From Spirochaetota bacterium (lineage in GTDB: Bacteria; Spirochaetota; Spirochaetia; JABEVK01), in the NCBI GenBank assembly GCA_020049045.1, contig JAIFLN010000047.1, positions 1-54,772 on the forward strand: a DNA stretch of 54,772 nucleotides, read 5' to 3'. Both the position numbers and the translations under genes were made by a program. Shown here in pieces: positions 1 through 54,772 of this stretch (position 1 is its first letter; each line of letters opens with the position of its first letter). The notes beneath the pieces were generated by a model. It had not been told where the DNA came from. It did no database searches and saw only the letters and a program-made list of their open reading frames with translations.

Positions 1-1200
1 GGAATCATTCCTGGGTTCCCCTGGTACATCCTGATGCCAATGGCCGGACTGATGGCGTATCTTGCCTACGCCCTTCAGAAACGGGAAACCTCTGACGTCC
101 AGAAAAAAGAACAGGCCGTTGCTGCCGGTTCAGGGGCCGCCAAGTCGGAAGCTTCCAAAGGACCCGAAACCGTTGCGCCCCTCGACCCGCTCAGTCTGGA
201 GCTCGGCTACGGTCTGATTCCCTTGGTCGACAAAGAACAAGGGGCAGAGTTGCTGGAACGGGTGACTCGAATCCGGCGTGAGACTGCCTTGGATTTGGGC
301 CTCGTCGTTCCCCGCATCCGCATCATTGACAACATGCGGCTGGAACCCAGCGAGTACAGCCTCAAAATTAAAGGAATGGAAGTGGGGCGGGGCACCATCC
401 GCATGGGCTGCTACATGGCCATCAACCCCGGCGGTGAGCGCGAAGAAATCACCGGAGAGAAAACCAAGGATCCTGCTTTTGGTCTGCCGGCGCTCTGGAT
501 TACTGAAGAGGCTCGAGACAAAGCCGAACGCGCCGGATACACCGTTGTCGACAGTCCGTCCATTATTGCCACCCATCTGACCGAGGTCATCAAAAAGCAC
601 GCCATGGAAATTCTGGGACGGCAGGAAGTGCAAGGTTTGTTGGAAACCGTCAAGACGGATTATCCGACGGTGGTTGAAGAAGTCAATAAAATTTTCAGCA
701 TTGGAGAAATTCAGAAGGTGCTCCAAGGGCTTTTGCAGGAGCAGGTTTCTATCCGCAACCTCGTTGTCATCCTCGAAACTCTCAGTGATTTCGGCGGTGT
801 GACCAAGGATGTGGCCTTTCTGATTGAAAAAGTCCGTCAGGCGCTTTCAAGGCAGATCTGTCTGCAGTATGCCGATGAGGAAAAGGTTCTGCACGTTTTA
901 ACGCTCGATCCCGCGCTTGAACAGCAGATCATCGACAGCCGTCATGATCAGGTGACCGGGCCTGTCGCGGCTCTCGATCCAGATTTGGCTCGTCAATGGA
1001 TCAATGCTGTGACCAATGCTTTTCGGCAGGTTCAAAATACCGGGTATTATCCCATGATCCTGTCAAGCGAGGCCGCCCGGCCTCTGATCAAGAACAGCAC
1101 CCTCCGCGACCTTCCCGACTTGGTTGTTCTCTCGGTACCTGAGGTAGCTCCAGGAATCCGGGTCGAGTCGGTGGGTGACATCCGGCTTGGGGGTAAGTGA
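1..1200 (+). CDS. flhA: Flagellar export gate protein FlhA, C-terminal part (5' end outside window)
   Basis: FlhA is the large membrane component of the flagellar type III export gate; its cytosolic domain docks chaperone-substrate complexes. The reading frame is open from base 1, where the residues GIIPGFPWYIL match the end of the last membrane segments, so the methionine at base 34 is internal and the gene begins upstream. After a short charged linker the cytosolic domain starts with the typical PLSLELGYGLIPLVD block and runs to the end without interruption. flhF follows after 3 bases, so the two are co-transcribed. The order flhA-flhF-flhG-fliA supports a spirochaete. Only the missing N-terminus is uncertain. 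Confidence 0.96.
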   Translation, partial: GIIPGFPWYILMPMAGLMAYLAYALQKRETSDVQKKEQAVAAGSGAAKSEASKGPETVAPLDPLSLELGYGLIPLVDKEQGAELLERVTRIRRETALDLGLVVPRIRIIDNMRLEPSEYSLKIKGMEVGRGTIRMGCYMAINPGGEREEITGEKTKDPAFGLPALWITEEARDKAERAGYTVVDSPSIIATHLTEVIKKHAMEILGRQEVQGLLETVKTDYPTVVEEVNKIFSIGEIQKVLQGLLQEQVSIRNLVVILETLSDFGGVTKDVAFLIEKVRQALSRQICLQYADEEKVLHVLTLDPALEQQIIDSRHDQVTGPVAALDPDLARQWINAVTNAFRQVQNTGYYPMILSSEAARPLIKNSTLRDLPDLVVLSVPEVAPGIRVESVGDIRLGGK

Positions 1201-1203
1201 CGT

Positions 1204-2424
1204 ATGTATCAGTATTTCACCGAAAGCGGTGACTCCTTCCAAGAAGCCATGGAAAAAGTCAAAGTCAAATATGGGACCTCCGCCCAGGTGCTGGGCCATC
1301 GTACCGTCACCTATGGTGGTTTTCTCGGTTTCTTTCAAAAAGAAGGAATCGAAGTTAACGGCTGCATCAAGCACGATGCTGGTGCTGCTGACCGTGAACG
1401 GGCGAAACTGGAAGAAGAAAAGCGTAAGATTCTCGCCCTGGCAGAGGCTAAGGCTCAGGCGGCACAGGTCAAAGCTGCATCTGAGGAAAAACGTGAGGAC
1501 CAGCTGAAGGCCGTGTTGGATGAGATGCGGTCCCTTCAGGAAAAGGTTGACAAACTGCCGGAAAAACTTCCCCAGGCCGACGCCGGGAGTCGAGATCATC
1601 CCACCCTTCTTCTTTTGGAAGGAATTCTAGAAGACAATGAATTTTCTCCCGCTTTCATCAGGATGATTCTTGATAGGCTCCGCCGGGAGATTACCATGGA
1701 CGGTTTGGCCGATACCGAGGGGACTTTGGCCAAGGTCCGCGTCTGGATATCGGAAAGCGTGCAGCTTTTTCAAGAGAAACGAGCGGGCAAGCCAAGAGTC
1801 TTTATCTTGGTCGGCCCTACCGGTGTGGGAAAAACCACCACAATTGCCAAACTGGCCGCCGTCTATGGGCTTGGTTTTGGCGGTCAGGAACGACAGAAGC
1901 TGTCCTTGATCACCATTGACAACTACCGCATCGGCGCCAAGATGCAGATCGAATCGTACGGTGAAATCATGGGAATACCCGTCACCTGTATTGAGAGCTA
2001 CGACGCTCTGCGCCAACGAATCGAGCTTGACAGTGACAAAGACATGGTGCTGATCGACACCATTGGGAAAAGTCCCAAAGATTTTGTGAAACTAGCTGAA
2101 ATGCGTCAGCTTCTGGAAGGAACAGGTCGCCCCACGGAAGTGCATCTGGCTGTCAGTGCCACGACGAAAACAAAAGATTTGAGAGAGATTTTCCAGCAGT
2201 TTGAACCCTTTGGCTACCAGTCGGTTGTATTGACCAAATTGGACGAAACTTCAGTCGTCGGCAACCTGCTTTCGCTCCTCTGGGAAAAGCAAAAGCCAGT
2301 CAGTTTTCTGACGGATGGACAGGCCGTGCCTCAAGACATCCACAGGGCCTCGATTGATAAACTCTTAAAACCCCTCCTGGGCTTTGCTCCGGGACTACCC
2401 TTACGCACGGGAAAGGAGACTTGA
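1204..2424 (+). CDS. flhF: Flagellar biosynthesis GTPase FlhF
   Basis: FlhF is an SRP-type GTPase that sets flagellar position and number at the cell pole. The 406-residue protein has an N-terminal basic region with the MYQYFTESGDSFQEA start typical of the family, a charged helical linker (about residues 60-120), then the NG domain with P-loop GPTGVGKT at about 204-211 and a following TIAKLAA helix. The G-domain motifs continue to TKLDET near residue 345. It lies 3 bases after flhA and 3 bases before flhG, its antagonist ATPase. Length is normal and no key residue is missing. Confidence 0.96.
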   Translation: MYQYFTESGDSFQEAMEKVKVKYGTSAQVLGHRTVTYGGFLGFFQKEGIEVNGCIKHDAGAADRERAKLEEEKRKILALAEAKAQAAQVKAASEEKREDQLKAVLDEMRSLQEKVDKLPEKLPQADAGSRDHPTLLLLEGILEDNEFSPAFIRMILDRLRREITMDGLADTEGTLAKVRVWISESVQLFQEKRAGKPRVFILVGPTGVGKTTTIAKLAAVYGLGFGGQERQKLSLITIDNYRIGAKMQIESYGEIMGIPVTCIESYDALRQRIELDSDKDMVLIDTIGKSPKDFVKLAEMRQLLEGTGRPTEVHLAVSATTKTKDLREIFQQFEPFGYQSVVLTKLDETSVVGNLLSLLWEKQKPVSFLTDGQAVPQDIHRASIDKLLKPLLGFAPGLPLRTGKET

Positions 2425-2427
2425 CCA

Positions 2428-3324
2428 ATGGCGGATCAAGCAGAAAAGTTACGGGAATTGGTAAAAGCAGGTACTTCGCCACTGTCTGAGGTTCAGAGTT
2501 CCTCGACTTCCGGGCCTCGGAAGACAAGGATCATCACGATCACTTCGGGTAAGGGCGGAGTGGGTAAAACCAATATGGCCGTCAATCTTGCCATCAGTTT
2601 TGCCAAGCTGGGAAAGAAGGTTACCCTCCTTGATGCCGACCTGGGTCTGGCGAATGTCAATGTCATTCTGGGCGTCATTCCCAAATACACGCTCTACCAT
2701 ATGATCCGTCAGCAAAAGACTATGAGAGAGATCATCACCGAGACGGAATATGGTATTCAATTCGTCGCCGGGGCCTCTGGTTTCACAAAGATCGCCAACC
2801 TCTCTGACGAGGAGCGCCGTTCCTTTATCGAGGAAATGCTGGCTCTGGCCGATGCCGACATTCTGATCATCGATACCTCCGCAGGAGTTTCCAAGAATGT
2901 TCTCGACTTTGTGGCCGCGGCCGATGACACACTGATTATTACGACACCCGAGCCGACAGCGATTACCGACGCTTATGGTATCATCAAGATCATTGCCACG
3001 GAGTTCAACAACACCAACATGGGTTTGAAACTCGTAGTCAACCGTGTTGATTCTGTGGTGGAAGGTAAAAAGGTAGCAGAAAGAGTCATCAGTATCGCCA
3101 ACCAGTTTCTCAACGTGAAAGTCGATTATTTGGGGTTTATTTTTGAGGACCCCCTCGTTCAGAGCTCGGTGCTGAAGCAGAAACCCTTTGTGGCAGTCGA
3201 TCCCAAGGGGAGGGCTGCACAGTGTTTGATGAACATCGCAAGCCGTCTGGAGAAGGTTGAATACAAGGAAGGAAGCGGCTTAAGTACCTTTTTGAGCAGA
3301 CTTTTTGGACGAATGAGCGGTTGA
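2428..3324 (+). CDS. flhG: MinD-like ATPase FlhG (YlxH), flagellar number regulator
   Basis: FlhG is a ParA/MinD-family ATPase that activates the FlhF GTPase and limits flagellar number. The protein (298 residues) has a short N-terminal extension of about 35 residues, where the FlhF-activating motif normally sits, then a deviant Walker A GKGGVGKT at residues 41-48 and the LLDADLGLANVNV block. The ILIIDTSAGVS segment is the MinD-type Walker B. The C-terminus ends in a hydrophobic/basic stretch that could act as a membrane-targeting helix. It follows flhF after 3 bases; 60 bases separate it from the next gene, enough for a promoter or an extended leader. Confidence 0.94.
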   Translation: MADQAEKLRELVKAGTSPLSEVQSSSTSGPRKTRIITITSGKGGVGKTNMAVNLAISFAKLGKKVTLLDADLGLANVNVILGVIPKYTLYHMIRQQKTMREIITETEYGIQFVAGASGFTKIANLSDEERRSFIEEMLALADADILIIDTSAGVSKNVLDFVAAADDTLIITTPEPTAITDAYGIIKIIATEFNNTNMGLKLVVNRVDSVVEGKKVAERVISIANQFLNVKVDYLGFIFEDPLVQSSVLKQKPFVAVDPKGRAAQCLMNIASRLEKVEYKEGSGLSTFLSRLFGRMSG

Positions 3325-3384
3325 CGGGAATTTTCTCGTCTTTTACTCTATAACGTAGACAGGAGACAGAAAGGGGAGGGCTTC

Positions 3385-4035
3385 ATGAATTTTCAAATAG
3401 CAGCCGTCGTCGGCGGAGCAGCTTTTCTCCTTTCTCTGATTTCCGGTATGCTCGGCGGTGTTTCTTTTGTGGATCTTTTGCTCCGTGCGTTCTTTTGGGC
3501 GGCTTTGGGTTTTGGGGGTTCGCTAGGAGTAGAAGCACTCCTAAGGGCCATGGTTCCCGAACTCTTTGTACCCGTGGAAGAAGAGCCCGCTGCCGCTGTG
3601 GAGACAAAATCGGAGAGATCGGTTGACATTGTTCTGGATGAGGATACTGCTCCGTCGCAAGGGAGTTTCATTGAGGATGTTGATCCTGACGAACCTCCCG
3701 TCAGGCCAAAAAGAGTTATCCCAGAGGTCGCGGCAGAAGCAGATGCAAAGGCTGTCGAACCTTCCGTTTCCGAAGAGCCTGGTGCGATGCCGGAAGGAGA
3801 CGAGGAAATGCCCGAAATCGGCTCCTTCCTCGACGCCTTCAAGCCCAACACACCGGGAGAAACCCCGGAGTCTGAGGCTCCGGTGCCGGAATATGGGGAG
3901 TACGCACCTGTGGAACCCGAACGGCGTTCCTCTGGTGGAGGCAAGTCGAAAGAAACAGATTTAGAGGCCGAAGATCCTGTGATCTTGGCCAAGGCCGTCC
4001 AGACTGTTATGAAGCGCGACGTACAAGGAACCTGA
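3385..4035 (+). CDS. Hypothetical membrane-anchored acidic protein between flhG and fliA
   Basis: No family is recognised. The first about 50 residues hold two hydrophobic, glycine-rich helices (about 4-24 and 28-48), followed by an acidic, proline-rich, low-complexity tail of about 165 residues that is probably cytosolic and disordered. A strong ribosome site (GGGGAGGG) precedes the ATG. The stop lies 4 bases before fliA, so the gene is part of the flagellar operon. I recall a hypothetical gene in the same place in Treponema, which would point to a lineage-specific flagellar accessory protein; that is memory plus context, not sequence proof. Confidence 0.8.
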
Positions 4036-4039
4036 AACG

Positions 4040-4828
4040 ATGTCAGAAAACGTGGTGGACGAACGCTCGGAACTCGACCAATGGCTTGTTTACAAGAAAA
4101 CTCGGGATCCCAAGATCCGGGAGACCTTTATCAAGCAGTATGCACCTCTGGTCCGTTATGTGGCCGGCAAAGTCGCTATGGGTCTGCCTCAGAATGTGGA
4201 TTTCGATGACCTTGTGGGTTACGGTGTCTTCGGTCTCATCGATGCCATTGATAAATTTGATCCCGCCAAACACGTTAAGTTCAAAACCTACGCAGTAACA
4301 CGAATCCGCGGTGCCATTTTTGATGAACTGCGGGCTGTGGATTGGGTTCCCCGGTCGGTAAGGCAGAAATCCCGGGAAGTGGAAGAGGCCATCAATCACC
4401 TGGAGTCTAAACTGGGCCGTCAGGTGACCGACCGGGAAGTAGCCGGTGAAATGGGATTATCGGAAGATGATTTCAACGATACGATGCTCAAGATCAGCGG
4501 AACATCGGTTCTTTCCTTGAATGATGTCTGGTATACCGGTGATGAGAACGACAAAGTCAGTATCGTCGAGAGCATTGAGAGCCCCACGGCCTTGAACCCT
4601 GATGCCATTGTGGAGCGGGATGCCATCAAGCGTGTCATTGTCGAAGCTTTGTCCGAACTCCCCGATAAGGAAAAGAAAGTCCTTGTTCTCTATTATTATG
4701 AGGATTTAACCTTGAAGGAAATTGGCAAGGTTCTAGACGTAACCGAAAGCCGAGTCAGTCAGCTCCATACGAAAGCTATTTTGAGGCTTCGTTCGCGGCT
4801 CATGAATGCCCGCAAGGGCATTTTCTAG
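4040..4828 (+). CDS. fliA: RNA polymerase sigma-28 factor (FliA/WhiG family)
   Basis: This sigma factor directs transcription of late flagellar genes. The 262-residue protein has sigma region 2 ([20 protein letters not shown], then [15 protein letters not shown] and DWVPRSVR), region 3 around residues 110-170, and region 4 with a helix-turn-helix near the C-terminus ([20 protein letters not shown]). These are the hallmarks of group 3 FliA/WhiG sigma factors. The ribosome site AAGGAACC lies just upstream and the gene starts 4 bases after the preceding hypothetical. No anti-sigma gene flgM is visible nearby. I saw no convincing sigma-28 promoter in this window. Confidence 0.96.
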
Positions 4829-4841
4829 AGAAGGGGCTGCC

Positions 4842-6782
4842 ATGGTCACCCTGGAGCAACTGAAGGATTTCATGCGCCAGCGCGCCGAGGAAGACAGGAC
4901 CATCCGGTCGGTAACCATCAGCGCTCCTTCTCTCGACGAGGCGCTGGCTTCTGCTGCTCTCGAGCTTGGTCTTGCTACCTCAAGGGTGGAGTTTGACATT
5001 GTTCAGAAAGGAACCGGCGGCGTACTGGGTTTCGGGAAGAAAACATGGACGATCCTGGCCTATGAGGGAGCCAAGAAATCGAAGAAATCCGTTGCCAGCG
5101 ATGAGGGCTTTTTGCCCGACCTTGATACTGCCCCAATTGAGGCAACCAGCGCTGATGGTTTGATTTTCGTCCGTATGTGGTCTGACGGGGTGTACCTTAA
5201 GGTCACTCCGGCCAAAGGCGATGGAATGGCGGTGAATGAAGAGGCTGCCATGGAAGCCTTGCATTCCCGTGGTGTTAAAGAGATCAACAGACAGGTTGTG
5301 AAGGGCGCTGTCAAGCTCTGTACCGGTACGTATGGCAAAGTCGGTGAGTACAATCACAACCCTGCCAACGACACGTTGATAACCGTTACGGTGGAAGATT
5401 CGGACATGAGGGCCTCAGTGAGCCTCACTTCTCCGGGTATGGGCGGAGGCGATGTGTCCCGTGAGGATATCGAAGTCATGCTCCGCAATGAAGGTGTCGT
5501 TTTCGGCTGGGATGATCCTGCCATCGATGCCCTCGTCGATGAACCGGTGTACGGACAGAAAATCCCCGTTGCTTGGGGCCTCAAGTCGGTGAACGGGAAT
5601 GATGCCAAGATTACCCATTTCTTCGATATCAGCGTCAAGATCAAACCCCATGAAATCGAGGGTCGGGTTGATTTCAAGGAACTGAATACCATCCGGAACG
5701 TTCTCAAGGGCGAGGAACTGGCAAAAAAAGAGCCGGCGCAGAAGGGACAGCCGGGGCGCACCGTGACAGGTCGTATGCTGGCTGTCAAGGATGGCAAGGA
5801 TGTTGCGTTTGATCTGGGCAACAATGTTTCGCTCAGCAAAGACGGCTTAAGGGTCGTCAGCACCGCCGATGGTCAGGTTATGCTCATTCAGGGCAAAATC
5901 ACCGTTGAAACCGTCATGGTGATTTCTGGTGATGTTGATACCACGGTGGGAAATATCAACTTTCTGGGGAGTGTTATTGTCAAGGGAAGTGTTGCCGATG
6001 GCTTTACTGTCAAAGCCGTAGGAAATATCGAGGTCATGGGCAATGTCGGAAAAGCCATCCTAGAAACTCATGCGGACATTATCGTTCACCAGGGAATCAA
6101 CGGAGGTGGAGAGGGTCGGGTCAGTGCGGGGCAAAGTATCTGGTCGAAGTTTATTCAGAATGCCACCGCCGATGCGGGTCTCTATGTGATTGTCAGTGAC
6201 GGTATTCTCCATTCCAGGGTTTTTTCCGGCAAGAAAATTCTCTGCAAAGGGAAACGTGCCAAGATCGTTGGCGGATATTTGCGGGCTGCTGAAGAAATCA
6301 ATGCCTCCAGCCTCGGTGCGGTTGGTTCGGGCGAGACCATCCTCGAAGTGGGAATCGATCCCAAGGTCAAGGAACAGATGGTGACTCTCAACGATGAGGT
6401 TGAGAACTTGACCCGGGAATACAACAGTGCCACCTTGAATTTACAGTCTCTACTAAAGCAGGAGAAATTGATTAAGGTACTGCCACCCGATAAGGCGGCT
6501 ATGAAGAAGTCCTTGTTAACCAAGGTGGCTGGTCTGAAAGCTCAGGTGGCAAAGGCCAATGAGTCCCTGGAACGTCACCGCAAGGACATTGACGATTTGC
6601 AGGGTGTCGGAAAAATCTCATCTTCAGGTATGGTGTTCCCCGGGGCAAAGGTGATCATTAAGGACGTTGAGCTCGATGTCATCCGTGAGTATAACGGGGT
6701 AACTTTTGTCCGTGACGGTAATTTGATACGAACGGTAAAATACGAAGAAATTGAAGAAGAGGAAGTCATCAAGAGGTCGTAA
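4842..6782 (+). CDS. Jag-N/FapA (DUF342) domain protein in the flagellar operon
   Basis: The start at 4842 is chosen over an in-frame ATG at 4806 because it has a ribosome site (AGAAGGGG) and avoids overlap with fliA. The 646-residue product begins with a Jag-N-like domain (residues about 1-65, including APSLDEALASAALELG and GGVLGFGKK), then a long FapA/DUF342 region with repetitive glycine-rich beta strands (for example GDVDTTVGNINFLGSVIVKG), and finishes with a coiled coil (about 510-600) and a short beta tail. DUF342 proteins are thought to form cytosolic beta-helix scaffolds; the biochemical role is not established. Position directly after fliA, with the next gene overlapping its stop codon, ties it to motility. 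Confidence 0.88.
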   Translation: MVTLEQLKDFMRQRAEEDRTIRSVTISAPSLDEALASAALELGLATSRVEFDIVQKGTGGVLGFGKKTWTILAYEGAKKSKKSVASDEGFLPDLDTAPIEATSADGLIFVRMWSDGVYLKVTPAKGDGMAVNEEAAMEALHSRGVKEINRQVVKGAVKLCTGTYGKVGEYNHNPANDTLITVTVEDSDMRASVSLTSPGMGGGDVSREDIEVMLRNEGVVFGWDDPAIDALVDEPVYGQKIPVAWGLKSVNGNDAKITHFFDISVKIKPHEIEGRVDFKELNTIRNVLKGEELAKKEPAQKGQPGRTVTGRMLAVKDGKDVAFDLGNNVSLSKDGLRVVSTADGQVMLIQGKITVETVMVISGDVDTTVGNINFLGSVIVKGSVADGFTVKAVGNIEVMGNVGKAILETHADIIVHQGINGGGEGRVSAGQSIWSKFIQNATADAGLYVIVSDGILHSRVFSGKKILCKGKRAKIVGGYLRAAEEINASSLGAVGSGETILEVGIDPKVKEQMVTLNDEVENLTREYNSATLNLQSLLKQEKLIKVLPPDKAAMKKSLLTKVAGLKAQVAKANESLERHRKDIDDLQGVGKISSSGMVFPGAKVIIKDVELDVIREYNGVTFVRDGNLIRTVKYEEIEEEEVIKRS

Positions 6783-7129
6783 TGATTCGTCCTTTGGACC
6801 TGCAGACGTTGTACATGAACCTCGAAAAGATTGGCAAGGAGCAGGCTGTCTCTAAAGAGGCCGTTGCTCAGGCCCAGGCGAATCAAGTTCAAAGACTGCA
6901 AAAGGAACACGATCAGGGGCAACATGCAGTCGGTCGCACCAACCCTACGGTAGGGGCTGAAGGTGACACTTCGGTCAAGGTAAAGGCAGACAGCCAGAAT
7001 CCCGGTTCGGGTGAACAGGCCAAGCCGAGGTCAGGAGCTCCAGCTTCCCAAGAGGAGCCGGAGAAAGAAAAAAAGGACTCGACTTGGAAGGACCCGGAAC
7101 TGGGCAAACACGTGGATCTTTCTGGGTAA
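6782..7129 (+). CDS. Small hydrophilic hypothetical, flagellar operon
   Basis: The start codon overlaps the stop of the DUF342 gene (TAATG), so the two are translationally coupled. The 115-residue product is rich in Gln, Glu, Lys and Pro, has an N-terminal amphipathic stretch (IRPLDLQTLYMNLEKIGKEQ) followed by a helical segment and a disordered tail, and has no membrane segment or signal peptide. I do not recognise a family. A similar small gene is, as I remember, present in the same place in other spirochaetes. A cytosolic flagellar accessory role is inferred from position only. Confidence 0.72.
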   Translation: MIRPLDLQTLYMNLEKIGKEQAVSKEAVAQAQANQVQRLQKEHDQGQHAVGRTNPTVGAEGDTSVKVKADSQNPGSGEQAKPRSGAPASQEEPEKEKKDSTWKDPELGKHVDLSG

Positions 7130-7149
7130 TCAGGACACTGAGGTAACGT

Positions 7150-7677
7150 ATGGATTTGATCATTGCCATTCTCATTGTCGTGGCCGTTCAACTGGTTATG
7201 TTCTTGGTTCTCAGGGGCCGCATCCATCAGGAACTCAATGCGACCTCGCTTCTTAAGGACGTTCAGGATGAAGTTGATTCTATGGTTCGTGAACTCAATC
7301 TTTCAGCGGAACGAAACATTGGATTGCTGGAGGCCCGTATCGAGGAGCTGGAAGGCTTGTTGGCCCAAGCTGACCAGAAAATGGTCCTTTTAGCGAGGGA
7401 AACGGATCGTCGGGAGAAGTCAGCAGAAACCTATACCCAGCTGAAGCGAACACCCGTTTCGGAGCCTGATCTAGCTCCTTTGAAACCAGGAGTGGAACCG
7501 GAACCAGAAAGAGAAGAGGTGACGATTGCTGTTGTAGAGCCTCTTCGGCCCCGGAGTCTCAAGGAACGGGTCCTTTCCTTAAGAGATCAAGGTATGGAAT
7601 CTGGGGCTATCGCAACCGCGACAGGTGCCACACGCGCTGAAGTGGAGTTGATTCTATCGCTCAATCCCAGATTTTAA
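7150..7677 (+). CDS. Membrane-anchored coiled-coil protein with C-terminal HTH-like end (DUF2802-like)
   Basis: The 175-residue product has one N-terminal transmembrane helix (about 2-20), a coiled coil (about 40-90), a variable proline-rich linker and a compact C-terminal segment (about 140-175) that reads like a helix-turn-helix (VLSLRDQGMESGAIATATGA, then TRAEVELILSL). The architecture is that of the DUF2802 proteins often found at the end of flagellar operons in other phyla; I assign the family by pattern only. It is the last gene of the operon and its 3' end overlaps the convergent gene by 17 bases. Confidence 0.75.
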   Translation: MDLIIAILIVVAVQLVMFLVLRGRIHQELNATSLLKDVQDEVDSMVRELNLSAERNIGLLEARIEELEGLLAQADQKMVLLARETDRREKSAETYTQLKRTPVSEPDLAPLKPGVEPEPEREEVTIAVVEPLRPRSLKERVLSLRDQGMESGAIATATGATRAEVELILSLNPRF

Positions 7678-8200
7678 GGCTGATGGTGGTTCCCAATCCC
7701 TCAGGACTGTCGAGGATCAGTCTGTAAACTCCTCCGTTTTCCAGGCTTAGGATTTGTTTGTTTCCCTTACCGTCTTCCCATGTAACTTGTAACGAACCCT
7801 GCGGACCCAACCCGCCGAGAGCACAACTCGTACTGGCCAGCACCCCGGTCACTGTCGCTTCTCCCTCGAGGGTAACGGGCACTGAGTTGCCGGTTTGGTT
7901 TAGAATCAGAACTTGGTTTGCACCCAGACGGAACACCCCGGGAAGCGCGCCGAAACGGGCCAAGAAGTAGGTTTCTCCTTCCGCTAAAGGGACTTCCTTC
8001 TCTCCTAAACCAGAAAAGAGTCCGGCATCAAGCTGAATCCTGTTACCAGGAGAAAGTGTTCTCGTAATCATCACACCCTGTACCTCGTAGGAAAAGACCG
8101 GCCGGTCTGAAAGGATATTGATAAGGGTGAGGGGCGCTTCTGTAGCGAACAATGTCGGAACCAACCAAAAAAATGCTCCGAGTACCATCCCGTGTTTCAT
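7661..8200 (-). CDS. Hypothetical secreted beta-rich protein
   Basis: The start at 8200 has a good ribosome site (GAGGTGG) and opens a signal peptide (MKHGMVLGAFFWLVPTLFA); upstream in-frame codons would destroy it. The 179-residue product is beta-strand rich with repeated short segments such as VFSYEVQG, ILNQTGNSVPV and LSLENGGVYRLIL. It holds a single pair of close cysteines at most and no recognised domain. It follows glgX on the same strand with only 10 bases between, so it is probably co-transcribed with it. A periplasmic or outer-membrane location is inferred. The 3' end overlaps the convergent flagellar gene. Confidence 0.72.
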   Translation of the reverse strand: MKHGMVLGAFFWLVPTLFATEAPLTLINILSDRPVFSYEVQGVMITRTLSPGNRIQLDAGLFSGLGEKEVPLAEGETYFLARFGALPGVFRLGANQVLILNQTGNSVPVTLEGEATVTGVLASTSCALGGLGPQGSLQVTWEDGKGNKQILSLENGGVYRLILDSPEGLGTTISLKIWD

Positions 8201-8210
8201 GGTGTCCACC

Positions 8211-10325
8211 TCACTCTCTATTGTACGGTATTTCCATGGCAATGACGAGGTTTCGGCCACAGAGTGTCACTGCGGAGCCGCATGGGGGTGCTGAAACCGG
8301 TTCAAAGTAACCTGGCTCGGCCTCGGTATCGACAATACGCACCCAGTGGTGGCCCTCTGAGGCAGGGGGAAGCTGGAACGTTCGAGGTTGCCAGTGAAAG
8401 TGAACGGCCAAAAAAAGGTTGGCGCTGTCTTTGTCGGCTCCGGTGTCACGGCATTTTCCAGAAATCCAAACCCCCAGACTGCGGGAATAGGTCGACCAGT
8501 CAGGGCCGCCTCCTTCTGGCGAGAGCCATCGGATATCTTGGTCCCCCTTGAAGAACGTATCGCGACGAAGACCGGGATGCGTGCGTCGCAATTGCACCAG
8601 AAACCGGGTAAATTCCCAAAGATCGCTGTTCTTCTCTACCAGGTTCCAGTCCAGCCAGTTGAGACGGTTGTCGTGACAATAGGTGTTGTTGTTGCCGAGC
8701 TTTGAGAAGCCGAATTCGTCACCGGCATGGAGCATGGGGGTTCCCTGGCTGACAAACAACAGTGCCAAGAGGTTTTTCATCTGTCGGCGCCTGAGGGTTT
8801 GGATCAGAGGATCCCGGGTAACTCCCTCAATTCCCCCGTTCCAAGACAAGTTATGAGGATTGCCATCGCGGTTGTCCTCCGCATTGGCCCAGTTGTGTTT
8901 CTGATTGTAGCTCACCAAATCCAGAAGCGTAAAACCATCGTGTGCCGTAATGAAGTTGATGCTGTGCCAAGGCTTGCGGCTTGCTCCATGGAACAAGTCG
9001 GAACTACCGGCAAGCCGGGTTGCAACTCTGGGAAGCGTTCCTTCATCTGACTTTACGAAACTGCGGACATCATCGCGAAAATGCGAATTCCATTCAGCCC
9101 AGCCTGTGGGAAAATCTCCGACCTTGAACAGCCCTCCGGCATCCCATCCTTCGGCAATGATTTTTGTCCTGGCCAACAGGGGATCGTTGGCAATGTCATT
9201 GAGAACAGAATAGTTGGGAATCCACTCCCCCGAAGGCCCTCGACCTAAAATCGCAGCCAGATCAAAGCGGAACCCATCGACGTGATATTCCATCACCCAG
9301 TGACGAAGGCTATCGATAATCAACCGCCTGACCACGGGATGGTTGCAGTTGAGGGTGTTTCCGCAACCCGAGTAGTTGAGGTAGTGTCTGCCCCGGTCAA
9401 GCATGTAGTACACCGCATTGTCCAGACCTCGGAAACTCACCGTGGGGCCGTATTCATTTCCCTCGGCGCTGTGGTTATAGACCACATCGAGAATGACCTC
9501 GATGCCTTCCTGATGGCAGGCTTTCACGAGTTCTTTGAATTCTCTGACGGCGGTCCTTCCATCACCATCGGAGGCATACCAGGCTGCCGGACTGAAAAAA
9601 TTGACCGTGGAGTAGCCCCAGAAGTTGGCCAGCGGCTCACCGGTTTCAGGGTTTGTCTTGGTGTTTTCAGAAGGATTGAATTCGTGGATGGGAAGAAGCT
9701 CCAAGGCTGTGATTCCCAAACTTTTCAGGTAGGGGATTTTGGCCTCCAAGGCCTTGTACGAACCTGGCTGAGAGCTTTGGGAGGAAGGATCACGGGTCAT
9801 TGCCCGAACATGGGCCTCGTAGATCACAGAATCTTTAAGAGGCCGTAGGGGAGGCCTCACCCTTCCCCAATCGAAATCATCGGCAATGACCACGGATTTG
9901 GGGGCGTTGGCCAGATTCTCCAGAAGACTGAACCCAAGGTCTCCCTCGTTCCCGTACCAGTCATAGGCATAGGCTTCCGGACGGTTCCAGTCATAACCGC
10001 CAGTTACCGCCTTGGCGTAGGGGTCAAGCAGCAATTTATGGCAATTGAACCGGTGGCCTTCCTCTTCCGGCTGCCAGGGACCATCGACCAGGTAGCCGTA
10101 GAGCTGCCCATGACCTACATGGGGGACATGAACGTGCCAGATGTCTCCTGTCCGGTTCACGGTACTATCTAGTTCAATGCGTGTGCGAGGTACGGAGTCG
10201 CTGGCATGGTCAAACAGGACCAGTTCCACAGAGGTCGCATTTTTGCTGAACAAGGAGAAATGGCAACCGCCGGGGGCTGGTGTGGCACCAAAGAGAGCCG
10301 GGTTACCTGGACCATAAAAGCTCAT
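8211..10325 (-). CDS. glgX: Glycogen debranching enzyme GlgX (isoamylase type)
   Basis: This GH13 enzyme hydrolyses alpha-1,6 branch points of glycogen or limit dextrin. The 704-residue protein has an N-terminal CBM48-like domain (FGATPAPGGCHFSLFSKNA) and a TIM-barrel catalytic domain with the GH13 regions: ILDVVYNHSAEG (region I), VDGFRFDLA carrying the nucleophile Asp (region II), IIAEGWDAGG with the acid/base Glu (region III) and FITAHDGFTLLDLV (region IV). Length is typical. No Shine-Dalgarno sequence precedes the ATG; instead a promoter -10 ends 6 bases upstream, predicting a leaderless mRNA. No other glycogen genes are in the window. Confidence 0.95.
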   Translation of the reverse strand: MSFYGPGNPALFGATPAPGGCHFSLFSKNATSVELVLFDHASDSVPRTRIELDSTVNRTGDIWHVHVPHVGHGQLYGYLVDGPWQPEEEGHRFNCHKLLLDPYAKAVTGGYDWNRPEAYAYDWYGNEGDLGFSLLENLANAPKSVVIADDFDWGRVRPPLRPLKDSVIYEAHVRAMTRDPSSQSSQPGSYKALEAKIPYLKSLGITALELLPIHEFNPSENTKTNPETGEPLANFWGYSTVNFFSPAAWYASDGDGRTAVREFKELVKACHQEGIEVILDVVYNHSAEGNEYGPTVSFRGLDNAVYYMLDRGRHYLNYSGCGNTLNCNHPVVRRLIIDSLRHWVMEYHVDGFRFDLAAILGRGPSGEWIPNYSVLNDIANDPLLARTKIIAEGWDAGGLFKVGDFPTGWAEWNSHFRDDVRSFVKSDEGTLPRVATRLAGSSDLFHGASRKPWHSINFITAHDGFTLLDLVSYNQKHNWANAEDNRDGNPHNLSWNGGIEGVTRDPLIQTLRRRQMKNLLALLFVSQGTPMLHAGDEFGFSKLGNNNTYCHDNRLNWLDWNLVEKNSDLWEFTRFLVQLRRTHPGLRRDTFFKGDQDIRWLSPEGGGPDWSTYSRSLGVWISGKCRDTGADKDSANLFLAVHFHWQPRTFQLPPASEGHHWVRIVDTEAEPGYFEPVSAPPCGSAVTLCGRNLVIAMEIPYNRE

Positions 10326-10331
10326 GGAGCG

Positions 10332-10360
10332 AGTATCGTGCCCCCCCGCGCCTTTGACAA
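10332..10360 (-). promoter_or_regulatory. glgX promoter, predicted leaderless
   Basis: On the minus strand TTGTCA, a 17-base spacer and GATACT are followed by 6 bases and then the glgX ATG, so transcription should begin at or next to the start codon. The -35 hexamer overlaps by 5 bases the -35 of the divergent promoter on the plus strand. Confidence 0.6.
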
Positions 10361-10382
10361 GGGGTGCGAACCGTTCTAAGAT
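10354..10382 (+). promoter_or_regulatory. Promoter of the methyltransferase-like gene, predicted leaderless
   Basis: TTGACA, a 17-base spacer and TAAGAT lie 5 bases before the ATG at 10388, with no ribosome site between. The -35 shares a palindromic TTGACAA/TTGTCAA core with the divergent glgX promoter. Confidence 0.65.
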
Positions 10383-10387
10383 TTGCC

Positions 10388-11320
10388 ATGCCTTCGCCCT
10401 ACACCAAAGAATCGTTCCTGGATTTTTTGCAGAACGAGCCGACCTTGAAGGTTCTGATCGAACGCTTTCCCTCAGATTGGGAGCAAGCGGAGAAAGAGCT
10501 CAGGCTGTTGCTGGCCTCGGGCGGTGCCAAAGCGGTTCTGGAGGCGGTACAAGCTTCACGCCGGCATAACGAGCGGATTCAAAAAAGCGGGTTGAACCCG
10601 GCAGTACTGAAAGTTTCCTTTCCCCACCTGATCCGTTCCAAGATGATGACCCTGGCTCTGAAGAATTACAGTCTTGCGGCCCAGACAAAAACCACCGGAC
10701 GAGTCCAGTTCGACCAGCGAAACGGTACCTTGCTCCAGAAGCTTTTGTTTTCTGACAGCGGTTTTACCAGAAAGCCGGTTGATCTTGCTCAGTATGAGCA
10801 GACTTGGCCTCAGTTGACCCAACAGTCCTTTTTAATGCCCTTGGTAAACAAAAAGGGAATCTATTGTTTTTATAGCAAAGACTTGATTCTCGCTTTGAAA
10901 ACTTTGGTAAACGACCTTCCCTGTGTCGAGGTCGGTGCCGGAGACGGAACTTTAAGCCGGTTTCTGTCCGATGCAGGGGTTCATATCCAAGCGACTGACA
11001 ATTACAGCTGGAGTGCTTTTATCACGTATCCTGCCGAAGTGGAAAAGCTCGACGCCAAACAAACGCTGAAGAAGTACAAACCTCCCGTTGTCGTCTGTTC
11101 CTGGCCCGACCCGGAGAATTCCTGGGAGCAGGAGGTCTTCTTGTGCCCCTCTGTGGTGCTTTATGTTGTGATCGGCAGCGCGACGCCGGGTGTAACCGGA
11201 AATCAAGGTGTCTACCACAGCCAAACGGCGTTTTCTTGTGAGGAAAGACCTGACCTGGCGGAACTCGTGCTGCCCCGTGAACAAGGGAATGCGGTGAAAG
11301 TCTTTCGCCGAAAAAGTTGA
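10388..11320 (+). CDS. SAM-dependent methyltransferase-like protein of unknown substrate
   Basis: The start at 10388 is preferred to an upstream in-frame ATG at 10364 because the upstream codon lies inside the promoter. The 310-residue product has a helical N-terminal half with no recognised domain. A Rossmann half follows, carrying a class I methyltransferase motif I (VEVGAGDGTLSRFL, about residues 180-193), an acidic residue at the end of strand 2 (QATDN) and CSWPDP at about 237-242 in the place of the catalytic motif IV. The substrate cannot be told. It is predicted to be leaderless. phosphofructokinase follows 55 bases later with its own promoter-like sequence. Confidence 0.72.
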   Translation: MPSPYTKESFLDFLQNEPTLKVLIERFPSDWEQAEKELRLLLASGGAKAVLEAVQASRRHNERIQKSGLNPAVLKVSFPHLIRSKMMTLALKNYSLAAQTKTTGRVQFDQRNGTLLQKLLFSDSGFTRKPVDLAQYEQTWPQLTQQSFLMPLVNKKGIYCFYSKDLILALKTLVNDLPCVEVGAGDGTLSRFLSDAGVHIQATDNYSWSAFITYPAEVEKLDAKQTLKKYKPPVVVCSWPDPENSWEQEVFLCPSVVLYVVIGSATPGVTGNQGVYHSQTAFSCEERPDLAELVLPREQGNAVKVFRRKS

Positions 11321-11322
11321 TC

Positions 11323-11351
11323 TTGCCCTGATCGGTCCTTTTCGTCAGAAT
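11323..11351 (+). promoter_or_regulatory. Candidate phosphofructokinase promoter
   Basis: TTGCCC, a 17-base spacer and CAGAAT lie 24 bases before the start codon, leaving a leader of about 17 bases that contains the ribosome site AGGAGG. The -10 is weak, so confidence is moderate. Confidence 0.45.
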
Positions 11352-11375
11352 AGGGATAAACCCAGGAGGCTCGCC

Positions 11376-12701
11376 ATGCCCGGAACCGAGTTGGATTTCT
11401 CCATCGCCACGATCGGTGAATGCAAGATCAAGAATCCTTTGCACTACGCCAACGTGGATGGTGACTCCATGTCGAATTATGTGGGGGATGATGAGTTCAT
11501 TCTTTACAACGTGTATGCCAAAAAGGGAGACAAACCTTTGGCGTTCAGCAAGGGAACGCTTCTGGAGAAATCAGGTCCCAGAGAGAAGATTTACTTTAAC
11601 CCTCAGCATGTCCATGCGGCCATCGTGACCTGCGGAGGATTGTGTCCCGGTCTCAACGATGTGATCCGGTCTCTGGTGCGAAATCTCTGGTACGGTTACG
11701 GCGTGCGGCGCATTACCGGTATCCAGTATGGTTTCAAGGGTTTTTTACCCGAGTACAACTTTCCCGTTGTCGATCTTGACCCGGATATCGTCGATGACAT
11801 TCATAAAATCGGAGGGACCATGCTTGGTTCCAGCCGCGGAGGAAATGATATTCCGGCGGTTGTCGATGCCATCGAGCGGATGAATCTGAACATCGTGTTC
11901 ACCATTGGTGGCGATGGTACTCAGCGGGGGGCTTTGGCAGTAGCCGAAGAAATCGACCGCCGCAACCTCAGGGTCGCTGTGGTCGGCGTTCCAAAAACCA
12001 TCGATAACGATTTGTCCTACGTTCAGAAGTCTTTTGGGTTTGAGACGGCAGTTTCGAGGGCAGTGCAATCGGTGAGCGGGGCCCACGTTGAGGCAGACAA
12101 CGCCATCAACGGCGTTGGCCTGGTCAAGGTGATGGGTCGCGAATCAGGGTTTATTGCGGCGCATACAGCTTTGGCCAGCACAGAAGTGAACTTTGTTCTG
12201 ATTCCCGAAGTGGATTTCGATTTGGAAGGCCCCCGCGGATTCCTGGCTTCGCTCAAGCGGCGCCTGGTGGCCCGTAAACATGCGGTTGTGGTGGTGGCAG
12301 AAGGGGCAGGTCAGAAGTATCTGAGCACCATCGAGGGCACGGATGCCTCCGGCAATAAGAAGCTGGCCGATATCGGGCCGTTCCTACGCGATAAGATTGC
12401 TGAATACATGAAGGCCGAAGGAATGGAATCCAACATCCGTTACATTGATCCCAGTTACACTATTCGATCAGCTCCTGCCGATCCCAATGATTCGCTCTAT
12501 TGCGCGCGGCTGGGGGCCAATGCCGTCCATGCCGCCATGAGCGGCAGGACGAAAATGTTGGTATCGCTCTGGTCAAACAAGTTTGTTCATGTGCCGATCC
12601 GGATGGCGACCATGAGCCGCAACTATGTCAATCCTGAGGGAAGTCTGTGGCGTGACGTGGTTGAGGCTACGCGGCAACCTGTGATTATGAAAAACAGCTG
12701 A
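11376..12701 (+). CDS. 6-phosphofructokinase, PPi-PFK-related clade (probably ATP-dependent)
   Basis: The enzyme phosphorylates fructose 6-phosphate to the 1,6-bisphosphate in glycolysis. The 441-residue protein carries an N-terminal extension of about 75 residues, then GGLCPGLNDVIRSLV, the phosphoryl-donor motif GGDGT (178-182) and PKTIDND (206-212). The donor-specificity pair is mixed: Gly after GGD, as in ATP enzymes, but Lys before TIDND, as in PPi enzymes. This Gly/Lys combination is known from trypanosomatid ATP-PFKs and related spirochaetal proteins. A strong ribosome site (AGGAGG) precedes the ATG. The stop codon abuts that of convergent motB, forming TGATCA. Confidence 0.92.
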   Translation: MPGTELDFSIATIGECKIKNPLHYANVDGDSMSNYVGDDEFILYNVYAKKGDKPLAFSKGTLLEKSGPREKIYFNPQHVHAAIVTCGGLCPGLNDVIRSLVRNLWYGYGVRRITGIQYGFKGFLPEYNFPVVDLDPDIVDDIHKIGGTMLGSSRGGNDIPAVVDAIERMNLNIVFTIGGDGTQRGALAVAEEIDRRNLRVAVVGVPKTIDNDLSYVQKSFGFETAVSRAVQSVSGAHVEADNAINGVGLVKVMGRESGFIAAHTALASTEVNFVLIPEVDFDLEGPRGFLASLKRRLVARKHAVVVVAEGAGQKYLSTIEGTDASGNKKLADIGPFLRDKIAEYMKAEGMESNIRYIDPSYTIRSAPADPNDSLYCARLGANAVHAAMSGRTKMLVSLWSNKFVHVPIRMATMSRNYVNPEGSLWRDVVEATRQPVIMKNS

Positions 12702-13460
12702 TCACATCTGCGCCTTGTCCCAGAGAACCAGCACGTCAACCCGGCGGTTGAAGGCTTGGCCTTCCGGGGTAAGGTTGGTTGCGACAGGTTTGGTAGAACC
12801 GTAACCAGCAACCGATGCCTTTTCTTCGGGGTAGCCGTAGCTGAACAGCAGATTGAGCACCGACAAGGCCCGTTCTGTTGAAAGCTGCCATTCCTTGCTG
12901 AACCTTTCGCCTTCGATGACCGTGCCGTCAGTATGGCCTTCAATCCGTACCGCATTGGGCAGTGCCTTGATTCCTTCGGCGATCTTTCCAATAAAGGGCA
13001 CCGCCTCGGGTTGTACTTCGGGACTGCCCGGGGCAAAGAACGTGTCGCTGAAGAGGGTGATTTTGATCCCCTCTTGAATTTCCGTTACTTTGTATTGATT
13101 CTGCGGCATCACGTTTTTGAGCCGGTATTCCAGCTGTGTGATGAGGGTGTTTCTTTTGGCGCGGGTGGTGGTGGACGGGTCTTCCTGTTGTTTCCCTTCC
13201 ATCATTTCTCCCTTGGTGCCCTTGGAATTCGCCATATCGATGACATAACCCATATTGGCACCCTGGAAGATGGTCTGGAACGCCTGCGACATGTCGTCAT
13301 ACTTTTTGGGGTCGACTTGGCTCATGGCCCAGAGAACGACGAAGAAGGCGAACAGCAGAGTGATGAGGTCGGCGTAGGTCAGCAGCCAGCGTTCTGCGTT
13401 TTCCTTTTCTGCTTCTTCTGCCTTTTTCTTCTTCTTTGCCGGCGCCTTTTTTGCTGCCAT
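12702..13460 (-). CDS. motB: Flagellar stator protein MotB
   Basis: MotB anchors the stator to peptidoglycan and carries the proton-binding aspartate. The 252-residue protein has a lysine-rich N-terminus, one transmembrane helix beginning WLLTYADLITLLFAFFVVLW with the key Asp in YAD, a periplasmic linker, and an OmpA/MotB peptidoglycan-binding domain (IEGHTDGTVIEGE, then NRRVDVLVLW). It follows motA after 3 bases. Unlike the arrangement I recall for treponemes, the motAB pair is not next to flgE or fliL but stands apart from the flagellar operon. Confidence 0.95.
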   Translation of the reverse strand: MAAKKAPAKKKKKAEEAEKENAERWLLTYADLITLLFAFFVVLWAMSQVDPKKYDDMSQAFQTIFQGANMGYVIDMANSKGTKGEMMEGKQQEDPSTTTRAKRNTLITQLEYRLKNVMPQNQYKVTEIQEGIKITLFSDTFFAPGSPEVQPEAVPFIGKIAEGIKALPNAVRIEGHTDGTVIEGERFSKEWQLSTERALSVLNLLFSYGYPEEKASVAGYGSTKPVATNLTPEGQAFNRRVDVLVLWDKAQM

Positions 13461-13463
13461 GGC

Positions 13464-14252
13464 TTACTCCTCGCCTCCGCCCTTATCCAGGAGTTTCTGC
13501 TCTTCGTGATCGAGGTAAGACAGCATCTTTTCCTTGACCAGCATGGGGCTTTCACCCTTGTGGATGGCAAAAACACCGGTGAGGATCATCTCCATCCTCA
13601 GTTTTTCTTTTTTCAGTTTTCCCTTGAGCTTGAGAGACACTGGCAGAGCGAAGATATTCGCAAAAGAAATACCGTACAATGTCGCGATAAAGGCTGCCGA
13701 AATGGAGTGACCCAGTTTGGCCATGTCGGCACCACCGAGGCTTCCCAATACGAGAACCAGACCGGTTACGGTACCGATGATTCCCATGGTAGGCATGAAC
13801 CCGCCCATGGCCGCGAAGAGTTCGACCTCTTCTTTTTTCTCGTATTCATAAATAGCGATGTCGGTTTCCAGAAGTTTTTCAATTTCATCGGGATCAACGC
13901 CGTCGACCACCATGCGGATGCCCTTGCGGAACAGCGGGTCGTCGATGTCCTCGACCATATCATCCAGCGAGAGCAGCCCTTCTTTGCGGGCTTTGTCCGA
14001 CAAGTCGACAATCTGGCCGGCTAGGTCGGCGTTGGGCGCATTGGCTGGTGCCAAAGAGTCACCAAGGATACGGCCAATTCCTAGGAATTCCTTGATACTG
14101 AACGACGCGATTGTGGCGCCGGCAGTACCGGCAACAATGATGATGAAGGCCGAGAGCCCCAACAACGAGGCAGGATTACCGCCTTCGAGGATGAACCCGA
14201 CCATGATTCCCGCGAGGCCGCCGCCGATACCGACAACGACCGAAATGTCCAT
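13464..14252 (-). CDS. motA: Flagellar stator protein MotA
   Basis: MotA forms the ring around MotB in the stator and pushes on FliG. The start at 14252 gives the usual MDISVVVGIGGG opening; an in-frame ATG at 14270 would add six residues and cannot be excluded. The 262-residue product has four hydrophobic helices, two at the N-terminus and two in the C-terminal half (MGGFMPTMGIIGTVTGLVLVLG block with the conserved Pro residues), separated by a charged cytosolic loop (about 70-160). motB follows after 3 bases. The upstream gap of 76 bases could hold a promoter, but none was convincing. Confidence 0.94.
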   Translation of the reverse strand: MDISVVVGIGGGLAGIMVGFILEGGNPASLLGLSAFIIIVAGTAGATIASFSIKEFLGIGRILGDSLAPANAPNADLAGQIVDLSDKARKEGLLSLDDMVEDIDDPLFRKGIRMVVDGVDPDEIEKLLETDIAIYEYEKKEEVELFAAMGGFMPTMGIIGTVTGLVLVLGSLGGADMAKLGHSISAAFIATLYGISFANIFALPVSLKLKGKLKKEKLRMEMILTGVFAIHKGESPMLVKEKMLSYLDHEEQKLLDKGGGEE

Positions 14253-14328
14253 GCCTTTTCCCGCTTTCATATCTGGTGTATCGGAACCCTGGCGGGGGAG
14301 GTTAAGAAAGATCGTCAGCGAGCAGCAA

Positions 14329-15957
14329 TTAGTAGTGGAAACCGCTCTGTCCCAGGAACTCTCTCAGCAGAGAGAATGGCGGAACATAGCGGACGGGTAC
14401 CGGAGTGAATCCTTCCAGAAAGGAATGGAGAAACCGCGCCTGGACGTATTCGGGTTCTCCTGGAGGTACGGTTTCCAGCAGTGGCAGGGCCGCTTCTCTC
14501 AACACGGCAAACTCATAGGGCAGGGCGCTGTTGAACACACCGTCAGCAGAATCCTGATAAGGGAACAGATGGGCGTCTTCTCCCCTGCGTACCGAGGCCC
14601 ATTGCCTGAGAGTTTGGAGGGCCGAATAGCCTCGGAACTGCCGGTCACGGACGAGTCGACGGAGCAGCCGATGGTCGCTGGTACTGATTCGAGAACGACC
14701 TTCACGGGTCAGGCTTGTCAGGGCCGAGACAAACAAGGTGAAGCACTCACCCTCGGGACGTTGGGGCCAGAGGTCACGGTTCAGACCATGGATGCCTTCC
14801 AAAATCAGAACACCGTCAGATCCCAGGCGGTAAGGCCGGCCTTCAGACTTTCTGTGTCCGCTCTTGAAGTCAAAAACCGGTAGTTGAGCCGTTCCGTCGG
14901 TGAGTAGGGTTTCCAGATCGCTGGCAAGTCTGGTCTTGTCCATGGCTTCGAGGGCTTCGAAATCGTAGTGGCCCTCAGAATCCTTGGGGGTGTCCTCGCG
15001 GTTGACGAAATAATCATCAAGGCTGACCACCAGCGGTTTGCGGCCGCAGGCTTGAAGCTGGACTGCCAGACGCTTGGCCGTAGTGGTTTTTCCCGAAGAA
15101 GAGGGCCCGGCAATCAGGACGACGCGGGCTCCCCGGGCTACAATGGCATCGGCCAGGGTTGCAATGCGTCGTTCATGGACGGCTTCCGCTCCCTGGACAA
15201 AGGTCTCGACTCGGGCCGGTTGTCCCGCCAAAGCATTCAGCTGGGCGACGGTGGCCACTTCTTGCACCCTGCTCCAGGAACGGTCTTCCGTATGGGCTTT
15301 TGCCAGAGCCTTCGAAGGTTTCCACGGTGCCAGGACGAGGGGCCAAGCTTTTGCCGGCATTCTGAGAACCAGTCCCGTGGGACTGGGTTCGATCGCCCAC
15401 AGGTGGGCTTTGCCTGTCGAAGCAAGCAAGGGTTCGGGTTCCCAACCTAAAACCTCCCCGCAACGGGTAAGGGTCACTTCTGCAGGGTTTTTCTGCGAAA
15501 GAAAAAGCCTTGCATCGGCATCGTCAGGATGGTCGAGAGCGGCCAGGGCTGCTGTGAACGGCACCCTTACTGGTTTGAGATCAAGATCGGAGGTAATCAA
15601 TTCGGCGAGAGCTTCCCCCAAAGCCTTCAGATCACCTTTTGTCAGGGGATTCCCATCGCTAGTATCGTACGCATGGCCGCCGCCCCAGGAAGGCCCCAGA
15701 ACCAGGGCGGGAAGGGCGACCCTCCTGCGTGTGATCTCCAAAAGAAACGAAAGCGTCCGCCGATAGACACGATGTCCCAACCGATCGGAAAGGGTTACCG
15801 GTGTGATCACGGCATCGCCTACGAGCGGTTGCTTCAACGAGGCCAAACGACCGTTGACAAGGACTGCCACCGTCTGGTGATCGGCCCACGCTTCTGAGGT
15901 TGTTCCAAAGGGAACCGTGTGATGCTGGTTTCCGTAGATCACATGAAGGGTAGACAT
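14329..15957 (-). CDS. Uridine kinase-like P-loop protein with N-terminal TGS-like region
   Basis: The C-terminal half is a phosphoribulokinase/uridine-kinase family domain with Walker A GPSSSGKT at about residues 284-291 and the nucleoside-kinase segment SLDDYF, then a lid region. The first about 60 residues look like a TGS/ThrRS N-terminal ubiquitin-like domain, and the middle (60-250) resembles the ThrRS second additional domain. This TGS plus kinase layout occurs in proteins annotated as uridine kinase in Thermotoga and others, but the substrate is not certain. The gene lies 9 bases after rsmD and is probably co-transcribed. 542 residues is normal for this layout. Confidence 0.82.
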   Translation of the reverse strand: MSTLHVIYGNQHHTVPFGTTSEAWADHQTVAVLVNGRLASLKQPLVGDAVITPVTLSDRLGHRVYRRTLSFLLEITRRRVALPALVLGPSWGGGHAYDTSDGNPLTKGDLKALGEALAELITSDLDLKPVRVPFTAALAALDHPDDADARLFLSQKNPAEVTLTRCGEVLGWEPEPLLASTGKAHLWAIEPSPTGLVLRMPAKAWPLVLAPWKPSKALAKAHTEDRSWSRVQEVATVAQLNALAGQPARVETFVQGAEAVHERRIATLADAIVARGARVVLIAGPSSSGKTTTAKRLAVQLQACGRKPLVVSLDDYFVNREDTPKDSEGHYDFEALEAMDKTRLASDLETLLTDGTAQLPVFDFKSGHRKSEGRPYRLGSDGVLILEGIHGLNRDLWPQRPEGECFTLFVSALTSLTREGRSRISTSDHRLLRRLVRDRQFRGYSALQTLRQWASVRRGEDAHLFPYQDSADGVFNSALPYEFAVLREAALPLLETVPPGEPEYVQARFLHSFLEGFTPVPVRYVPPFSLLREFLGQSGFHY

Positions 15958-15966
15958 CCCAAAAAT

Positions 15967-16521
15967 CTAAGCCTGAGGTTCGGTATCCTGCAAGGGCCGT
16001 GTGAAAAAAACCACATGGCTGCGACCGTATTCCCGGTGGTCGTAACGGACCAGAGGTCCTACCGTTTCTGGAAGGGTCTCTTCCTCGGGGTAATGCATCA
16101 GGAGACTGCCCCCAGGGACCAGTAAACCCCGGTCCGCGACCAGCTGCAAAACTTCAAGCTTGCCGCTCATCGGAAACGGAGGATCGGCGTAGATCACGTC
16201 CCAGCGGCGTTCAGCCCGTTTCAGGAAGGCCTTCACATCAGCCAGGTGGAGTTTAACGGGCTCTTCAACCCACGATAGGTTGCGCAGAATCACGGCCTTC
16301 TTCCCGAAGTCTTTTTCAACCAGATCCACCGGTGCCGCACCTCTGCTGGCGGCTTCCAGTCCGACCAGGCCTGAACCGCTGAACAGATCAAGAAAGCTCA
16401 GATCTTCGAGGGGACCAAGGATGGAAAAGAGACTGGTTCTCATTCGGTCCATGGCAGGCCTGATGACCCCAGGTGGACAAAACACTGTCCGGCCCCGATA
16501 CTTACCGCCGGTGATACGCAT
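15967..16521 (-). CDS. rsmD: 16S rRNA (guanine966-N2)-methyltransferase RsmD
   Basis: RsmD methylates G966 of 16S rRNA. The 184-residue protein starts with MRITGGKYRGR, typical of the family. It has the SAM-binding motif DLFSGSG at residues 45-51 and the catalytic N6/N2-type motif DPPF at 113-116. Length is standard. There is no ribosome site; a promoter -10 (TACGAT) ends 5 bases before the ATG, so the message is predicted leaderless. The uridine-kinase-like gene follows. Confidence 0.93.
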   Translation of the reverse strand: MRITGGKYRGRTVFCPPGVIRPAMDRMRTSLFSILGPLEDLSFLDLFSGSGLVGLEAASRGAAPVDLVEKDFGKKAVILRNLSWVEEPVKLHLADVKAFLKRAERRWDVIYADPPFPMSGKLEVLQLVADRGLLVPGGSLLMHYPEEETLPETVGPLVRYDHREYGRSHVVFFTRPLQDTEPQA

Positions 16522-16526
16522 AGGCC

Positions 16527-16555
16527 ATCGTAGCCTATGGTGAAACTTTTGTCAT
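16527..16555 (-). promoter_or_regulatory. rsmD promoter, predicted leaderless
   Basis: On the minus strand ATGACA, a 17-base spacer and TACGAT end 5 bases before the rsmD ATG. No purine-rich ribosome site is present between the -10 and the start codon. Confidence 0.55.
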
Positions 16556-16570
16556 TTGAAGAAACGCCCG

Positions 16571-16599
16571 TTGACAAACAATCTGAGTCGGTCTTAAAT
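16571..16599 (+). promoter_or_regulatory. Promoter of the leader-ABC exporter operon
   Basis: A perfect -35 TTGACA, a 17-base spacer and TTAAAT place the transcription start near 16606. That leaves a short leader with a strong ribosome site (GAGGAGG, 16616-16622) just before a 19-codon ORF. Confidence 0.7.
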
Positions 16600-16629
16600 A
16601 GACGAATCATTCCCGAGGAGGCTCGCCCC

Positions 16630-16689
16630 ATGAATCATACATTTGTTGCCGTGTCTCGGGATGCCTTCGCGTTTTCCGCAAGGCACTGA
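16630..16689 (+). CDS. Putative 19-residue leader peptide upstream of ABC exporter
   Basis: The ORF encodes MNHTFVAVSRDAFAFSARH and then stops. It has the strongest ribosome site in the area (GAGGAGG, 7-base spacing), sits about 24 bases after a predicted transcription start, and ends 113 bases before the exporter gene. Its codons overlap hairpin A (16662-16685) and its stop codon overlaps the base of hairpin B (16688-16702). This is the layout of regulatory leader peptides; a known precedent is bmrB ahead of the heterodimeric exporter bmrCD in Bacillus subtilis. Function is inferred; the peptide sequence is not recognised. Confidence 0.55.
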   Translation: MNHTFVAVSRDAFAFSARH

Positions 16690-16711
16690 CGCGCTTCGCG
16701 TCCCCTTTTCC
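16662..16711 (+). promoter_or_regulatory. Candidate attenuator: two hairpins with a mutually exclusive alternative
   Basis: Hairpin A pairs TGCCTT (16662-16667) with AAGGCA (16680-16685), plus an inner GCG/CGC stem. Hairpin B is a perfect 6-bp stem, GACGCG (16688-16693) with CGCGTC (16697-16702), followed by a C/T-rich run ending near 16718. CGCGTT (16668-16673) could instead pair with GACGCG (one G-U pair), which would exclude both A and B. The T-run after B is interrupted by Cs, so it is not a textbook intrinsic terminator. Confidence 0.45.
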
Positions 16712-16733
16712 CCCCTTTGTTGGTTCCCCCTCT

Positions 16734-16751
16734 AACTGTTTTTTTACAGTT
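16734..16751. repeat. Inverted repeat AACTGT-N6-ACAGTT
   Basis: Perfect 6-bp arms flank a loop of six Ts, 51 bases before the exporter start. It could be an RNA hairpin in the leader or a binding site for a dimeric regulator; the T-run is inside the loop, so it is not a terminator. Confidence 0.5.
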
Positions 16752-16802
16752 GGTCTGTCCACTTCGGACTAGTGTTGCTTTTCCCCCTGGGAGATTGTTT
16801 CC

Positions 16803-18599
16803 ATGCACCATCGTCCTTCCCTCGCGACCCCTCTTTTGAAGGGGAACCGGGCTTTGTATCTGCTTGCCCTGGCTGCTGCGGCCTTGGGAACGCTGTTTTC
16901 GTATCTGCCACCCCTGTTTCTCAGGTCCATTATCGATTCTGGCCTGGGAGGGGCACCCTGGACCCTTCCCGCTCCGCTGGCGTCGGTAGGGGCTTCTTTG
17001 GCCGGTCTTTTCACCGCTTCTGTCTTCGCCGCCGGGTTCAGTTTTGCTGCCAGCTTCGGCACCCAAAGATCTGCCGAAGGGATGGCGCGAGCCCTGCGGC
17101 AGAAACTGTTCGGTCATATCCAGCTGCTCCCCTTCGAAGAGTTGTCCAAAGCTCCTACTGGTGATTGGGTTCAGCGCTGCACCAGCGATGTCGACACCCT
17201 CAGGCGTTTAGCGGCCCTTCAGTTTCCGGAACTGGTCAATAATATCTTGCAGGCAGCGTGGGCACTCCCTATTTTATTTTCGATTCATTCGGAGCTGGCG
17301 CTCTTTGCCATTCCATTGTTGCCGGTGGTCCTCGGGTTTTCGCTGTACTTCTTTACCCAGGTCCAGAAAGCCTTCAAAGAAAGCGATGAATCAGAGGGCA
17401 GATTGTCGGGTGTTCTTCAAGAGAATGTGACCGGGGTACGGGTGGTGAAGGCCTTTGCCCGGCAGGAATATGAAATCGAGCGGTTCGGTAAAGAAAATGC
17501 CCACTATCGCAAGGTGACCCGCAAGCTCATCAATCTGTTTGCTTTTTACTGGGGCACGGTCAACTTTCTTTCCATGGTTCAAATGGGCCTCGTTCTGACG
17601 GCCGGGGTGGTCTTCGTTCAGCAGGGTAAGGCGACGGTGGGGACGGTGGTCATGTTTTTGACCATGACCGGAATGCTGGTCTGGCCCATCCGGCAGCTGG
17701 GCAGAGTCTTGACCGACTTGGGCAAGGCGAAGGTGAGTTGGGGCCGCATCCGGGAAATTCTTGATAAGCCCACCGAGGATCTGGGGGCCCCGCTGGTCCC
17801 TGCCTACCCGTGGAGAGGAAAGGTTGAGTTTCGAGGTGTCTCGGTGAACCGGGAGGGACGCAGTCTCCTTGCGAACTTGACGTTCACGTTGGAAGCAGGA
17901 ACCACGGCAGCGCTGTTGGGTCCAACCGGGAGCGGCAAGAGCACTCTGGTGCATCTGCTGGCCGGATTGCTCGACTATGAAGGAGAGATCTTGCTCGACG
18001 GAAGGGAACTGCGGTCCATCCCCAAAGGCGAGCTGCGCCAGCAGGTAGGGCTGGTTCTCCAAGAGCCTTATCTGTTCGCCAAGACCATCGGTGAGAACAT
18101 CGGACTTGCACACGGAGACGTCAGACCGGAAGAAATTGTTGCAGCGGCAAGAATTGCCCAGTTTCATGAAGGCATTGAGGGGTTCCCCCACGGGTATGAG
18201 ACTCTGCTGGGGGAACGGGGAGTGACCTTGTCTGGTGGCCAGCGTCAGAGGACAGCCATCAGCCAAATGCTGCTGCGACCCCGTCCGGTACTGGTTTTTG
18301 ACGATTCTCTGTCGGCGGTTGACAACCACACGGATGCCCAGATCCGGCGGTCGCTTCGCGACCGCTCAGAGAATGCCAAAAGGCATTCTCCAGAGCTGCT
18401 TGTAGGGACTGTTATTTTGATTTCGCATCGCCTGTCCACGCTCGCCCAGGCAGATGTCATTTTGGTCCTCGAGAAGGGACGGCTGGTACAACGGGGCAGC
18501 CACCGCGAACTGGTGGCCGTCGAAGGGCTCTACCGGCGCATGGCGGAACTGCAGAACGCCTTGAAGCGGGAATGGGCCACGGAAGGAGAGGAAATATAA
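16803..18599 (+). CDS. ABC exporter half-transporter A (degenerate-site subunit)
   Basis: A type IV ABC exporter half: an N-terminal six-helix membrane domain (about 1-310) and an ATP-binding domain with Walker A GPTGSGKST, signature LSGGQRQR, and Walker B VLVFDDSLSAVD. The catalytic Glu after Walker B is replaced by Asp (DDS), as in the degenerate subunit of heterodimeric exporters such as BmrC, LmrC and TM287. The partner gene overlaps its stop codon (TAATG). 598 residues is normal. A ribosome site (GGGAG) lies 9 bases before the ATG. The substrate is unknown; lipids, peptides or drugs are all possible. Confidence 0.92.
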   Translation: MHHRPSLATPLLKGNRALYLLALAAAALGTLFSYLPPLFLRSIIDSGLGGAPWTLPAPLASVGASLAGLFTASVFAAGFSFAASFGTQRSAEGMARALRQKLFGHIQLLPFEELSKAPTGDWVQRCTSDVDTLRRLAALQFPELVNNILQAAWALPILFSIHSELALFAIPLLPVVLGFSLYFFTQVQKAFKESDESEGRLSGVLQENVTGVRVVKAFARQEYEIERFGKENAHYRKVTRKLINLFAFYWGTVNFLSMVQMGLVLTAGVVFVQQGKATVGTVVMFLTMTGMLVWPIRQLGRVLTDLGKAKVSWGRIREILDKPTEDLGAPLVPAYPWRGKVEFRGVSVNREGRSLLANLTFTLEAGTTAALLGPTGSGKSTLVHLLAGLLDYEGEILLDGRELRSIPKGELRQQVGLVLQEPYLFAKTIGENIGLAHGDVRPEEIVAAARIAQFHEGIEGFPHGYETLLGERGVTLSGGQRQRTAISQMLLRPRPVLVFDDSLSAVDNHTDAQIRRSLRDRSENAKRHSPELLVGTVILISHRLSTLAQADVILVLEKGRLVQRGSHRELVAVEGLYRRMAELQNALKREWATEGEEI

Positions 18600-20404
18600 T
18601 GCGCTGGGAAGAAGAAGAGTTCCAAAAAAAATGGGATATGGGTCTGTGGCGGAGGCTCCTGAAATTCGCCAAGCCCTACACCTGGGATTTTGCAGTCCTA
18701 GCGTTGGTCATGCTCTGTGTCGGCTCTATCGACGCCGTGTTTCCACTGATGACAAAGATAGCCGTCGACCAGTTCATGACACCAGGGGTTGAGGTAGGGT
18801 TGGCAGGCTTTGCGCTCACCTACTTGGGAATTGCTGTCACTCAGGCCTTGTTGGTTTGGTTTCTCATCTGGCAGGCTGGACGGATTGAGCAGGGGCTGAT
18901 CCACGATTTAAGGCGGGCAGGGTTTGATCGTTTGCAGAAACTGTCGTTCTCCTATTTTGACCGCACTCCCGGGGGGTGGATTCTCACCCGGCTGACCAGC
19001 GACGCCAACCGGCTGGGAGAAACCATCAGCTGGGGTCTGGTCGATATGATCTGGGGTGCCAGCCTGATGATCGCCATCATCACGGCCATGTTGATTCTCG
19101 ACTGGCGGCTGGGACTGATCACGCTGTTGGTCGTCCCCCCCCTGGCCTGGGTCAGTGTGTATTTTCAGGGTAAAATGCTGGTCTGGTACCGTAAGGTCAA
19201 AAAACTGGGGTCTGAACTATCGGCTGCCTTCAGCGAAGGGATTCAGGGGGCCCGTTCCGCCAAGGTCTTGAGCCGCGAAGAAGGAAACAAGCAGGAGTTC
19301 CACTACAAGGCTGGACGCCTGAGAGACTCTGCCGTCCGATCGGCCTGGTTCAGTGCGCTGTATCTGCCCATGGTTCTCACCCTGGGAAGCCTAGGCACGG
19401 TGCTGGCCCTGGGTTTTGGTACCCCGATGGCGGTAGCCGGTACCCTCACAGTGGGAACTTTGGTGGCCTTTGCGGCCTACACTGTGCAGTTCTTTGAACC
19501 GGTGAGAGAACTGGCCCGCGTTTTGGGTGAACTTCAGCAGGCACAGACCAGCGCCGAACGGTTGCTCAGTCTGGTAGAGACCGAACCGGAAATTCTCGAT
19601 GCACCGGATTCTGAGGCGGCTTCGGCCGGCCACGAACGGGTATTGGGCCGGGTCACCTTCGACAGTGTCGGTTTTCGGTATGGTGAAGGTCCTTGGATTC
19701 TCCAAGATTTTTACCTCGAGGTGGCACCGGGCACCAGTGTGGCGTTGGTCGGCGAGACAGGGAGCGGCAAGAGCACCATTGTCAACCTGCTCTGCCGATT
19801 CTACGAGCCAACCCAGGGCAAGGTGCTCATCGATGGTGTCGATTATCGCCAGAGGACACAACACTGGCTGCAAAGCCGCTTGGGATACGTTTTGCAGACA
19901 CCACAACTCTTCCGAGGTTCCGTGCGGGACAATATCCGCTACGGAAAACTGCAGGCCACCGATGCGGAAGTTGAGCGTGCAGCGGACCTTGTTTCGGCCA
20001 TGCCATTTATTCTTGACCTGGAAAATGGATTTGACACGGACGTCGGAGAAAGTGGAAATCGTCTCTCTACTGGCCAGAAACAGCTGGTGAGCCTTGCCAG
20101 GGCTGTGCTGGCCGACCCTGCGCTGTTTATCCTCGACGAGGCGACGAGTTCAGTCGACACCGAAACGGAACGGTTGATTCAAGATGCTGTCGAGGTTGTG
20201 CTGAAGGGGAGAACCAGTTTTCTGATCGCCCACCGGTTGAGTACGGTCCGCCGGGCAGACAGAATTCTTCTGCTGGACAAGGGGCGAATTCTGGAAGACG
20301 GAAACCATGAAGCCCTGATGGCCCTGCGGGGGCGGTATTTCGAACTCTACACGGAGCAGTTTCTGGATGAAGAAGAAAAGCATCTGCTGGAGGCCGAAGC
20401 GTGA
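18599..20404 (+). CDS. ABC exporter half-transporter B (catalytic-site subunit)
   Basis: The start at 18599 overlaps the upstream stop and has a ribosome site (GGAAGGAGAGG). The 601-residue product has six membrane helices (about 20-320) and an ATPase domain with Walker A GETGSGKST and a canonical Walker B plus catalytic Glu (LFILDEATSSVD), but a deviant signature LSTGQKQ. In a heterodimer, that deviant signature pairs with the partner's DDS site, giving one inactive and one active ATP site, as in BmrCD/TM287-288-type exporters. Co-translation with subunit A and the following GNAT gene suggests one functional unit. Confidence 0.93.
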   Translation: MRWEEEEFQKKWDMGLWRRLLKFAKPYTWDFAVLALVMLCVGSIDAVFPLMTKIAVDQFMTPGVEVGLAGFALTYLGIAVTQALLVWFLIWQAGRIEQGLIHDLRRAGFDRLQKLSFSYFDRTPGGWILTRLTSDANRLGETISWGLVDMIWGASLMIAIITAMLILDWRLGLITLLVVPPLAWVSVYFQGKMLVWYRKVKKLGSELSAAFSEGIQGARSAKVLSREEGNKQEFHYKAGRLRDSAVRSAWFSALYLPMVLTLGSLGTVLALGFGTPMAVAGTLTVGTLVAFAAYTVQFFEPVRELARVLGELQQAQTSAERLLSLVETEPEILDAPDSEAASAGHERVLGRVTFDSVGFRYGEGPWILQDFYLEVAPGTSVALVGETGSGKSTIVNLLCRFYEPTQGKVLIDGVDYRQRTQHWLQSRLGYVLQTPQLFRGSVRDNIRYGKLQATDAEVERAADLVSAMPFILDLENGFDTDVGESGNRLSTGQKQLVSLARAVLADPALFILDEATSSVDTETERLIQDAVEVVLKGRTSFLIAHRLSTVRRADRILLLDKGRILEDGNHEALMALRGRYFELYTEQFLDEEEKHLLEAEA

Positions 20405-21231
20405 GTTGGGAGGTTTCGGCCTGCCTCTTTCCTGATGCAGAAACCAAAGTTGAGATCGAATCCCTGTCTGGGGAGTACGAACCTGCGTGGTATACGACCT
20501 TGAATTCAGACCAGACCAGACCCGCTTGGTTTCTGGCCCGATCCGAAAGCCGGCTTATAGGATACCTGACGGTTTTTGACCCTTCGGGAACGGCTGCCGA
20601 GGTATCGGCCTTTGTGATTCCTGGCATGAGAGGACGGGGAGTCTTCCGTACCCTGCTGTTGGAGGCCCGCCGAAGGTGGGATGCCCCGGGCCGTAACTGG
20701 CTGCTGGTGGTCGAACGGTCGGATGTCGAGGGTTGCGCTGTGTCTTCCCATTGGGGAAAGCTTGCCTTTACTGAGTCGACTCTGACCTTGGCTGTTCAAA
20801 AAAGGCCAGCTTTTCCCGGGTTTCCGGAAGGGATTACGCTCACCGATGGACGAGCGGACGATCTGGAGGAGGCTTCGGAAGCTTTCCGTCTGGCTAACGG
20901 GGAAGAGGGCCGGGGCCACAGAGATTTTCTGGAACGGATTCTGGTCGACCCGGACCGTCGGTTCCTGGTGTTGCGAGAGGCCTCTGCGGTCGTTGGTGTC
21001 GGCTGTTTGCACCAGGATAACGGCAAGACCATGGTCCATGGCTTGGTGATCCGACCCGATCGCCAGGGGCGCGGGTTAGGCCGCCTGCTCGTCCAGGCCC
21101 TGCTGGACCAGGGAGCTCCGGGAACTGACGAGTTCTTGATCGAGGTGGATTCCACCAACACCCGCGCAGAGAACCTGTATCGCAGCTTGGGTTTCACCGA
21201 TCAACGGGTCACCGACTACTACGAGGTTTGA
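20401..21231 (+). CDS. Tandem GNAT-domain N-acetyltransferase
   Basis: It starts with GTG overlapping the exporter stop (GTGA), so it belongs to the exporter operon. The 276-residue product has two GNAT folds: an N-terminal one (about 1-130, with SAFVIPGMRGRGVFRTLLLE as the acetyl-CoA loop) and a C-terminal one (about 140-276, with GLVIRPDRQGRGLGRLLVQA and the YRSLGF end). Tandem GNATs include mycothiol synthase and some antibiotic acetyltransferases; the substrate here is unknown. Linkage to an exporter suggests modification of the same compound or of a toxic amine. The stop lies 3 bases from the convergent DUF4403 gene. Confidence 0.85.
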   Translation: MSWEVSACLFPDAETKVEIESLSGEYEPAWYTTLNSDQTRPAWFLARSESRLIGYLTVFDPSGTAAEVSAFVIPGMRGRGVFRTLLLEARRRWDAPGRNWLLVVERSDVEGCAVSSHWGKLAFTESTLTLAVQKRPAFPGFPEGITLTDGRADDLEEASEAFRLANGEEGRGHRDFLERILVDPDRRFLVLREASAVVGVGCLHQDNGKTMVHGLVIRPDRQGRGLGRLLVQALLDQGAPGTDEFLIEVDSTNTRAENLYRSLGFTDQRVTDYYEV

Positions 21232-21234
21232 CGG

Positions 21235-22659
21235 TTAGGGGAGATACGTGACTACGGCATTGCCTTCGATACGGACCAGCACTTCGACCCCTCGTTCGGT
21301 CAAGGCAAAGTCAACGACATCCCAGCGATCGAAACCAACGCTCAGAGAAAGGTGAGGAGCCACCGTCAGGGTGGATAGGCTGGAACTTGCCTGTTCCTTC
21401 AGTTGGTTCAGTTCAGGCCCCAGATCCCACACAAAGTGTTTCTCCCATTCTTTCACCCAAGAGCCTGCGAGCAGCCAACCGGCAGTTTTGGTCAGGTAGT
21501 CCTTGGTCTTTAGTTCCAAGGCTGTTTCTGTCAGCCTCAGGGTACGGGTCAGCGGGTCCCAAACCGGGCGCGCCCCTAACCAGAGAACGGCGTCGACCTT
21601 GGTGCCCGGCCAAGGGGGTGTCAACTGCCCTTCAACACGAAACAGAACTCGATCTCCGTCGGTGAAAATCTCCAGCCCTTGAACGTTCAACCGGCCGCCT
21701 GACCCCACATTCCACTCGCCACCCGATAAAACCTTGTCTCTGATCGTTTGTGAGAGCTGGTTCCACGGTAGTGCAACGGGAAGATTGAGCAGAAGGCGGG
21801 AAGTTCTCGCAACAGAACTTTGAACGGCCGGGAGAACAAGCTTTGCTACCGAAGGCCGGGGGCCGAGAGTCAGCGTGGGACGGGTTGTCAGTGTCAGATC
21901 AACGGAAAGATAATCGGAGGAGGTTGTTAATGGACCCAAGGCGACACTTTGTGGACCTAGGTTCAACCAAAGATTTCCCTCAGCGGAAAGTGACCGGGGT
22001 TCTTGAAGATCCCGCCAGGCTGCCTCTGCTGTCGGCTTCAGATCGAGGGTGGACAACCGTTTTGCCAGCTCTTGATTGAGTTTGTCCAGCGAAGGTTTCA
22101 AGGCTTCCCGAACCGGCCCGACGATGCTGATGGTCTCTCCGAAGAAATTACCGTCCCAGGCTATACCGATAGGGACCTCTGCCCGGCGCACCTCCAGATA
22201 CATCTGTGTTTTGGCAGCCAGCTTCCAATCGGTGCCGAGGGTGAGCTCGGCTTCTACTCCGGCATCGGCTTCCACTTCGGAAACAATGTCTCCGGGTAAA
22301 GTATCCCACCGTGCCGAAAGATCACCGGTCAGACTGGTTGTCACTCGAATTCGGGAGCCTTCAAACCCCAGTTTCAAAGGACTGCGTTTCAAATCATACG
22401 TCCACCAGTAGTGCCAGTCGTGTTTCATAAACCAGGCCGTGAGCGTTCGTTTTCCCGAACCCTCTCCCTTGATCGTCAGGGGAACAGCACCTTCTGTCCA
22501 GCTTTTCACCTGTGCTTGTGGTACCCGCAACGGAACGACCAGCGTTGATTCAGGAGTATCCCAGGTATGCGGGGTTGCCGGTCGCCGGATCGGTGCCGGT
22601 GCCTGCAATGCCGTACAGGAAACCATAAGGAGAGCCAGACCCAGAAGAGGCCTAATCAT
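21235..22659 (-). CDS. DUF4403-type lipoprotein
   Basis: The first residues form a lipoprotein signal (MIRPLLGLALLMVSC, lipid-modified Cys at 15). The rest of the 474-residue protein is beta-rich with repeated strand pairs such as LTTRPTLTLGPRP and LSLSVGFDRWDVVDFAL, which I associate with DUF4403, a family with a TULIP/SMP-like or BPI-like elongated fold. A role in lipid transfer is speculative. It overlaps the upstream FAD-subunit gene by 8 bases and is the last gene of the NusG-headed operon. The family assignment is by pattern. Confidence 0.72.
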   Translation of the reverse strand: MIRPLLGLALLMVSCTALQAPAPIRRPATPHTWDTPESTLVVPLRVPQAQVKSWTEGAVPLTIKGEGSGKRTLTAWFMKHDWHYWWTYDLKRSPLKLGFEGSRIRVTTSLTGDLSARWDTLPGDIVSEVEADAGVEAELTLGTDWKLAAKTQMYLEVRRAEVPIGIAWDGNFFGETISIVGPVREALKPSLDKLNQELAKRLSTLDLKPTAEAAWRDLQEPRSLSAEGNLWLNLGPQSVALGPLTTSSDYLSVDLTLTTRPTLTLGPRPSVAKLVLPAVQSSVARTSRLLLNLPVALPWNQLSQTIRDKVLSGGEWNVGSGGRLNVQGLEIFTDGDRVLFRVEGQLTPPWPGTKVDAVLWLGARPVWDPLTRTLRLTETALELKTKDYLTKTAGWLLAGSWVKEWEKHFVWDLGPELNQLKEQASSSLSTLTVAPHLSLSVGFDRWDVVDFALTERGVEVLVRIEGNAVVTYLP

Positions 22660-23515
22660 CGTCCAGTCTCGTCAGAATCCAGCGCATCATATGAAGAACC
22701 CTATCGCGTTGGAAAATGCTGGCAGGAACGGGAAGCTGGTTCAAAGCTTCGTCAACGCGCTCCTGCGCCTGGCTTCTCACCCGGTGCGGCAGTGGGAGCC
22801 GCTGTCCAGCCAGTTCAGCTTCCAGACTCTGGATGCGGATCAAGCCGCTGTGCGGCAGATGAAAGGACAGCCTCAGGGCTTCCAGCTGACCGTTTTTAGG
22901 GCGTGCCAGGCCCATCATGGCTAAACGTTCGTCCCAGGGGGTCCGAATGTTTCCAATTTTTTGGTAGAACGTCTGGGGCCAGTCTTCCTGTGGAATTCGA
23001 ACCCGTGTCAGAATTTCTCCTGGTGCCAGCGCTACCCGCCCTTCTTCGGCGACCTGTTGAGTGGTCAGCCATCGGCTGCCCCGCAAGTTGCGGATTTCAA
23101 ATTGCGCCCCCAGCAGGTGCAAGGCAGGGAACAGATCACCCAAAATCCCTTTCTGGCAAACGTTACCGGCCAAGGTAGCCAGATTGCGGAGGGCCGAGGT
23201 GCCAATCACCCGGGCGGCTTCCTTCAATATGGAAGGAACCCATGGGCCTCCCACCGACAGAAGCTGGTTGAGCGAGAGAGTCCCTCCCAGATCCAGAGAA
23301 CGTTCACCATAGGTGATTCTTCTGAGGTCCTCGGCCAGATGAAGAGACAAGGTCACGGGAGGCAGCATGATTGAGGTGGTAAGGTGTTCCGTATGCCAGG
23401 CCGTTCCTCCGGCAAACAACTGCGCCTGCGGGTTGGGAACAAAGAGGGCAAGAGCTTCGGCAAGACTGCGGGGGCTGTAAACCAGCGGAGGAGGGCCTTC
23501 AACGGCGACCGACAC
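22652..23515 (-). CDS. Molybdenum-hydroxylase-like complex, FAD subunit
   Basis: The start is GTG at 23515, with ribosome site AAGGAGG six bases upstream. Longer in-frame starts would run deep into the preceding gene. The 287-residue product matches the FAD-binding subunit of xanthine dehydrogenase/CO dehydrogenase families: YSPRSLAEALAL at the N-terminus, the first FAD loop LFAGGTAW, the second loop ATLAGNVCQKGILGDLFPAL, and a CO-dehydrogenase flavoprotein C-terminal domain. Flavin-binding motifs look intact. It overlaps the 2Fe-2S gene by 17 bases. Confidence 0.88.
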   Translation of the reverse strand: MSVAVEGPPPLVYSPRSLAEALALFVPNPQAQLFAGGTAWHTEHLTTSIMLPPVTLSLHLAEDLRRITYGERSLDLGGTLSLNQLLSVGGPWVPSILKEAARVIGTSALRNLATLAGNVCQKGILGDLFPALHLLGAQFEIRNLRGSRWLTTQQVAEEGRVALAPGEILTRVRIPQEDWPQTFYQKIGNIRTPWDERLAMMGLARPKNGQLEALRLSFHLPHSGLIRIQSLEAELAGQRLPLPHRVRSQAQERVDEALNQLPVPASIFQRDRVLHMMRWILTRLDDD

Positions 23516-23981
23516 GGACAGCCTCCTTTCGTTCCAGCCAACGGGCGGCCCCGCGCTCAAGAACCGGTCGGCTACCACAGCGGCAGGGAATTTCTCCGAT
23601 GACCATGCGGCATTCCTCTTTTCCCGCCTGAGGGAAAAGCTCGAGATAACTGAACAGGTGGAAAATCTGGACGTCGGTGCATTCCGCACACTCAACCAAA
23701 CCTTCCTCATCGAGGATCAGACGAAATTGACGGTATTCATCAGTTTGGCTGAATCCTTCCGGGGTAACGACTTCTCTTTGCTTAACCTGGAAAAAAGGAA
23801 CAAGGCACGAGGGAACTTCTTTTGAATCGAGCACCACATGACAACGGCCGCAGGTGCCCTTCCGGCAGTTGGTTTTCTCTTGGAAAACGCCGGCTTCCCT
23901 CTGGAGAACGGTGAAGAGACTTTCGCGGGTATCCCCGTCGAGGGTGACGTCGTCACCGTTCAGAATCAAAGGAAGCTTCAT
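23499..23981 (-). CDS. Molybdenum-hydroxylase-like complex, [2Fe-2S] subunit
   Basis: The 160-residue product has a plant-ferredoxin-type cluster (C39, C44, C47, C59 in CRKGTCGRC and downstream). A second cluster domain follows with C98, C101, C133 and C135 (CAEC and CRC), the pattern of the small subunit of xanthine dehydrogenase-type enzymes. All eight cysteine ligands are present, so electron transfer from the large subunit to FAD is plausible. The 29-base overlap with the large-subunit gene and 17-base overlap with the FAD gene show tight coupling. Confidence 0.88.
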   Translation of the reverse strand: MKLPLILNGDDVTLDGDTRESLFTVLQREAGVFQEKTNCRKGTCGRCHVVLDSKEVPSCLVPFFQVKQREVVTPEGFSQTDEYRQFRLILDEEGLVECAECTDVQIFHLFSYLELFPQAGKEECRMVIGEIPCRCGSRPVLERGAARWLERKEAVRVGRR

Positions 23982-26091
23982 GGTACCTCAAGGCCTCATC
24001 GAGCATTTTTCGTGATACGGGAATGGATTTCAAGTCGGGGCCTACCGCCTGACGGATGGCTGAAAGGAGGGCTGGAGCCACAAGGTTGGCACCCAATGAC
24101 CCCAATCCCCGGGGGGCTGTTTCCTTGGGTCCTTCAAAAAACTGAATGTCGAGGGGAGGTAACTCACGGGGACCCGGCAACCGGTAACGTAGAAAACTCT
24201 GATGGCTGATGGTCAGGTTTTCCCACTGGATGCTTTCCGTGATGGCCCAGCCGACAGCCATCTGCACACCCTCGGTCACGGCGTTCCGAGCCGAGGCCTC
24301 ATCGATGCGAGGCCCCGCGTCAATCAGCAGGCTGATTTTGCGGATGCGTATCTCGGCCAGCAAAGGGATCAATTCGACTTCGGCAACGGCAGCCCCCCAG
24401 CTGAAGGTTAGAAAGGGCTTGCCCGAAAAATCATCGCTGTCCCATGCCGGACCCTTGTTTCTCCGGTAGACCTTTCTCACGGTGATCGGAAGGGGCTGGC
24501 GGAACCGTTTCTGAGCTATCCCTTCACAGGTTTGAAGCAGCAGCCTGGGTACAATTTCAAAAGCACGGGAAGAAATAGAAGGACCTCCTGCAGGATGGTC
24601 ACCGGTAAAAACAGGGCAGATCCGAACATCGGTCACGGGTATTTGGAGCACTGCCGCCGCACTTTCTTTCCAAAGCTGCACCAGCCGGTTGTTCGCGGTA
24701 ACAATGGGAATATAGAGGGAGAGTCTGCCGTCTTGTTCAAGGCGGGCTTCCACGTTGACGGGGTTGGTACCCCCCGCCAAAAAGCCGTTTCCCTGAAAAC
24801 CTGCTGCCAGGCCAATCCCTCGAAGCGGCAACGCTTCTTCTTGAAACCTTTCCAGACGTTCCTGCATTAGTTCGTAGGCGGCGTATTTGCGGCTGAAATC
24901 CGAAGAACGGGCCAATTGGGGAATCAGCATTTTCAGTGGACTGTCTGCACGCAACGGAACCCCTGAGAACGAGCTGCATTCCTTGGTCAGTGTCTGCTCT
25001 GTCCTCCATTGTGCCGGATCCTGCCCCAGAGCACGGCACAGATCGTGAACATGACTTTCGATGGCAAACAGTCCCAAACCTTCCCCAAGCCCCCCCACCG
25101 GTCCCCGGGGCGGCGTGTGGGAGGCCTCGGCGTGGGCATTGACCACAAAGTGGCCCAGTTTGTAAGGAGCGAGGATACCAACAACAGTCCGGTCCAGCAT
25201 TTCATCATCGAGAACCCCGTAGGCACCGGTCTGCACAACCACGTCCGCCATCAGGCTGAGAATTCGACCATCTGGTGCCAAGGTGGTTCTCAAGAGGGTG
25301 CGAGCTTCGGGACGTTTGGGGGAGAAAAGGAATTCTTCCTCCTTGGTCAGTTTCATGGAGACGGGTTTTCCAGAGGCCTGAGACAGCAATGCCGCATGAA
25401 CTGCCAAAAGGGAAGGGTACCAGACTTGGCTGTTGGCGGTTCCGGACGAAACAGTCCCCAAAACCTTCACTTCGTTAGGATCGCGATCTAGCGCTCTTGC
25501 CACACTGCCGACCACATGCGCGGGCCATTGGGTCTTTAAACGCACGCCCACGACCTGAGGGGTCACTTGAACCATGATTTCCACAGGATCAAGGTGGCCA
25601 TGATCCTGGGGTCCCGAGGAGTAAACCCCTTCGACTTCCATGGTCCCCGCCACCCCCATCAAAGCTTGGGTTTTATCACCCCCAATGACCTTCTTGCGTT
25701 TCAGATGAGGGCTGTCCTCGACGAACTCATCGAGACTGAGGTTCTTGGTGACGAACCTCACCTGACTGGCAAACCAGCGGACTTCATCCTCATCGGGTCC
25801 TGCCACCAGGGCGAGGGGCTCCCCGACATACTGTACGACCTCGTCTCCCAGCACGGGAAAACGACTTCGCAAAACCTGGAACATGGGATTGCCGGGAATG
25901 TCGTGGGGTAGAACCATGGTCCAGCCTTCCGGGAGCGGTGGATGAACCACTCCGACGATTCTGGCATGGGGAACCTCAGAACGGATTGTGACACCAGCCA
26001 GCAACAGCGGCAATGAGGGGTGAAACAGTTCTTTTTCGGGGGAAAAGTGCGGGTCTTCGGCGGCACTCTTTTTCTTGGCCCTCGCCATCAA
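23953..26091 (-). CDS. Divergent molybdopterin-binding-like large subunit (xanthine dehydrogenase family) with degraded active-site motifs
   Basis: Overall layout follows the CoxL/XdhA family: VVQYVGEPLALVAGPD (about 85-100) in the a/b hammerhead domain, SSGPQDHGHLDP (158-169), a TQWP element (187-190), GKPVSMKLTKEEEFL, and RGPVGGLGEGLGLFAIE (329-345). The cofactor-binding glycine loop GGGFGGK is replaced by VSSGTANSQVW (214-224) and the GQG-x2-T loop by TANNRLVQ (465-472). The catalytic Glu of the final GxGE motif is Ser in RGLGSLG (661-667). At 712 residues it is slightly short. The Fe-S and FAD partners look intact, so a complex may form, but normal Mo-cofactor catalysis is doubtful. Confidence 0.8.
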   Translation of the reverse strand: MMARAKKKSAAEDPHFSPEKELFHPSLPLLLAGVTIRSEVPHARIVGVVHPPLPEGWTMVLPHDIPGNPMFQVLRSRFPVLGDEVVQYVGEPLALVAGPDEDEVRWFASQVRFVTKNLSLDEFVEDSPHLKRKKVIGGDKTQALMGVAGTMEVEGVYSSGPQDHGHLDPVEIMVQVTPQVVGVRLKTQWPAHVVGSVARALDRDPNEVKVLGTVSSGTANSQVWYPSLLAVHAALLSQASGKPVSMKLTKEEEFLFSPKRPEARTLLRTTLAPDGRILSLMADVVVQTGAYGVLDDEMLDRTVVGILAPYKLGHFVVNAHAEASHTPPRGPVGGLGEGLGLFAIESHVHDLCRALGQDPAQWRTEQTLTKECSSFSGVPLRADSPLKMLIPQLARSSDFSRKYAAYELMQERLERFQEEALPLRGIGLAAGFQGNGFLAGGTNPVNVEARLEQDGRLSLYIPIVTANNRLVQLWKESAAAVLQIPVTDVRICPVFTGDHPAGGPSISSRAFEIVPRLLLQTCEGIAQKRFRQPLPITVRKVYRRNKGPAWDSDDFSGKPFLTFSWGAAVAEVELIPLLAEIRIRKISLLIDAGPRIDEASARNAVTEGVQMAVGWAITESIQWENLTISHQSFLRYRLPGPRELPPLDIQFFEGPKETAPRGLGSLGANLVAPALLSAIRQAVGPDLKSIPVSRKMLDEALRYHEASFDSER

Positions 26092-27248
26092 GGCCTACCT
26101 AGCAGGGCGCGAAAACGGCGGCATACTTCATCCACCTGATCAATGGTCAGTGCCGGGTACAGCGGCAGAGAAAGCGTCCGGGAATAACGGGTTTCTGCCA
26201 TTGGAAAATCGGCGTTCGAAAGGTTGTACCGTTCCTTCCAGTAGGGCATGCGGTGCAAAGGAATGTAGTGGACCGATATCCCAACACCTGCGGCACTCAG
26301 TTCACTGGCGAACGTGTTGCGATCGCTCTTTGAAGGGAGCAGAACGCTGAAAAGGTGCCAGGCGTGGTCATCAATCCAAGCCGGTAGTACCAAATCCTGC
26401 AACCCTGCCAAACGGTCAAGATAACGCTGTACCAACGCTTGCCGATCACGCCAGAACCCCTGTGCCCTGGTCAGTTGAACCCGACCGATCGCTGAAGCGA
26501 TATCCGTCATATTGTATTTGTAGCCCGGAGCCACCACCGCATATTCCCAGCTGGCCGCCTTGCTGGTATACCGGGCAAAGGCATCCCGGTCGATACCATG
26601 AAGCCGCATCACCTTCATCCGCCGGGCAAGGGCTTCGCTCTTTGTGACAATCATACCGCCTTCGCCGGTGGTCATATTCTTGTTGGCATAGAACGAATAC
26701 ACCCCTATGTCGCCCAGGGCACCGTAATACCCCCGCGGTCCAGCCGTAGGAAACACGTGGGCTGCGTCTTCGACAATTTTAAAGCCAAACCTCTCACGCA
26801 AGGCGGAAAGCCTGTCCCAGTCAACAGGTTCACCAGCCAGGTGAACCGGCAGAACGACTTTGACCTTCCTGGAAGACAAAACCTCTTCCAGGCGGTCCAA
26901 GTCCAGGTTGGGACTGTTCGGCTGGCAATCGATAAAGACCAGATCGGCACCTAAATACCGCACTACCTCGGCGGTGGCTGTGAAAGTGTAGTCGGGCACT
27001 GCACAGAGGTCTCCGGGACCGACACCCAAGGCTTCGAGGGCCAAATGCAGTCCTGCGGTGGCGCTGTTGACCGCCAAGGCAAAGGGCATATTGACGTAAG
27101 CACCGAATTCAGACTCAAAGGCTTGGGTGACCTTTCCCGTGGTCAGCCAGCCGGAACGAAGCACTTCCAGGACAGCTTGTTCCTCTGCCTCACCCAAAAC
27201 CGGCCGTGAAAAAGGGATGAATTCGACAGGATCAATAGGCTGGTTCAT
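26088..27248 (-). CDS. DegT/DnrJ/EryC1/StrS-family sugar aminotransferase
   Basis: PLP enzyme that transfers an amino group to a keto-sugar nucleotide. The start at 27248 gives the usual opening (IPFSRPVLGEAEEQAVLEVL); upstream in-frame codons lie within the dehydratase gene. The 386-residue product has the PLP lysine in YANKNMTTGEGG, the phosphate-binding region FALAVNSATAGLHLAL and EDAAHVFPT. It overlaps the upstream dehydratase by 17 bases and the downstream large subunit by 4. With the dehydratase it would make a 4-amino-4,6-dideoxy sugar nucleotide. Confidence 0.92.
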   Translation of the reverse strand: MNQPIDPVEFIPFSRPVLGEAEEQAVLEVLRSGWLTTGKVTQAFESEFGAYVNMPFALAVNSATAGLHLALEALGVGPGDLCAVPDYTFTATAEVVRYLGADLVFIDCQPNSPNLDLDRLEEVLSSRKVKVVLPVHLAGEPVDWDRLSALRERFGFKIVEDAAHVFPTAGPRGYYGALGDIGVYSFYANKNMTTGEGGMIVTKSEALARRMKVMRLHGIDRDAFARYTSKAASWEYAVVAPGYKYNMTDIASAIGRVQLTRAQGFWRDRQALVQRYLDRLAGLQDLVLPAWIDDHAWHLFSVLLPSKSDRNTFASELSAAGVGISVHYIPLHRMPYWKERYNLSNADFPMAETRYSRTLSLPLYPALTIDQVDEVCRRFRALLGRP

Positions 27249-28704
27249 CTTTGTCCTCGAGAGTGGGGCACCAGGCGCGCAAGACTGTACGCAGGTGCTG
27301 GCGGTTGCGGTAGCGGGTGGGTTGCTCTGTATCAAAGAAACACACAGGCCACAGCAGCTTCAAGAATGGTCGTATGTCGCGTGCCGGGCTCGGCCTAACC
27401 ACGCGGTTGAGCCGCGTATACGCCGTAGGAATCGGGTCTTCATCGGGAGCCCAAAGGCGCTCCTCGAGTTTTTCTCCCAAACGCAACCCAATGTATTGGA
27501 AAGCAATGTCTGTGTGGGGTTCCTTGCCATGAAAGCGGATAATCTGACTGGCCAGGTCTTCGATAAGGATGGGCTCGCCCATATCGAGCAGGTATAACTG
27601 TCCTCCGGCACCAACGCCCCCTGCTTGAAGCACAAGGGTCACGGCTTCGGGAATTGTCATGAAAAAGCGGCTCATCCTTTTGTCGGTGATGGTCACCGGT
27701 CCACCTGCAAGAATTTGCTCACGGAACAGAGGGATGATGCTCCCCCTTGAGCCCAAGACATTGCCAAAGCGGACGACAAGGAATCTGGCAGTCCCCGCCC
27801 GGGCGTTGGCAGCCAGAACAAGGTCTTCTCCGATGCGTTTGGTGGCTCCGTAAATGGAATTGGGTTCCACCGCCTTGTCGGTGCTGATGAAAACAAACCG
27901 GCTGACACCCGCCGCCAGGGCTGCTTCCACCAAATGATGTGTGCCGAAGACATTGTTGGTGACTGCCTCGACCGGGTTGGTTTCGGCCAGCGGCACGTGT
28001 TTGTGTGCGGCGGTGTGGAAGATCACATCAAGCTTCATACGAGATAACAGAAACTCCAGGTGATTGGCGTCTTTCAAATCTCCGATGACGGGAACAATGG
28101 TGGAACCTTCCCCGACACCGCCTGCCTGAAGCTGACGCAATTCCTTATCGATCTGATAGATGCTGTTTTCACCATGGCCATACAGATACAGCCGTTCCGC
28201 TCCACCGGAAAGAAGTTGCCGGGCAAGTTCGCTCCCGATGCTTCCTCCTGCTCCCGTGATCAGCACTCGCTTTCCCCGTAAGTACCTGAGGCTCTCCTTG
28301 AGGCTGATCTGCACAGGGTTGCGGCCCAACAGGTCCTGAGGGTCGATTTCACGGGTCAAAACAAGGTGAGCCTCACCGTCAACAATTTGACTGATGGCGG
28401 GAAGAATTTGAATGCGTGGAATACCGGCTTCTACCAGGGTCTTCCAAATAGCCCTCAGCTGCTTTTTTGTCGCACTGGGTATGGCGATAAAGGCCTCATC
28501 GATCCCTGCTGCGCTTTGGGCCTGCAAGGCAATGGGACCCTGAACCGGCAAACCTTCGATGATGGTTCCGATCTTGGTCGGGTCATCATCCCAGAACGCC
28601 GCCAGCTTTCGGTCGGGCATTTTTTGCAGAATCTCTCGGGCCAGAGCCATTCCGGCAAAGCCTGCCCCGAGTATGACTGTTGTCCGGATTTTTGGTTGAA
28701 TCAT
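27232..28704 (-). CDS. Soluble NDP-sugar 4,6-dehydratase (CapD/WbpM-like, no membrane domain)
   Basis: The 490-residue protein has an N-terminal Rossmann regulatory domain (GAGFAG at 13-18, WDDDPTKIG) and a C-terminal short-chain dehydrogenase domain with NAD motif GAGGSIG (151-157). The family usually has four N-terminal membrane helices, which are absent here. The catalytic stretch is STDKA (274-278) then YGATK (285-289): a classic Tyr-x3-Lys, whereas WbpM/CapD proteins commonly have Met in place of the Tyr. It starts with a 4-base overlap with the NusG paralogue and feeds the DegT aminotransferase. Confidence 0.88.
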   Translation of the reverse strand: MIQPKIRTTVILGAGFAGMALAREILQKMPDRKLAAFWDDDPTKIGTIIEGLPVQGPIALQAQSAAGIDEAFIAIPSATKKQLRAIWKTLVEAGIPRIQILPAISQIVDGEAHLVLTREIDPQDLLGRNPVQISLKESLRYLRGKRVLITGAGGSIGSELARQLLSGGAERLYLYGHGENSIYQIDKELRQLQAGGVGEGSTIVPVIGDLKDANHLEFLLSRMKLDVIFHTAAHKHVPLAETNPVEAVTNNVFGTHHLVEAALAAGVSRFVFISTDKAVEPNSIYGATKRIGEDLVLAANARAGTARFLVVRFGNVLGSRGSIIPLFREQILAGGPVTITDKRMSRFFMTIPEAVTLVLQAGGVGAGGQLYLLDMGEPILIEDLASQIIRFHGKEPHTDIAFQYIGLRLGEKLEERLWAPDEDPIPTAYTRLNRVVRPSPARDIRPFLKLLWPVCFFDTEQPTRYRNRQHLRTVLRAWCPTLEDKDEPAY

Positions 28705-29243
28705 GGTGCAACCTCGGCTGCCGGCAAGGAAATTTCGGCCATCAGCTCGAAACCAAGGGTCATCGTGAACGTTCCATGATCAAAATCCAGCCGGATTTTG
28801 GCCCGCCGTTTGCGTTTGTCCACATGGATGATGTTCCCCTCCATTCCCTCCATGGGACCGGAAAAAACACGGATGCGCTGGTTTTCATCAAACATGACCT
28901 TGCTGGTGGGAGTGACTTCGCCAAACTTCAGGAAATGCCTCAGAAGTTCAAGATCCTTACCCTTCACTTCGGAAATTTCATCCCCGGATTTTACAAAGTG
29001 GTGAAACTTCGGAAGGTGGCGGATCCGGCTGTAAAGGTCGGAATCCAGCGGCTCTTCAGAGCGAAGAAAAACGTAACCGGGGAACAGCGGCACCTCTACC
29101 ATGGAACGTTTCCCTTTCTTGAGATGCTCCATTTTGCGCCGCGGAAAGACAACGGCCACACCTTCATCGGCAATCAGGCGTCCGCTGAGTTTCTGGAAGA
29201 CCTCTTCTTGACGTGGGGCAACCCGGATCACGTAATAGGACAC
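28701..29243 (-). CDS. Specialised NusG paralogue (RfaH/LoaP-like antiterminator)
   Basis: The 180-residue protein has a NusG N-terminal domain (YYVIRVAPRQEEVFQKL, then VEVPLFPGYVFLRSE) and a C-terminal KOW domain (RIRVFSGPMEGMEGNIIHVD). The PLFPGYVF element is the RNA-polymerase-contacting part of NusG. It heads a seven-gene operon with sugar genes, like RfaH, UpxY and LoaP paralogues that promote processive transcription of surface polysaccharide operons. The start is GTG with no ribosome site; an in-frame stop lies shortly upstream. A general nusG is not expected in this setting, so I call it a paralogue by context. Confidence 0.85.
   Translation of the reverse strand: MSYYVIRVAPRQEEVFQKLSGRLIADEGVAVVFPRRKMEHLKKGKRSMVEVPLFPGYVFLRSEEPLDSDLYSRIRHLPKFHHFVKSGDEISEVKGKDLELLRHFLKFGEVTPTSKVMFDENQRIRVFSGPMEGMEGNIIHVDKRKRRAKIRLDFDHGTFTMTLGFELMAEISLPAAEVAP
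29208..29236 (+). promoter_or_regulatory. Weak candidate promoter for the secreted hypothetical gene
   Basis: TTGACG, a 17-base spacer and CGTAAT lie inside the 5' end of the NusG paralogue on the opposite strand. This would place the transcription start near 29243 and a leader of about 55 bases ahead of the gene at 29297. Confidence 0.35.
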
Positions 29244-29249
29244 GAAGGT

Positions 29250-29278
29250 AGTTTAGCACAAAAGGAAACGCGCCGAAA
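29250..29278 (-). promoter_or_regulatory. Candidate leaderless promoter of the NusG-headed operon
   Basis: On the minus strand TAAACT ends 6 bases before the GTG start and no ribosome site is present. The -35 at 17 bases (TTTCGG) is poor, so the promoter may need an activator. Confidence 0.4.
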
Positions 29279-29296
29279 AGGGAAATGGAGGACAAG

Positions 29297-29764
29297 ATGA
29301 AAAGACTGGCAACATTGACCCTCATGATCTTGTTGGGCACTTTCGCCCATGCTGAAACGATTTTGATCTGCCATGCCCAATCCGTCCCGGTTTCGCTGGA
29401 CTCGACGTTCCGCAGTCCCCTGGCTTCGGCCCTGGTCGACCGGGTTTTCGATTATTTCTTCGACAAAGGCGACATTGCCTTTGACACCGCTTTTTCACTC
29501 GCTGACGGGGTTCCTTCCTCCACGTGGCTAGGGGCCCTTTCCGGACGATACGGTGCCGATAAGGTTGTCTATGTTCAGGTGATCTGGAAGCAAGGGGAGG
29601 CGCAAATGGCCGTCCTCGACCGGGTCGATTATCAGGTAGTCGGTCCCCGTGGCAGTGTTCTTCGGGAAGGTTCCTTCAGCCTGGAACTTACCTCACCTTC
29701 CAAGGAAGAGGGAAAACAGGTCAAAGCCATTGGCGATCGGGTGGTAGCGGGCCTCTCTTCGTAG
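29297..29764 (+). CDS. Hypothetical secreted protein
   Basis: The start at 29297 follows a good ribosome site (GGAGGA) and opens a signal peptide (MKRLATLTLMILLGTFAHA). The 155-residue product has one predicted alpha/beta domain with WLGALSGRYGADKVVYVQVI and ends AIGDRVVAGLSS. This resembles small periplasmic proteins that compute a value from a set of factors (a CsgG/TolB-N-like fold is possible but unproven). No family is recognised. The HD-GYP gene follows after 44 bases with its own promoter. Confidence 0.7.
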   Translation: MKRLATLTLMILLGTFAHAETILICHAQSVPVSLDSTFRSPLASALVDRVFDYFFDKGDIAFDTAFSLADGVPSSTWLGALSGRYGADKVVYVQVIWKQGEAQMAVLDRVDYQVVGPRGSVLREGSFSLELTSPSKEEGKQVKAIGDRVVAGLSS

Positions 29765-29773
29765 AAAGACGCC

Positions 29774-29802
29774 TTGAAACCCAAGCCCTGAGACGCTATC
29801 CT
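29774..29802 (+). promoter_or_regulatory. Promoter of the HD-GYP-like gene, predicted leaderless
   Basis: TTGAAA, a 17-base spacer and TATCCT end 6 bases before the GTG start at 29809. The bases between (GGTGAC) are not a convincing ribosome site. Confidence 0.6.
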
Positions 29803-29808
29803 GGTGAC

Positions 29809-31158
29809 GTGAAGTCCATTCAACCAGCATTGACGGGTCAAGGCAACCTCCTTCCGGTTACAGGCAACTATGTGCTCGAAAACCTGGAAGTCCTTGAGGG
29901 AAATTCGGTCAAGCTGTACCGGGTGCTCAAGGATTCCCAGGGAGCCTTCAAGGCAGACCCTGTCACCCCTTCCTCCGCCAAGGTGTTATCTGCTGAAGAA
30001 CGGGGTAAAAAACTCTTTCTCATCGACAAAGACTGGAAATCGAAGCTTTTTATGGCCCAAGCATCCTTCGATGCCCTGCTGGAACCCCTGCTTGCCCAAA
30101 GCCCCCAGGAACGGAACGAAGCGGTTCACGATTTGAAGACCATGCTGGCGGATCTCAAGAACCAGGAGACCGAGCCCCTCGTGAAAGCACAAGCCATTAT
30201 GGATTCTGTGTCACGGACGTTTCTTCTGAACAAAGCCTCGCTGAAACTCAAACCCCAGGAAGTCACCGTCCATGAAAAGACTATGGCTCGGGAAACCGAA
30301 GCCATTGTCAGCTCGGCGCTCGAGATGGCCGACGACCCGACCCTTGTCACCGGGCTTTTCGCAGCTTTCCAGGATCTCTCCAACGGACAGACCGTCAATC
30401 ACGTTATGAGAGTTTTCGCCTCTTTTACCGGCTTCCTACGGCACTACAACAGCCTCCATCAGCACCGGTTGTCCCAAACTCTCCGCAAGGTGTTTCCTGC
30501 CGTTTATCTGGAATCTTACCGGCGATTGTTTCCCAACTTACACGCCCGATGGATGATCAGCGATCACCTGCTTCAGTTTCCTGCCATGGGCTTTCTGCAG
30601 ATGCGGGAATACGCCCTGGGAGCTCTGCTCCACGATATCGGCAAAATGGGTAATCTCGACTATTTCGAAAGCGACTCGGCCTATGATGCCCAGCAGATCC
30701 GTCAGCATGTTTTTTTGAGCTCCGGTTTGATTCTGATGAATTACGGCAGTGAACATGGTCCTGCGCGGCTGCTGGCAGGTGACCATCACAATGCCCTTGG
30801 GCATCCTTCAGGGTACGGAGTCAGCCGGTTGGACAAAGAGCGGACGCAACGTCCGCAGGTGGAGACGGTTCGATGCCTGGCCAGCGATCCTGACGGCTTT
30901 GCCACCGGCGAGGCCCTTGGGTATCTGCCCTCGGAAATGTTGGCTGTTGTCGACATCTATGATGCAATGATTGACACCAGCAGAACTTACAAGAAGGCGA
31001 TGAGTCCGACCGAAGCCGTCGCATTTCTGGAAGATACCATGGTGGCTTCCAACAAACTTGATCCTGTTCTCGTTGACCTCTACATCGACTTTTTGCGAAA
31101 ACAAGGCGTGGAGCTTCCCGACAACAGGGGTTTTGACTATAAAACCGGTGGCCTCTAG
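29809..31158 (+). CDS. Divergent HD-GYP domain protein (possible cyclic dinucleotide phosphodiesterase)
   Basis: The C-terminal half (about 190-435) is an HD-GYP-like phosphohydrolase domain. It has LLHDIGK with the HD pair at 275-276, AGDHHNALGHPSGYG (323-337) in place of the HHE...GYP segment, and the late VDIYDAMIDTSRTYKKAMSP motif (381-400). The signature ends GYG instead of GYP. The N-terminal about 190 residues have no recognised domain but contain long helices; the N-terminal part of HD-GYP proteins often senses or anchors. A role in c-di-GMP or cGAMP breakdown is likely but needs assay. There is no signal peptide. Confidence 0.82.
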   Translation: MKSIQPALTGQGNLLPVTGNYVLENLEVLEGNSVKLYRVLKDSQGAFKADPVTPSSAKVLSAEERGKKLFLIDKDWKSKLFMAQASFDALLEPLLAQSPQERNEAVHDLKTMLADLKNQETEPLVKAQAIMDSVSRTFLLNKASLKLKPQEVTVHEKTMARETEAIVSSALEMADDPTLVTGLFAAFQDLSNGQTVNHVMRVFASFTGFLRHYNSLHQHRLSQTLRKVFPAVYLESYRRLFPNLHARWMISDHLLQFPAMGFLQMREYALGALLHDIGKMGNLDYFESDSAYDAQQIRQHVFLSSGLILMNYGSEHGPARLLAGDHHNALGHPSGYGVSRLDKERTQRPQVETVRCLASDPDGFATGEALGYLPSEMLAVVDIYDAMIDTSRTYKKAMSPTEAVAFLEDTMVASNKLDPVLVDLYIDFLRKQGVELPDNRGFDYKTGGL

Positions 31159-31165
31159 GAGTCTG

Positions 31166-31753
31166 CTAGGACAACTTGGCGGCGACCCCGGTAATCCATT
31201 GATGACGGGCTTCGTAGGTGGAGCTGTAAGTGTCATAGAAGGTGTGGACCTGTGCGTCTGAAATTCCGCAGTAGCCAAACACATTGCGCTTCCAGATCAA
31301 GGCTGAAGGATCCTCTTCCTTGGCGGGGCGGGGGTAGTCGGTTGTAGTAAAAACAAAGGCTCTTTTGCCCTCGAGCAACGCCGTTTTCTTCTTGGACAGG
31401 AATTCGTACCCTTCGAACTCGTAGGCAACGCCGGGGCGGAAAACCCGGTCAATAAAGCCCTTCAAGAGGGCGGGAGGACCTCCCCACCAGTCAGGATGGA
31501 CAAAAACATACACTTCCGCAGCCTTGATCAGGGCGTTATACCGCTGTGTGGTTTCATCAAATGTAAATTTGCGCGGCAGCTCATCAGCGGGAAGAACAGG
31601 ATTGAAGTCTTCTTGATAGAGATCAATGAAGTCGACCATGTGTGTTGCTCCCAAGGCTTTCGCGGCAGCCTCGGCCACGGCTTGGTTGAACCCCGAACGG
31701 TTGGGATGACAAAGGACCACCAGGGCCCGGGGCAGGTTGTCTTGGTTAGGCAT
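31166..31753 (-). CDS. Flavodoxin-fold NAD(P)H:quinone oxidoreductase (KefF/MdaB/WrbA-like)
   Basis: The start at 31753 gives MPNQDNLPRALVVLCHPNRSG, where HPNRSG is the FMN phosphate-binding loop of the NAD(P)H dehydrogenase (quinone)/flavodoxin-like-2 family. FVHPDWWGGPPALLKGFIDR is the second signature and VFTTTDYPRP the flavin-ring contact. The 195-residue length is typical. It probably reduces quinones or protects against oxidants. It is transcribed away from the SUF operon and shares the control region containing a palindrome. Its -10 ends 7 bases before the ATG, with no ribosome site. Confidence 0.86.
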   Translation of the reverse strand: MPNQDNLPRALVVLCHPNRSGFNQAVAEAAAKALGATHMVDFIDLYQEDFNPVLPADELPRKFTFDETTQRYNALIKAAEVYVFVHPDWWGGPPALLKGFIDRVFRPGVAYEFEGYEFLSKKKTALLEGKRAFVFTTTDYPRPAKEEDPSALIWKRNVFGYCGISDAQVHTFYDTYSSTYEARHQWITGVAAKLS

Positions 31754-31760
31754 GAAAAAG

Positions 31761-31789
31761 AAGGTATCATTTCCGACTGAGGGAATCAA
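31761..31789 (-). promoter_or_regulatory. Promoter of the quinone reductase gene, predicted leaderless
   Basis: On the minus strand TTGATT, a 17-base spacer and TACCTT end 7 bases before the ATG at 31753. No ribosome site is present. Confidence 0.55.
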
Positions 31790-31802
31790 GAAAGGAGTGG
31801 GT

Positions 31803-31828
31803 AAATGATCGCTAACCCTTGATCATTT
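31803..31828. promoter_or_regulatory. Palindromic operator candidate AAATGATC-N10-GATCATTT
   Basis: Perfect 8-bp arms separated by 10 bases lie in the divergent region between the quinone reductase and SUF genes. The right arm overlaps the SUF -35 hexamer (31819-31824), a position suited to repression. It does not match the IscR, SufR or Fur consensus that I know. Confidence 0.55.
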
Positions 31829-31847
31829 CTCGGATTTCCCCTATTTT
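31819..31847 (+). promoter_or_regulatory. SUF operon promoter
   Basis: TTGATC, a 17-base spacer and TATTTT predict a start near 31854 and a leader of about 45 bases ending in the ribosome site AAAGGAGGG before the GTG of the DUF59 gene. Confidence 0.65.
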
Positions 31848-31898
31848 AAGAGAGGGTGAATACATGACTATGGTTGTCAGGTATTCAAAGGAGGGTCC

Positions 31899-32201
31899 GT
31901 GCCGACGGTCGAAGAAGTCTATTCTGCTGTAGGGGAAGTTTTGGACCCCGATTTGGGTCTGCCGATTCTCGATCTAGGACTGATATACCGTGTTGATGTC
32001 GCTGAAGACCGGATCGAGATCGACTTTACTCTGACAAGCCCTGCCTGTCCAGTGGGGGATGTACTTCTGGATGACCTTCAAGAAACAGTGAAAGCCCGCA
32101 CGGGGGTTAAGAACGTGACAGCCACCATCGTATGGGACCCTCCTTGGAATAAAGATATGATGAGTGAAGAGTTGAAATTGACCTTGGGTATTCCCATCTA
32201 G
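31899..32201 (+). CDS. sufT: MIP18/DUF59 family protein (SufT-like Fe-S assembly factor)
   Basis: The start is GTG with a strong ribosome site. The 100-residue product has the DUF59 fold with VLDPDLGLPILDLGLIYRVD and the conserved cysteine in TLTSPACPVGDVLLDD. DUF59 proteins such as SufT and MIP18 help mature Fe-S proteins. It is the first gene of a SUF operon and is followed by sufC after 14 bases. The symbol sufT is applied by domain and context. Confidence 0.88.
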   Translation: MPTVEEVYSAVGEVLDPDLGLPILDLGLIYRVDVAEDRIEIDFTLTSPACPVGDVLLDDLQETVKARTGVKNVTATIVWDPPWNKDMMSEELKLTLGIPI

Positions 32202-32215
32202 AACAGGAGCACGTT

Positions 32216-32971
32216 TTGAAGACACTGCGCATCGAAGGATTAACCGCTGAGATCGAAGGAAAACCCATACTCACGGGAGTCAACCTCGAGATGAAAACGG
32301 GTGAGATTCATGCTCTGATGGGACCCAATGGTCATGGCAAGTCGACCCTGGCAAACATTTTGATGGGTCATCCCAAGTATACGGTCACGGGCGGGACCAT
32401 CACGCTTGACGGTGAGGATTTGCTCGCGATGGACGTACCTGCCCGTTCAAAGGCCGGTCTTTTTCTCGCCTTTCAATATCCCATTGAAATTCCGGGTGTC
32501 ACCGTTGGCAAATTTCTGAAACGCGCCGCCGAAATCCACATGGCTGTCCGGGGTGAAAAGATTAACGTCACCAAGTTTATCAAGCAGGCGCGGGAGGATA
32601 TGAGCTTCCTCGAGATGGATCACCAGTTCATCAACCGTTACCTCAATGAGGGGTTTTCCGGTGGCGAGAAAAAGCGCATGGAGATCCTTCAGTTGTTGAC
32701 GCTCAAACCCAGTTTCGCCTTGTTTGACGAGACCGACTCCGGTCTTGATATCGACGCTCTCAAGGTGGTCAGCAAGGGTATCAACCGCTTGCGGGGCAAT
32801 GATTTCGGTGCTTTGATCATTACGCATTACCAACGCATTCTGAATTACGTGAACCCTGATCACGTGCACATTTTGTACCAGGGGAAGATTGTGACCAGCG
32901 GCGGCAATGAGTTGGTTCACGCCCTGGAAGAAAAAGGTTACGACTGGGTAAAGGAGAAGTACGGTGTCTGA
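32216..32971 (+). CDS. sufC: Fe-S cluster assembly ATPase SufC
   Basis: Soluble ABC-type ATPase of the SufBCD scaffold. It begins with a TTG codon preceded by CAGGAG. The 251-residue product has Walker [10 protein letters not shown] (typical SufC), signature [13 protein letters not shown], and Walker [17 protein letters not shown], which is highly diagnostic for SufC. sufB overlaps its end by 8 bases. Length and motifs are normal. Confidence 0.95.
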
Positions 32972-34373
32972 TACAACAGCTCTCGGCGACGATTTTGCTG
33001 CCGGTTACAAGTACGGCTTCTCTACTCCCGAAAAGTCTTTGGTGAAATCGGCCAAGGGCTTGAGTGAAGATGTGGTTCGTCAGATCAGCGCGGCGAAGAA
33101 TGAGCCTTCGTGGATGCTCAACTACCGGCTTAAAGCCTATGAGACTTTCCTGAAGATGCCTATGCCCGTTTGGGGAGCCGATCTTTCGGGGGTCGACTTT
33201 GATGAAATCTATTACTACGCCAAACCGTCGTCTGAGTCTGCCACCAGCTGGGAGGATGTTCCTGAAGACATCCGTAATACCTACGACCGTTTAGGAATCC
33301 CAGAAGCCGAAAAGAAGTTCCTGGCAGGGGTGGGAGCCCAGTATGACAGCGAGATGGTCTACCACAACCTCCAGAAGAACCTCACAGATCAAGGCGTGAT
33401 CTTCAGCAGCCCTGAAGATGCAGTGATCAACCACCCTGACATCATCAAGAAGTACTTTGGGACGGTGATTCCTCACACCGACAACAAGTTTGCGGCTCTG
33501 AATACCGCAGTCTGGTCGGGTGGGTCGTTCATCTACATTCCTAAGGGCGTGCATGTCGATATACCACTGCAAGCGTACTTCCGGGTCAACACCAAAAGCT
33601 TCGGTCAGTTTGAGCGGACCCTCATCGTGGTCGATGAAGGAGCCTTCGTCCACTACATCGAGGGTTGCACCGCCCCGGTGTTCACCAAGGACAGCCTCCA
33701 CACCGCCGTCGTCGAAATTGTGGCCCTGCCGGGAGCGCGGGTGCGCTACTCCACCATCCAAAACTGGTCCAACAACATGTACAACCTGGTCACCAAACGT
33801 GCTTTTGCGTACGACCATGCCACGGTGGAATGGGTGGACGGCAATATTGGCAGCAAGGTCACGATGAAGTACCCGGCTATCTTTCTGATGGGCAAAGGGG
33901 CCCACGGAGAGGTGATGAGCATCGCCTTTGCCAACAAAGGACAGGAGCAAGATACCGGCACCAAGATCATGCACTTTGCCGACGACACCTCCAGCGTTGT
34001 CACTGCCAAGTCCATCAGCAAAGGCGGCGGGATTTCCAGTTACCGGGGCATCATCAAGTCCAACCCCGGCCTGAAGAACATCCGGTCGAAAGTGGAATGC
34101 GACGCGTTGATTCTCGACCCGGAATCGGCCACCAACACCTATCCCGTCATGGATTTGCAGAGTGAAGATGTCAGCATGGAGCACGAGGCGAAGGTTTCAA
34201 AAATCAGCGAGGAGCAGCTGCTCTACCTCATGAGCCGGGGCATCGGAGAAGAAGAGGCCGGTATGATGATTGTCAACGGTTTCATCGACCCGCTGGTCAA
34301 ACAGCTTCCTATGGAATACGCCGTGGAGCTCAACCGGCTTATCGAACTTGAAATGGAGGGCTCTGTCGGATGA
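32964..34373 (+). CDS. sufB: Fe-S cluster assembly scaffold SufB
   Basis: SufB carries the nascent cluster in the SufBC2D complex. It starts with GTG inside the end of sufC, with ribosome site AAAGGAG. The 469-residue product has the right-handed beta-helix core with conserved stretches such as [20 protein letters not shown] and [14 protein letters not shown] (the Cys in EGCTAP is the conserved functional cysteine), and the C-terminal helical end [20 protein letters not shown]. It overlaps sufD by 4 bases. Normal length. Confidence 0.95.
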
Positions 34374-35581
34374 CCGCGACCCAACCCTTTCAACCAGCCC
34401 TGAGTTGGCCAGGCCGCACCAATGAAGAATGGCGGCGCTCTTCGGTGGACAGGTTCGCCTTGGTGACCCGTAAGCCATCTGCCCCTGCGCAGGTCGGGAC
34501 CAAACTTCTGCCGCATGATTCTGCCTTTTCCGGCAGGCTGATGTTTGTGGATGGCGTGCTCACCGGCGTTGATCTGAGCCCTGAGCTGAAGGCTCAAGGG
34601 GTGGTTTTTGGTGCTCTGACCGCCGCCGCCGAGCTTGTGAAGGCGCATTTGACCCTCGGTGCCGCCAAGGCCGATACCCTGGCCTCTGCGGGCCATTATG
34701 CCCGTGTCGAGTTCGGTGCAGTGCTGTCAGTTCCTGCCCGTCTTGTTGCTCCAGAGCCCTTTCTGATTGAAATCACCGAGAACCGAAAAGACGTTCTCAC
34801 CACTCCGCACTTAGTTTTTTCTTTAGCAGAGGCCTCGCAGGCTTCGGTGGTGGTACGCTGGACTTCACCCGGCCAGAAATTCACTGTGGACTCAGCAACT
34901 TCGGTGGAACTCGGGAACGGTGCGAACTTCACCCTCAGCGAGCTTCAGACTCAGGGTGCCGGGGCAGCCGTCCTCGATCACAGTTTTGCTTCGCTGGGGC
35001 GCGATGCACAGCTTTTCCACTGGTGTGCTCCCATTGGCGGCGCAGTGGTTAAAACCCGTTTTGATTTTGTTATGGCAGGTGAAGGATCTTCGGTAAAGAC
35101 CCATGGGCTGTACTTTGGTACAGAGGATCAACACAAGGATCTTCGTATCAGTTTGACCCATGCTGCGCCCCATGCCACCAGTTATGCGTTGTACAAAGGA
35201 GCTGTGCGTGATCGTTCGCGCACCGTTTTCCAGGGGCTGATCGAGGTCAATCCGGGTGCCAACGGCACCGACGCCTACCTTAGCAATAAAAACCTCATCC
35301 TCAACGACGGCGCACGGGCCGACAGCCTTCCCCAGTTGAAAATCGATACCAATGACGTGAAGTGTTCTCATGGTTCCACTACCGGCAAAGTGAACGAAGA
35401 CGAAGTGTACTATCTCACCACCCGCGGGTTCAGCCAGGCTGAAGCAAGGTTGTTCATCGCCCAGGGTTTGTTCGCCGAACTGGTGGACGAAGCACCAGCC
35501 TTCCTTCGGGACGAGGTAGAACTCCTGGTGGCGTGTTCCATCGGTGCCGACGCCGACCTGGGCGCGTGCAAGGACGAATGA
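34370..35581 (+). CDS. sufD: Fe-S cluster assembly protein SufD
   Basis: SufD is the SufB paralogue of the scaffold complex. The 403-residue product shows the beta-helix core and the typical C-terminal block [20 protein letters not shown], which contains the conserved His at the SufB-SufD interface, followed by [17 protein letters not shown]. It begins with ATGA overlap on sufB and ends overlapping the sufS start. The N-terminus is more variable than in Escherichia coli, which is normal for this family. Confidence 0.92.
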
Positions 35582-36843
35582 TGGATTTACACGACCCCCA
35601 CGCCGAACTGAGAGCCGCCCAGGACAAGGTGCACCGGTTGCGGGCCGACTTTCCGATTCTGAACCGTCCCCTGACCTACGGCGGAAAAGCCCGCACCCTG
35701 GTCTACCTCGACAACGCCAATACAACGCAAAAACCGCAGATTGTGCTCGATACTTTGATGGGGTATTACCAGAACAGCAATGCCAACGTCGCTCGGGCCA
35801 TCCACAGTCTGGGCGAGGAATCGACCCGCATTTTTGAAGGTGCGCGTGACAGGGTCAAAACCTTCCTGAATGCCGCTCACCGGGAAGAGATTATCTTTAC
35901 CAAGGGCACCACCGAAGCCATCAATCTGGTGGCTCTGACCTTCTGCGACGGACTCTCCGCCGGTGACGAAATTCTGTTGACCGAGATGGAGCACCACGCC
36001 AACCTGGTGCCGTGGCAGATGGCCGCCGCTCGGTACGGCCTGACGCTCAAGTTTATTCCCTTCGACGACAACGGCGTGTTGCAGATCGAGAAACTGCCCG
36101 AGCTGTGGACCGACCGCATCCGGTTGGTGGCCGTAACGGCCATGAGCAACGTGCTCGGCACCATCAATCCGCTGGCCGAAATCATCGCCTTTGCCCACGC
36201 CAGAAACGTTCCCGTTTTGGTCGACGGAGCGCAGGCTGTTCCCCATCAGAAGATCGATGTTCAAGAGCTGGACTGCGACTTTTTGGCCTTCAGCAGCCAC
36301 AAAATGTGCGGTCCCACCGGTTTCGGTGTGCTCTACGGAAAAAAGGATCTGTTGGAGAAGCTTCCTCCGTATCAGGGTGGTGGCAATATGATTCGCTCGG
36401 TGTGGTTGGAAACCTTCGACACCAACGTCATCCCCTATAAGTTTGAAGCGGGAACCCCCCACATGGAAGGGGCTGCTGGTTTGGCTGCCGCCATCGATTA
36501 TCTGGAAACCGTCGGCCTCGACTGGATTCACCGTTACGAGCAGCTGCTGCTGGCCTACACCATGGAAAAGCTGGTCTTGGTTCCAGGAGTCACGGTATAC
36601 GGGAACGCCCCGGGCAAGGGCGGGATTATATCGTTCCTGGTAAACGGGATCCATGCGCACGACCTTTCTGAATACCTGGACAGAAAAGGGGTGGCTGTCC
36701 GCGCGGGGCACCACTGCGCGCATCCTTTGGCACGCCGCCTGGGTGTAGTCAGCACCGCACGGGCGAGCTTCTATTTCTACAACACCATCGAGGATGCCGA
36801 CGCCTTTGTCGAAGCCGTCCGCGAGGCGGTGGATAAGCTTTAA
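35578..36843 (+). CDS. sufS: Cysteine desulfurase SufS (group II)
   Basis: PLP enzyme that takes sulfur from cysteine to form a persulfide for the SUF system. The start is ATG at 35578, with a second ATG directly after it; ribosome site AAGGACGA is within sufD. The 421-residue product has the PLP lysine in FSSHKMCGPTGFGVLYG and the catalytic Cys in the group II loop RAGHHCAHPLARRLG. TRIFEGARDRVKTFLNA and ITFTKGTTEAINLVA-like segments are conserved. Its stop overlaps the convergent EEP gene in a TTAA. Its sulfur acceptor, SufU, is 1 kb downstream. Confidence 0.94.
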   Translation: MMDLHDPHAELRAAQDKVHRLRADFPILNRPLTYGGKARTLVYLDNANTTQKPQIVLDTLMGYYQNSNANVARAIHSLGEESTRIFEGARDRVKTFLNAAHREEIIFTKGTTEAINLVALTFCDGLSAGDEILLTEMEHHANLVPWQMAAARYGLTLKFIPFDDNGVLQIEKLPELWTDRIRLVAVTAMSNVLGTINPLAEIIAFAHARNVPVLVDGAQAVPHQKIDVQELDCDFLAFSSHKMCGPTGFGVLYGKKDLLEKLPPYQGGGNMIRSVWLETFDTNVIPYKFEAGTPHMEGAAGLAAAIDYLETVGLDWIHRYEQLLLAYTMEKLVLVPGVTVYGNAPGKGGIISFLVNGIHAHDLSEYLDRKGVAVRAGHHCAHPLARRLGVVSTARASFYFYNTIEDADAFVEAVREAVDKL

Positions 36844-37772
36844 CGCCGCTTTCGCAGAGTCTTCAGCCACCTCCGGATCGGGTTTGACCGTTGGACCGGT
36901 TGGGGTATCGTTTTTGCTGCAGTGTTTTCGCTGCGGTGTTTCACCAGGGCCCAGACTGGGAGATGGTCGGAGGGCAGGGTGTTTCGCTGCGCCCTGTTGA
37001 GGGGGATTTCTCCTTCGAGCACGCCGCCGTCGAGAACTTGCAGATCGGCCGAACAGAACAGGTAATCCAGCTGGGTGAACCGGGGTTCGGGACCGAAATG
37101 GTAGTGCGTCCGCCTCCGGTCGGGCGGAATTCCCAAAACTTCCAGCACGTCCTGGAACGGCAGCTTTAAAAACGCCTCGTATTCGAACTGTGACTCACCC
37201 CGGATCAAAATCCCGTTGAAATCGCCCATCACAATGCAGTTGTCGGTCCTGACCAAGGCCGCCAGCCGTTCGACTTCCCGCAACCGGTGTTCCAGGCCCC
37301 AGTCGCGTCCAAATTGCGACTTGAGGTGGACGACAAAGACCCGCAGGTGTCCCCATTGCGAACCCAGGTCAAGTTTCAGCAGGTTCCGGGCGAAGGAACC
37401 CGGCATGCTGGACGCCTTGGTGCCGGGGAACAGCCCCTTTTTCACCACAGCCCCGACAAAGATGCCCCGTTTTGAGTTCTCCTCGTGCAGAAAGACATCG
37501 TAGCGGTCTTCCAGATACAGCCGGTTGAATGCGGCCAGAGTCTCCAGCCCGCCCACCTCGCAGAGGCCCACCAGATCGAAATCCCGTTCCAGGATGGTCC
37601 GGCCTATTTCGGCGATCTTGGAGCGTTCCTTGTTCGGGTTATAAATCGACGTGTTCATCGCCTGGTAAGTCTCTTCGTCCAGAGCTTCCAACTCGTCCCG
37701 GGTGTAGTGACGGTCCAGGAGCAGGGAGAAGTTTTCCACATTGAAGGTTGCGATTGTCAGCGGGCGGTCCAC
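36840..37772 (-). CDS. Endonuclease/exonuclease/phosphatase (EEP) family hydrolase
   Basis: Start GTG at 37772 is chosen because the promoter -10 ends 7 bases upstream; a GTG at 37784 lies inside the -10. The 310-residue product shows EEP motifs in order: LTIATFNVENFS with the Asn, LVGLCEVGGLETL with the metal Glu, VVHLKSQFGRDW, CIVMGDFNG (catalytic Asp/Asn) and LPSDHLPVWALV (final Asp-His). The family covers nucleases and phosphodiesterases; there is no signal peptide, so it acts in the cytosol. It lies opposite in strand between sufS and sufU. Confidence 0.87.
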   Translation of the reverse strand: MDRPLTIATFNVENFSLLLDRHYTRDELEALDEETYQAMNTSIYNPNKERSKIAEIGRTILERDFDLVGLCEVGGLETLAAFNRLYLEDRYDVFLHEENSKRGIFVGAVVKKGLFPGTKASSMPGSFARNLLKLDLGSQWGHLRVFVVHLKSQFGRDWGLEHRLREVERLAALVRTDNCIVMGDFNGILIRGESQFEYEAFLKLPFQDVLEVLGIPPDRRRTHYHFGPEPRFTQLDYLFCSADLQVLDGGVLEGEIPLNRAQRNTLPSDHLPVWALVKHRSENTAAKTIPQPVQRSNPIRRWLKTLRKRR

Positions 37773-37779
37773 GTCTGGC

Positions 37780-37808
37780 ACTCTACCCGTTCCCCCCCTT
37801 CTTGCCAA
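37780..37808 (-). promoter_or_regulatory. EEP gene promoter, predicted leaderless
   Basis: On the minus strand TTGGCA, a 17-base spacer and TAGAGT end 7 bases before the GTG start. It stands back to back with the sufU promoter; the two -35 hexamers are 2 bases apart. Confidence 0.5.
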
Positions 37809-37810
37809 CC

Positions 37811-37839
37811 TTGCCCAAACCCGACAAATCCAGTAATTT
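37811..37839 (+). promoter_or_regulatory. sufU promoter, predicted leaderless
   Basis: TTGCCC, a 17-base spacer and TAATTT end 5 bases before the sufU ATG; no ribosome site is present. Confidence 0.5.
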
Positions 37840-37844
37840 GGACC

Positions 37845-38261
37845 ATGGCCTTCGACGAAATGTACCAAGAGATCATCCGAGATCATTACAAGCATCCCCG
37901 GAACAAGAAACCTCTTTCCCACTTGAAGGCCGTCGAAAACCCTTCGTGCGGCGATAGCGTGAAGGTGGAACTGGAAGGCGATTCCCAGCACATCAAGACG
38001 GTGTTTTTTGATGGCTCTGGTTGCTCGATTTCCATGTGTTCGGCCAGCATGATGACCGACCTTCTTACGGGCAAGACCGTCGAAGAAGCCAAGGCTATTG
38101 TGGCTCAGTTTCTCGGAGTGATCCGGGGAGAAAAGCCCGCCGATTCCCTCGATGAGCTGGGTGACCTGGCCGCCCTTAAGGGAGTGATCGAGTTGCCCGT
38201 GCGGGTTAAGTGCGCCACACTTGCCTGGCATGCAGTCGAGCAGGCGTTGCAGAAGGCCTGA
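37845..38261 (+). CDS. sufU: Fe-S assembly sulfur-acceptor SufU (NifU N-terminal-like)
   Basis: SufU is a zinc protein that accepts persulfide sulfur from SufS. The 138-residue product begins MAFDEMYQEIIRDHYKHPRN and has the three conserved cysteines C35 (NPSCGD), C60 (GSGCSIS) and C123 (RVKCATLAW). The insertion between them (MMTDLLTGKTVEEA) is typical of SufU rather than IscU. It is cut off from the sufCBDS operon by the EEP gene on the other strand and has its own promoter. Confidence 0.92.
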   Translation: MAFDEMYQEIIRDHYKHPRNKKPLSHLKAVENPSCGDSVKVELEGDSQHIKTVFFDGSGCSISMCSASMMTDLLTGKTVEEAKAIVAQFLGVIRGEKPADSLDELGDLAALKGVIELPVRVKCATLAWHAVEQALQKA

Positions 38262-38276
38262 CGACTGCCTCCGTGT

Positions 38277-38738
38277 TTACCGCTTCATATTCCGGATCTG
38301 AGCCGTATGGTAGCCGTCATGGCCCACAGCCCAGGCGAACAGTTCTCCCCAGGTGATTTCCCAGGGTGCAAAAGTAGTTTCGAGAAAGGCTTCGTCGAGG
38401 GTTCGGGCCTTGGCCACCAAGGCTTCGTGGGTTTCATCCATATGATGAATGGTTTCGAGCCAATGCGGTTCCGTCAGCGGCGTTTCTGGAATGGGAGGAA
38501 AGTCATCGTCCCCTTCAGGCCAGACGGGTTTACGCGATTCCAGTTCGGCCAGCATCATTTCTTTGAACTTGTGGACGTGAAGCGCCACTCCCCAAATGGT
38601 GTATTCCTCGAGGTTGCGGTCTGACACAACTTCAGCCGCCGGATGTGCTAGCAACTCTTCCTGCAAACTTCGACCGTTGAAACTACGGCCCTTCCACTCA
38701 CTGTCCCACATATCCAATTGCCGATCCCATACTCCCAT
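38277..38738 (-). CDS. DinB-fold four-helix protein
   Basis: The start at 38738 follows ribosome site AAGGAG, which lies inside the longer in-frame reading, so the longer version is rejected. The 153-residue product has the DinB/YfiT-like pattern of a first His in ALHVHKFKEMM and a C-terminal HDGYHTAQIRNMKR, where the two histidines would complete a metal site. Some members are thiol-S-transferases; others are stress proteins of unknown role. The promoter must overlap the start of the divergent homospermidine synthase gene. Confidence 0.8.
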   Translation of the reverse strand: MGVWDRQLDMWDSEWKGRSFNGRSLQEELLAHPAAEVVSDRNLEEYTIWGVALHVHKFKEMMLAELESRKPVWPEGDDDFPPIPETPLTEPHWLETIHHMDETHEALVAKARTLDEAFLETTFAPWEITWGELFAWAVGHDGYHTAQIRNMKR

Positions 38739-38758
38739 GCTGTACTCCTTGGCGTCAT

Positions 38759-38787
38759 TTGTCATTTTCAATTCTGTCACCTAGAAT
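38759..38787 (+). promoter_or_regulatory. Homospermidine synthase promoter, predicted leaderless
   Basis: TTGTCA, a 17-base spacer and TAGAAT end 6 bases before the ATG at 38794; no ribosome site is visible. Confidence 0.6.
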
Positions 38788-38793
38788 CATAGC

Positions 38794-40215
38794 ATGCCTT
38801 TCACTCGTGCGCGATCACTGGTTATTCTCGGTTACGGAGGGGTTGCCCGTTGCCTCCTGCCCCTTCTGGACAGGCACTTTGCTCTGGACCCCAGCTTGGT
38901 AACCATCCTCGAACCCAGGGAAATCTCCTCGCTGTTGCAACCGTATGTCCGGCGCGGGCTCAAACTGGTTCGGGAACGACTGGGACCCGAAAATTATCAG
39001 ACTCTGCTCGACCGATGGGTAGTCCCCGGAGCGTTGCTGGTGGATCTGAGTGTCAATGTCGATACCGATGTTTTGGTATCTTGGTGTCAAAATCACGGTG
39101 TCAGTTATGTCAATGCTTCGGTGGAATTCTGGAACATGGAAGTGGGAAAGGGGGGGGGGCGGACTCCGCAGGAAAGGACTCTTTACCCCCGGCATGAAGC
39201 GTTCCGGTCACGGAGGCAGCAAAAAAAGGGACCGACTGCCTTGCTTGATCATGGGGTGAACCCGGGCTTGGTCAGCCACTTTGTCAAAGCGGCCTTGATT
39301 GATCTGGCACAGGCTTTGGGGCAACCTGCTGGTGCCAATGAACCGTTCAATCAATTGGCCCGACGTCTTGGAGTCAAGGTTATTCATATTGCTGAAAAAG
39401 ACGGCCAGCTGATCCGTATTCCGCGAAAAACAGGAGAATTTGTCAATACTTGGAGCGTCGATGGTTTTATTGAAGAGTCTTTGGCCCCGGCAGAACTCGG
39501 CTGGGGTACCCATGAAACCGAACTTCCTTCTCTGGCGCTCTGCCATGAGTCCGGGCCCCGTCATCAGATCTGTCTGGCCCAACCAGGGTTCAAGACCAAG
39601 GTGCGGACCTGGGTTCCTTCGGGGCCAACTTTGGGGATGGTGATCCGCCACGGGGAAGCTCATACCATTACCGATCACCTGACCGTTTGGGAGGAGGGGA
39701 AGGCTGTGTACCGCCCCACAGTTCACTATGCCTACCATTGCTGTGAGGCTGCCCAAAACAGTCTGGCAGAGCTCGAAGCCCGCCGGTACCGGCAGCAGGA
39801 CGAGCAGCGTATTTTGGCTGATGAGATCACTGAGGGCACTGATGAGCTGGGGGTGTTGCTGATGGGGCATCGGCTTCGGGGGTGGTGGTACGGCTCCGAA
39901 CTCGACATTGTCGAAGCCCGCAGGCTGGTGCCAGGACAGAATGCCACCACAGTTCAAGTGGCGGCGGGCCTTGCGGCTGCCATTCTCTGGATTCTCGCCA
40001 ATCCGGAAAAAGGTGTTTTGGTGCCTGATGACCTGCCCTGGCGTGAGGTTTTAGCAGTCGCCCGGCCCTTTTTGGGGCGGGTCACCAGCCATGCTGTCAA
40101 TTGGAGTCCTGCCGATGATCCCGCCGACCGTGAATTGTTCGGTCTTTGGGACGGCAAGGGGGCTTCTGTCCCACCGGAAAGAGAGTGGCTGTTTTCTACC
40201 TTCCTTGTGGAATGA
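38794..40215 (+). CDS. hss: Homospermidine synthase
   Basis: NAD-dependent enzyme that makes homospermidine from putrescine (two molecules or with spermidine). The 473-residue product matches bacterial Hss: Rossmann motif ILGYGGVARCLLPLL near the N-terminus, NVDTDVLVSWCQNHGVSYVNAS, LLDHGVNPGLVSHFVKAAL, and a C-terminal saccharopine-dehydrogenase-like domain with AYHCCEAAQNSL. Length fits. The stop lies 3 bases from that of argA on the opposite strand. No other polyamine gene is in the window. Confidence 0.88.
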   Translation: MPFTRARSLVILGYGGVARCLLPLLDRHFALDPSLVTILEPREISSLLQPYVRRGLKLVRERLGPENYQTLLDRWVVPGALLVDLSVNVDTDVLVSWCQNHGVSYVNASVEFWNMEVGKGGGRTPQERTLYPRHEAFRSRRQQKKGPTALLDHGVNPGLVSHFVKAALIDLAQALGQPAGANEPFNQLARRLGVKVIHIAEKDGQLIRIPRKTGEFVNTWSVDGFIEESLAPAELGWGTHETELPSLALCHESGPRHQICLAQPGFKTKVRTWVPSGPTLGMVIRHGEAHTITDHLTVWEEGKAVYRPTVHYAYHCCEAAQNSLAELEARRYRQQDEQRILADEITEGTDELGVLLMGHRLRGWWYGSELDIVEARRLVPGQNATTVQVAAGLAAAILWILANPEKGVLVPDDLPWREVLAVARPFLGRVTSHAVNWSPADDPADRELFGLWDGKGASVPPEREWLFSTFLVE

Positions 40216-40218
40216 CCT

Positions 40219-41565
40219 TCAACTTTTGATTGTTTTTCGGTCTTTGAGCTCAAGAGCAAAGATTCGGCTCTTGCGGGCATGGTTGTAGGTTTGCTGTTTT
40301 TTTTCTGGAAGACTGTCCAGAGGGGCTTCGACAAATCCGAGCTGTTCAAACCAATCCACAGTCCGGGTGGTCAAAACAAACACCCGTGTCATCGTCTGCT
40401 TAACGGCTTTTTCTACCAGGTACGAGAGAATTTTTCGCCCCATGCTCAAATGCGCGTAGTTCGGATTGGTGGCGATGGCCGCGATTTCTCCTTGCCCTTG
40501 TCCAAAGTCATGGAGTGCTCCGCAGGCATGGACCACACCGTCGATTTCATAGACAACGAAGTCGCCCTGCCGGCTCATCAGATCGTCTTCCGTTCGCTTG
40601 ATCAAAATTCCCTCTTCCATCAGCGGCTGCATCAGGCGCAGCACGTCTCCGATATCGGTAGTCTTCATGGGACGGATAGACTCATAATCGTTGCCATAGA
40701 CCATGGTACCAATGCCGAGGTTGGAAAAGATCTCCCGAAGAATGGCACCTTCCATACGGCCATCAACCACGTGGGCCCGTTCCGTGCCGTTTTTACAGGC
40801 TTTCAGAGCCAGGTCTAGGTATTTCAAATCAGGGTCAGGATTTCCGGCATTGAGCGTCAGGACTTCCTGGGCTTCTTCCAGACTCAACCTCGCCACGCGC
40901 CCGTCGCTGTTTTTGACCAGTCCCGGGGGCAGGCTGAAACGGCTGTCCATGAACCCATCGCTGTCGGTGACAAAGAACAGTTTTTCCGCCTGCAGCGCCT
41001 CAGCCACGGCCAGGGCGATCTCATCGCTGGAAAGGTTGTACGGCTTGCCGGCGGCATTCCAGCCGATACAAGGAAAAATCGGGATCATCCCCTGATCGAG
41101 AATTTGCTGAAGCGGTTCCTTGAGGATTTTCTCTACCCTTCCGGTATTTTGAAAATCCACACCTTCGACCACCCCTAACCCTCGGGCTCGGGTAAAGTTG
41201 CCGATCACCGAGTTGGCTTGAAACGCGGTCAGCAGTGTCATCAGACGGTTGGCGACATCGAAGGCTGCCATACGGATAAAGGGGATGGAATCCTGAGTGG
41301 CAATGCGCACATCCTTCACCCACTCGCTCTCGGTGTCATATTCCTTGAGCACCGCGTCTATCCACTCCTTAGCCCCCGGAACCAGGATGATCTCAATACC
41401 CGTTGCCCTTAGCATGGCCAGATCTTTGAGCAACTGAGGAAAGTGAGGAGCGTTGAGGATGGGGTAATCGATTTTCAAGACAATCGTTTTCCCGTCGAAC
41501 CGGCTTTGGTAGTAGAACACTTCCCGAATCAGGTCGACTTGCTCACGGTGTTTGATCTCGTCCAT
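40219..41565 (-). CDS. argA: N-acetylglutamate synthase (amino-acid-kinase plus GNAT)
   Basis: First enzyme of arginine synthesis; acetylates glutamate with acetyl-CoA. The 448-residue product has an N-terminal amino-acid-kinase fold (KTIVLKIDYPILNAPHFPQL, GIEIILVPGA, VGDALQAEKLFFVTDSDGFM-like region) and a C-terminal GNAT domain (IAAIATNPNYAHLSMGRKIL and WFEQLGFVEAPLDSLPEKKQ). This is the classic ArgA layout rather than bifunctional ArgJ. Its start codon directly follows the livF stop, so it is the last gene of the branched-chain amino-acid transporter operon. C-terminal EKKQQTYNHARKSRIF resembles typical ArgA ends. Confidence 0.92.
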   Translation of the reverse strand: MDEIKHREQVDLIREVFYYQSRFDGKTIVLKIDYPILNAPHFPQLLKDLAMLRATGIEIILVPGAKEWIDAVLKEYDTESEWVKDVRIATQDSIPFIRMAAFDVANRLMTLLTAFQANSVIGNFTRARGLGVVEGVDFQNTGRVEKILKEPLQQILDQGMIPIFPCIGWNAAGKPYNLSSDEIALAVAEALQAEKLFFVTDSDGFMDSRFSLPPGLVKNSDGRVARLSLEEAQEVLTLNAGNPDPDLKYLDLALKACKNGTERAHVVDGRMEGAILREIFSNLGIGTMVYGNDYESIRPMKTTDIGDVLRLMQPLMEEGILIKRTEDDLMSRQGDFVVYEIDGVVHACGALHDFGQGQGEIAAIATNPNYAHLSMGRKILSYLVEKAVKQTMTRVFVLTTRTVDWFEQLGFVEAPLDSLPEKKQQTYNHARKSRIFALELKDRKTIKS

Positions 41566-42270
41566 TTATCCTCCCAGATAGGCTTTCTGAACCTCCGGGT
41601 CGCTGGCCAGGTCACTGGCCTTGCCCTCCATGGAAAGTCGTCCATTAGCCAATACATAGGCTCGATGGGCAACCTGAAGTGCCATACGGGCATTTTGCTC
41701 GACCAGCAGGATGGTGGTTCCTTCACGGTTGAGCTTCACAATAATCTCAAAAATGGCTTCTACCAAGAGTGGTGCCAGGCCCATGCTGGGCTCATCCAGG
41801 AGCAGAAGGCGGGGTGACTGCATCAAAGCACGGCCGATAGCAAGCATCTGCTGCTCCCCACCTGACAAAGTACCGCCCTTTTGGTGACGTCTTTCCGCCA
41901 GACGGGGAAAGAGTGCAAAGGCCTGTTCTTTTCTTTCGTGGATGACTTTGTGGTCCTTGACCAGATAGGCTCCAACTTCCAGGTTCTCGTCTACGGTAAG
42001 CCGTCCAAAAATCTTACGGCCCTCGGGAACCTGACTGATGCCTTTTTCGATGATCTTTTCTGTGGGCAGTTTCTGGATTTCCTTTCCTTCAAACAAAATG
42101 CTTCCTGTCTTCTGTTTTAGGAGACCCGAGATGGAACGGAGTGTCGTTGACTTGCCAGCCCCGTTGGAACCCAAGAGGGTGACAATCTCACCCTGCCTGA
42201 CCACTAGGTTCAAACTGCTGACGGCCTGAATCGGTCCGTAACCGGCACAGAGGTTGGTGATTTCAAGCAT
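41566..42270 (-). CDS. livF: Branched-chain amino-acid ABC transporter ATPase LivF
   Basis: The start at 42270 follows ribosome site AAGGGAG. The 234-residue product opens MLEITNLCAGYGPIQA, has Walker A GSNGAGKST, signature LSGGEQQMLAIGRAL and Walker B LLLLDEPSMGLAPLLV, all typical of LivF. It overlaps livG by 8 bases. It powers uptake of branched-chain amino acids together with LivG, H, M and K. Confidence 0.95.
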   Translation of the reverse strand: MLEITNLCAGYGPIQAVSSLNLVVRQGEIVTLLGSNGAGKSTTLRSISGLLKQKTGSILFEGKEIQKLPTEKIIEKGISQVPEGRKIFGRLTVDENLEVGAYLVKDHKVIHERKEQAFALFPRLAERRHQKGGTLSGGEQQMLAIGRALMQSPRLLLLDEPSMGLAPLLVEAIFEIIVKLNREGTTILLVEQNARMALQVAHRAYVLANGRLSMEGKASDLASDPEVQKAYLGG

Positions 42271-43042
42271 GGGCGGCTCCCTTACCCAAGTACGCCTCAA
42301 TGACCCGGGGATGAGCCTTGACTTCGGCGGGTAAACCTTCGGCAATGACCGAGCCGTATTCCAAAACTGTGATGCGGTCTGACAGGCTCATCACCATTGC
42401 CATATCGTGTTCGATCAAGACGATGGTGAGGCCGAGATCGTGCTTCAGCGACAAAATCATCGCTTTGAGCTCCTCGGTTTCTTGTGGGTTCATACCCGCT
42501 GCCGGTTCATCGAGCAGAAGCAAAGTCGGTTCGAGAGCCAAAGCCCGGGCAATTTCCAAACGGCGCTGGTCTCCATAAGGCAGGGAAGAGGCCAGCTCTC
42601 CGGCTCTGGATTCAAGTTTCAAATACCGCAACAGTTCTCTTGCCCTGGTTTCGGCACGTTCCTCTTCTGCCCGAAACGAAGGCAGCTGAAAGATGGCAGA
42701 AAGATAGCTTGTTTTCACCTGGTTGTGGTGTCCGACCAGAACGTTTTCCAGCACCGTCATACCAGGGAACAGGCGGATATTCTGGAAGGTCCGTCCGATA
42801 CCCAACGCGGCTACGGCATCACTTTTCATCCCTGTGATGTCTTTTTCACCAAACAGAATTTTCCCCTGGTCAGGGGAATAGATTCCCGTGAGAAGGTTGA
42901 AGAACGTTGTTTTTCCAGCCCCGTTGGGGCCGATGACCGATAAGATTTTTCCAGCTTCAGCCCGCAGGCTGACGTTGTTGACAGCGATCAGACCGCCAAA
43001 GTGCTTGGTGACCCCTTCAACGGTCAGGGAGGTGCCTTTCAC
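42263..43042 (-). CDS. livG: Branched-chain amino-acid ABC transporter ATPase LivG
   Basis: The 259-residue product has VTKHFGGLIAVNNVSL, Walker A GPNGAGKTTFFNLLTG with the downstream GIGRTFQNIRLFPGMTVLENV block that is diagnostic of LivG. It also has signature LPYGDQRRLEIARAL and Walker B LLLLDEPAAGMNPQE. It overlaps livM by 4 bases and livF by 8. Length is normal. Confidence 0.96.
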   Translation of the reverse strand: MKGTSLTVEGVTKHFGGLIAVNNVSLRAEAGKILSVIGPNGAGKTTFFNLLTGIYSPDQGKILFGEKDITGMKSDAVAALGIGRTFQNIRLFPGMTVLENVLVGHHNQVKTSYLSAIFQLPSFRAEEERAETRARELLRYLKLESRAGELASSLPYGDQRRLEIARALALEPTLLLLDEPAAGMNPQETEELKAMILSLKHDLGLTIVLIEHDMAMVMSLSDRITVLEYGSVIAEGLPAEVKAHPRVIEAYLGKGAAHA

Positions 43043-44433
43043 TTCTCTTCCTCCTGGCGGCGCTTTTCGGGGATGAGCCCTTCGGGTCGGAAGATCATCA
43101 TCAGGATCAGGATGATTCCGAACACTAAACGCTCGTACTTGGCCGGGTCGACTTGGCTGGGAAGCTGGCTGAAGGGAAAGCCGAGAAATACCGTTCCGTT
43201 CTGACGGAGGGTGTTGAGGAACTCGCTGAAACTTTTAAGAAGGTCGAGGTTGAGGATGGTCAGCGCCGAGGCACCCAGAATCACTCCGGGAACCGATCCC
43301 ATGCCCCCCAGCACCACCATGCCCAAAATGGTGATCGAGGCCATGAGTGTGAAGGTCTCGGGACTGACGTAACCTCGCTGGCTGGCAAACAACACACCCA
43401 TGGCCCCTGAAAAGGCGGCACCGGTGGCGAAGGCCAGAAGCTTGGTTTTTACCATGGGGATTCCCATGGCTTTGGCGGCGATTTCATCCTCGCGGATGGC
43501 GACCCAGGCTCGGCCAAACTTCGACTTGCCCAGATTGACGTTGACCAAGATAACAATGCCTATGACGGCCAGAACCAAAAGATAGAAGAACAACTGGTAG
43601 TCAGTGGCCGCCGATTGAGGAATGCCCAACAGCTTCAGCAGGGCTTGGAACCCGTCGATGGGCGGCTTGACAATGCCCGTGATTCCCTGGGGTCCGTTGG
43701 TGAAGTTCACAGGATGATCGAGGTTGTTGGCCAAGATACGAACAACTTCGCCTAGACCCAGGGTGACGATAGCCAGGTAGTCCCCTCGCAATCGAAGCGC
43801 CGGCAAACCGATGAGGATGCCGGTGAACGCCGTGGCGAAGATGGCGATGATCATAAAAAGGTAAACAAAGTTGCCGTTCAACGGAACCCAGTTGGCAATA
43901 AAGTTGGCCGCTTGGGTGGAGCCGAAAATGGCCCAGGTGTAAGCGCCAATAGCAAAAAAGGCGGCGTAGCCCATATCCAGCAGACCTGCCATGCCCACCA
44001 CCACGTTCAGTCCCAGGGCCATGGCCGAATAAATGCCAATTTGTATGCCTAATTCAAACAAGAAGGTGTTGGCAAACCCGGCAATCGGAATGCTGATCAG
44101 GAGAATGGAGGCACCAAGCAAACCCTTAATCCAAGTTGGAACAGAGGGGAGCCGGAGCAATAGGACCAAAACACTGACCAAAACGATGAACAACAGGTCG
44201 CCGCCAATTTTGATCGACAGGCCCAGCGTGGCCTCCAGGGTCAGCAAAGCCAAGGCAGCCAGCTTCCATTTTGGGTCGGGCGGCGCTAGGGAAAGCAAGG
44301 TGAGGACCACGAAAGCGACCAATACGGCCGGCAGCCCCCAGCCGACAGCCAAAAAGCCCCCGACAACCAGGATAAAACCGAATACCAAACCGAGTCTGGC
44401 AACCATAGGAAGACGATTGAGGAGTGCTTTCAT
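43039..44433 (-). CDS. livM: Branched-chain amino-acid ABC transporter permease LivM
   Basis: The 464-residue protein has about ten hydrophobic helices. The first about 120 residues form an extra N-terminal membrane region, as in long LivM proteins, and the core includes LGLNVVVGMAGLLDMGYAAF and the coupling-helix region KSKFGRAWVAIREDEIAAKA, the EAA-like loop. It overlaps livH and livG by 4 bases each. Confidence 0.94.
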   Translation of the reverse strand: MKALLNRLPMVARLGLVFGFILVVGGFLAVGWGLPAVLVAFVVLTLLSLAPPDPKWKLAALALLTLEATLGLSIKIGGDLLFIVLVSVLVLLLRLPSVPTWIKGLLGASILLISIPIAGFANTFLFELGIQIGIYSAMALGLNVVVGMAGLLDMGYAAFFAIGAYTWAIFGSTQAANFIANWVPLNGNFVYLFMIIAIFATAFTGILIGLPALRLRGDYLAIVTLGLGEVVRILANNLDHPVNFTNGPQGITGIVKPPIDGFQALLKLLGIPQSAATDYQLFFYLLVLAVIGIVILVNVNLGKSKFGRAWVAIREDEIAAKAMGIPMVKTKLLAFATGAAFSGAMGVLFASQRGYVSPETFTLMASITILGMVVLGGMGSVPGVILGASALTILNLDLLKSFSEFLNTLRQNGTVFLGFPFSQLPSQVDPAKYERLVFGIILILMMIFRPEGLIPEKRRQEEEK

Positions 44434-45389
44434 ACCTTCTCCTTGACGACTTGACCCAACAGTCCCTGCGGACGGAAGAGCAGCAGCAGAATGAGGATGA
44501 GGAAGGCGATGACGTCCTTATACTCCGTACCCATAGCTCCATTGGTCAGGGTGGGAAGGAAGGTTCCGGCAAGGGTTTCGATTTGTCCCAATACCAGCCC
44601 GCCGACCACCGCGCCTGGTATGTTGCCAATGCCCCCCAACACCGCCGCCGTGAAGGCCTTGATACCGGGTAGAAAGCCCACATAGGGACTGACGGTGGTA
44701 TATTGCAGGGCAAAGAGCACGCCTGCGACACCACCGAGAGCGCCGCCAATGAGGAAGGTGCGGCTGATGATTTTTTCGGGATTAATGCCCATCAGGCCAG
44801 CAGTCGCTGGATCCTGGGCGACAGAACGGATGGCCAAACCCAGTCGTGTCCGGCCTACCAGCCAGGACAAAGCACCCAGCATCACCAGGCTTACCAGGAT
44901 AAGGATGAGGGACTTGTACTGAATAAAAATACCCAGGACCATGAAGCTCTCGTCCAGGGCACCGACATTTTTCATGCTGAGGAAGAATTCGTTGTGCCAA
45001 AGCCCCTCAACCAGGCGAACCAGGTCCTGGAGGACAAAGCTGACACCGAAGGCCGTGATCAGCGGCACGAGGCGGTTTTTTGTTCCCCGTTTCCGCAAGG
45101 GGCGGTAGGCCAGTTTTTCCACCCCCACCGCAGTCAAACCTGAAATAAGTCCTCCCAATACAATGGCTAGGAACAAGAGAACGAAAGGGTTGGGGACATA
45201 GCCCGAAAGGAGGCGGAACACCTCGACACCGACCACTGCTCCGATCATAAAGATTTCGGAATGGGCAAAGTTGATGAGTTCCAGAACCCCGTAAACCATG
45301 GTATAGCCCAGGGCAATCATGGCGTAGACAAAACCCAGGAGCAAACCTTCAAAAAGGACCTGGGGCAAGAGCATCAAAAGCATATCCAA
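44430..45389 (-). CDS. livH: Branched-chain amino-acid ABC transporter permease LivH
   Basis: The 319-residue product has about eight membrane helices, with the conserved IALGYTMVYGVLELINFAHS near the N-terminus and the coupling loop TRLGLAIRSVAQDPATAGLM. Ribosome site AGGAGA precedes the start. An intrinsic terminator-like hairpin separates it from livK upstream. Confidence 0.95.
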   Translation of the reverse strand: MDMLLMLLPQVLFEGLLLGFVYAMIALGYTMVYGVLELINFAHSEIFMIGAVVGVEVFRLLSGYVPNPFVLLFLAIVLGGLISGLTAVGVEKLAYRPLRKRGTKNRLVPLITAFGVSFVLQDLVRLVEGLWHNEFFLSMKNVGALDESFMVLGIFIQYKSLILILVSLVMLGALSWLVGRTRLGLAIRSVAQDPATAGLMGINPEKIISRTFLIGGALGGVAGVLFALQYTTVSPYVGFLPGIKAFTAAVLGGIGNIPGAVVGGLVLGQIETLAGTFLPTLTNGAMGTEYKDVIAFLILILLLLFRPQGLLGQVVKEKV

Positions 45390-45410
45390 AGGTATGTCTC
45401 CTAGGAACGG

Positions 45411-45448
45411 AAAAAAAGGGCGGCCCGCTCCCCCGAGGAGACGGGCCG
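45411..45448 (-). terminator. Intrinsic terminator between livK and livH
   Basis: On the minus strand a GC-rich stem (CGGCCCG paired with CGGGCCG, continued by CTCC with GGAG around a small loop) is followed by CCC and seven Ts. It sits in the 87-base gap after livK and would let part of the transcripts continue into livHMGF-argA, giving more binding protein than permease. Confidence 0.75.
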
Positions 45449-45476
45449 TACCCAGGTCAGATCAAGAACGGGAAAC

Positions 45477-46640
45477 TCAGGGAGCTTTGGGGGCTGCCAC
45501 CGAAATGCTCTTGAACACCTTGTTGTCGGCCAGATCAGCGGTGCCCGCGTACTTCAGGATGTAGTAGTCGGCGGTGCTGATGTCACCCTTGGAGTCGAAG
45601 GTCACCTTGCCGGTGATCCCTTCGTAGGTGATGGCCCGGACGGCGGCGGTCACTTGGTCTCTCGTGGGTTTCTTCCCGCCGTTAGCCTTGATGGTGGTCT
45701 CAAGGGCCTGGAGGATGATCTTGGCGCAGTCGTAGGCGTAGATACCGAAGCCTTCGAGGTTCTTGCCGTACTTGGCCTTGAACCCTGTAGCCAGCGCAGC
45801 CGCCTTGGGGAACATGCTCACAGGACCGGCAACCGTGGTGTAGTAGGTGTTGGCAGCGTTGGCAGGTCCGGCCAGCTTGATGTAGTCGCCCGATTCGAGG
45901 CCGTCACCGCCCAAGATGGGCATTTTCAGGCCGCGTTCGCGCAACTGCTTGGTGAACGGAGCAATCTGGTCGTAGGTACCACCGAAGTACACCAGGTCGG
46001 GACCAAAAGCCATGATCTGCGTGATGACGGGGATGAAGTTCGACCGTTCTTCCGTACCGACAAAGGCGTTGGCAGGGATGTTGGCCCCAATTTTGACCGC
46101 AGCGTCCCGGAAGGCTTCTGCCAGACCCTGGCCGTAGGAGGTCTTGTCGTTCAGGACGAAGATTTTCTTGGCTTTGAGTTCCTTCACGGCGAATTCGGCA
46201 CCGGCGGGACCCTGGACATCGTCGCGGCCGCAGATACGGTTGACGTTGGCCAACAGGCGGTCGGTGACCCGGGGGTTGGTGTTGGCGGGCGACACAACCA
46301 CAAGGTTGACAGTCTTGTACACTTCCGACGACGGGATGATAACCCCGGAGTTGAAGTGACCGACGATTCCCAGAATGTCCGGATCATTGATGATACGGTT
46401 GGCGTTCGAAACCCCGGTGTCAGGGTTGGCCTGGTCATCGTAGGGAACAAGCTGAAGATCAAAGCCCAAGGCCTTGAACTTGGCCACAGCCTCCTCAACA
46501 GCGTATTGAGTTCCCAGCTTCAGCTGCTCACCGAAAGCCGTCTGGCCGCCGGAGAGGGGAGATTGGGTCGCGATCTTGATGACCTGAGCATTCAAGCCCA
46601 TGGCCACCAGGATCATGGCGACAGTGAGAAGTTTCTTCAT
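45477..46640 (-). CDS. livK: Branched-chain amino-acid binding protein (LivK/LivJ type)
   Basis: Periplasmic binding protein of the transporter. The start at 46640 follows ribosome site AGGAGGT and opens a signal peptide (MKKLLTVAMILVAMGLNA); the longer in-frame reading would bury it. The 387-residue product has KIATQSPLSGGQTAFGEQLK and ILGIVGHFNSGVIIPSSEVY, typical of type I periplasmic folds that bind Leu/Ile/Val, and LVYFGGTYDQIAPFTKQLRE. There is no lipobox, so it is a soluble periplasmic protein or tethered by partners. Confidence 0.95.
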   Translation of the reverse strand: MKKLLTVAMILVAMGLNAQVIKIATQSPLSGGQTAFGEQLKLGTQYAVEEAVAKFKALGFDLQLVPYDDQANPDTGVSNANRIINDPDILGIVGHFNSGVIIPSSEVYKTVNLVVVSPANTNPRVTDRLLANVNRICGRDDVQGPAGAEFAVKELKAKKIFVLNDKTSYGQGLAEAFRDAAVKIGANIPANAFVGTEERSNFIPVITQIMAFGPDLVYFGGTYDQIAPFTKQLRERGLKMPILGGDGLESGDYIKLAGPANAANTYYTTVAGPVSMFPKAAALATGFKAKYGKNLEGFGIYAYDCAKIILQALETTIKANGGKKPTRDQVTAAVRAITYEGITGKVTFDSKGDISTADYYILKYAGTADLADNKVFKSISVAAPKAP

Positions 46641-46692
46641 GGATACCTCCTGAGGTAACGACCTCATTACAGCATAATTCATGCCAGAAGTG

Positions 46693-46721
46693 AGAATAAA
46701 CGGCAAACTCTGACCTGGCAA
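46693..46721 (-). promoter_or_regulatory. liv operon promoter
   Basis: On the minus strand TTGCCA, a 17-base spacer and TATTCT place the transcription start about 45 bases before livK, so this gene has a normal leader with a ribosome site. Confidence 0.55.
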
Positions 46722-46728
46722 GGGGTAA

Positions 46729-46799
46729 TTGTAGAAAATACACGGGAGAGGGACTTCGATATTCTTTACATCATTGTAGAGATCATACCGAAATGTAGA
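46729..46799. repeat. Three TGTAGA repeats upstream of livK
   Basis: On the plus strand TTGTAGA occurs at 46729-46735 and 46774-46780, and ATGTAGA at 46793-46799. The middle copy is part of a partial palindrome TACA-TCAT-TGTA (46767-46778). They sit upstream of the liv -35 and could be operator sites. Confidence 0.35.
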
Positions 46800-46820
46800 A
46801 GTTGTGCCTGTTCCGTTGAC

Positions 46821-46849
46821 TTGATTTCCCTACGTGTTCGTTTTAGTTT
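46821..46849 (+). promoter_or_regulatory. Promoter of the hemolysin III gene, predicted leaderless
   Basis: TTGATT, a 17-base spacer and TAGTTT end 6 bases before the ATG at 46856. No ribosome site is present. Confidence 0.5.
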
Positions 46850-46855
46850 GGGTCC

Positions 46856-47569
46856 ATGATCACCAAACTTCCGACGGAAAAAGTCAATTTCTGGACCCAT
46901 GGGGTGGGCTTTCTAGCCTGGATTCCCTTCACCTTGTTTCTGATGACAGTGTCTGCTGGAATGGTTCGGCTGGATTCCAACTTTTGGCCGCTTGGCTTTT
47001 CCGGGCCCAGCAGTATTTTACGGATCGACTTGATTGCGGTTAGTCTTATTTATGGTCTCGGTGTGATGTTTTTGTTTTTCTGCAGTGCTTGGTATCACCG
47101 CAACAAAAGAACCGAGAACGAGAGATCGCTCTGGCGTACCCTCGACCATTTTGCCATCTTTGTTATGATTGCGGCCAGCTATACTCCGGTGGTTTGGATT
47201 TGGTTTGAAGATCCTTGGCGCACTGGTATTCTGCTGTTCCAATGGACCGTCACCTTAATCGGTCTCGGGTTCAAAGTATTCGTGAAGCATGCCCCTCGAT
47301 GGGTCGACCCGGTGCTCTACCTGCTGATGGGCTGGGTGGCGATTGTCGCCATCGTTCCCTTGTACGAGACTATGCCGCTGTTGGTATTCTTCGACCTGCT
47401 TTGGGGTGGAGCCTGGTACACCATAGGTGCCATCATCTACGCGTTGAAAAAGCCAAATCCCAAGCCCGGTGTGTTTGGCTTCCACGAGCTGTTTCACGTG
47501 TTTATTCTGGGAGGCGCGGCCTCGCATGCCTCGATGATACTCCGGTCAATCATCCATTCAGCAGGTTGA
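46856..47569 (+). CDS. Hemolysin III/PAQR family membrane protein
   Basis: Seven-helix integral membrane protein of 237 residues. It has the family's metal-site pattern: FCSAWYHRNK (His after helix 2), TLDHFAIFVMIAASYTP (Asp-His in helix 3) and the late GFHELFHVFILGG. The family includes bacterial YqfA/hemolysin III and eukaryotic adiponectin receptors, which are ceramidase-like. The bacterial role is uncertain; haemolysis is not implied. Its 3' end overlaps the convergent DUF92 gene by 20 bases. Confidence 0.92.
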   Translation: MITKLPTEKVNFWTHGVGFLAWIPFTLFLMTVSAGMVRLDSNFWPLGFSGPSSILRIDLIAVSLIYGLGVMFLFFCSAWYHRNKRTENERSLWRTLDHFAIFVMIAASYTPVVWIWFEDPWRTGILLFQWTVTLIGLGFKVFVKHAPRWVDPVLYLLMGWVAIVAIVPLYETMPLLVFFDLLWGGAWYTIGAIIYALKKPNPKPGVFGFHELFHVFILGGAASHASMILRSIIHSAG

Positions 47570-48410
47570 AGGTACAAAAGCCACCCACCACCGCTATCGT
47601 CACCGAAAGGAAGTTCACCCAGTCATTGTTCAGCCATCGCCAGCCGCGCACTAAAGTATGCGGCTGCCCCTTGTTATCGAAGGGGCGTTCCGTCCATTGA
47701 CCGGTGCTGTCGCGGTAAAGAGCCTGAGCTGTGGCCCCTAAAAAGGAATCGACCATGGATGAGGCAAAGCCCCAGGTTGCCGCGACCACGAAGCCCATTC
47801 CGCCTATGCCAGCCAGCAGTCCAACACCTGCCAAGGCCAGAGCCCCCGCCAGCGCACCAAAGGATCCCAGAAGTGTCACCGCGCCCGACTGACCGGCCTC
47901 GGCCGGCCGCAAGCCCCAGAGAAGCGTGGGTGCCCTTCTGGACAGAACGCCGATTTCGCCAGCCCAGGTGTCGCTGGCGGCGGCTGCAAAACCTGCGACA
48001 ATAGAAACCGCCAGGGCGGTCAAGATTGCCGTGTTTTCAGTCATCTCTGTCAAAGGCAAAAACAAGGCTGCTGCCAACATTGGCGCTGTGTTGGCGGCTA
48101 CCTGCTGCCACGACCGTCGTCCGCCCCGCTGGTGTTTTCCTTCGACCTTGGGACGCAGACGTTTGGCCGGAATACCCAAAAGGCTCGAGCTTATGAAGAA
48201 TACTGCAAGAAGCGTCCAGACAGGCCAGTCGCCGCACAGCCAGAAGATCACTCCGACAAGCAACCCGCCAAGGGCTCCCGAACCGCTGACAGAGCCGCGA
48301 GCAAGGGCCACCAGGCCCAAAAGGGCCGTCGCCCCTAGGGCAGGCAGCAGCCGAGGGCCTAGGATGGCCAATAACCCAACCCAAGAGAACTCTGTCACAG
48401 CAGTGCCCAC
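47550..48410 (-). CDS. DUF92 membrane protein (phytyl-phosphate kinase/VTE6 homologue)
   Basis: Multi-helix membrane protein of the DUF92 (TMEM19) family, to which plant and cyanobacterial phytyl-phosphate kinase VTE6 belongs. About seven hydrophobic helices and the conserved AAASDTWAGEIGVLS, LLGSFGALAGALALAGVGLL and SSMVDSFLGATAQALY segments are visible. The start may be GTG at 48410 or a second in-frame GTG at 48398 giving a 4-base GTGA overlap with the upstream gene. It follows a phytol-kinase homologue. In a non-photosynthetic organism the substrate would be some other prenyl phosphate. Confidence 0.8.
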   Translation of the reverse strand: MGTAVTEFSWVGLLAILGPRLLPALGATALLGLVALARGSVSGSGALGGLLVGVIFWLCGDWPVWTLLAVFFISSSLLGIPAKRLRPKVEGKHQRGGRRSWQQVAANTAPMLAAALFLPLTEMTENTAILTALAVSIVAGFAAAASDTWAGEIGVLSRRAPTLLWGLRPAEAGQSGAVTLLGSFGALAGALALAGVGLLAGIGGMGFVVAATWGFASSMVDSFLGATAQALYRDSTGQWTERPFDNKGQPHTLVRGWRWLNNDWVNFLSVTIAVVGGFCTFNLLNG

Positions 48411-49087
48411 AGAAGACCGCTGGCAACCACCGGAATCAGCAGGTTGTCGAGGCCAAACGGAGTCAGTGCTTCCACCAAAGCCAAGGCCAGGGCGACGATG
48501 ACAGCTTTACCGGCGGCCGTCCACCACCAGCCGAGGTCTGTCCCTCCCGGAGCGGCAAAAACTGCCAGAAAGGCAAGGACAACCACCACCGTGGCAAGCC
48601 AAAGTGCCGCAGTTCCCTCCCAACTCTTTTTTGACCAACGAACGGGGAGGGGATGTCTGCCCCACGTTCGTCCTGTCAGGGCTGCCAGACCATCTCCCCA
48701 GCCCAAAACCAGGATTCCCACACCGGCAACCCATAGCGGCATGCCCCCCCAACCCGACCACACCACCATCATGATGAGGCTGATCGGAAAGTAGATGGTA
48801 CCGAGGTTGCTTTCATCCTTTCCCGGCTCCATAGCCTTGAGGAAGCCGATTTGTCGCGCCATCATATTGAAAATCACAAAAAATACAGGTCCAACCAGAC
48901 CCCACCAGGGATCCTTGATCAGAAAAAGATAGAAGAACCACCAGTGGCTGACCCCGATATGGATGATTTTCCGACTGGTGAAGCTGTCCACGAACCTCAG
49001 ACGGAAGAGGCTCACCCCGACACCCAGCACGGCGAAAACAAACACAAAGGAGTACAGCAGTGCCAGCAGGATGTCGGTGGAAATCAT
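48395..49087 (-). CDS. Phytol/dolichol kinase-like membrane protein (VTE5/SEC59/DGK1 family)
   Basis: About seven membrane helices and the CTP-binding signature of this family: RKIIHIGVSHWW near the N-terminus, then VLGWGDGLAALTGRTWGRH and RWSKKSWEGTAA. The enzymes phosphorylate phytol, dolichol or diacylglycerol with CTP. The start overlaps the argG stop by 4 bases, so it is translationally coupled to argG, and the DUF92 partner overlaps its own end. 230 residues is normal. The pair VTE5-like plus VTE6-like suggests two-step conversion of a prenol to its diphosphate. Confidence 0.82.
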   Translation of the reverse strand: MISTDILLALLYSFVFVFAVLGVGVSLFRLRFVDSFTSRKIIHIGVSHWWFFYLFLIKDPWWGLVGPVFFVIFNMMARQIGFLKAMEPGKDESNLGTIYFPISLIMMVVWSGWGGMPLWVAGVGILVLGWGDGLAALTGRTWGRHPLPVRWSKKSWEGTAALWLATVVVVLAFLAVFAAPGGTDLGWWWTAAGKAVIVALALALVEALTPFGLDNLLIPVVASGLLWALL

Positions 49088-50307
49088 GCCTTGTTCCAGC
49101 CCTTTTGAACTTCGGCTTGGACGCCGGTGGCCAAGCTGTAGAGCTTGAGAAAGCCTGTCGCATCGTGGTGGTTGTAATTGGACTTGCCGAAACTAGCCAA
49201 ATCCTCGCTGTAGAGCGAGTAAGGGCTGGTCCGGCCAGAAATCAGGACATTGCCCTTGTACAGCACGACTTTGACGGTACCTGTCAGGTACCGGCTCGAA
49301 CTCTCGAAGAACGCATCGAGGTTGACCCGGAACGCCGTGAACCACTTGCCGGTGTAGACCAGCCGGGCATAGGTGTTGGCAAGGTTCTTTTTCATTTCGA
49401 GGGTTTCACCATCCAGACACAGCATTTCCAGCTCCCGCAAAGCGGTGTAGAGGATGGTTCCTGCAGGGGTTTCGTACACACCGCGGCTCTTCATGCCCAC
49501 GGTGCGGGTTTCAACCAGGTCGCTGCGGCCGACGCCGTTTTCGGCGCCCAGCTTGTTGAGAAGGTCTAGAAGTTCCACACCCTTGAGCTTTTTGCCGTTG
49601 ACGGCTACGGGGTATCCCTTTTCGAACTCGAGGGTCACCTCCGTTTCGGCGTCGGGGGCGTCCTTGGGGCTTTTGGTCAGCTGAAACATGGGCTCCAGGG
49701 GGCGCTGCATCGGGTTTTCCAGCTCGGCACCCTCGTGGCTCATGTGCCAGACGTTCCAGTCACGGCTGTAGATGTTCTGTTTGGTGATGTTTCCGAGGGG
49801 GATATTCCGGGCCTGAGCGTAATCGATGGCTTGCTCCCGGCTGGTGATGTCCCACTCGCGCCAGGGGGCGATGATGCCCAGCTGGGGTGCCAGGGCCTTG
49901 TAGGTCATTTCAAAACGCACCTGATCGTTGCCCTTGCCGGTACAGCCATGGGCCACTGCATCGCAACCCTCCTTGAGAGCATAGTGCACTTGGTACTTGG
50001 CGGTGATCGGCCGGGCGATGGCGGTTCCCAGCAGGTATTTGCCTTCATACATGGCTCCCGCGCGCAGCATGGGGAACAGGTAGTCCTGGGCGAATTCCTC
50101 CTTGGCGTCGACAATGAACAGCTTGCTGGCACCGCTGGCTTCGCCCTTCTTCTTCACGGCATCCCAGTCTTCCTTCTGGCCCACGTCTACGGACACGCCG
50201 ATAATCTCGGCTCCGCCGTAGTTTTCCTTCAGCCAGGGAATGATAATACTCGTGTCCAGTCCGCCGGAATACGCCAGCGCGATCTTCTTGTAGGTTTTCT
50301 TGCTCAT
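49084..50307 (-). CDS. argG: Argininosuccinate synthase
   Basis: Joins citrulline and aspartate using ATP in arginine synthesis. The 407-residue product has the PP-loop ALAYSGGLDTSIIIPWL at the N-terminus, VAHGCTGKGNDQVRFE (citrulline site) and AFRVNLDAF-like C-terminal end. Ribosome site AAGGAG precedes the ATG. The two prenol-kinase-like genes are coupled behind it. argH is not in the window. The upstream 166-base gap holds a hairpin but no clear promoter. Confidence 0.95.
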   Translation of the reverse strand: MSKKTYKKIALAYSGGLDTSIIIPWLKENYGGAEIIGVSVDVGQKEDWDAVKKKGEASGASKLFIVDAKEEFAQDYLFPMLRAGAMYEGKYLLGTAIARPITAKYQVHYALKEGCDAVAHGCTGKGNDQVRFEMTYKALAPQLGIIAPWREWDITSREQAIDYAQARNIPLGNITKQNIYSRDWNVWHMSHEGAELENPMQRPLEPMFQLTKSPKDAPDAETEVTLEFEKGYPVAVNGKKLKGVELLDLLNKLGAENGVGRSDLVETRTVGMKSRGVYETPAGTILYTALRELEMLCLDGETLEMKKNLANTYARLVYTGKWFTAFRVNLDAFFESSSRYLTGTVKVVLYKGNVLISGRTSPYSLYSEDLASFGKSNYNHHDATGFLKLYSLATGVQAEVQKGWNKA

Positions 50308-50334
50308 GGATTCACTCCTTAAATCATTTCATTA

Positions 50335-50372
50335 CAATAAGAAGGGGGCACCTGATTCCCGTCACCGCCCCC
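50335..50372 (-). terminator. Hairpin upstream of argG (terminator or attenuator candidate)
   Basis: GGGGGC and GCCCCC arms (50344-50349 and 50367-50372), with an inner 3-bp TGA/TCA pairing, are followed on the minus strand by TTCTTATT. The U-run is weak. It lies between the upstream acetyltransferase gene and argG and could end the upstream transcript or control argG. Confidence 0.4.
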
Positions 50373-50397
50373 AAACCCCCATCGGATAAGGTTTAGC

Positions 50398-50455
50398 TCA
50401 TTTCTCTCTCTTTCTTCTCTGCGACCCTTTGCGGCTCTGTGGTGCTTATCGATTC
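50398..50455. repeat. Pyrimidine-rich intergenic element with heptamer-like units
   Basis: After a CT-rich run, near-repeats of 7-8 bases follow one another (CTCTGCG, CCTTTGCG, CTCTGTG) with no coding potential. It resembles dispersed short intergenic elements of this type that I recall from other bacteria. No other copy is seen in the window. Confidence 0.3.
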
Positions 50456-50473
50456 CCCAGCACCACCGCCTCA

Positions 50474-51007
50474 TCAGCCCCTCTTCAGGTCCTCCGCCAG
50501 TAAATCCATCAATACCACATCATGGATCTCGCCTTCCAGCTCCAAAGCCTTGCGACGTCTTCCGATCTCCTGGAAACCGACCTTCCGGTAACAGGCGATG
50601 GCTCTGGTGTTGAAGTCAAAGACCCTCAGCATGATGTTCCGCATATTGAGGTAGTCAAAGGCGTAACCAGCCATCAGCCGAATGGCCTCTTCGCCGTACC
50701 CCTTTCCCCAATAATCCTTGTTGCCGATAAAAATCCCCAGTTCGCAGTGTCGGTGAAGATGTTCGACATCGTGCAGGCCCACATTGCCGATCAGAGTGTT
50801 TCCCTCGGTCTCGACGATGGCGTAGTTGTGCTCTTTCGCGATCTCAGGCAGTTTTTCAGCTTCGGTGGACTCGTTCAGTGCCCAGGAGCAGGAGGTCAGA
50901 TTTCTGCTGACTTCCAGGTCGTTGAACCAGGCCGTATACTTCGGCGCATCGGCCACATCAATGGGTGAGAGATAGCACTTGGTCCCGATCATTTTCTGGT
51001 AGTACAT
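50474..51007 (-). CDS. RimJ/RimL-type GNAT acetyltransferase
   Basis: The 177-residue product begins YYQKMIGTKCYLSPIDVADA and has the RimJ/L pattern: GNVGLHDVEHLHRHCELGIF, the acetyl-CoA loop KDYWGKGYGEEAIRLMAGYA and RVFDFNTRAIACYRKVGFQE. Substrates of this group are ribosomal proteins or amino acids and antibiotics. It follows the small acidic hypothetical after 18 bases. Ribosome site GAGAGGA precedes the ATG. Confidence 0.86.
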   Translation of the reverse strand: MYYQKMIGTKCYLSPIDVADAPKYTAWFNDLEVSRNLTSCSWALNESTEAEKLPEIAKEHNYAIVETEGNTLIGNVGLHDVEHLHRHCELGIFIGNKDYWGKGYGEEAIRLMAGYAFDYLNMRNIMLRVFDFNTRAIACYRKVGFQEIGRRRKALELEGEIHDVVLMDLLAEDLKRG

Positions 51008-51025
51008 GGATGTATCCTCTCGCTA

Positions 51026-51475
51026 TCACCGAACGATCCGCAACCGCTCGACTCCCCGCTCTTCGAACTCTTTGTCGTACTTTTCTTTTTCCCGCTCAAT
51101 TCCGGCTTCGGCCTCTTCGGCGGCCTTACCTTCCAGTGTCTTGCCAATCTTCGAGGGATTCTTTTGATAGAAATCCCGACGGGCCAACTGGTCGACCAGC
51201 TCGTCCCAGAAAATCTCGCCGTCGTATTCGTCCACCTGTTCGAACAGAACTTCTTCAAAGTCGGCAGAATAGGAATACTGGCCTTCCGCGTCCACCTGTA
51301 TCCGCTTCTTTTCACCGGCATTCCAGGCGGTGCCCAGTACAAACTGAACAAAGCTGTCCATGGCTGGATCGCGGTCTTCTTCGCCCTTGGTGGCATTCTT
51401 CATCCAGGCACCAAAAAAAACCGCTTTTAGCAGCTGGGTGAAATTTTCGTTCTCAAAATCGATGGTGATCTTCAT
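51026..51475 (-). CDS. Small acidic hypothetical protein
   Basis: The start at 51475 follows ribosome site GGAAAGGAAAG and overlaps (ATGA) the stop of the nim-like remnant upstream. The 149-residue product is rich in Glu, Asp and Lys: an N-terminal KITIDFENENFTQLLKAVFF, a middle SADFEEVLFEQVDEYDGEIF and a charged helical end (EKEKYDKEFEERGVERLRI). No signal peptide, membrane helix or known family is seen. It belongs to the argCBD-linked transcript by spacing. Function unknown. Confidence 0.65.
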   Translation of the reverse strand: MKITIDFENENFTQLLKAVFFGAWMKNATKGEEDRDPAMDSFVQFVLGTAWNAGEKKRIQVDAEGQYSYSADFEEVLFEQVDEYDGEIFWDELVDQLARRDFYQKNPSKIGKTLEGKAAEEAEAGIEREKEKYDKEFEERGVERLRIVR

Positions 51476-51719
51476 GTTCTTTCCTTTCCCTGAATCTCGG
51501 TGACGTCCAATCGGACTAATTGCGTTGCCACTAGAACCTTCGGATCGTACTCCAAAACCGGTCCGCTCGTGAACTTCCCCATGATCAGGTCCAGCCAAAG
51601 TTGACAGTAACCAGGTAGGGGCGGTCACCATCGATCAATGCCAAGTGAACGCAGTCGGCGCGGTGCAGAATGTCTGTTAGAATGGATCGGTCGGTCAGTT
51701 CGCGGTCTTGTCTCCTCAC
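51472..51719 (-). pseudogene. Remnant of a Nim/PPOX-type flavoprotein gene with internal deletion
   Basis: From GTG 51719 the frame reads RRQDRELTDRSILTDILHRA, then a block ending RPYLVTVNFGW and a stop at 51585. This matches the N-terminus of pyridoxamine-5'-phosphate-oxidase-like NimA proteins. In another frame 51472-51580 reads GKFTSGPVLEYDPKVLVATQ followed by LVRLDVTEIQGKER, like the family's C-terminus. About half of a normal 150-160 residue protein is missing between them. Both ends still overlap the neighbours by 4 bases (GTGA, ATGA), as expected of a former operon member. Confidence 0.6.
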
Positions 51720-52462
51720 AGCAATCTCCGATAGCCGTAGCGGTAGGCCTCTTCGAATCCAAGGCTGGTATACAGTGCCCGGGCGATATGGTTGGAGGCG
51801 AGCACCTGCAGACACGCGATGCGAGCACCCCGCCGGGCGGATTCGTCGAGCAGTCCCGTCACAAGAACGCGTCCCAGTCCCTGGCGGCGCATTTTCGGGT
51901 GCACCACGATGTCAAACAACCAAGCCTGGTCATCTACAAGAGCTGCGTAGCCCCAGGCGACCGCACCTTGGGAAAGGTTCACAGTTCCTACTACCGGGTA
52001 TTCTACCTTGGCGGCCATTTTCCTTGCCGTCGGTTGAAACCCGGGTTCAACATTGTTGGCCGATAAAAAGGCTTCAAACCAGTCCTTGCCGAAGTCTCCC
52101 TTTGCCGTAAACTCTTCTGCGGGCGAATTAGCGGAAAGGGGAAGTGAGCGTGTCATCACGAGGCTTGGGTCGACCCAAGCCCACCCGCGGGCTTCAAGAG
52201 TCTCGTCCAACAATCTCCAGTCCGGGTGCTCTGGAAGCTTGACGGTAGGAATCAGCCCAGCCCTTCGATAGCCCGCCTCGACGGCTTCAATGCGGTGCTC
52301 GAGATCCTCATCGGCTGGCAGGGAAAGAGGAAGGACTGAGTTAGCCCGTTTGGAATACCCTGCGGCAAACCGCCAGAGCCAACCTCCCTGAACTTCAGAT
52401 TTGAGGGCGGGCCAACCACTGGCAGCTGCATTTTCCAGGGCAATAATCTTCACTGAGGTCAT
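51716..52462 (-). CDS. GNAT-family N-acetyltransferase
   Basis: The 248-residue product has an N-terminal region with EVQGGWLWRFAAGYSKRANS, typical of a group of uncharacterised GNATs with an extra N-terminal domain, and a C-terminal GNAT core with LFDIVVHPKMRRQGLGRVLV and ALYTSLGFEEAYRYGYR. Substrate unknown. It begins 9 bases after argD and ends overlapping the nim-like remnant, so it is co-transcribed with the arg genes; there is no proof of an arginine role. Confidence 0.85.
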   Translation of the reverse strand: MTSVKIIALENAAASGWPALKSEVQGGWLWRFAAGYSKRANSVLPLSLPADEDLEHRIEAVEAGYRRAGLIPTVKLPEHPDWRLLDETLEARGWAWVDPSLVMTRSLPLSANSPAEEFTAKGDFGKDWFEAFLSANNVEPGFQPTARKMAAKVEYPVVGTVNLSQGAVAWGYAALVDDQAWLFDIVVHPKMRRQGLGRVLVTGLLDESARRGARIACLQVLASNHIARALYTSLGFEEAYRYGYRRLL

Positions 52463-52471
52463 ACGCTGGTC

Positions 52472-53698
52472 TCAAACCCCGAAAGCCTTCGCCTTCTCCT
52501 CCAGAACTGTTCGCAGGATGGCAACGGCTTCTTCAAGCTCCTTTTTGCTCACGGTCAGTGGTGGTGCGAAACGCAAAATATCGGAACCGGCCCGCAGAAC
52601 TAGCAGGCCTTTGTCCAGGCAGGCAGAGATCACTTCTCCCATCAGCGCTTTCTGAGCAGGATCATGCTTCAGCCGAAGCCCTTTCAAAAGACCCATGCCC
52701 TTCACCTGATCTGCAAAGGGAAAATCCTTTTTCAATCCTTTGAGAAGCCGGTCAAAGGACTTGCCGCGTTTGATCACGGTGTCGAGAAACTTAGGGTCGG
52801 TGATGATGTCATAAACCCGATTGGCCACAGCCGTGGTCACCGGACCACCTCCAAAGGTGGTGCCGTGGTCGCCCACGTGAACCTGATTGTTGACTTTGGC
52901 GGGAATCAAGGTGGCGGACAACGGCAGACCACCAGCCATGGGTTTGGCAAGGGTGACAATATCGGGTGTCAGACCTAGCTGCTGCCAAGCGAAGAAGGTG
53001 CCGGTCCGACCGTACCCCCCCTGAATTTCATCGGCTATGATCAGGATGTCATGCTTGGCACAGGTGTCCTGCAACGCTTTGGCAAAGGCTGGGCTGATTT
53101 TATCGAGGCCACCCTCTCCCTGTAGAGGTTCGATCAGGACGGCGGCGTAGGTTCGATCCAGCCGTGCCAAGGCTTTCACGTCATTGTAGGGGGCCACTTC
53201 ACACCCGGGAATCAACGGAGCATAGGGTTTCTGGTATTTCTCTGTAAAGGTCAGACTCAGTGATCCCAGGGTCCGACCGTGAAAAGCTCCGGTAAAGCTG
53301 AGAAACTTGTGGTGTCCTTCTCCCTTGGTCCGCAGGGCGTACACCCGGGCGTACTTAAGGGCGGCTTCGTTGGCCTCGGTGCCGGAGTTGCCGAAATGAA
53401 CAGCGGCAAACTGGCCGGGATTGCCTGTTTTGACGAGTTTGGCTGCCAGTTCCAGAGCCGGTTCGGTGGTATAAAGATTGGACACATGGGTCAGCTTTTC
53501 CATCTGTTTGCGGGCGATTTGTGCCAGGTCTTTACGACCATGCCCCAGGGAATTGACAGCGATGCCCCCGGTGAAATCCAGGTAGCGTTTACCGGCTGTA
53601 TCCCAGATTTCCGTACCTTTTCCATGATCTAGGACCAGGAATTCGTCGGCATAGTTTTTCGGGAAAGGCGGTTTGTGGACGACGGAATCGACTGACAT
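52472..53698 (-). CDS. argD: Acetylornithine aminotransferase
   Basis: PLP enzyme of the arginine pathway (N-acetylglutamate semialdehyde to N-acetylornithine). The start at 53698 follows ribosome site AAGGAG. The 408-residue product has GNSGTEANEAALKYARV, IADEIQGGYGRTGTFF and the PLP lysine in TLAKPMAGGLPLSA, with TTFGGGPVTTAVANRV. Class III aminotransferases of this type may also act on succinylornithine or 4-aminobutyrate, but the position next to argB and argC makes ArgD most likely. Confidence 0.93.
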   Translation of the reverse strand: MSVDSVVHKPPFPKNYADEFLVLDHGKGTEIWDTAGKRYLDFTGGIAVNSLGHGRKDLAQIARKQMEKLTHVSNLYTTEPALELAAKLVKTGNPGQFAAVHFGNSGTEANEAALKYARVYALRTKGEGHHKFLSFTGAFHGRTLGSLSLTFTEKYQKPYAPLIPGCEVAPYNDVKALARLDRTYAAVLIEPLQGEGGLDKISPAFAKALQDTCAKHDILIIADEIQGGYGRTGTFFAWQQLGLTPDIVTLAKPMAGGLPLSATLIPAKVNNQVHVGDHGTTFGGGPVTTAVANRVYDIITDPKFLDTVIKRGKSFDRLLKGLKKDFPFADQVKGMGLLKGLRLKHDPAQKALMGEVISACLDKGLLVLRAGSDILRFAPPLTVSKKELEEAVAILRTVLEEKAKAFGV

Positions 53699-53720
53699 AT
53701 GTGCTCCTTGAGGTTCGATC

Positions 53721-54485
53721 TCAGAGAATTGTGGTTCCGGTGATACCCGAAAGCAGTTTGACGAGGTCACCAGGGTTTTGGTAACCACCGATGACAACTT
53801 TTCCCACGCCCGCAGCAACGGCTTGGCGCGCGCTGCGCACCTTGGGAACCATGCCCCCTGCGATCACTCCTGCGGCAATCTCAGCTTCCAGTGTCTGCTC
53901 ATCGAGCCGGGCGATGACGTTACCGTTTTTCAGAACACCCGCGATATCGCTGATAAAGACCAGCGACTCTGCCCGAGAGGCTATGGCCAATTCCTGCGCG
54001 GCTTCATCTGCGTTGATATTCAACCCCTGTCCAGACCCGTCTGTGCTGGTCGAATTGACGATGGGAAAGAATCCTCCGGCAACCAGAACGTCAAGCAACC
54101 GGGTGCGCGCCTGGGTCACTTGACCGGTTCGATTGGGCGCAAGACCCTGAATCGTTCGGGGAACCCCGGTAAAAAGTCCTCCATCCTGTCCACCGAGTCC
54201 TACGGCGTCAAGTCCTGAGGCACGGGCCCTTCGAACCAGATCGATGTTGATTTTTCCACCCAGAACCATGTCGACAACTTCCATTTCCGCGGGGCTCGTG
54301 AGGCGGATTCCATCTCTGAACTCGGCCGTAAGCCCCAACTTTTCGCTGACCGCGGTGACTTCTTTGCCACCACCGTGGACCAAAACAATCTTTCGGTCCT
54401 TCAGAAAGGCGAGATCTGCCAGGAAAGCACTCAGCAGTGCGGGGTTGGTGGCGACGGTACCGCCAATTTTGATAAAAATCATCAT
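53721..54485 (-). CDS. argB: Acetylglutamate kinase
   Basis: Phosphorylates N-acetylglutamate. The 254-residue product has the amino-acid-kinase fold with FIKIGGTVATNP at the N-terminus, LVHGGGKEVTAVSEKLG, and a C-terminal GGMVPKVRSARQAVAAGVGK. The segment NINADEAAQELAIA is also typical. The short length and lack of an N-terminal regulatory helix suggest an arginine-insensitive form, which would fit a pathway where ArgA is the control point; that is inference. argD follows after 22 bases. Confidence 0.94.
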   Translation of the reverse strand: MMIFIKIGGTVATNPALLSAFLADLAFLKDRKIVLVHGGGKEVTAVSEKLGLTAEFRDGIRLTSPAEMEVVDMVLGGKINIDLVRRARASGLDAVGLGGQDGGLFTGVPRTIQGLAPNRTGQVTQARTRLLDVLVAGGFFPIVNSTSTDGSGQGLNINADEAAQELAIASRAESLVFISDIAGVLKNGNVIARLDEQTLEAEIAAGVIAGGMVPKVRSARQAVAAGVGKVVIGGYQNPGDLVKLLSGITGTTIL

Positions 54486-54509
54486 TTGCTCCCTCAGCCC
54501 GAAAGGCTC

Positions 54510-54772
54510 CTAAAATTGATTGGGCACCGACAGCCCGGCGGTTTCGCCAAATCCAAAGCGCAGGTTCATGTTTTGCACCGCCTGCCCTGAAGCCCCTTTG
54601 ACCAGGTTGTCGAGCACACTTGAGATGATGAGCGAGTTTCCCTCCTGCACAGCGGCCCAATCGCAGCGGTTGGAACCCCAGACCTCAGAGGAAGCTGGAA
54701 GGCGTGAACCGACATAACGGGCAAAAGGCCTGCCAGAATACGCCTGGAACCAGGCTGCTTCAGCCTCTGCCA
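54510..54772 (-). CDS. argC: N-acetyl-gamma-glutamyl-phosphate reductase, C-terminal part (5' end outside window)
   Basis: Only the last about 87 codons are present; the gene runs off the right edge. The visible residues include WQAYSGRPFARYVGSRLPA, WGSNRCDWAAV and LVKGASGQAVQNMNLRFGFG, the ArgC C-terminal signature. It ends SVPNQF 24 bases before argB. ArgC reduces N-acetylglutamyl phosphate with NADPH. Confidence 0.92.
   Translation of the reverse strand, partial: AEAEAAWFQAYSGRPFARYVGSRLPASSEVWGSNRCDWAAVQEGNSLIISSVLDNLVKGASGQAVQNMNLRFGFGETAGLSVPNQF

Follow-up and report, generated by a model that had tools for sequence, protein, structure and literature searches.

A molybdenum-hydroxylase-like complex without the usual molybdenum cofactor site in a conserved sugar-gene cassette of the Spirochaetia

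Results

Genes of the cassette

The window analysed in the current study is the whole 54,772-nucleotide stretch of contig JAIFLN010000047.1 from a Spirochaetota bacterium, and all of the features described below lie on its reverse strand. The first gene of the cassette (28701..29243) encodes a LoaP-type antiterminator, a NusG paralogue, which scored 134.7 bits against NCBIfam NF033641 (antiterm_LoaP, cut-off 125). According to the ORF coordinates of the window, its stop codon shares 4 nt with the start of capD. A gene of about 180 aa related to LoaP (cluster c10) was also seen upstream of CapD at several other loci.

The next gene (27232..28704) encodes a CapD/SpsM/PglF-type UDP-GlcNAc 4,6-dehydratase (Pfam Polysacc_synt_2, 1e-104), which is closest to PglF and WlaL (nearest PDB match WlaL 5bjy, 2.5e-67) and is syntenic at most loci. 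It is followed by a gene (26088..27248) for an SpsC/PseC-type PLP sugar aminotransferase, which matched NCBIfam PseC at 1.5e-101, below the cut-off, and whose likely start is Met30 of the 27335 ORF. This protein is closest to ArnB and PseC, and its PDB match was a UDP-4-amino-4-deoxy-L-arabinose (ArnB-type) aminotransferase (8sng, 5e-80).

The remaining genes encode the three subunits of a complex of the molybdenum-hydroxylase type (hereafter the trimer): a large subunit of 712 aa (23953..26091), a [2Fe-2S] subunit of 160 aa (23499..23981; Pfam Fer2 5e-6 and Fer2_2 0.003) and an FAD-binding subunit (22652..23545; Pfam FAD_binding_5 2e-27). As the preliminary description had reported, the [2Fe-2S] subunit keeps all eight cysteine ligands, in two four-Cys sets (C39, C44, C47, C59, C98, C101, C133 and C135), and the FAD subunit keeps both flavin loops (AGGT and TLAGN). 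The ORF of the FAD subunit opens at 23710 and homology begins at about 23.5 kb; because the N-terminal 60 or so codons overlap the [2Fe-2S] gene and have no homology, translation probably begins at a GTG close to this position.

Loss of the molybdenum cofactor site

A molybdenum-hydroxylase fold of the large subunit is consistently predicted by Pfam (MoCoBD_1, 2e-29; MoCoBD_2, 4e-25), by sequence search of the PDB and by an AlphaFold2 model of the monomer (pLDDT 83, pTM 0.84), and the best PDB match of the model in Foldseek was chain B of R. capsulatus XDH (1jro, TM 0.85). It had been noted from the window alone that the GGGFGGK loop, the GQG loop and the catalytic Glu are missing from this subunit, and alignment with canonical spirochaetal relatives bore out all three losses. 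The GGGFGGK-loop position (residues 213-226, 25414..25455) reads TVSSGTANSQVWYP, within which VSSGTANSQVW replaces the motif; the GQG-loop position (residues 463-474, 24670..24705) reads IVTANNRLVQLW, with TANNRLVQ as the replacement; and Ser665 (24097..24099) occupies the position of the catalytic Glu.

The loss extends across the cassette clade. GG[GA]FGGK was present in none of 115 cassette large subunits, compared with all 17 of the canonical ones, and Arg350, which we take to correspond to bovine Arg880, was found in 0% of the same 115. Of the two pterin-contact GQ motifs, the GQG columns were kept in 3–13% and the second GQxxG in 0–2% of this set, while several structural Gly, Glu and Ala positions stayed at 97–100%. 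Because the same alignment columns were hit in essentially every cassette homologue, the loop losses are far beyond chance, and the alignment indicates that loss of the Moco contacts is common to the whole clade. Loss of the catalytic Glu, in contrast, holds for the window protein and not for the family, in which the site is Glu in 62% and Asp in 17% of sequences (79% together).

At the old GGGFGGK loop a replacement motif, [DE]G[KR]xW, was found in 91 of the 115 large subunits. It is missing from the other 24, among them the window protein and its family, and in its two nearest relatives the Glu site is occupied by N or Y; the window protein is one of the more degenerate members of the clade. 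Within a subclade, His164, Gln188, Trp189 and Trp224 are invariant and lie in or near the remodelled loops. No characterised homologue with the substituted residues of the window protein turned up.

Distribution and synteny

Relatives were collected by a phylum search and by a contig scan; the scan gave 175, of which the 80 kept were spirochaetes where named, apart from one listed only as 'bacterium'. CapD-SpsC-Large-[2Fe-2S]-FAD is a cassette conserved across the class Spirochaetia: this five-gene order was seen in 64 of the 101 loci read, and most of the remaining orders were partial and consistent with contig or fetch ends. True variants were G177, in which CapD-SpsC is divergent from the trimer, and G063, in which the pair is not adjacent to it. 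In G207, CapD-SpsC was present and the trimer absent, which shows that the pair can do without it. Two genomes that had been taken as cassette-negative exceptions (G096 and G224) proved, when their loci were read, to carry a very degenerate cassette, and of the profile matches in f53, the two loci that were read were canonical XDHs with full Mo loops and thus not members of the family.

In a tree of large subunits, 46 from cassettes and 20 from canonical enzymes, a single branch (SH-aLRT 98) separated the two groups; several cassette sequences formed long branches.

The preliminary description had pointed to a similar capD-spsC neighbourhood in Treponema pallidum. This fits genome G056 (1,139,633 bp, the size of T. 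pallidum Nichols), which from its size and gene order we take to be T. pallidum, and which carries CapD-SpsC-Large-[2Fe-2S]-FAD at about 84–91 kb. The corresponding genes, TP0077-TP0081, are presumably those annotated as capD, spsC and 'quinoline 2-oxidoreductase'. Gene order and loss of the Mo loops (via G056 and locus L047) are the same as in the window, whereas the [2Fe-2S] subunit of G056 lacks the N-terminal cluster ligands and that of the window retains all eight cysteines. No paper on TP0077-TP0081 or TDE0958 was found in the open-access literature searched.

Molybdenum cofactor genes

Thirty-seven cassette genomes were compared for Moco genes (locus read in 32, large-subunit score only in five). 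Strict co-occurrence with these genes was not seen, since MoaC and MoeA were both absent from 23 of the 37. MoaA and MoaE followed the same pattern in a set of 40 genomes that includes many cassette genomes, and HMM searches of complete genomes, among them G056, G130, G194 and G006, gave no match to MoaA, MoaC, MoaE or MoeA. Together with the loop losses, these data support the earlier proposal that the large subunit lacks the usual Mo cofactor site and is Mo-independent. The loop losses are the stronger of the two arguments. Genomes G347 and G018 contain a canonical XDH although neither MoaC nor MoeA was detected in them, and a negative HMM search therefore does not prove that Moco is not made. 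The window genome itself is predicted to make Moco, for two canonical enzymes encoded on another contig that also carries moaA, moaC, moaE and moeA.

Divergence, selection and iron-sulfur ligands

The trimer has diverged quickly. Among the same three genomes, identity was 26–33% for the cassette large subunit versus 47–53% for the canonical one, and 31–35% versus 57–63% for the [2Fe-2S] subunit; CapD and SpsC showed 60–67% and 50–51%, respectively. Despite this divergence, dN/dS of the trimer was 0.06–0.20 in four close pairs (dS being near saturation in some), indicating genes that are fast-evolving but constrained by purifying selection, and not dead. The reading frames are open in more than 100 genomes, including the reduced genome of 1.14 Mb.

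All eight Fe-S cysteines were present in 88 of 97 cassette loci, and several of the others were contig ends or had a shifted CC for CxC. The N-terminal ligand set was lost in G056 and G399 (sister branches) and the N-terminal loop in G096 and G224, both of the window's own family; G130 had lost both sets. The loci with such partial or complete losses were L047, L148, L038, L205 and L206. Judged on the large-subunit tree, these point to at least three separate losses of the N-terminal cluster, and the operon was still in place after each loss of ligands. A complete electron chain, which had been the key argument of the preliminary description, is thus typical and not universal, and it fails in that role because lineages that lost one or both clusters kept the operon. 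Retention of the eight cysteines in 88 of 97 loci, despite only about 31–35% identity of the [2Fe-2S] subunit between families, nevertheless argues for a function of the clusters in most lineages.

Sugar pathway and flagellin

Flagellin and a strong NeuB/PseI match were found in all 37 cassette genomes, and CTP_transf_3 in all 33 of those tested; the window genome has both a NeuB/SpsE synthase and a CTP-transferase (contigs C18 and C25). The sampled f5 (Borrelia-like) genomes had flagellin, no NeuB and no cassette that could be found, and those of f53 and f54 had no flagellin, and no cassette was found in them. Exceptions within f53 were a strong CTP-transferase match in G203 and a strong NeuB match in G233. 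NeuB lay near the cassette on the same contig in G063 and G116 only, among the genomes looked at, and elsewhere was apart from it. No pseudaminic cluster was found around NeuB, the annotated neighbours being housekeeping genes or genes with no Pfam match.

By homology, the cassette contains the dehydratase and aminotransferase pair of an Sps/Leg-type nonulosonic-acid pathway. E1-type enzymes have His in place of the PLP Lys; in SpsC this residue (Lys219) was retained in 18 of 19 sequences and was invariant in a set of 11. For this reason, a radical deoxygenation of the ascarylose type, in which SpsC and the trimer would act like E1 and E3, was rejected as first choice. In B. subtilis, SpsM, SpsC, SpsE and SpsF all act in one legionaminic-acid route, and spsM, spsC and spsE are required for synthesis of the sugar (PMC7439481). 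The spirochaetes resemble this system in having an SpsM/CapD-type dehydratase and SpsC in the cassette, with SpsE/NeuB and an SpsF-type CTP-transferase elsewhere in the genome, but the six enzymes described for B. subtilis do not include a Mo-hydroxylase-like trimer (PMC7439481).

Discussion

The trimer resembles the xanthine oxidase family, as represented by R. capsulatus XDH, in the fold of the large subunit, in its two [2Fe-2S] centres and FAD subunit, and in being a heterotrimer from separate genes. It differs in the absence of GGGFGGK, Arg350, GQG and the second GQxxG, in having Ser for Glu (in the window protein), in its position in a sugar operon, and in that no Moco genes were detected in most of the genomes that carry it. 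The finding is wider and older than the window alone could show, and the original interpretation was half right.

At a confidence that we place at about even, we favour the view that the trimer works without Moco as an accessory or scaffold complex for the CapD-SpsC step, and that its redox module is still in use in most lineages. In the ancestral Spirochaetia, molybdopterin binding would have been lost from one copy of a xanthine-dehydrogenase-like trimer, which would then have been locked into an operon with the 4,6-dehydratase and the sugar aminotransferase as an accessory complex of their nucleotide-sugar route. The co-occurrence with flagellin, NeuB and CTP-transferase suggests that this route leads to flagellin, the most likely product being a nonulosonic acid of the legionaminic or pseudaminic type that would be put on flagellins. 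Since the fold and the three-subunit operon are kept everywhere and the Mo pocket is not, the constant role of the trimer may be to support the CapD-SpsC step structurally or as a binding partner. The FAD and the two [2Fe-2S] centres, kept in most lineages, probably retain a part in electron transfer or redox sensing there, but are dispensable. Several observations run against this accessory reading, namely that [DE]G[KR]xW and the Glu/Asp at the old Mo loop and base site could be a new active site, that the Fe-S cysteines are so widely retained, that NeuB is mostly unlinked, and that G207 has the CapD-SpsC pair without the trimer.

The main alternative, which we regard with some doubt, is that the trimer is an enzyme that has no Mo and has acquired a new active site. 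Here FAD and two [2Fe-2S] centres would move electrons to or from a remodelled pocket formed by [DE]GKxWxP and the Glu/Asp. Tentatively, the same reading would take a nucleotide-sugar or nonulosonic-acid intermediate as the substrate and treat the window protein and a few other lineages as secondarily degenerate. The prevalence of the replacement motif, of Glu or Asp at the base position and of the eight cysteines is consistent with such an enzyme, as are the invariant His and Trp/Gln residues of the subclade and the low dN/dS. The motif is nevertheless missing in 24 of the 115 large subunits, including the window family, where the Glu site is S, N or Y, and the operon survived at least three losses of the N-terminal cluster as well as the loss of both clusters in G130. 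The fullest form of this proposal, a Mo-free oxidoreductase with an FAD/[2Fe-2S]-fed active site at the old Mo site that makes an unusual flagellin-glycan sugar, is rather doubtful.

It is improbable that the cassette partner, also Moco-free, acts in a process unrelated to flagellin glycosylation, such as the making of a surface glycolipid. The generic nature of CapD and SpsC as sugar enzymes and the rarity of NeuB near them would suit such a role, but co-occurrence with flagellin, NeuB and CTP-transferase is almost without gaps. We consider it quite improbable that molybdopterin or a variant is still bound in the altered pocket and that an undetected route supplies Moco by synthesis or salvage. 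Moco is made by the window genome, and G347 and G018 combine canonical XDH with undetected MoaC and MoeA, as this reading would allow; on the other side, none of the conserved pterin-contact motifs survives, the losses falling at the same columns, and the complete genomes G056, G130, G194 and G006 gave no match to any of the Moco genes searched. A functionless, decaying relic held only by its operon position, as the fast divergence, variable pocket, Fe-S ligand loss and absence of the trimer from G207 might suggest, is very improbable in view of the dN/dS values and the open frames in over 100 genomes, even a reduced one.

The current results indicate that a whole bacterial class retains, under selection, a molybdoenzyme-derived complex without its molybdenum site, even in a genome of 1.14 Mb, and the annotations 'quinoline oxidoreductase' and 'xanthine dehydrogenase' are probably wrong on its chemistry. 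The cassette is an example of a redox complex retained after loss of the catalytic metal. If the trimer is in fact an oxidoreductase with a new active site, it would represent a class of enzymes not recognised so far, with members in organisms as far apart as treponemes of the termite gut and T. pallidum. Flagellins of T. denticola bear a glycan of 450.2 Da that is essential for filament assembly (PMC9481697), and the cassette offers a handle on how spirochaetes make this glycan.

The Fe-S ligand sets of the small subunit have been lost independently at loci L038 (genome G130), L047 (G056), L148 (G399) and L205/L206 (G096/G224), and the operon was retained at all of these loci. At locus L208 (6886-9539) of G207, a 1.4-Mb genome, the pair encoding the 4,6-dehydratase CapD and the sugar aminotransferase SpsC was retained and the trimer was absent.

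The large subunits of canonical xanthine dehydrogenases in G347 (L138) and G018 (L028) have kept their Mo loops intact. The Moco synthesis proteins MoaC and MoeA were undetected in both genomes, and MoaA and MoaE were likewise undetected in G018.

Immediately downstream of the cassette, the same (minus) strand of the window carries a gene for a DUF4403 protein (21235-22659; Pfam, 5e-64), which is outside the conserved cassette. A pair of ABC-transporter half-genes, also downstream (598 and 610 aa; 16803-20404), is apparently unrelated to it.

Eleven f3 genomes (G056, G165, G381, G399, G070, G111, G116, G086, G182, G191 and G091), carry a CTP-transferase domain within an open frame of 840-909 codons, a length suggesting that the domain may be fused to another.
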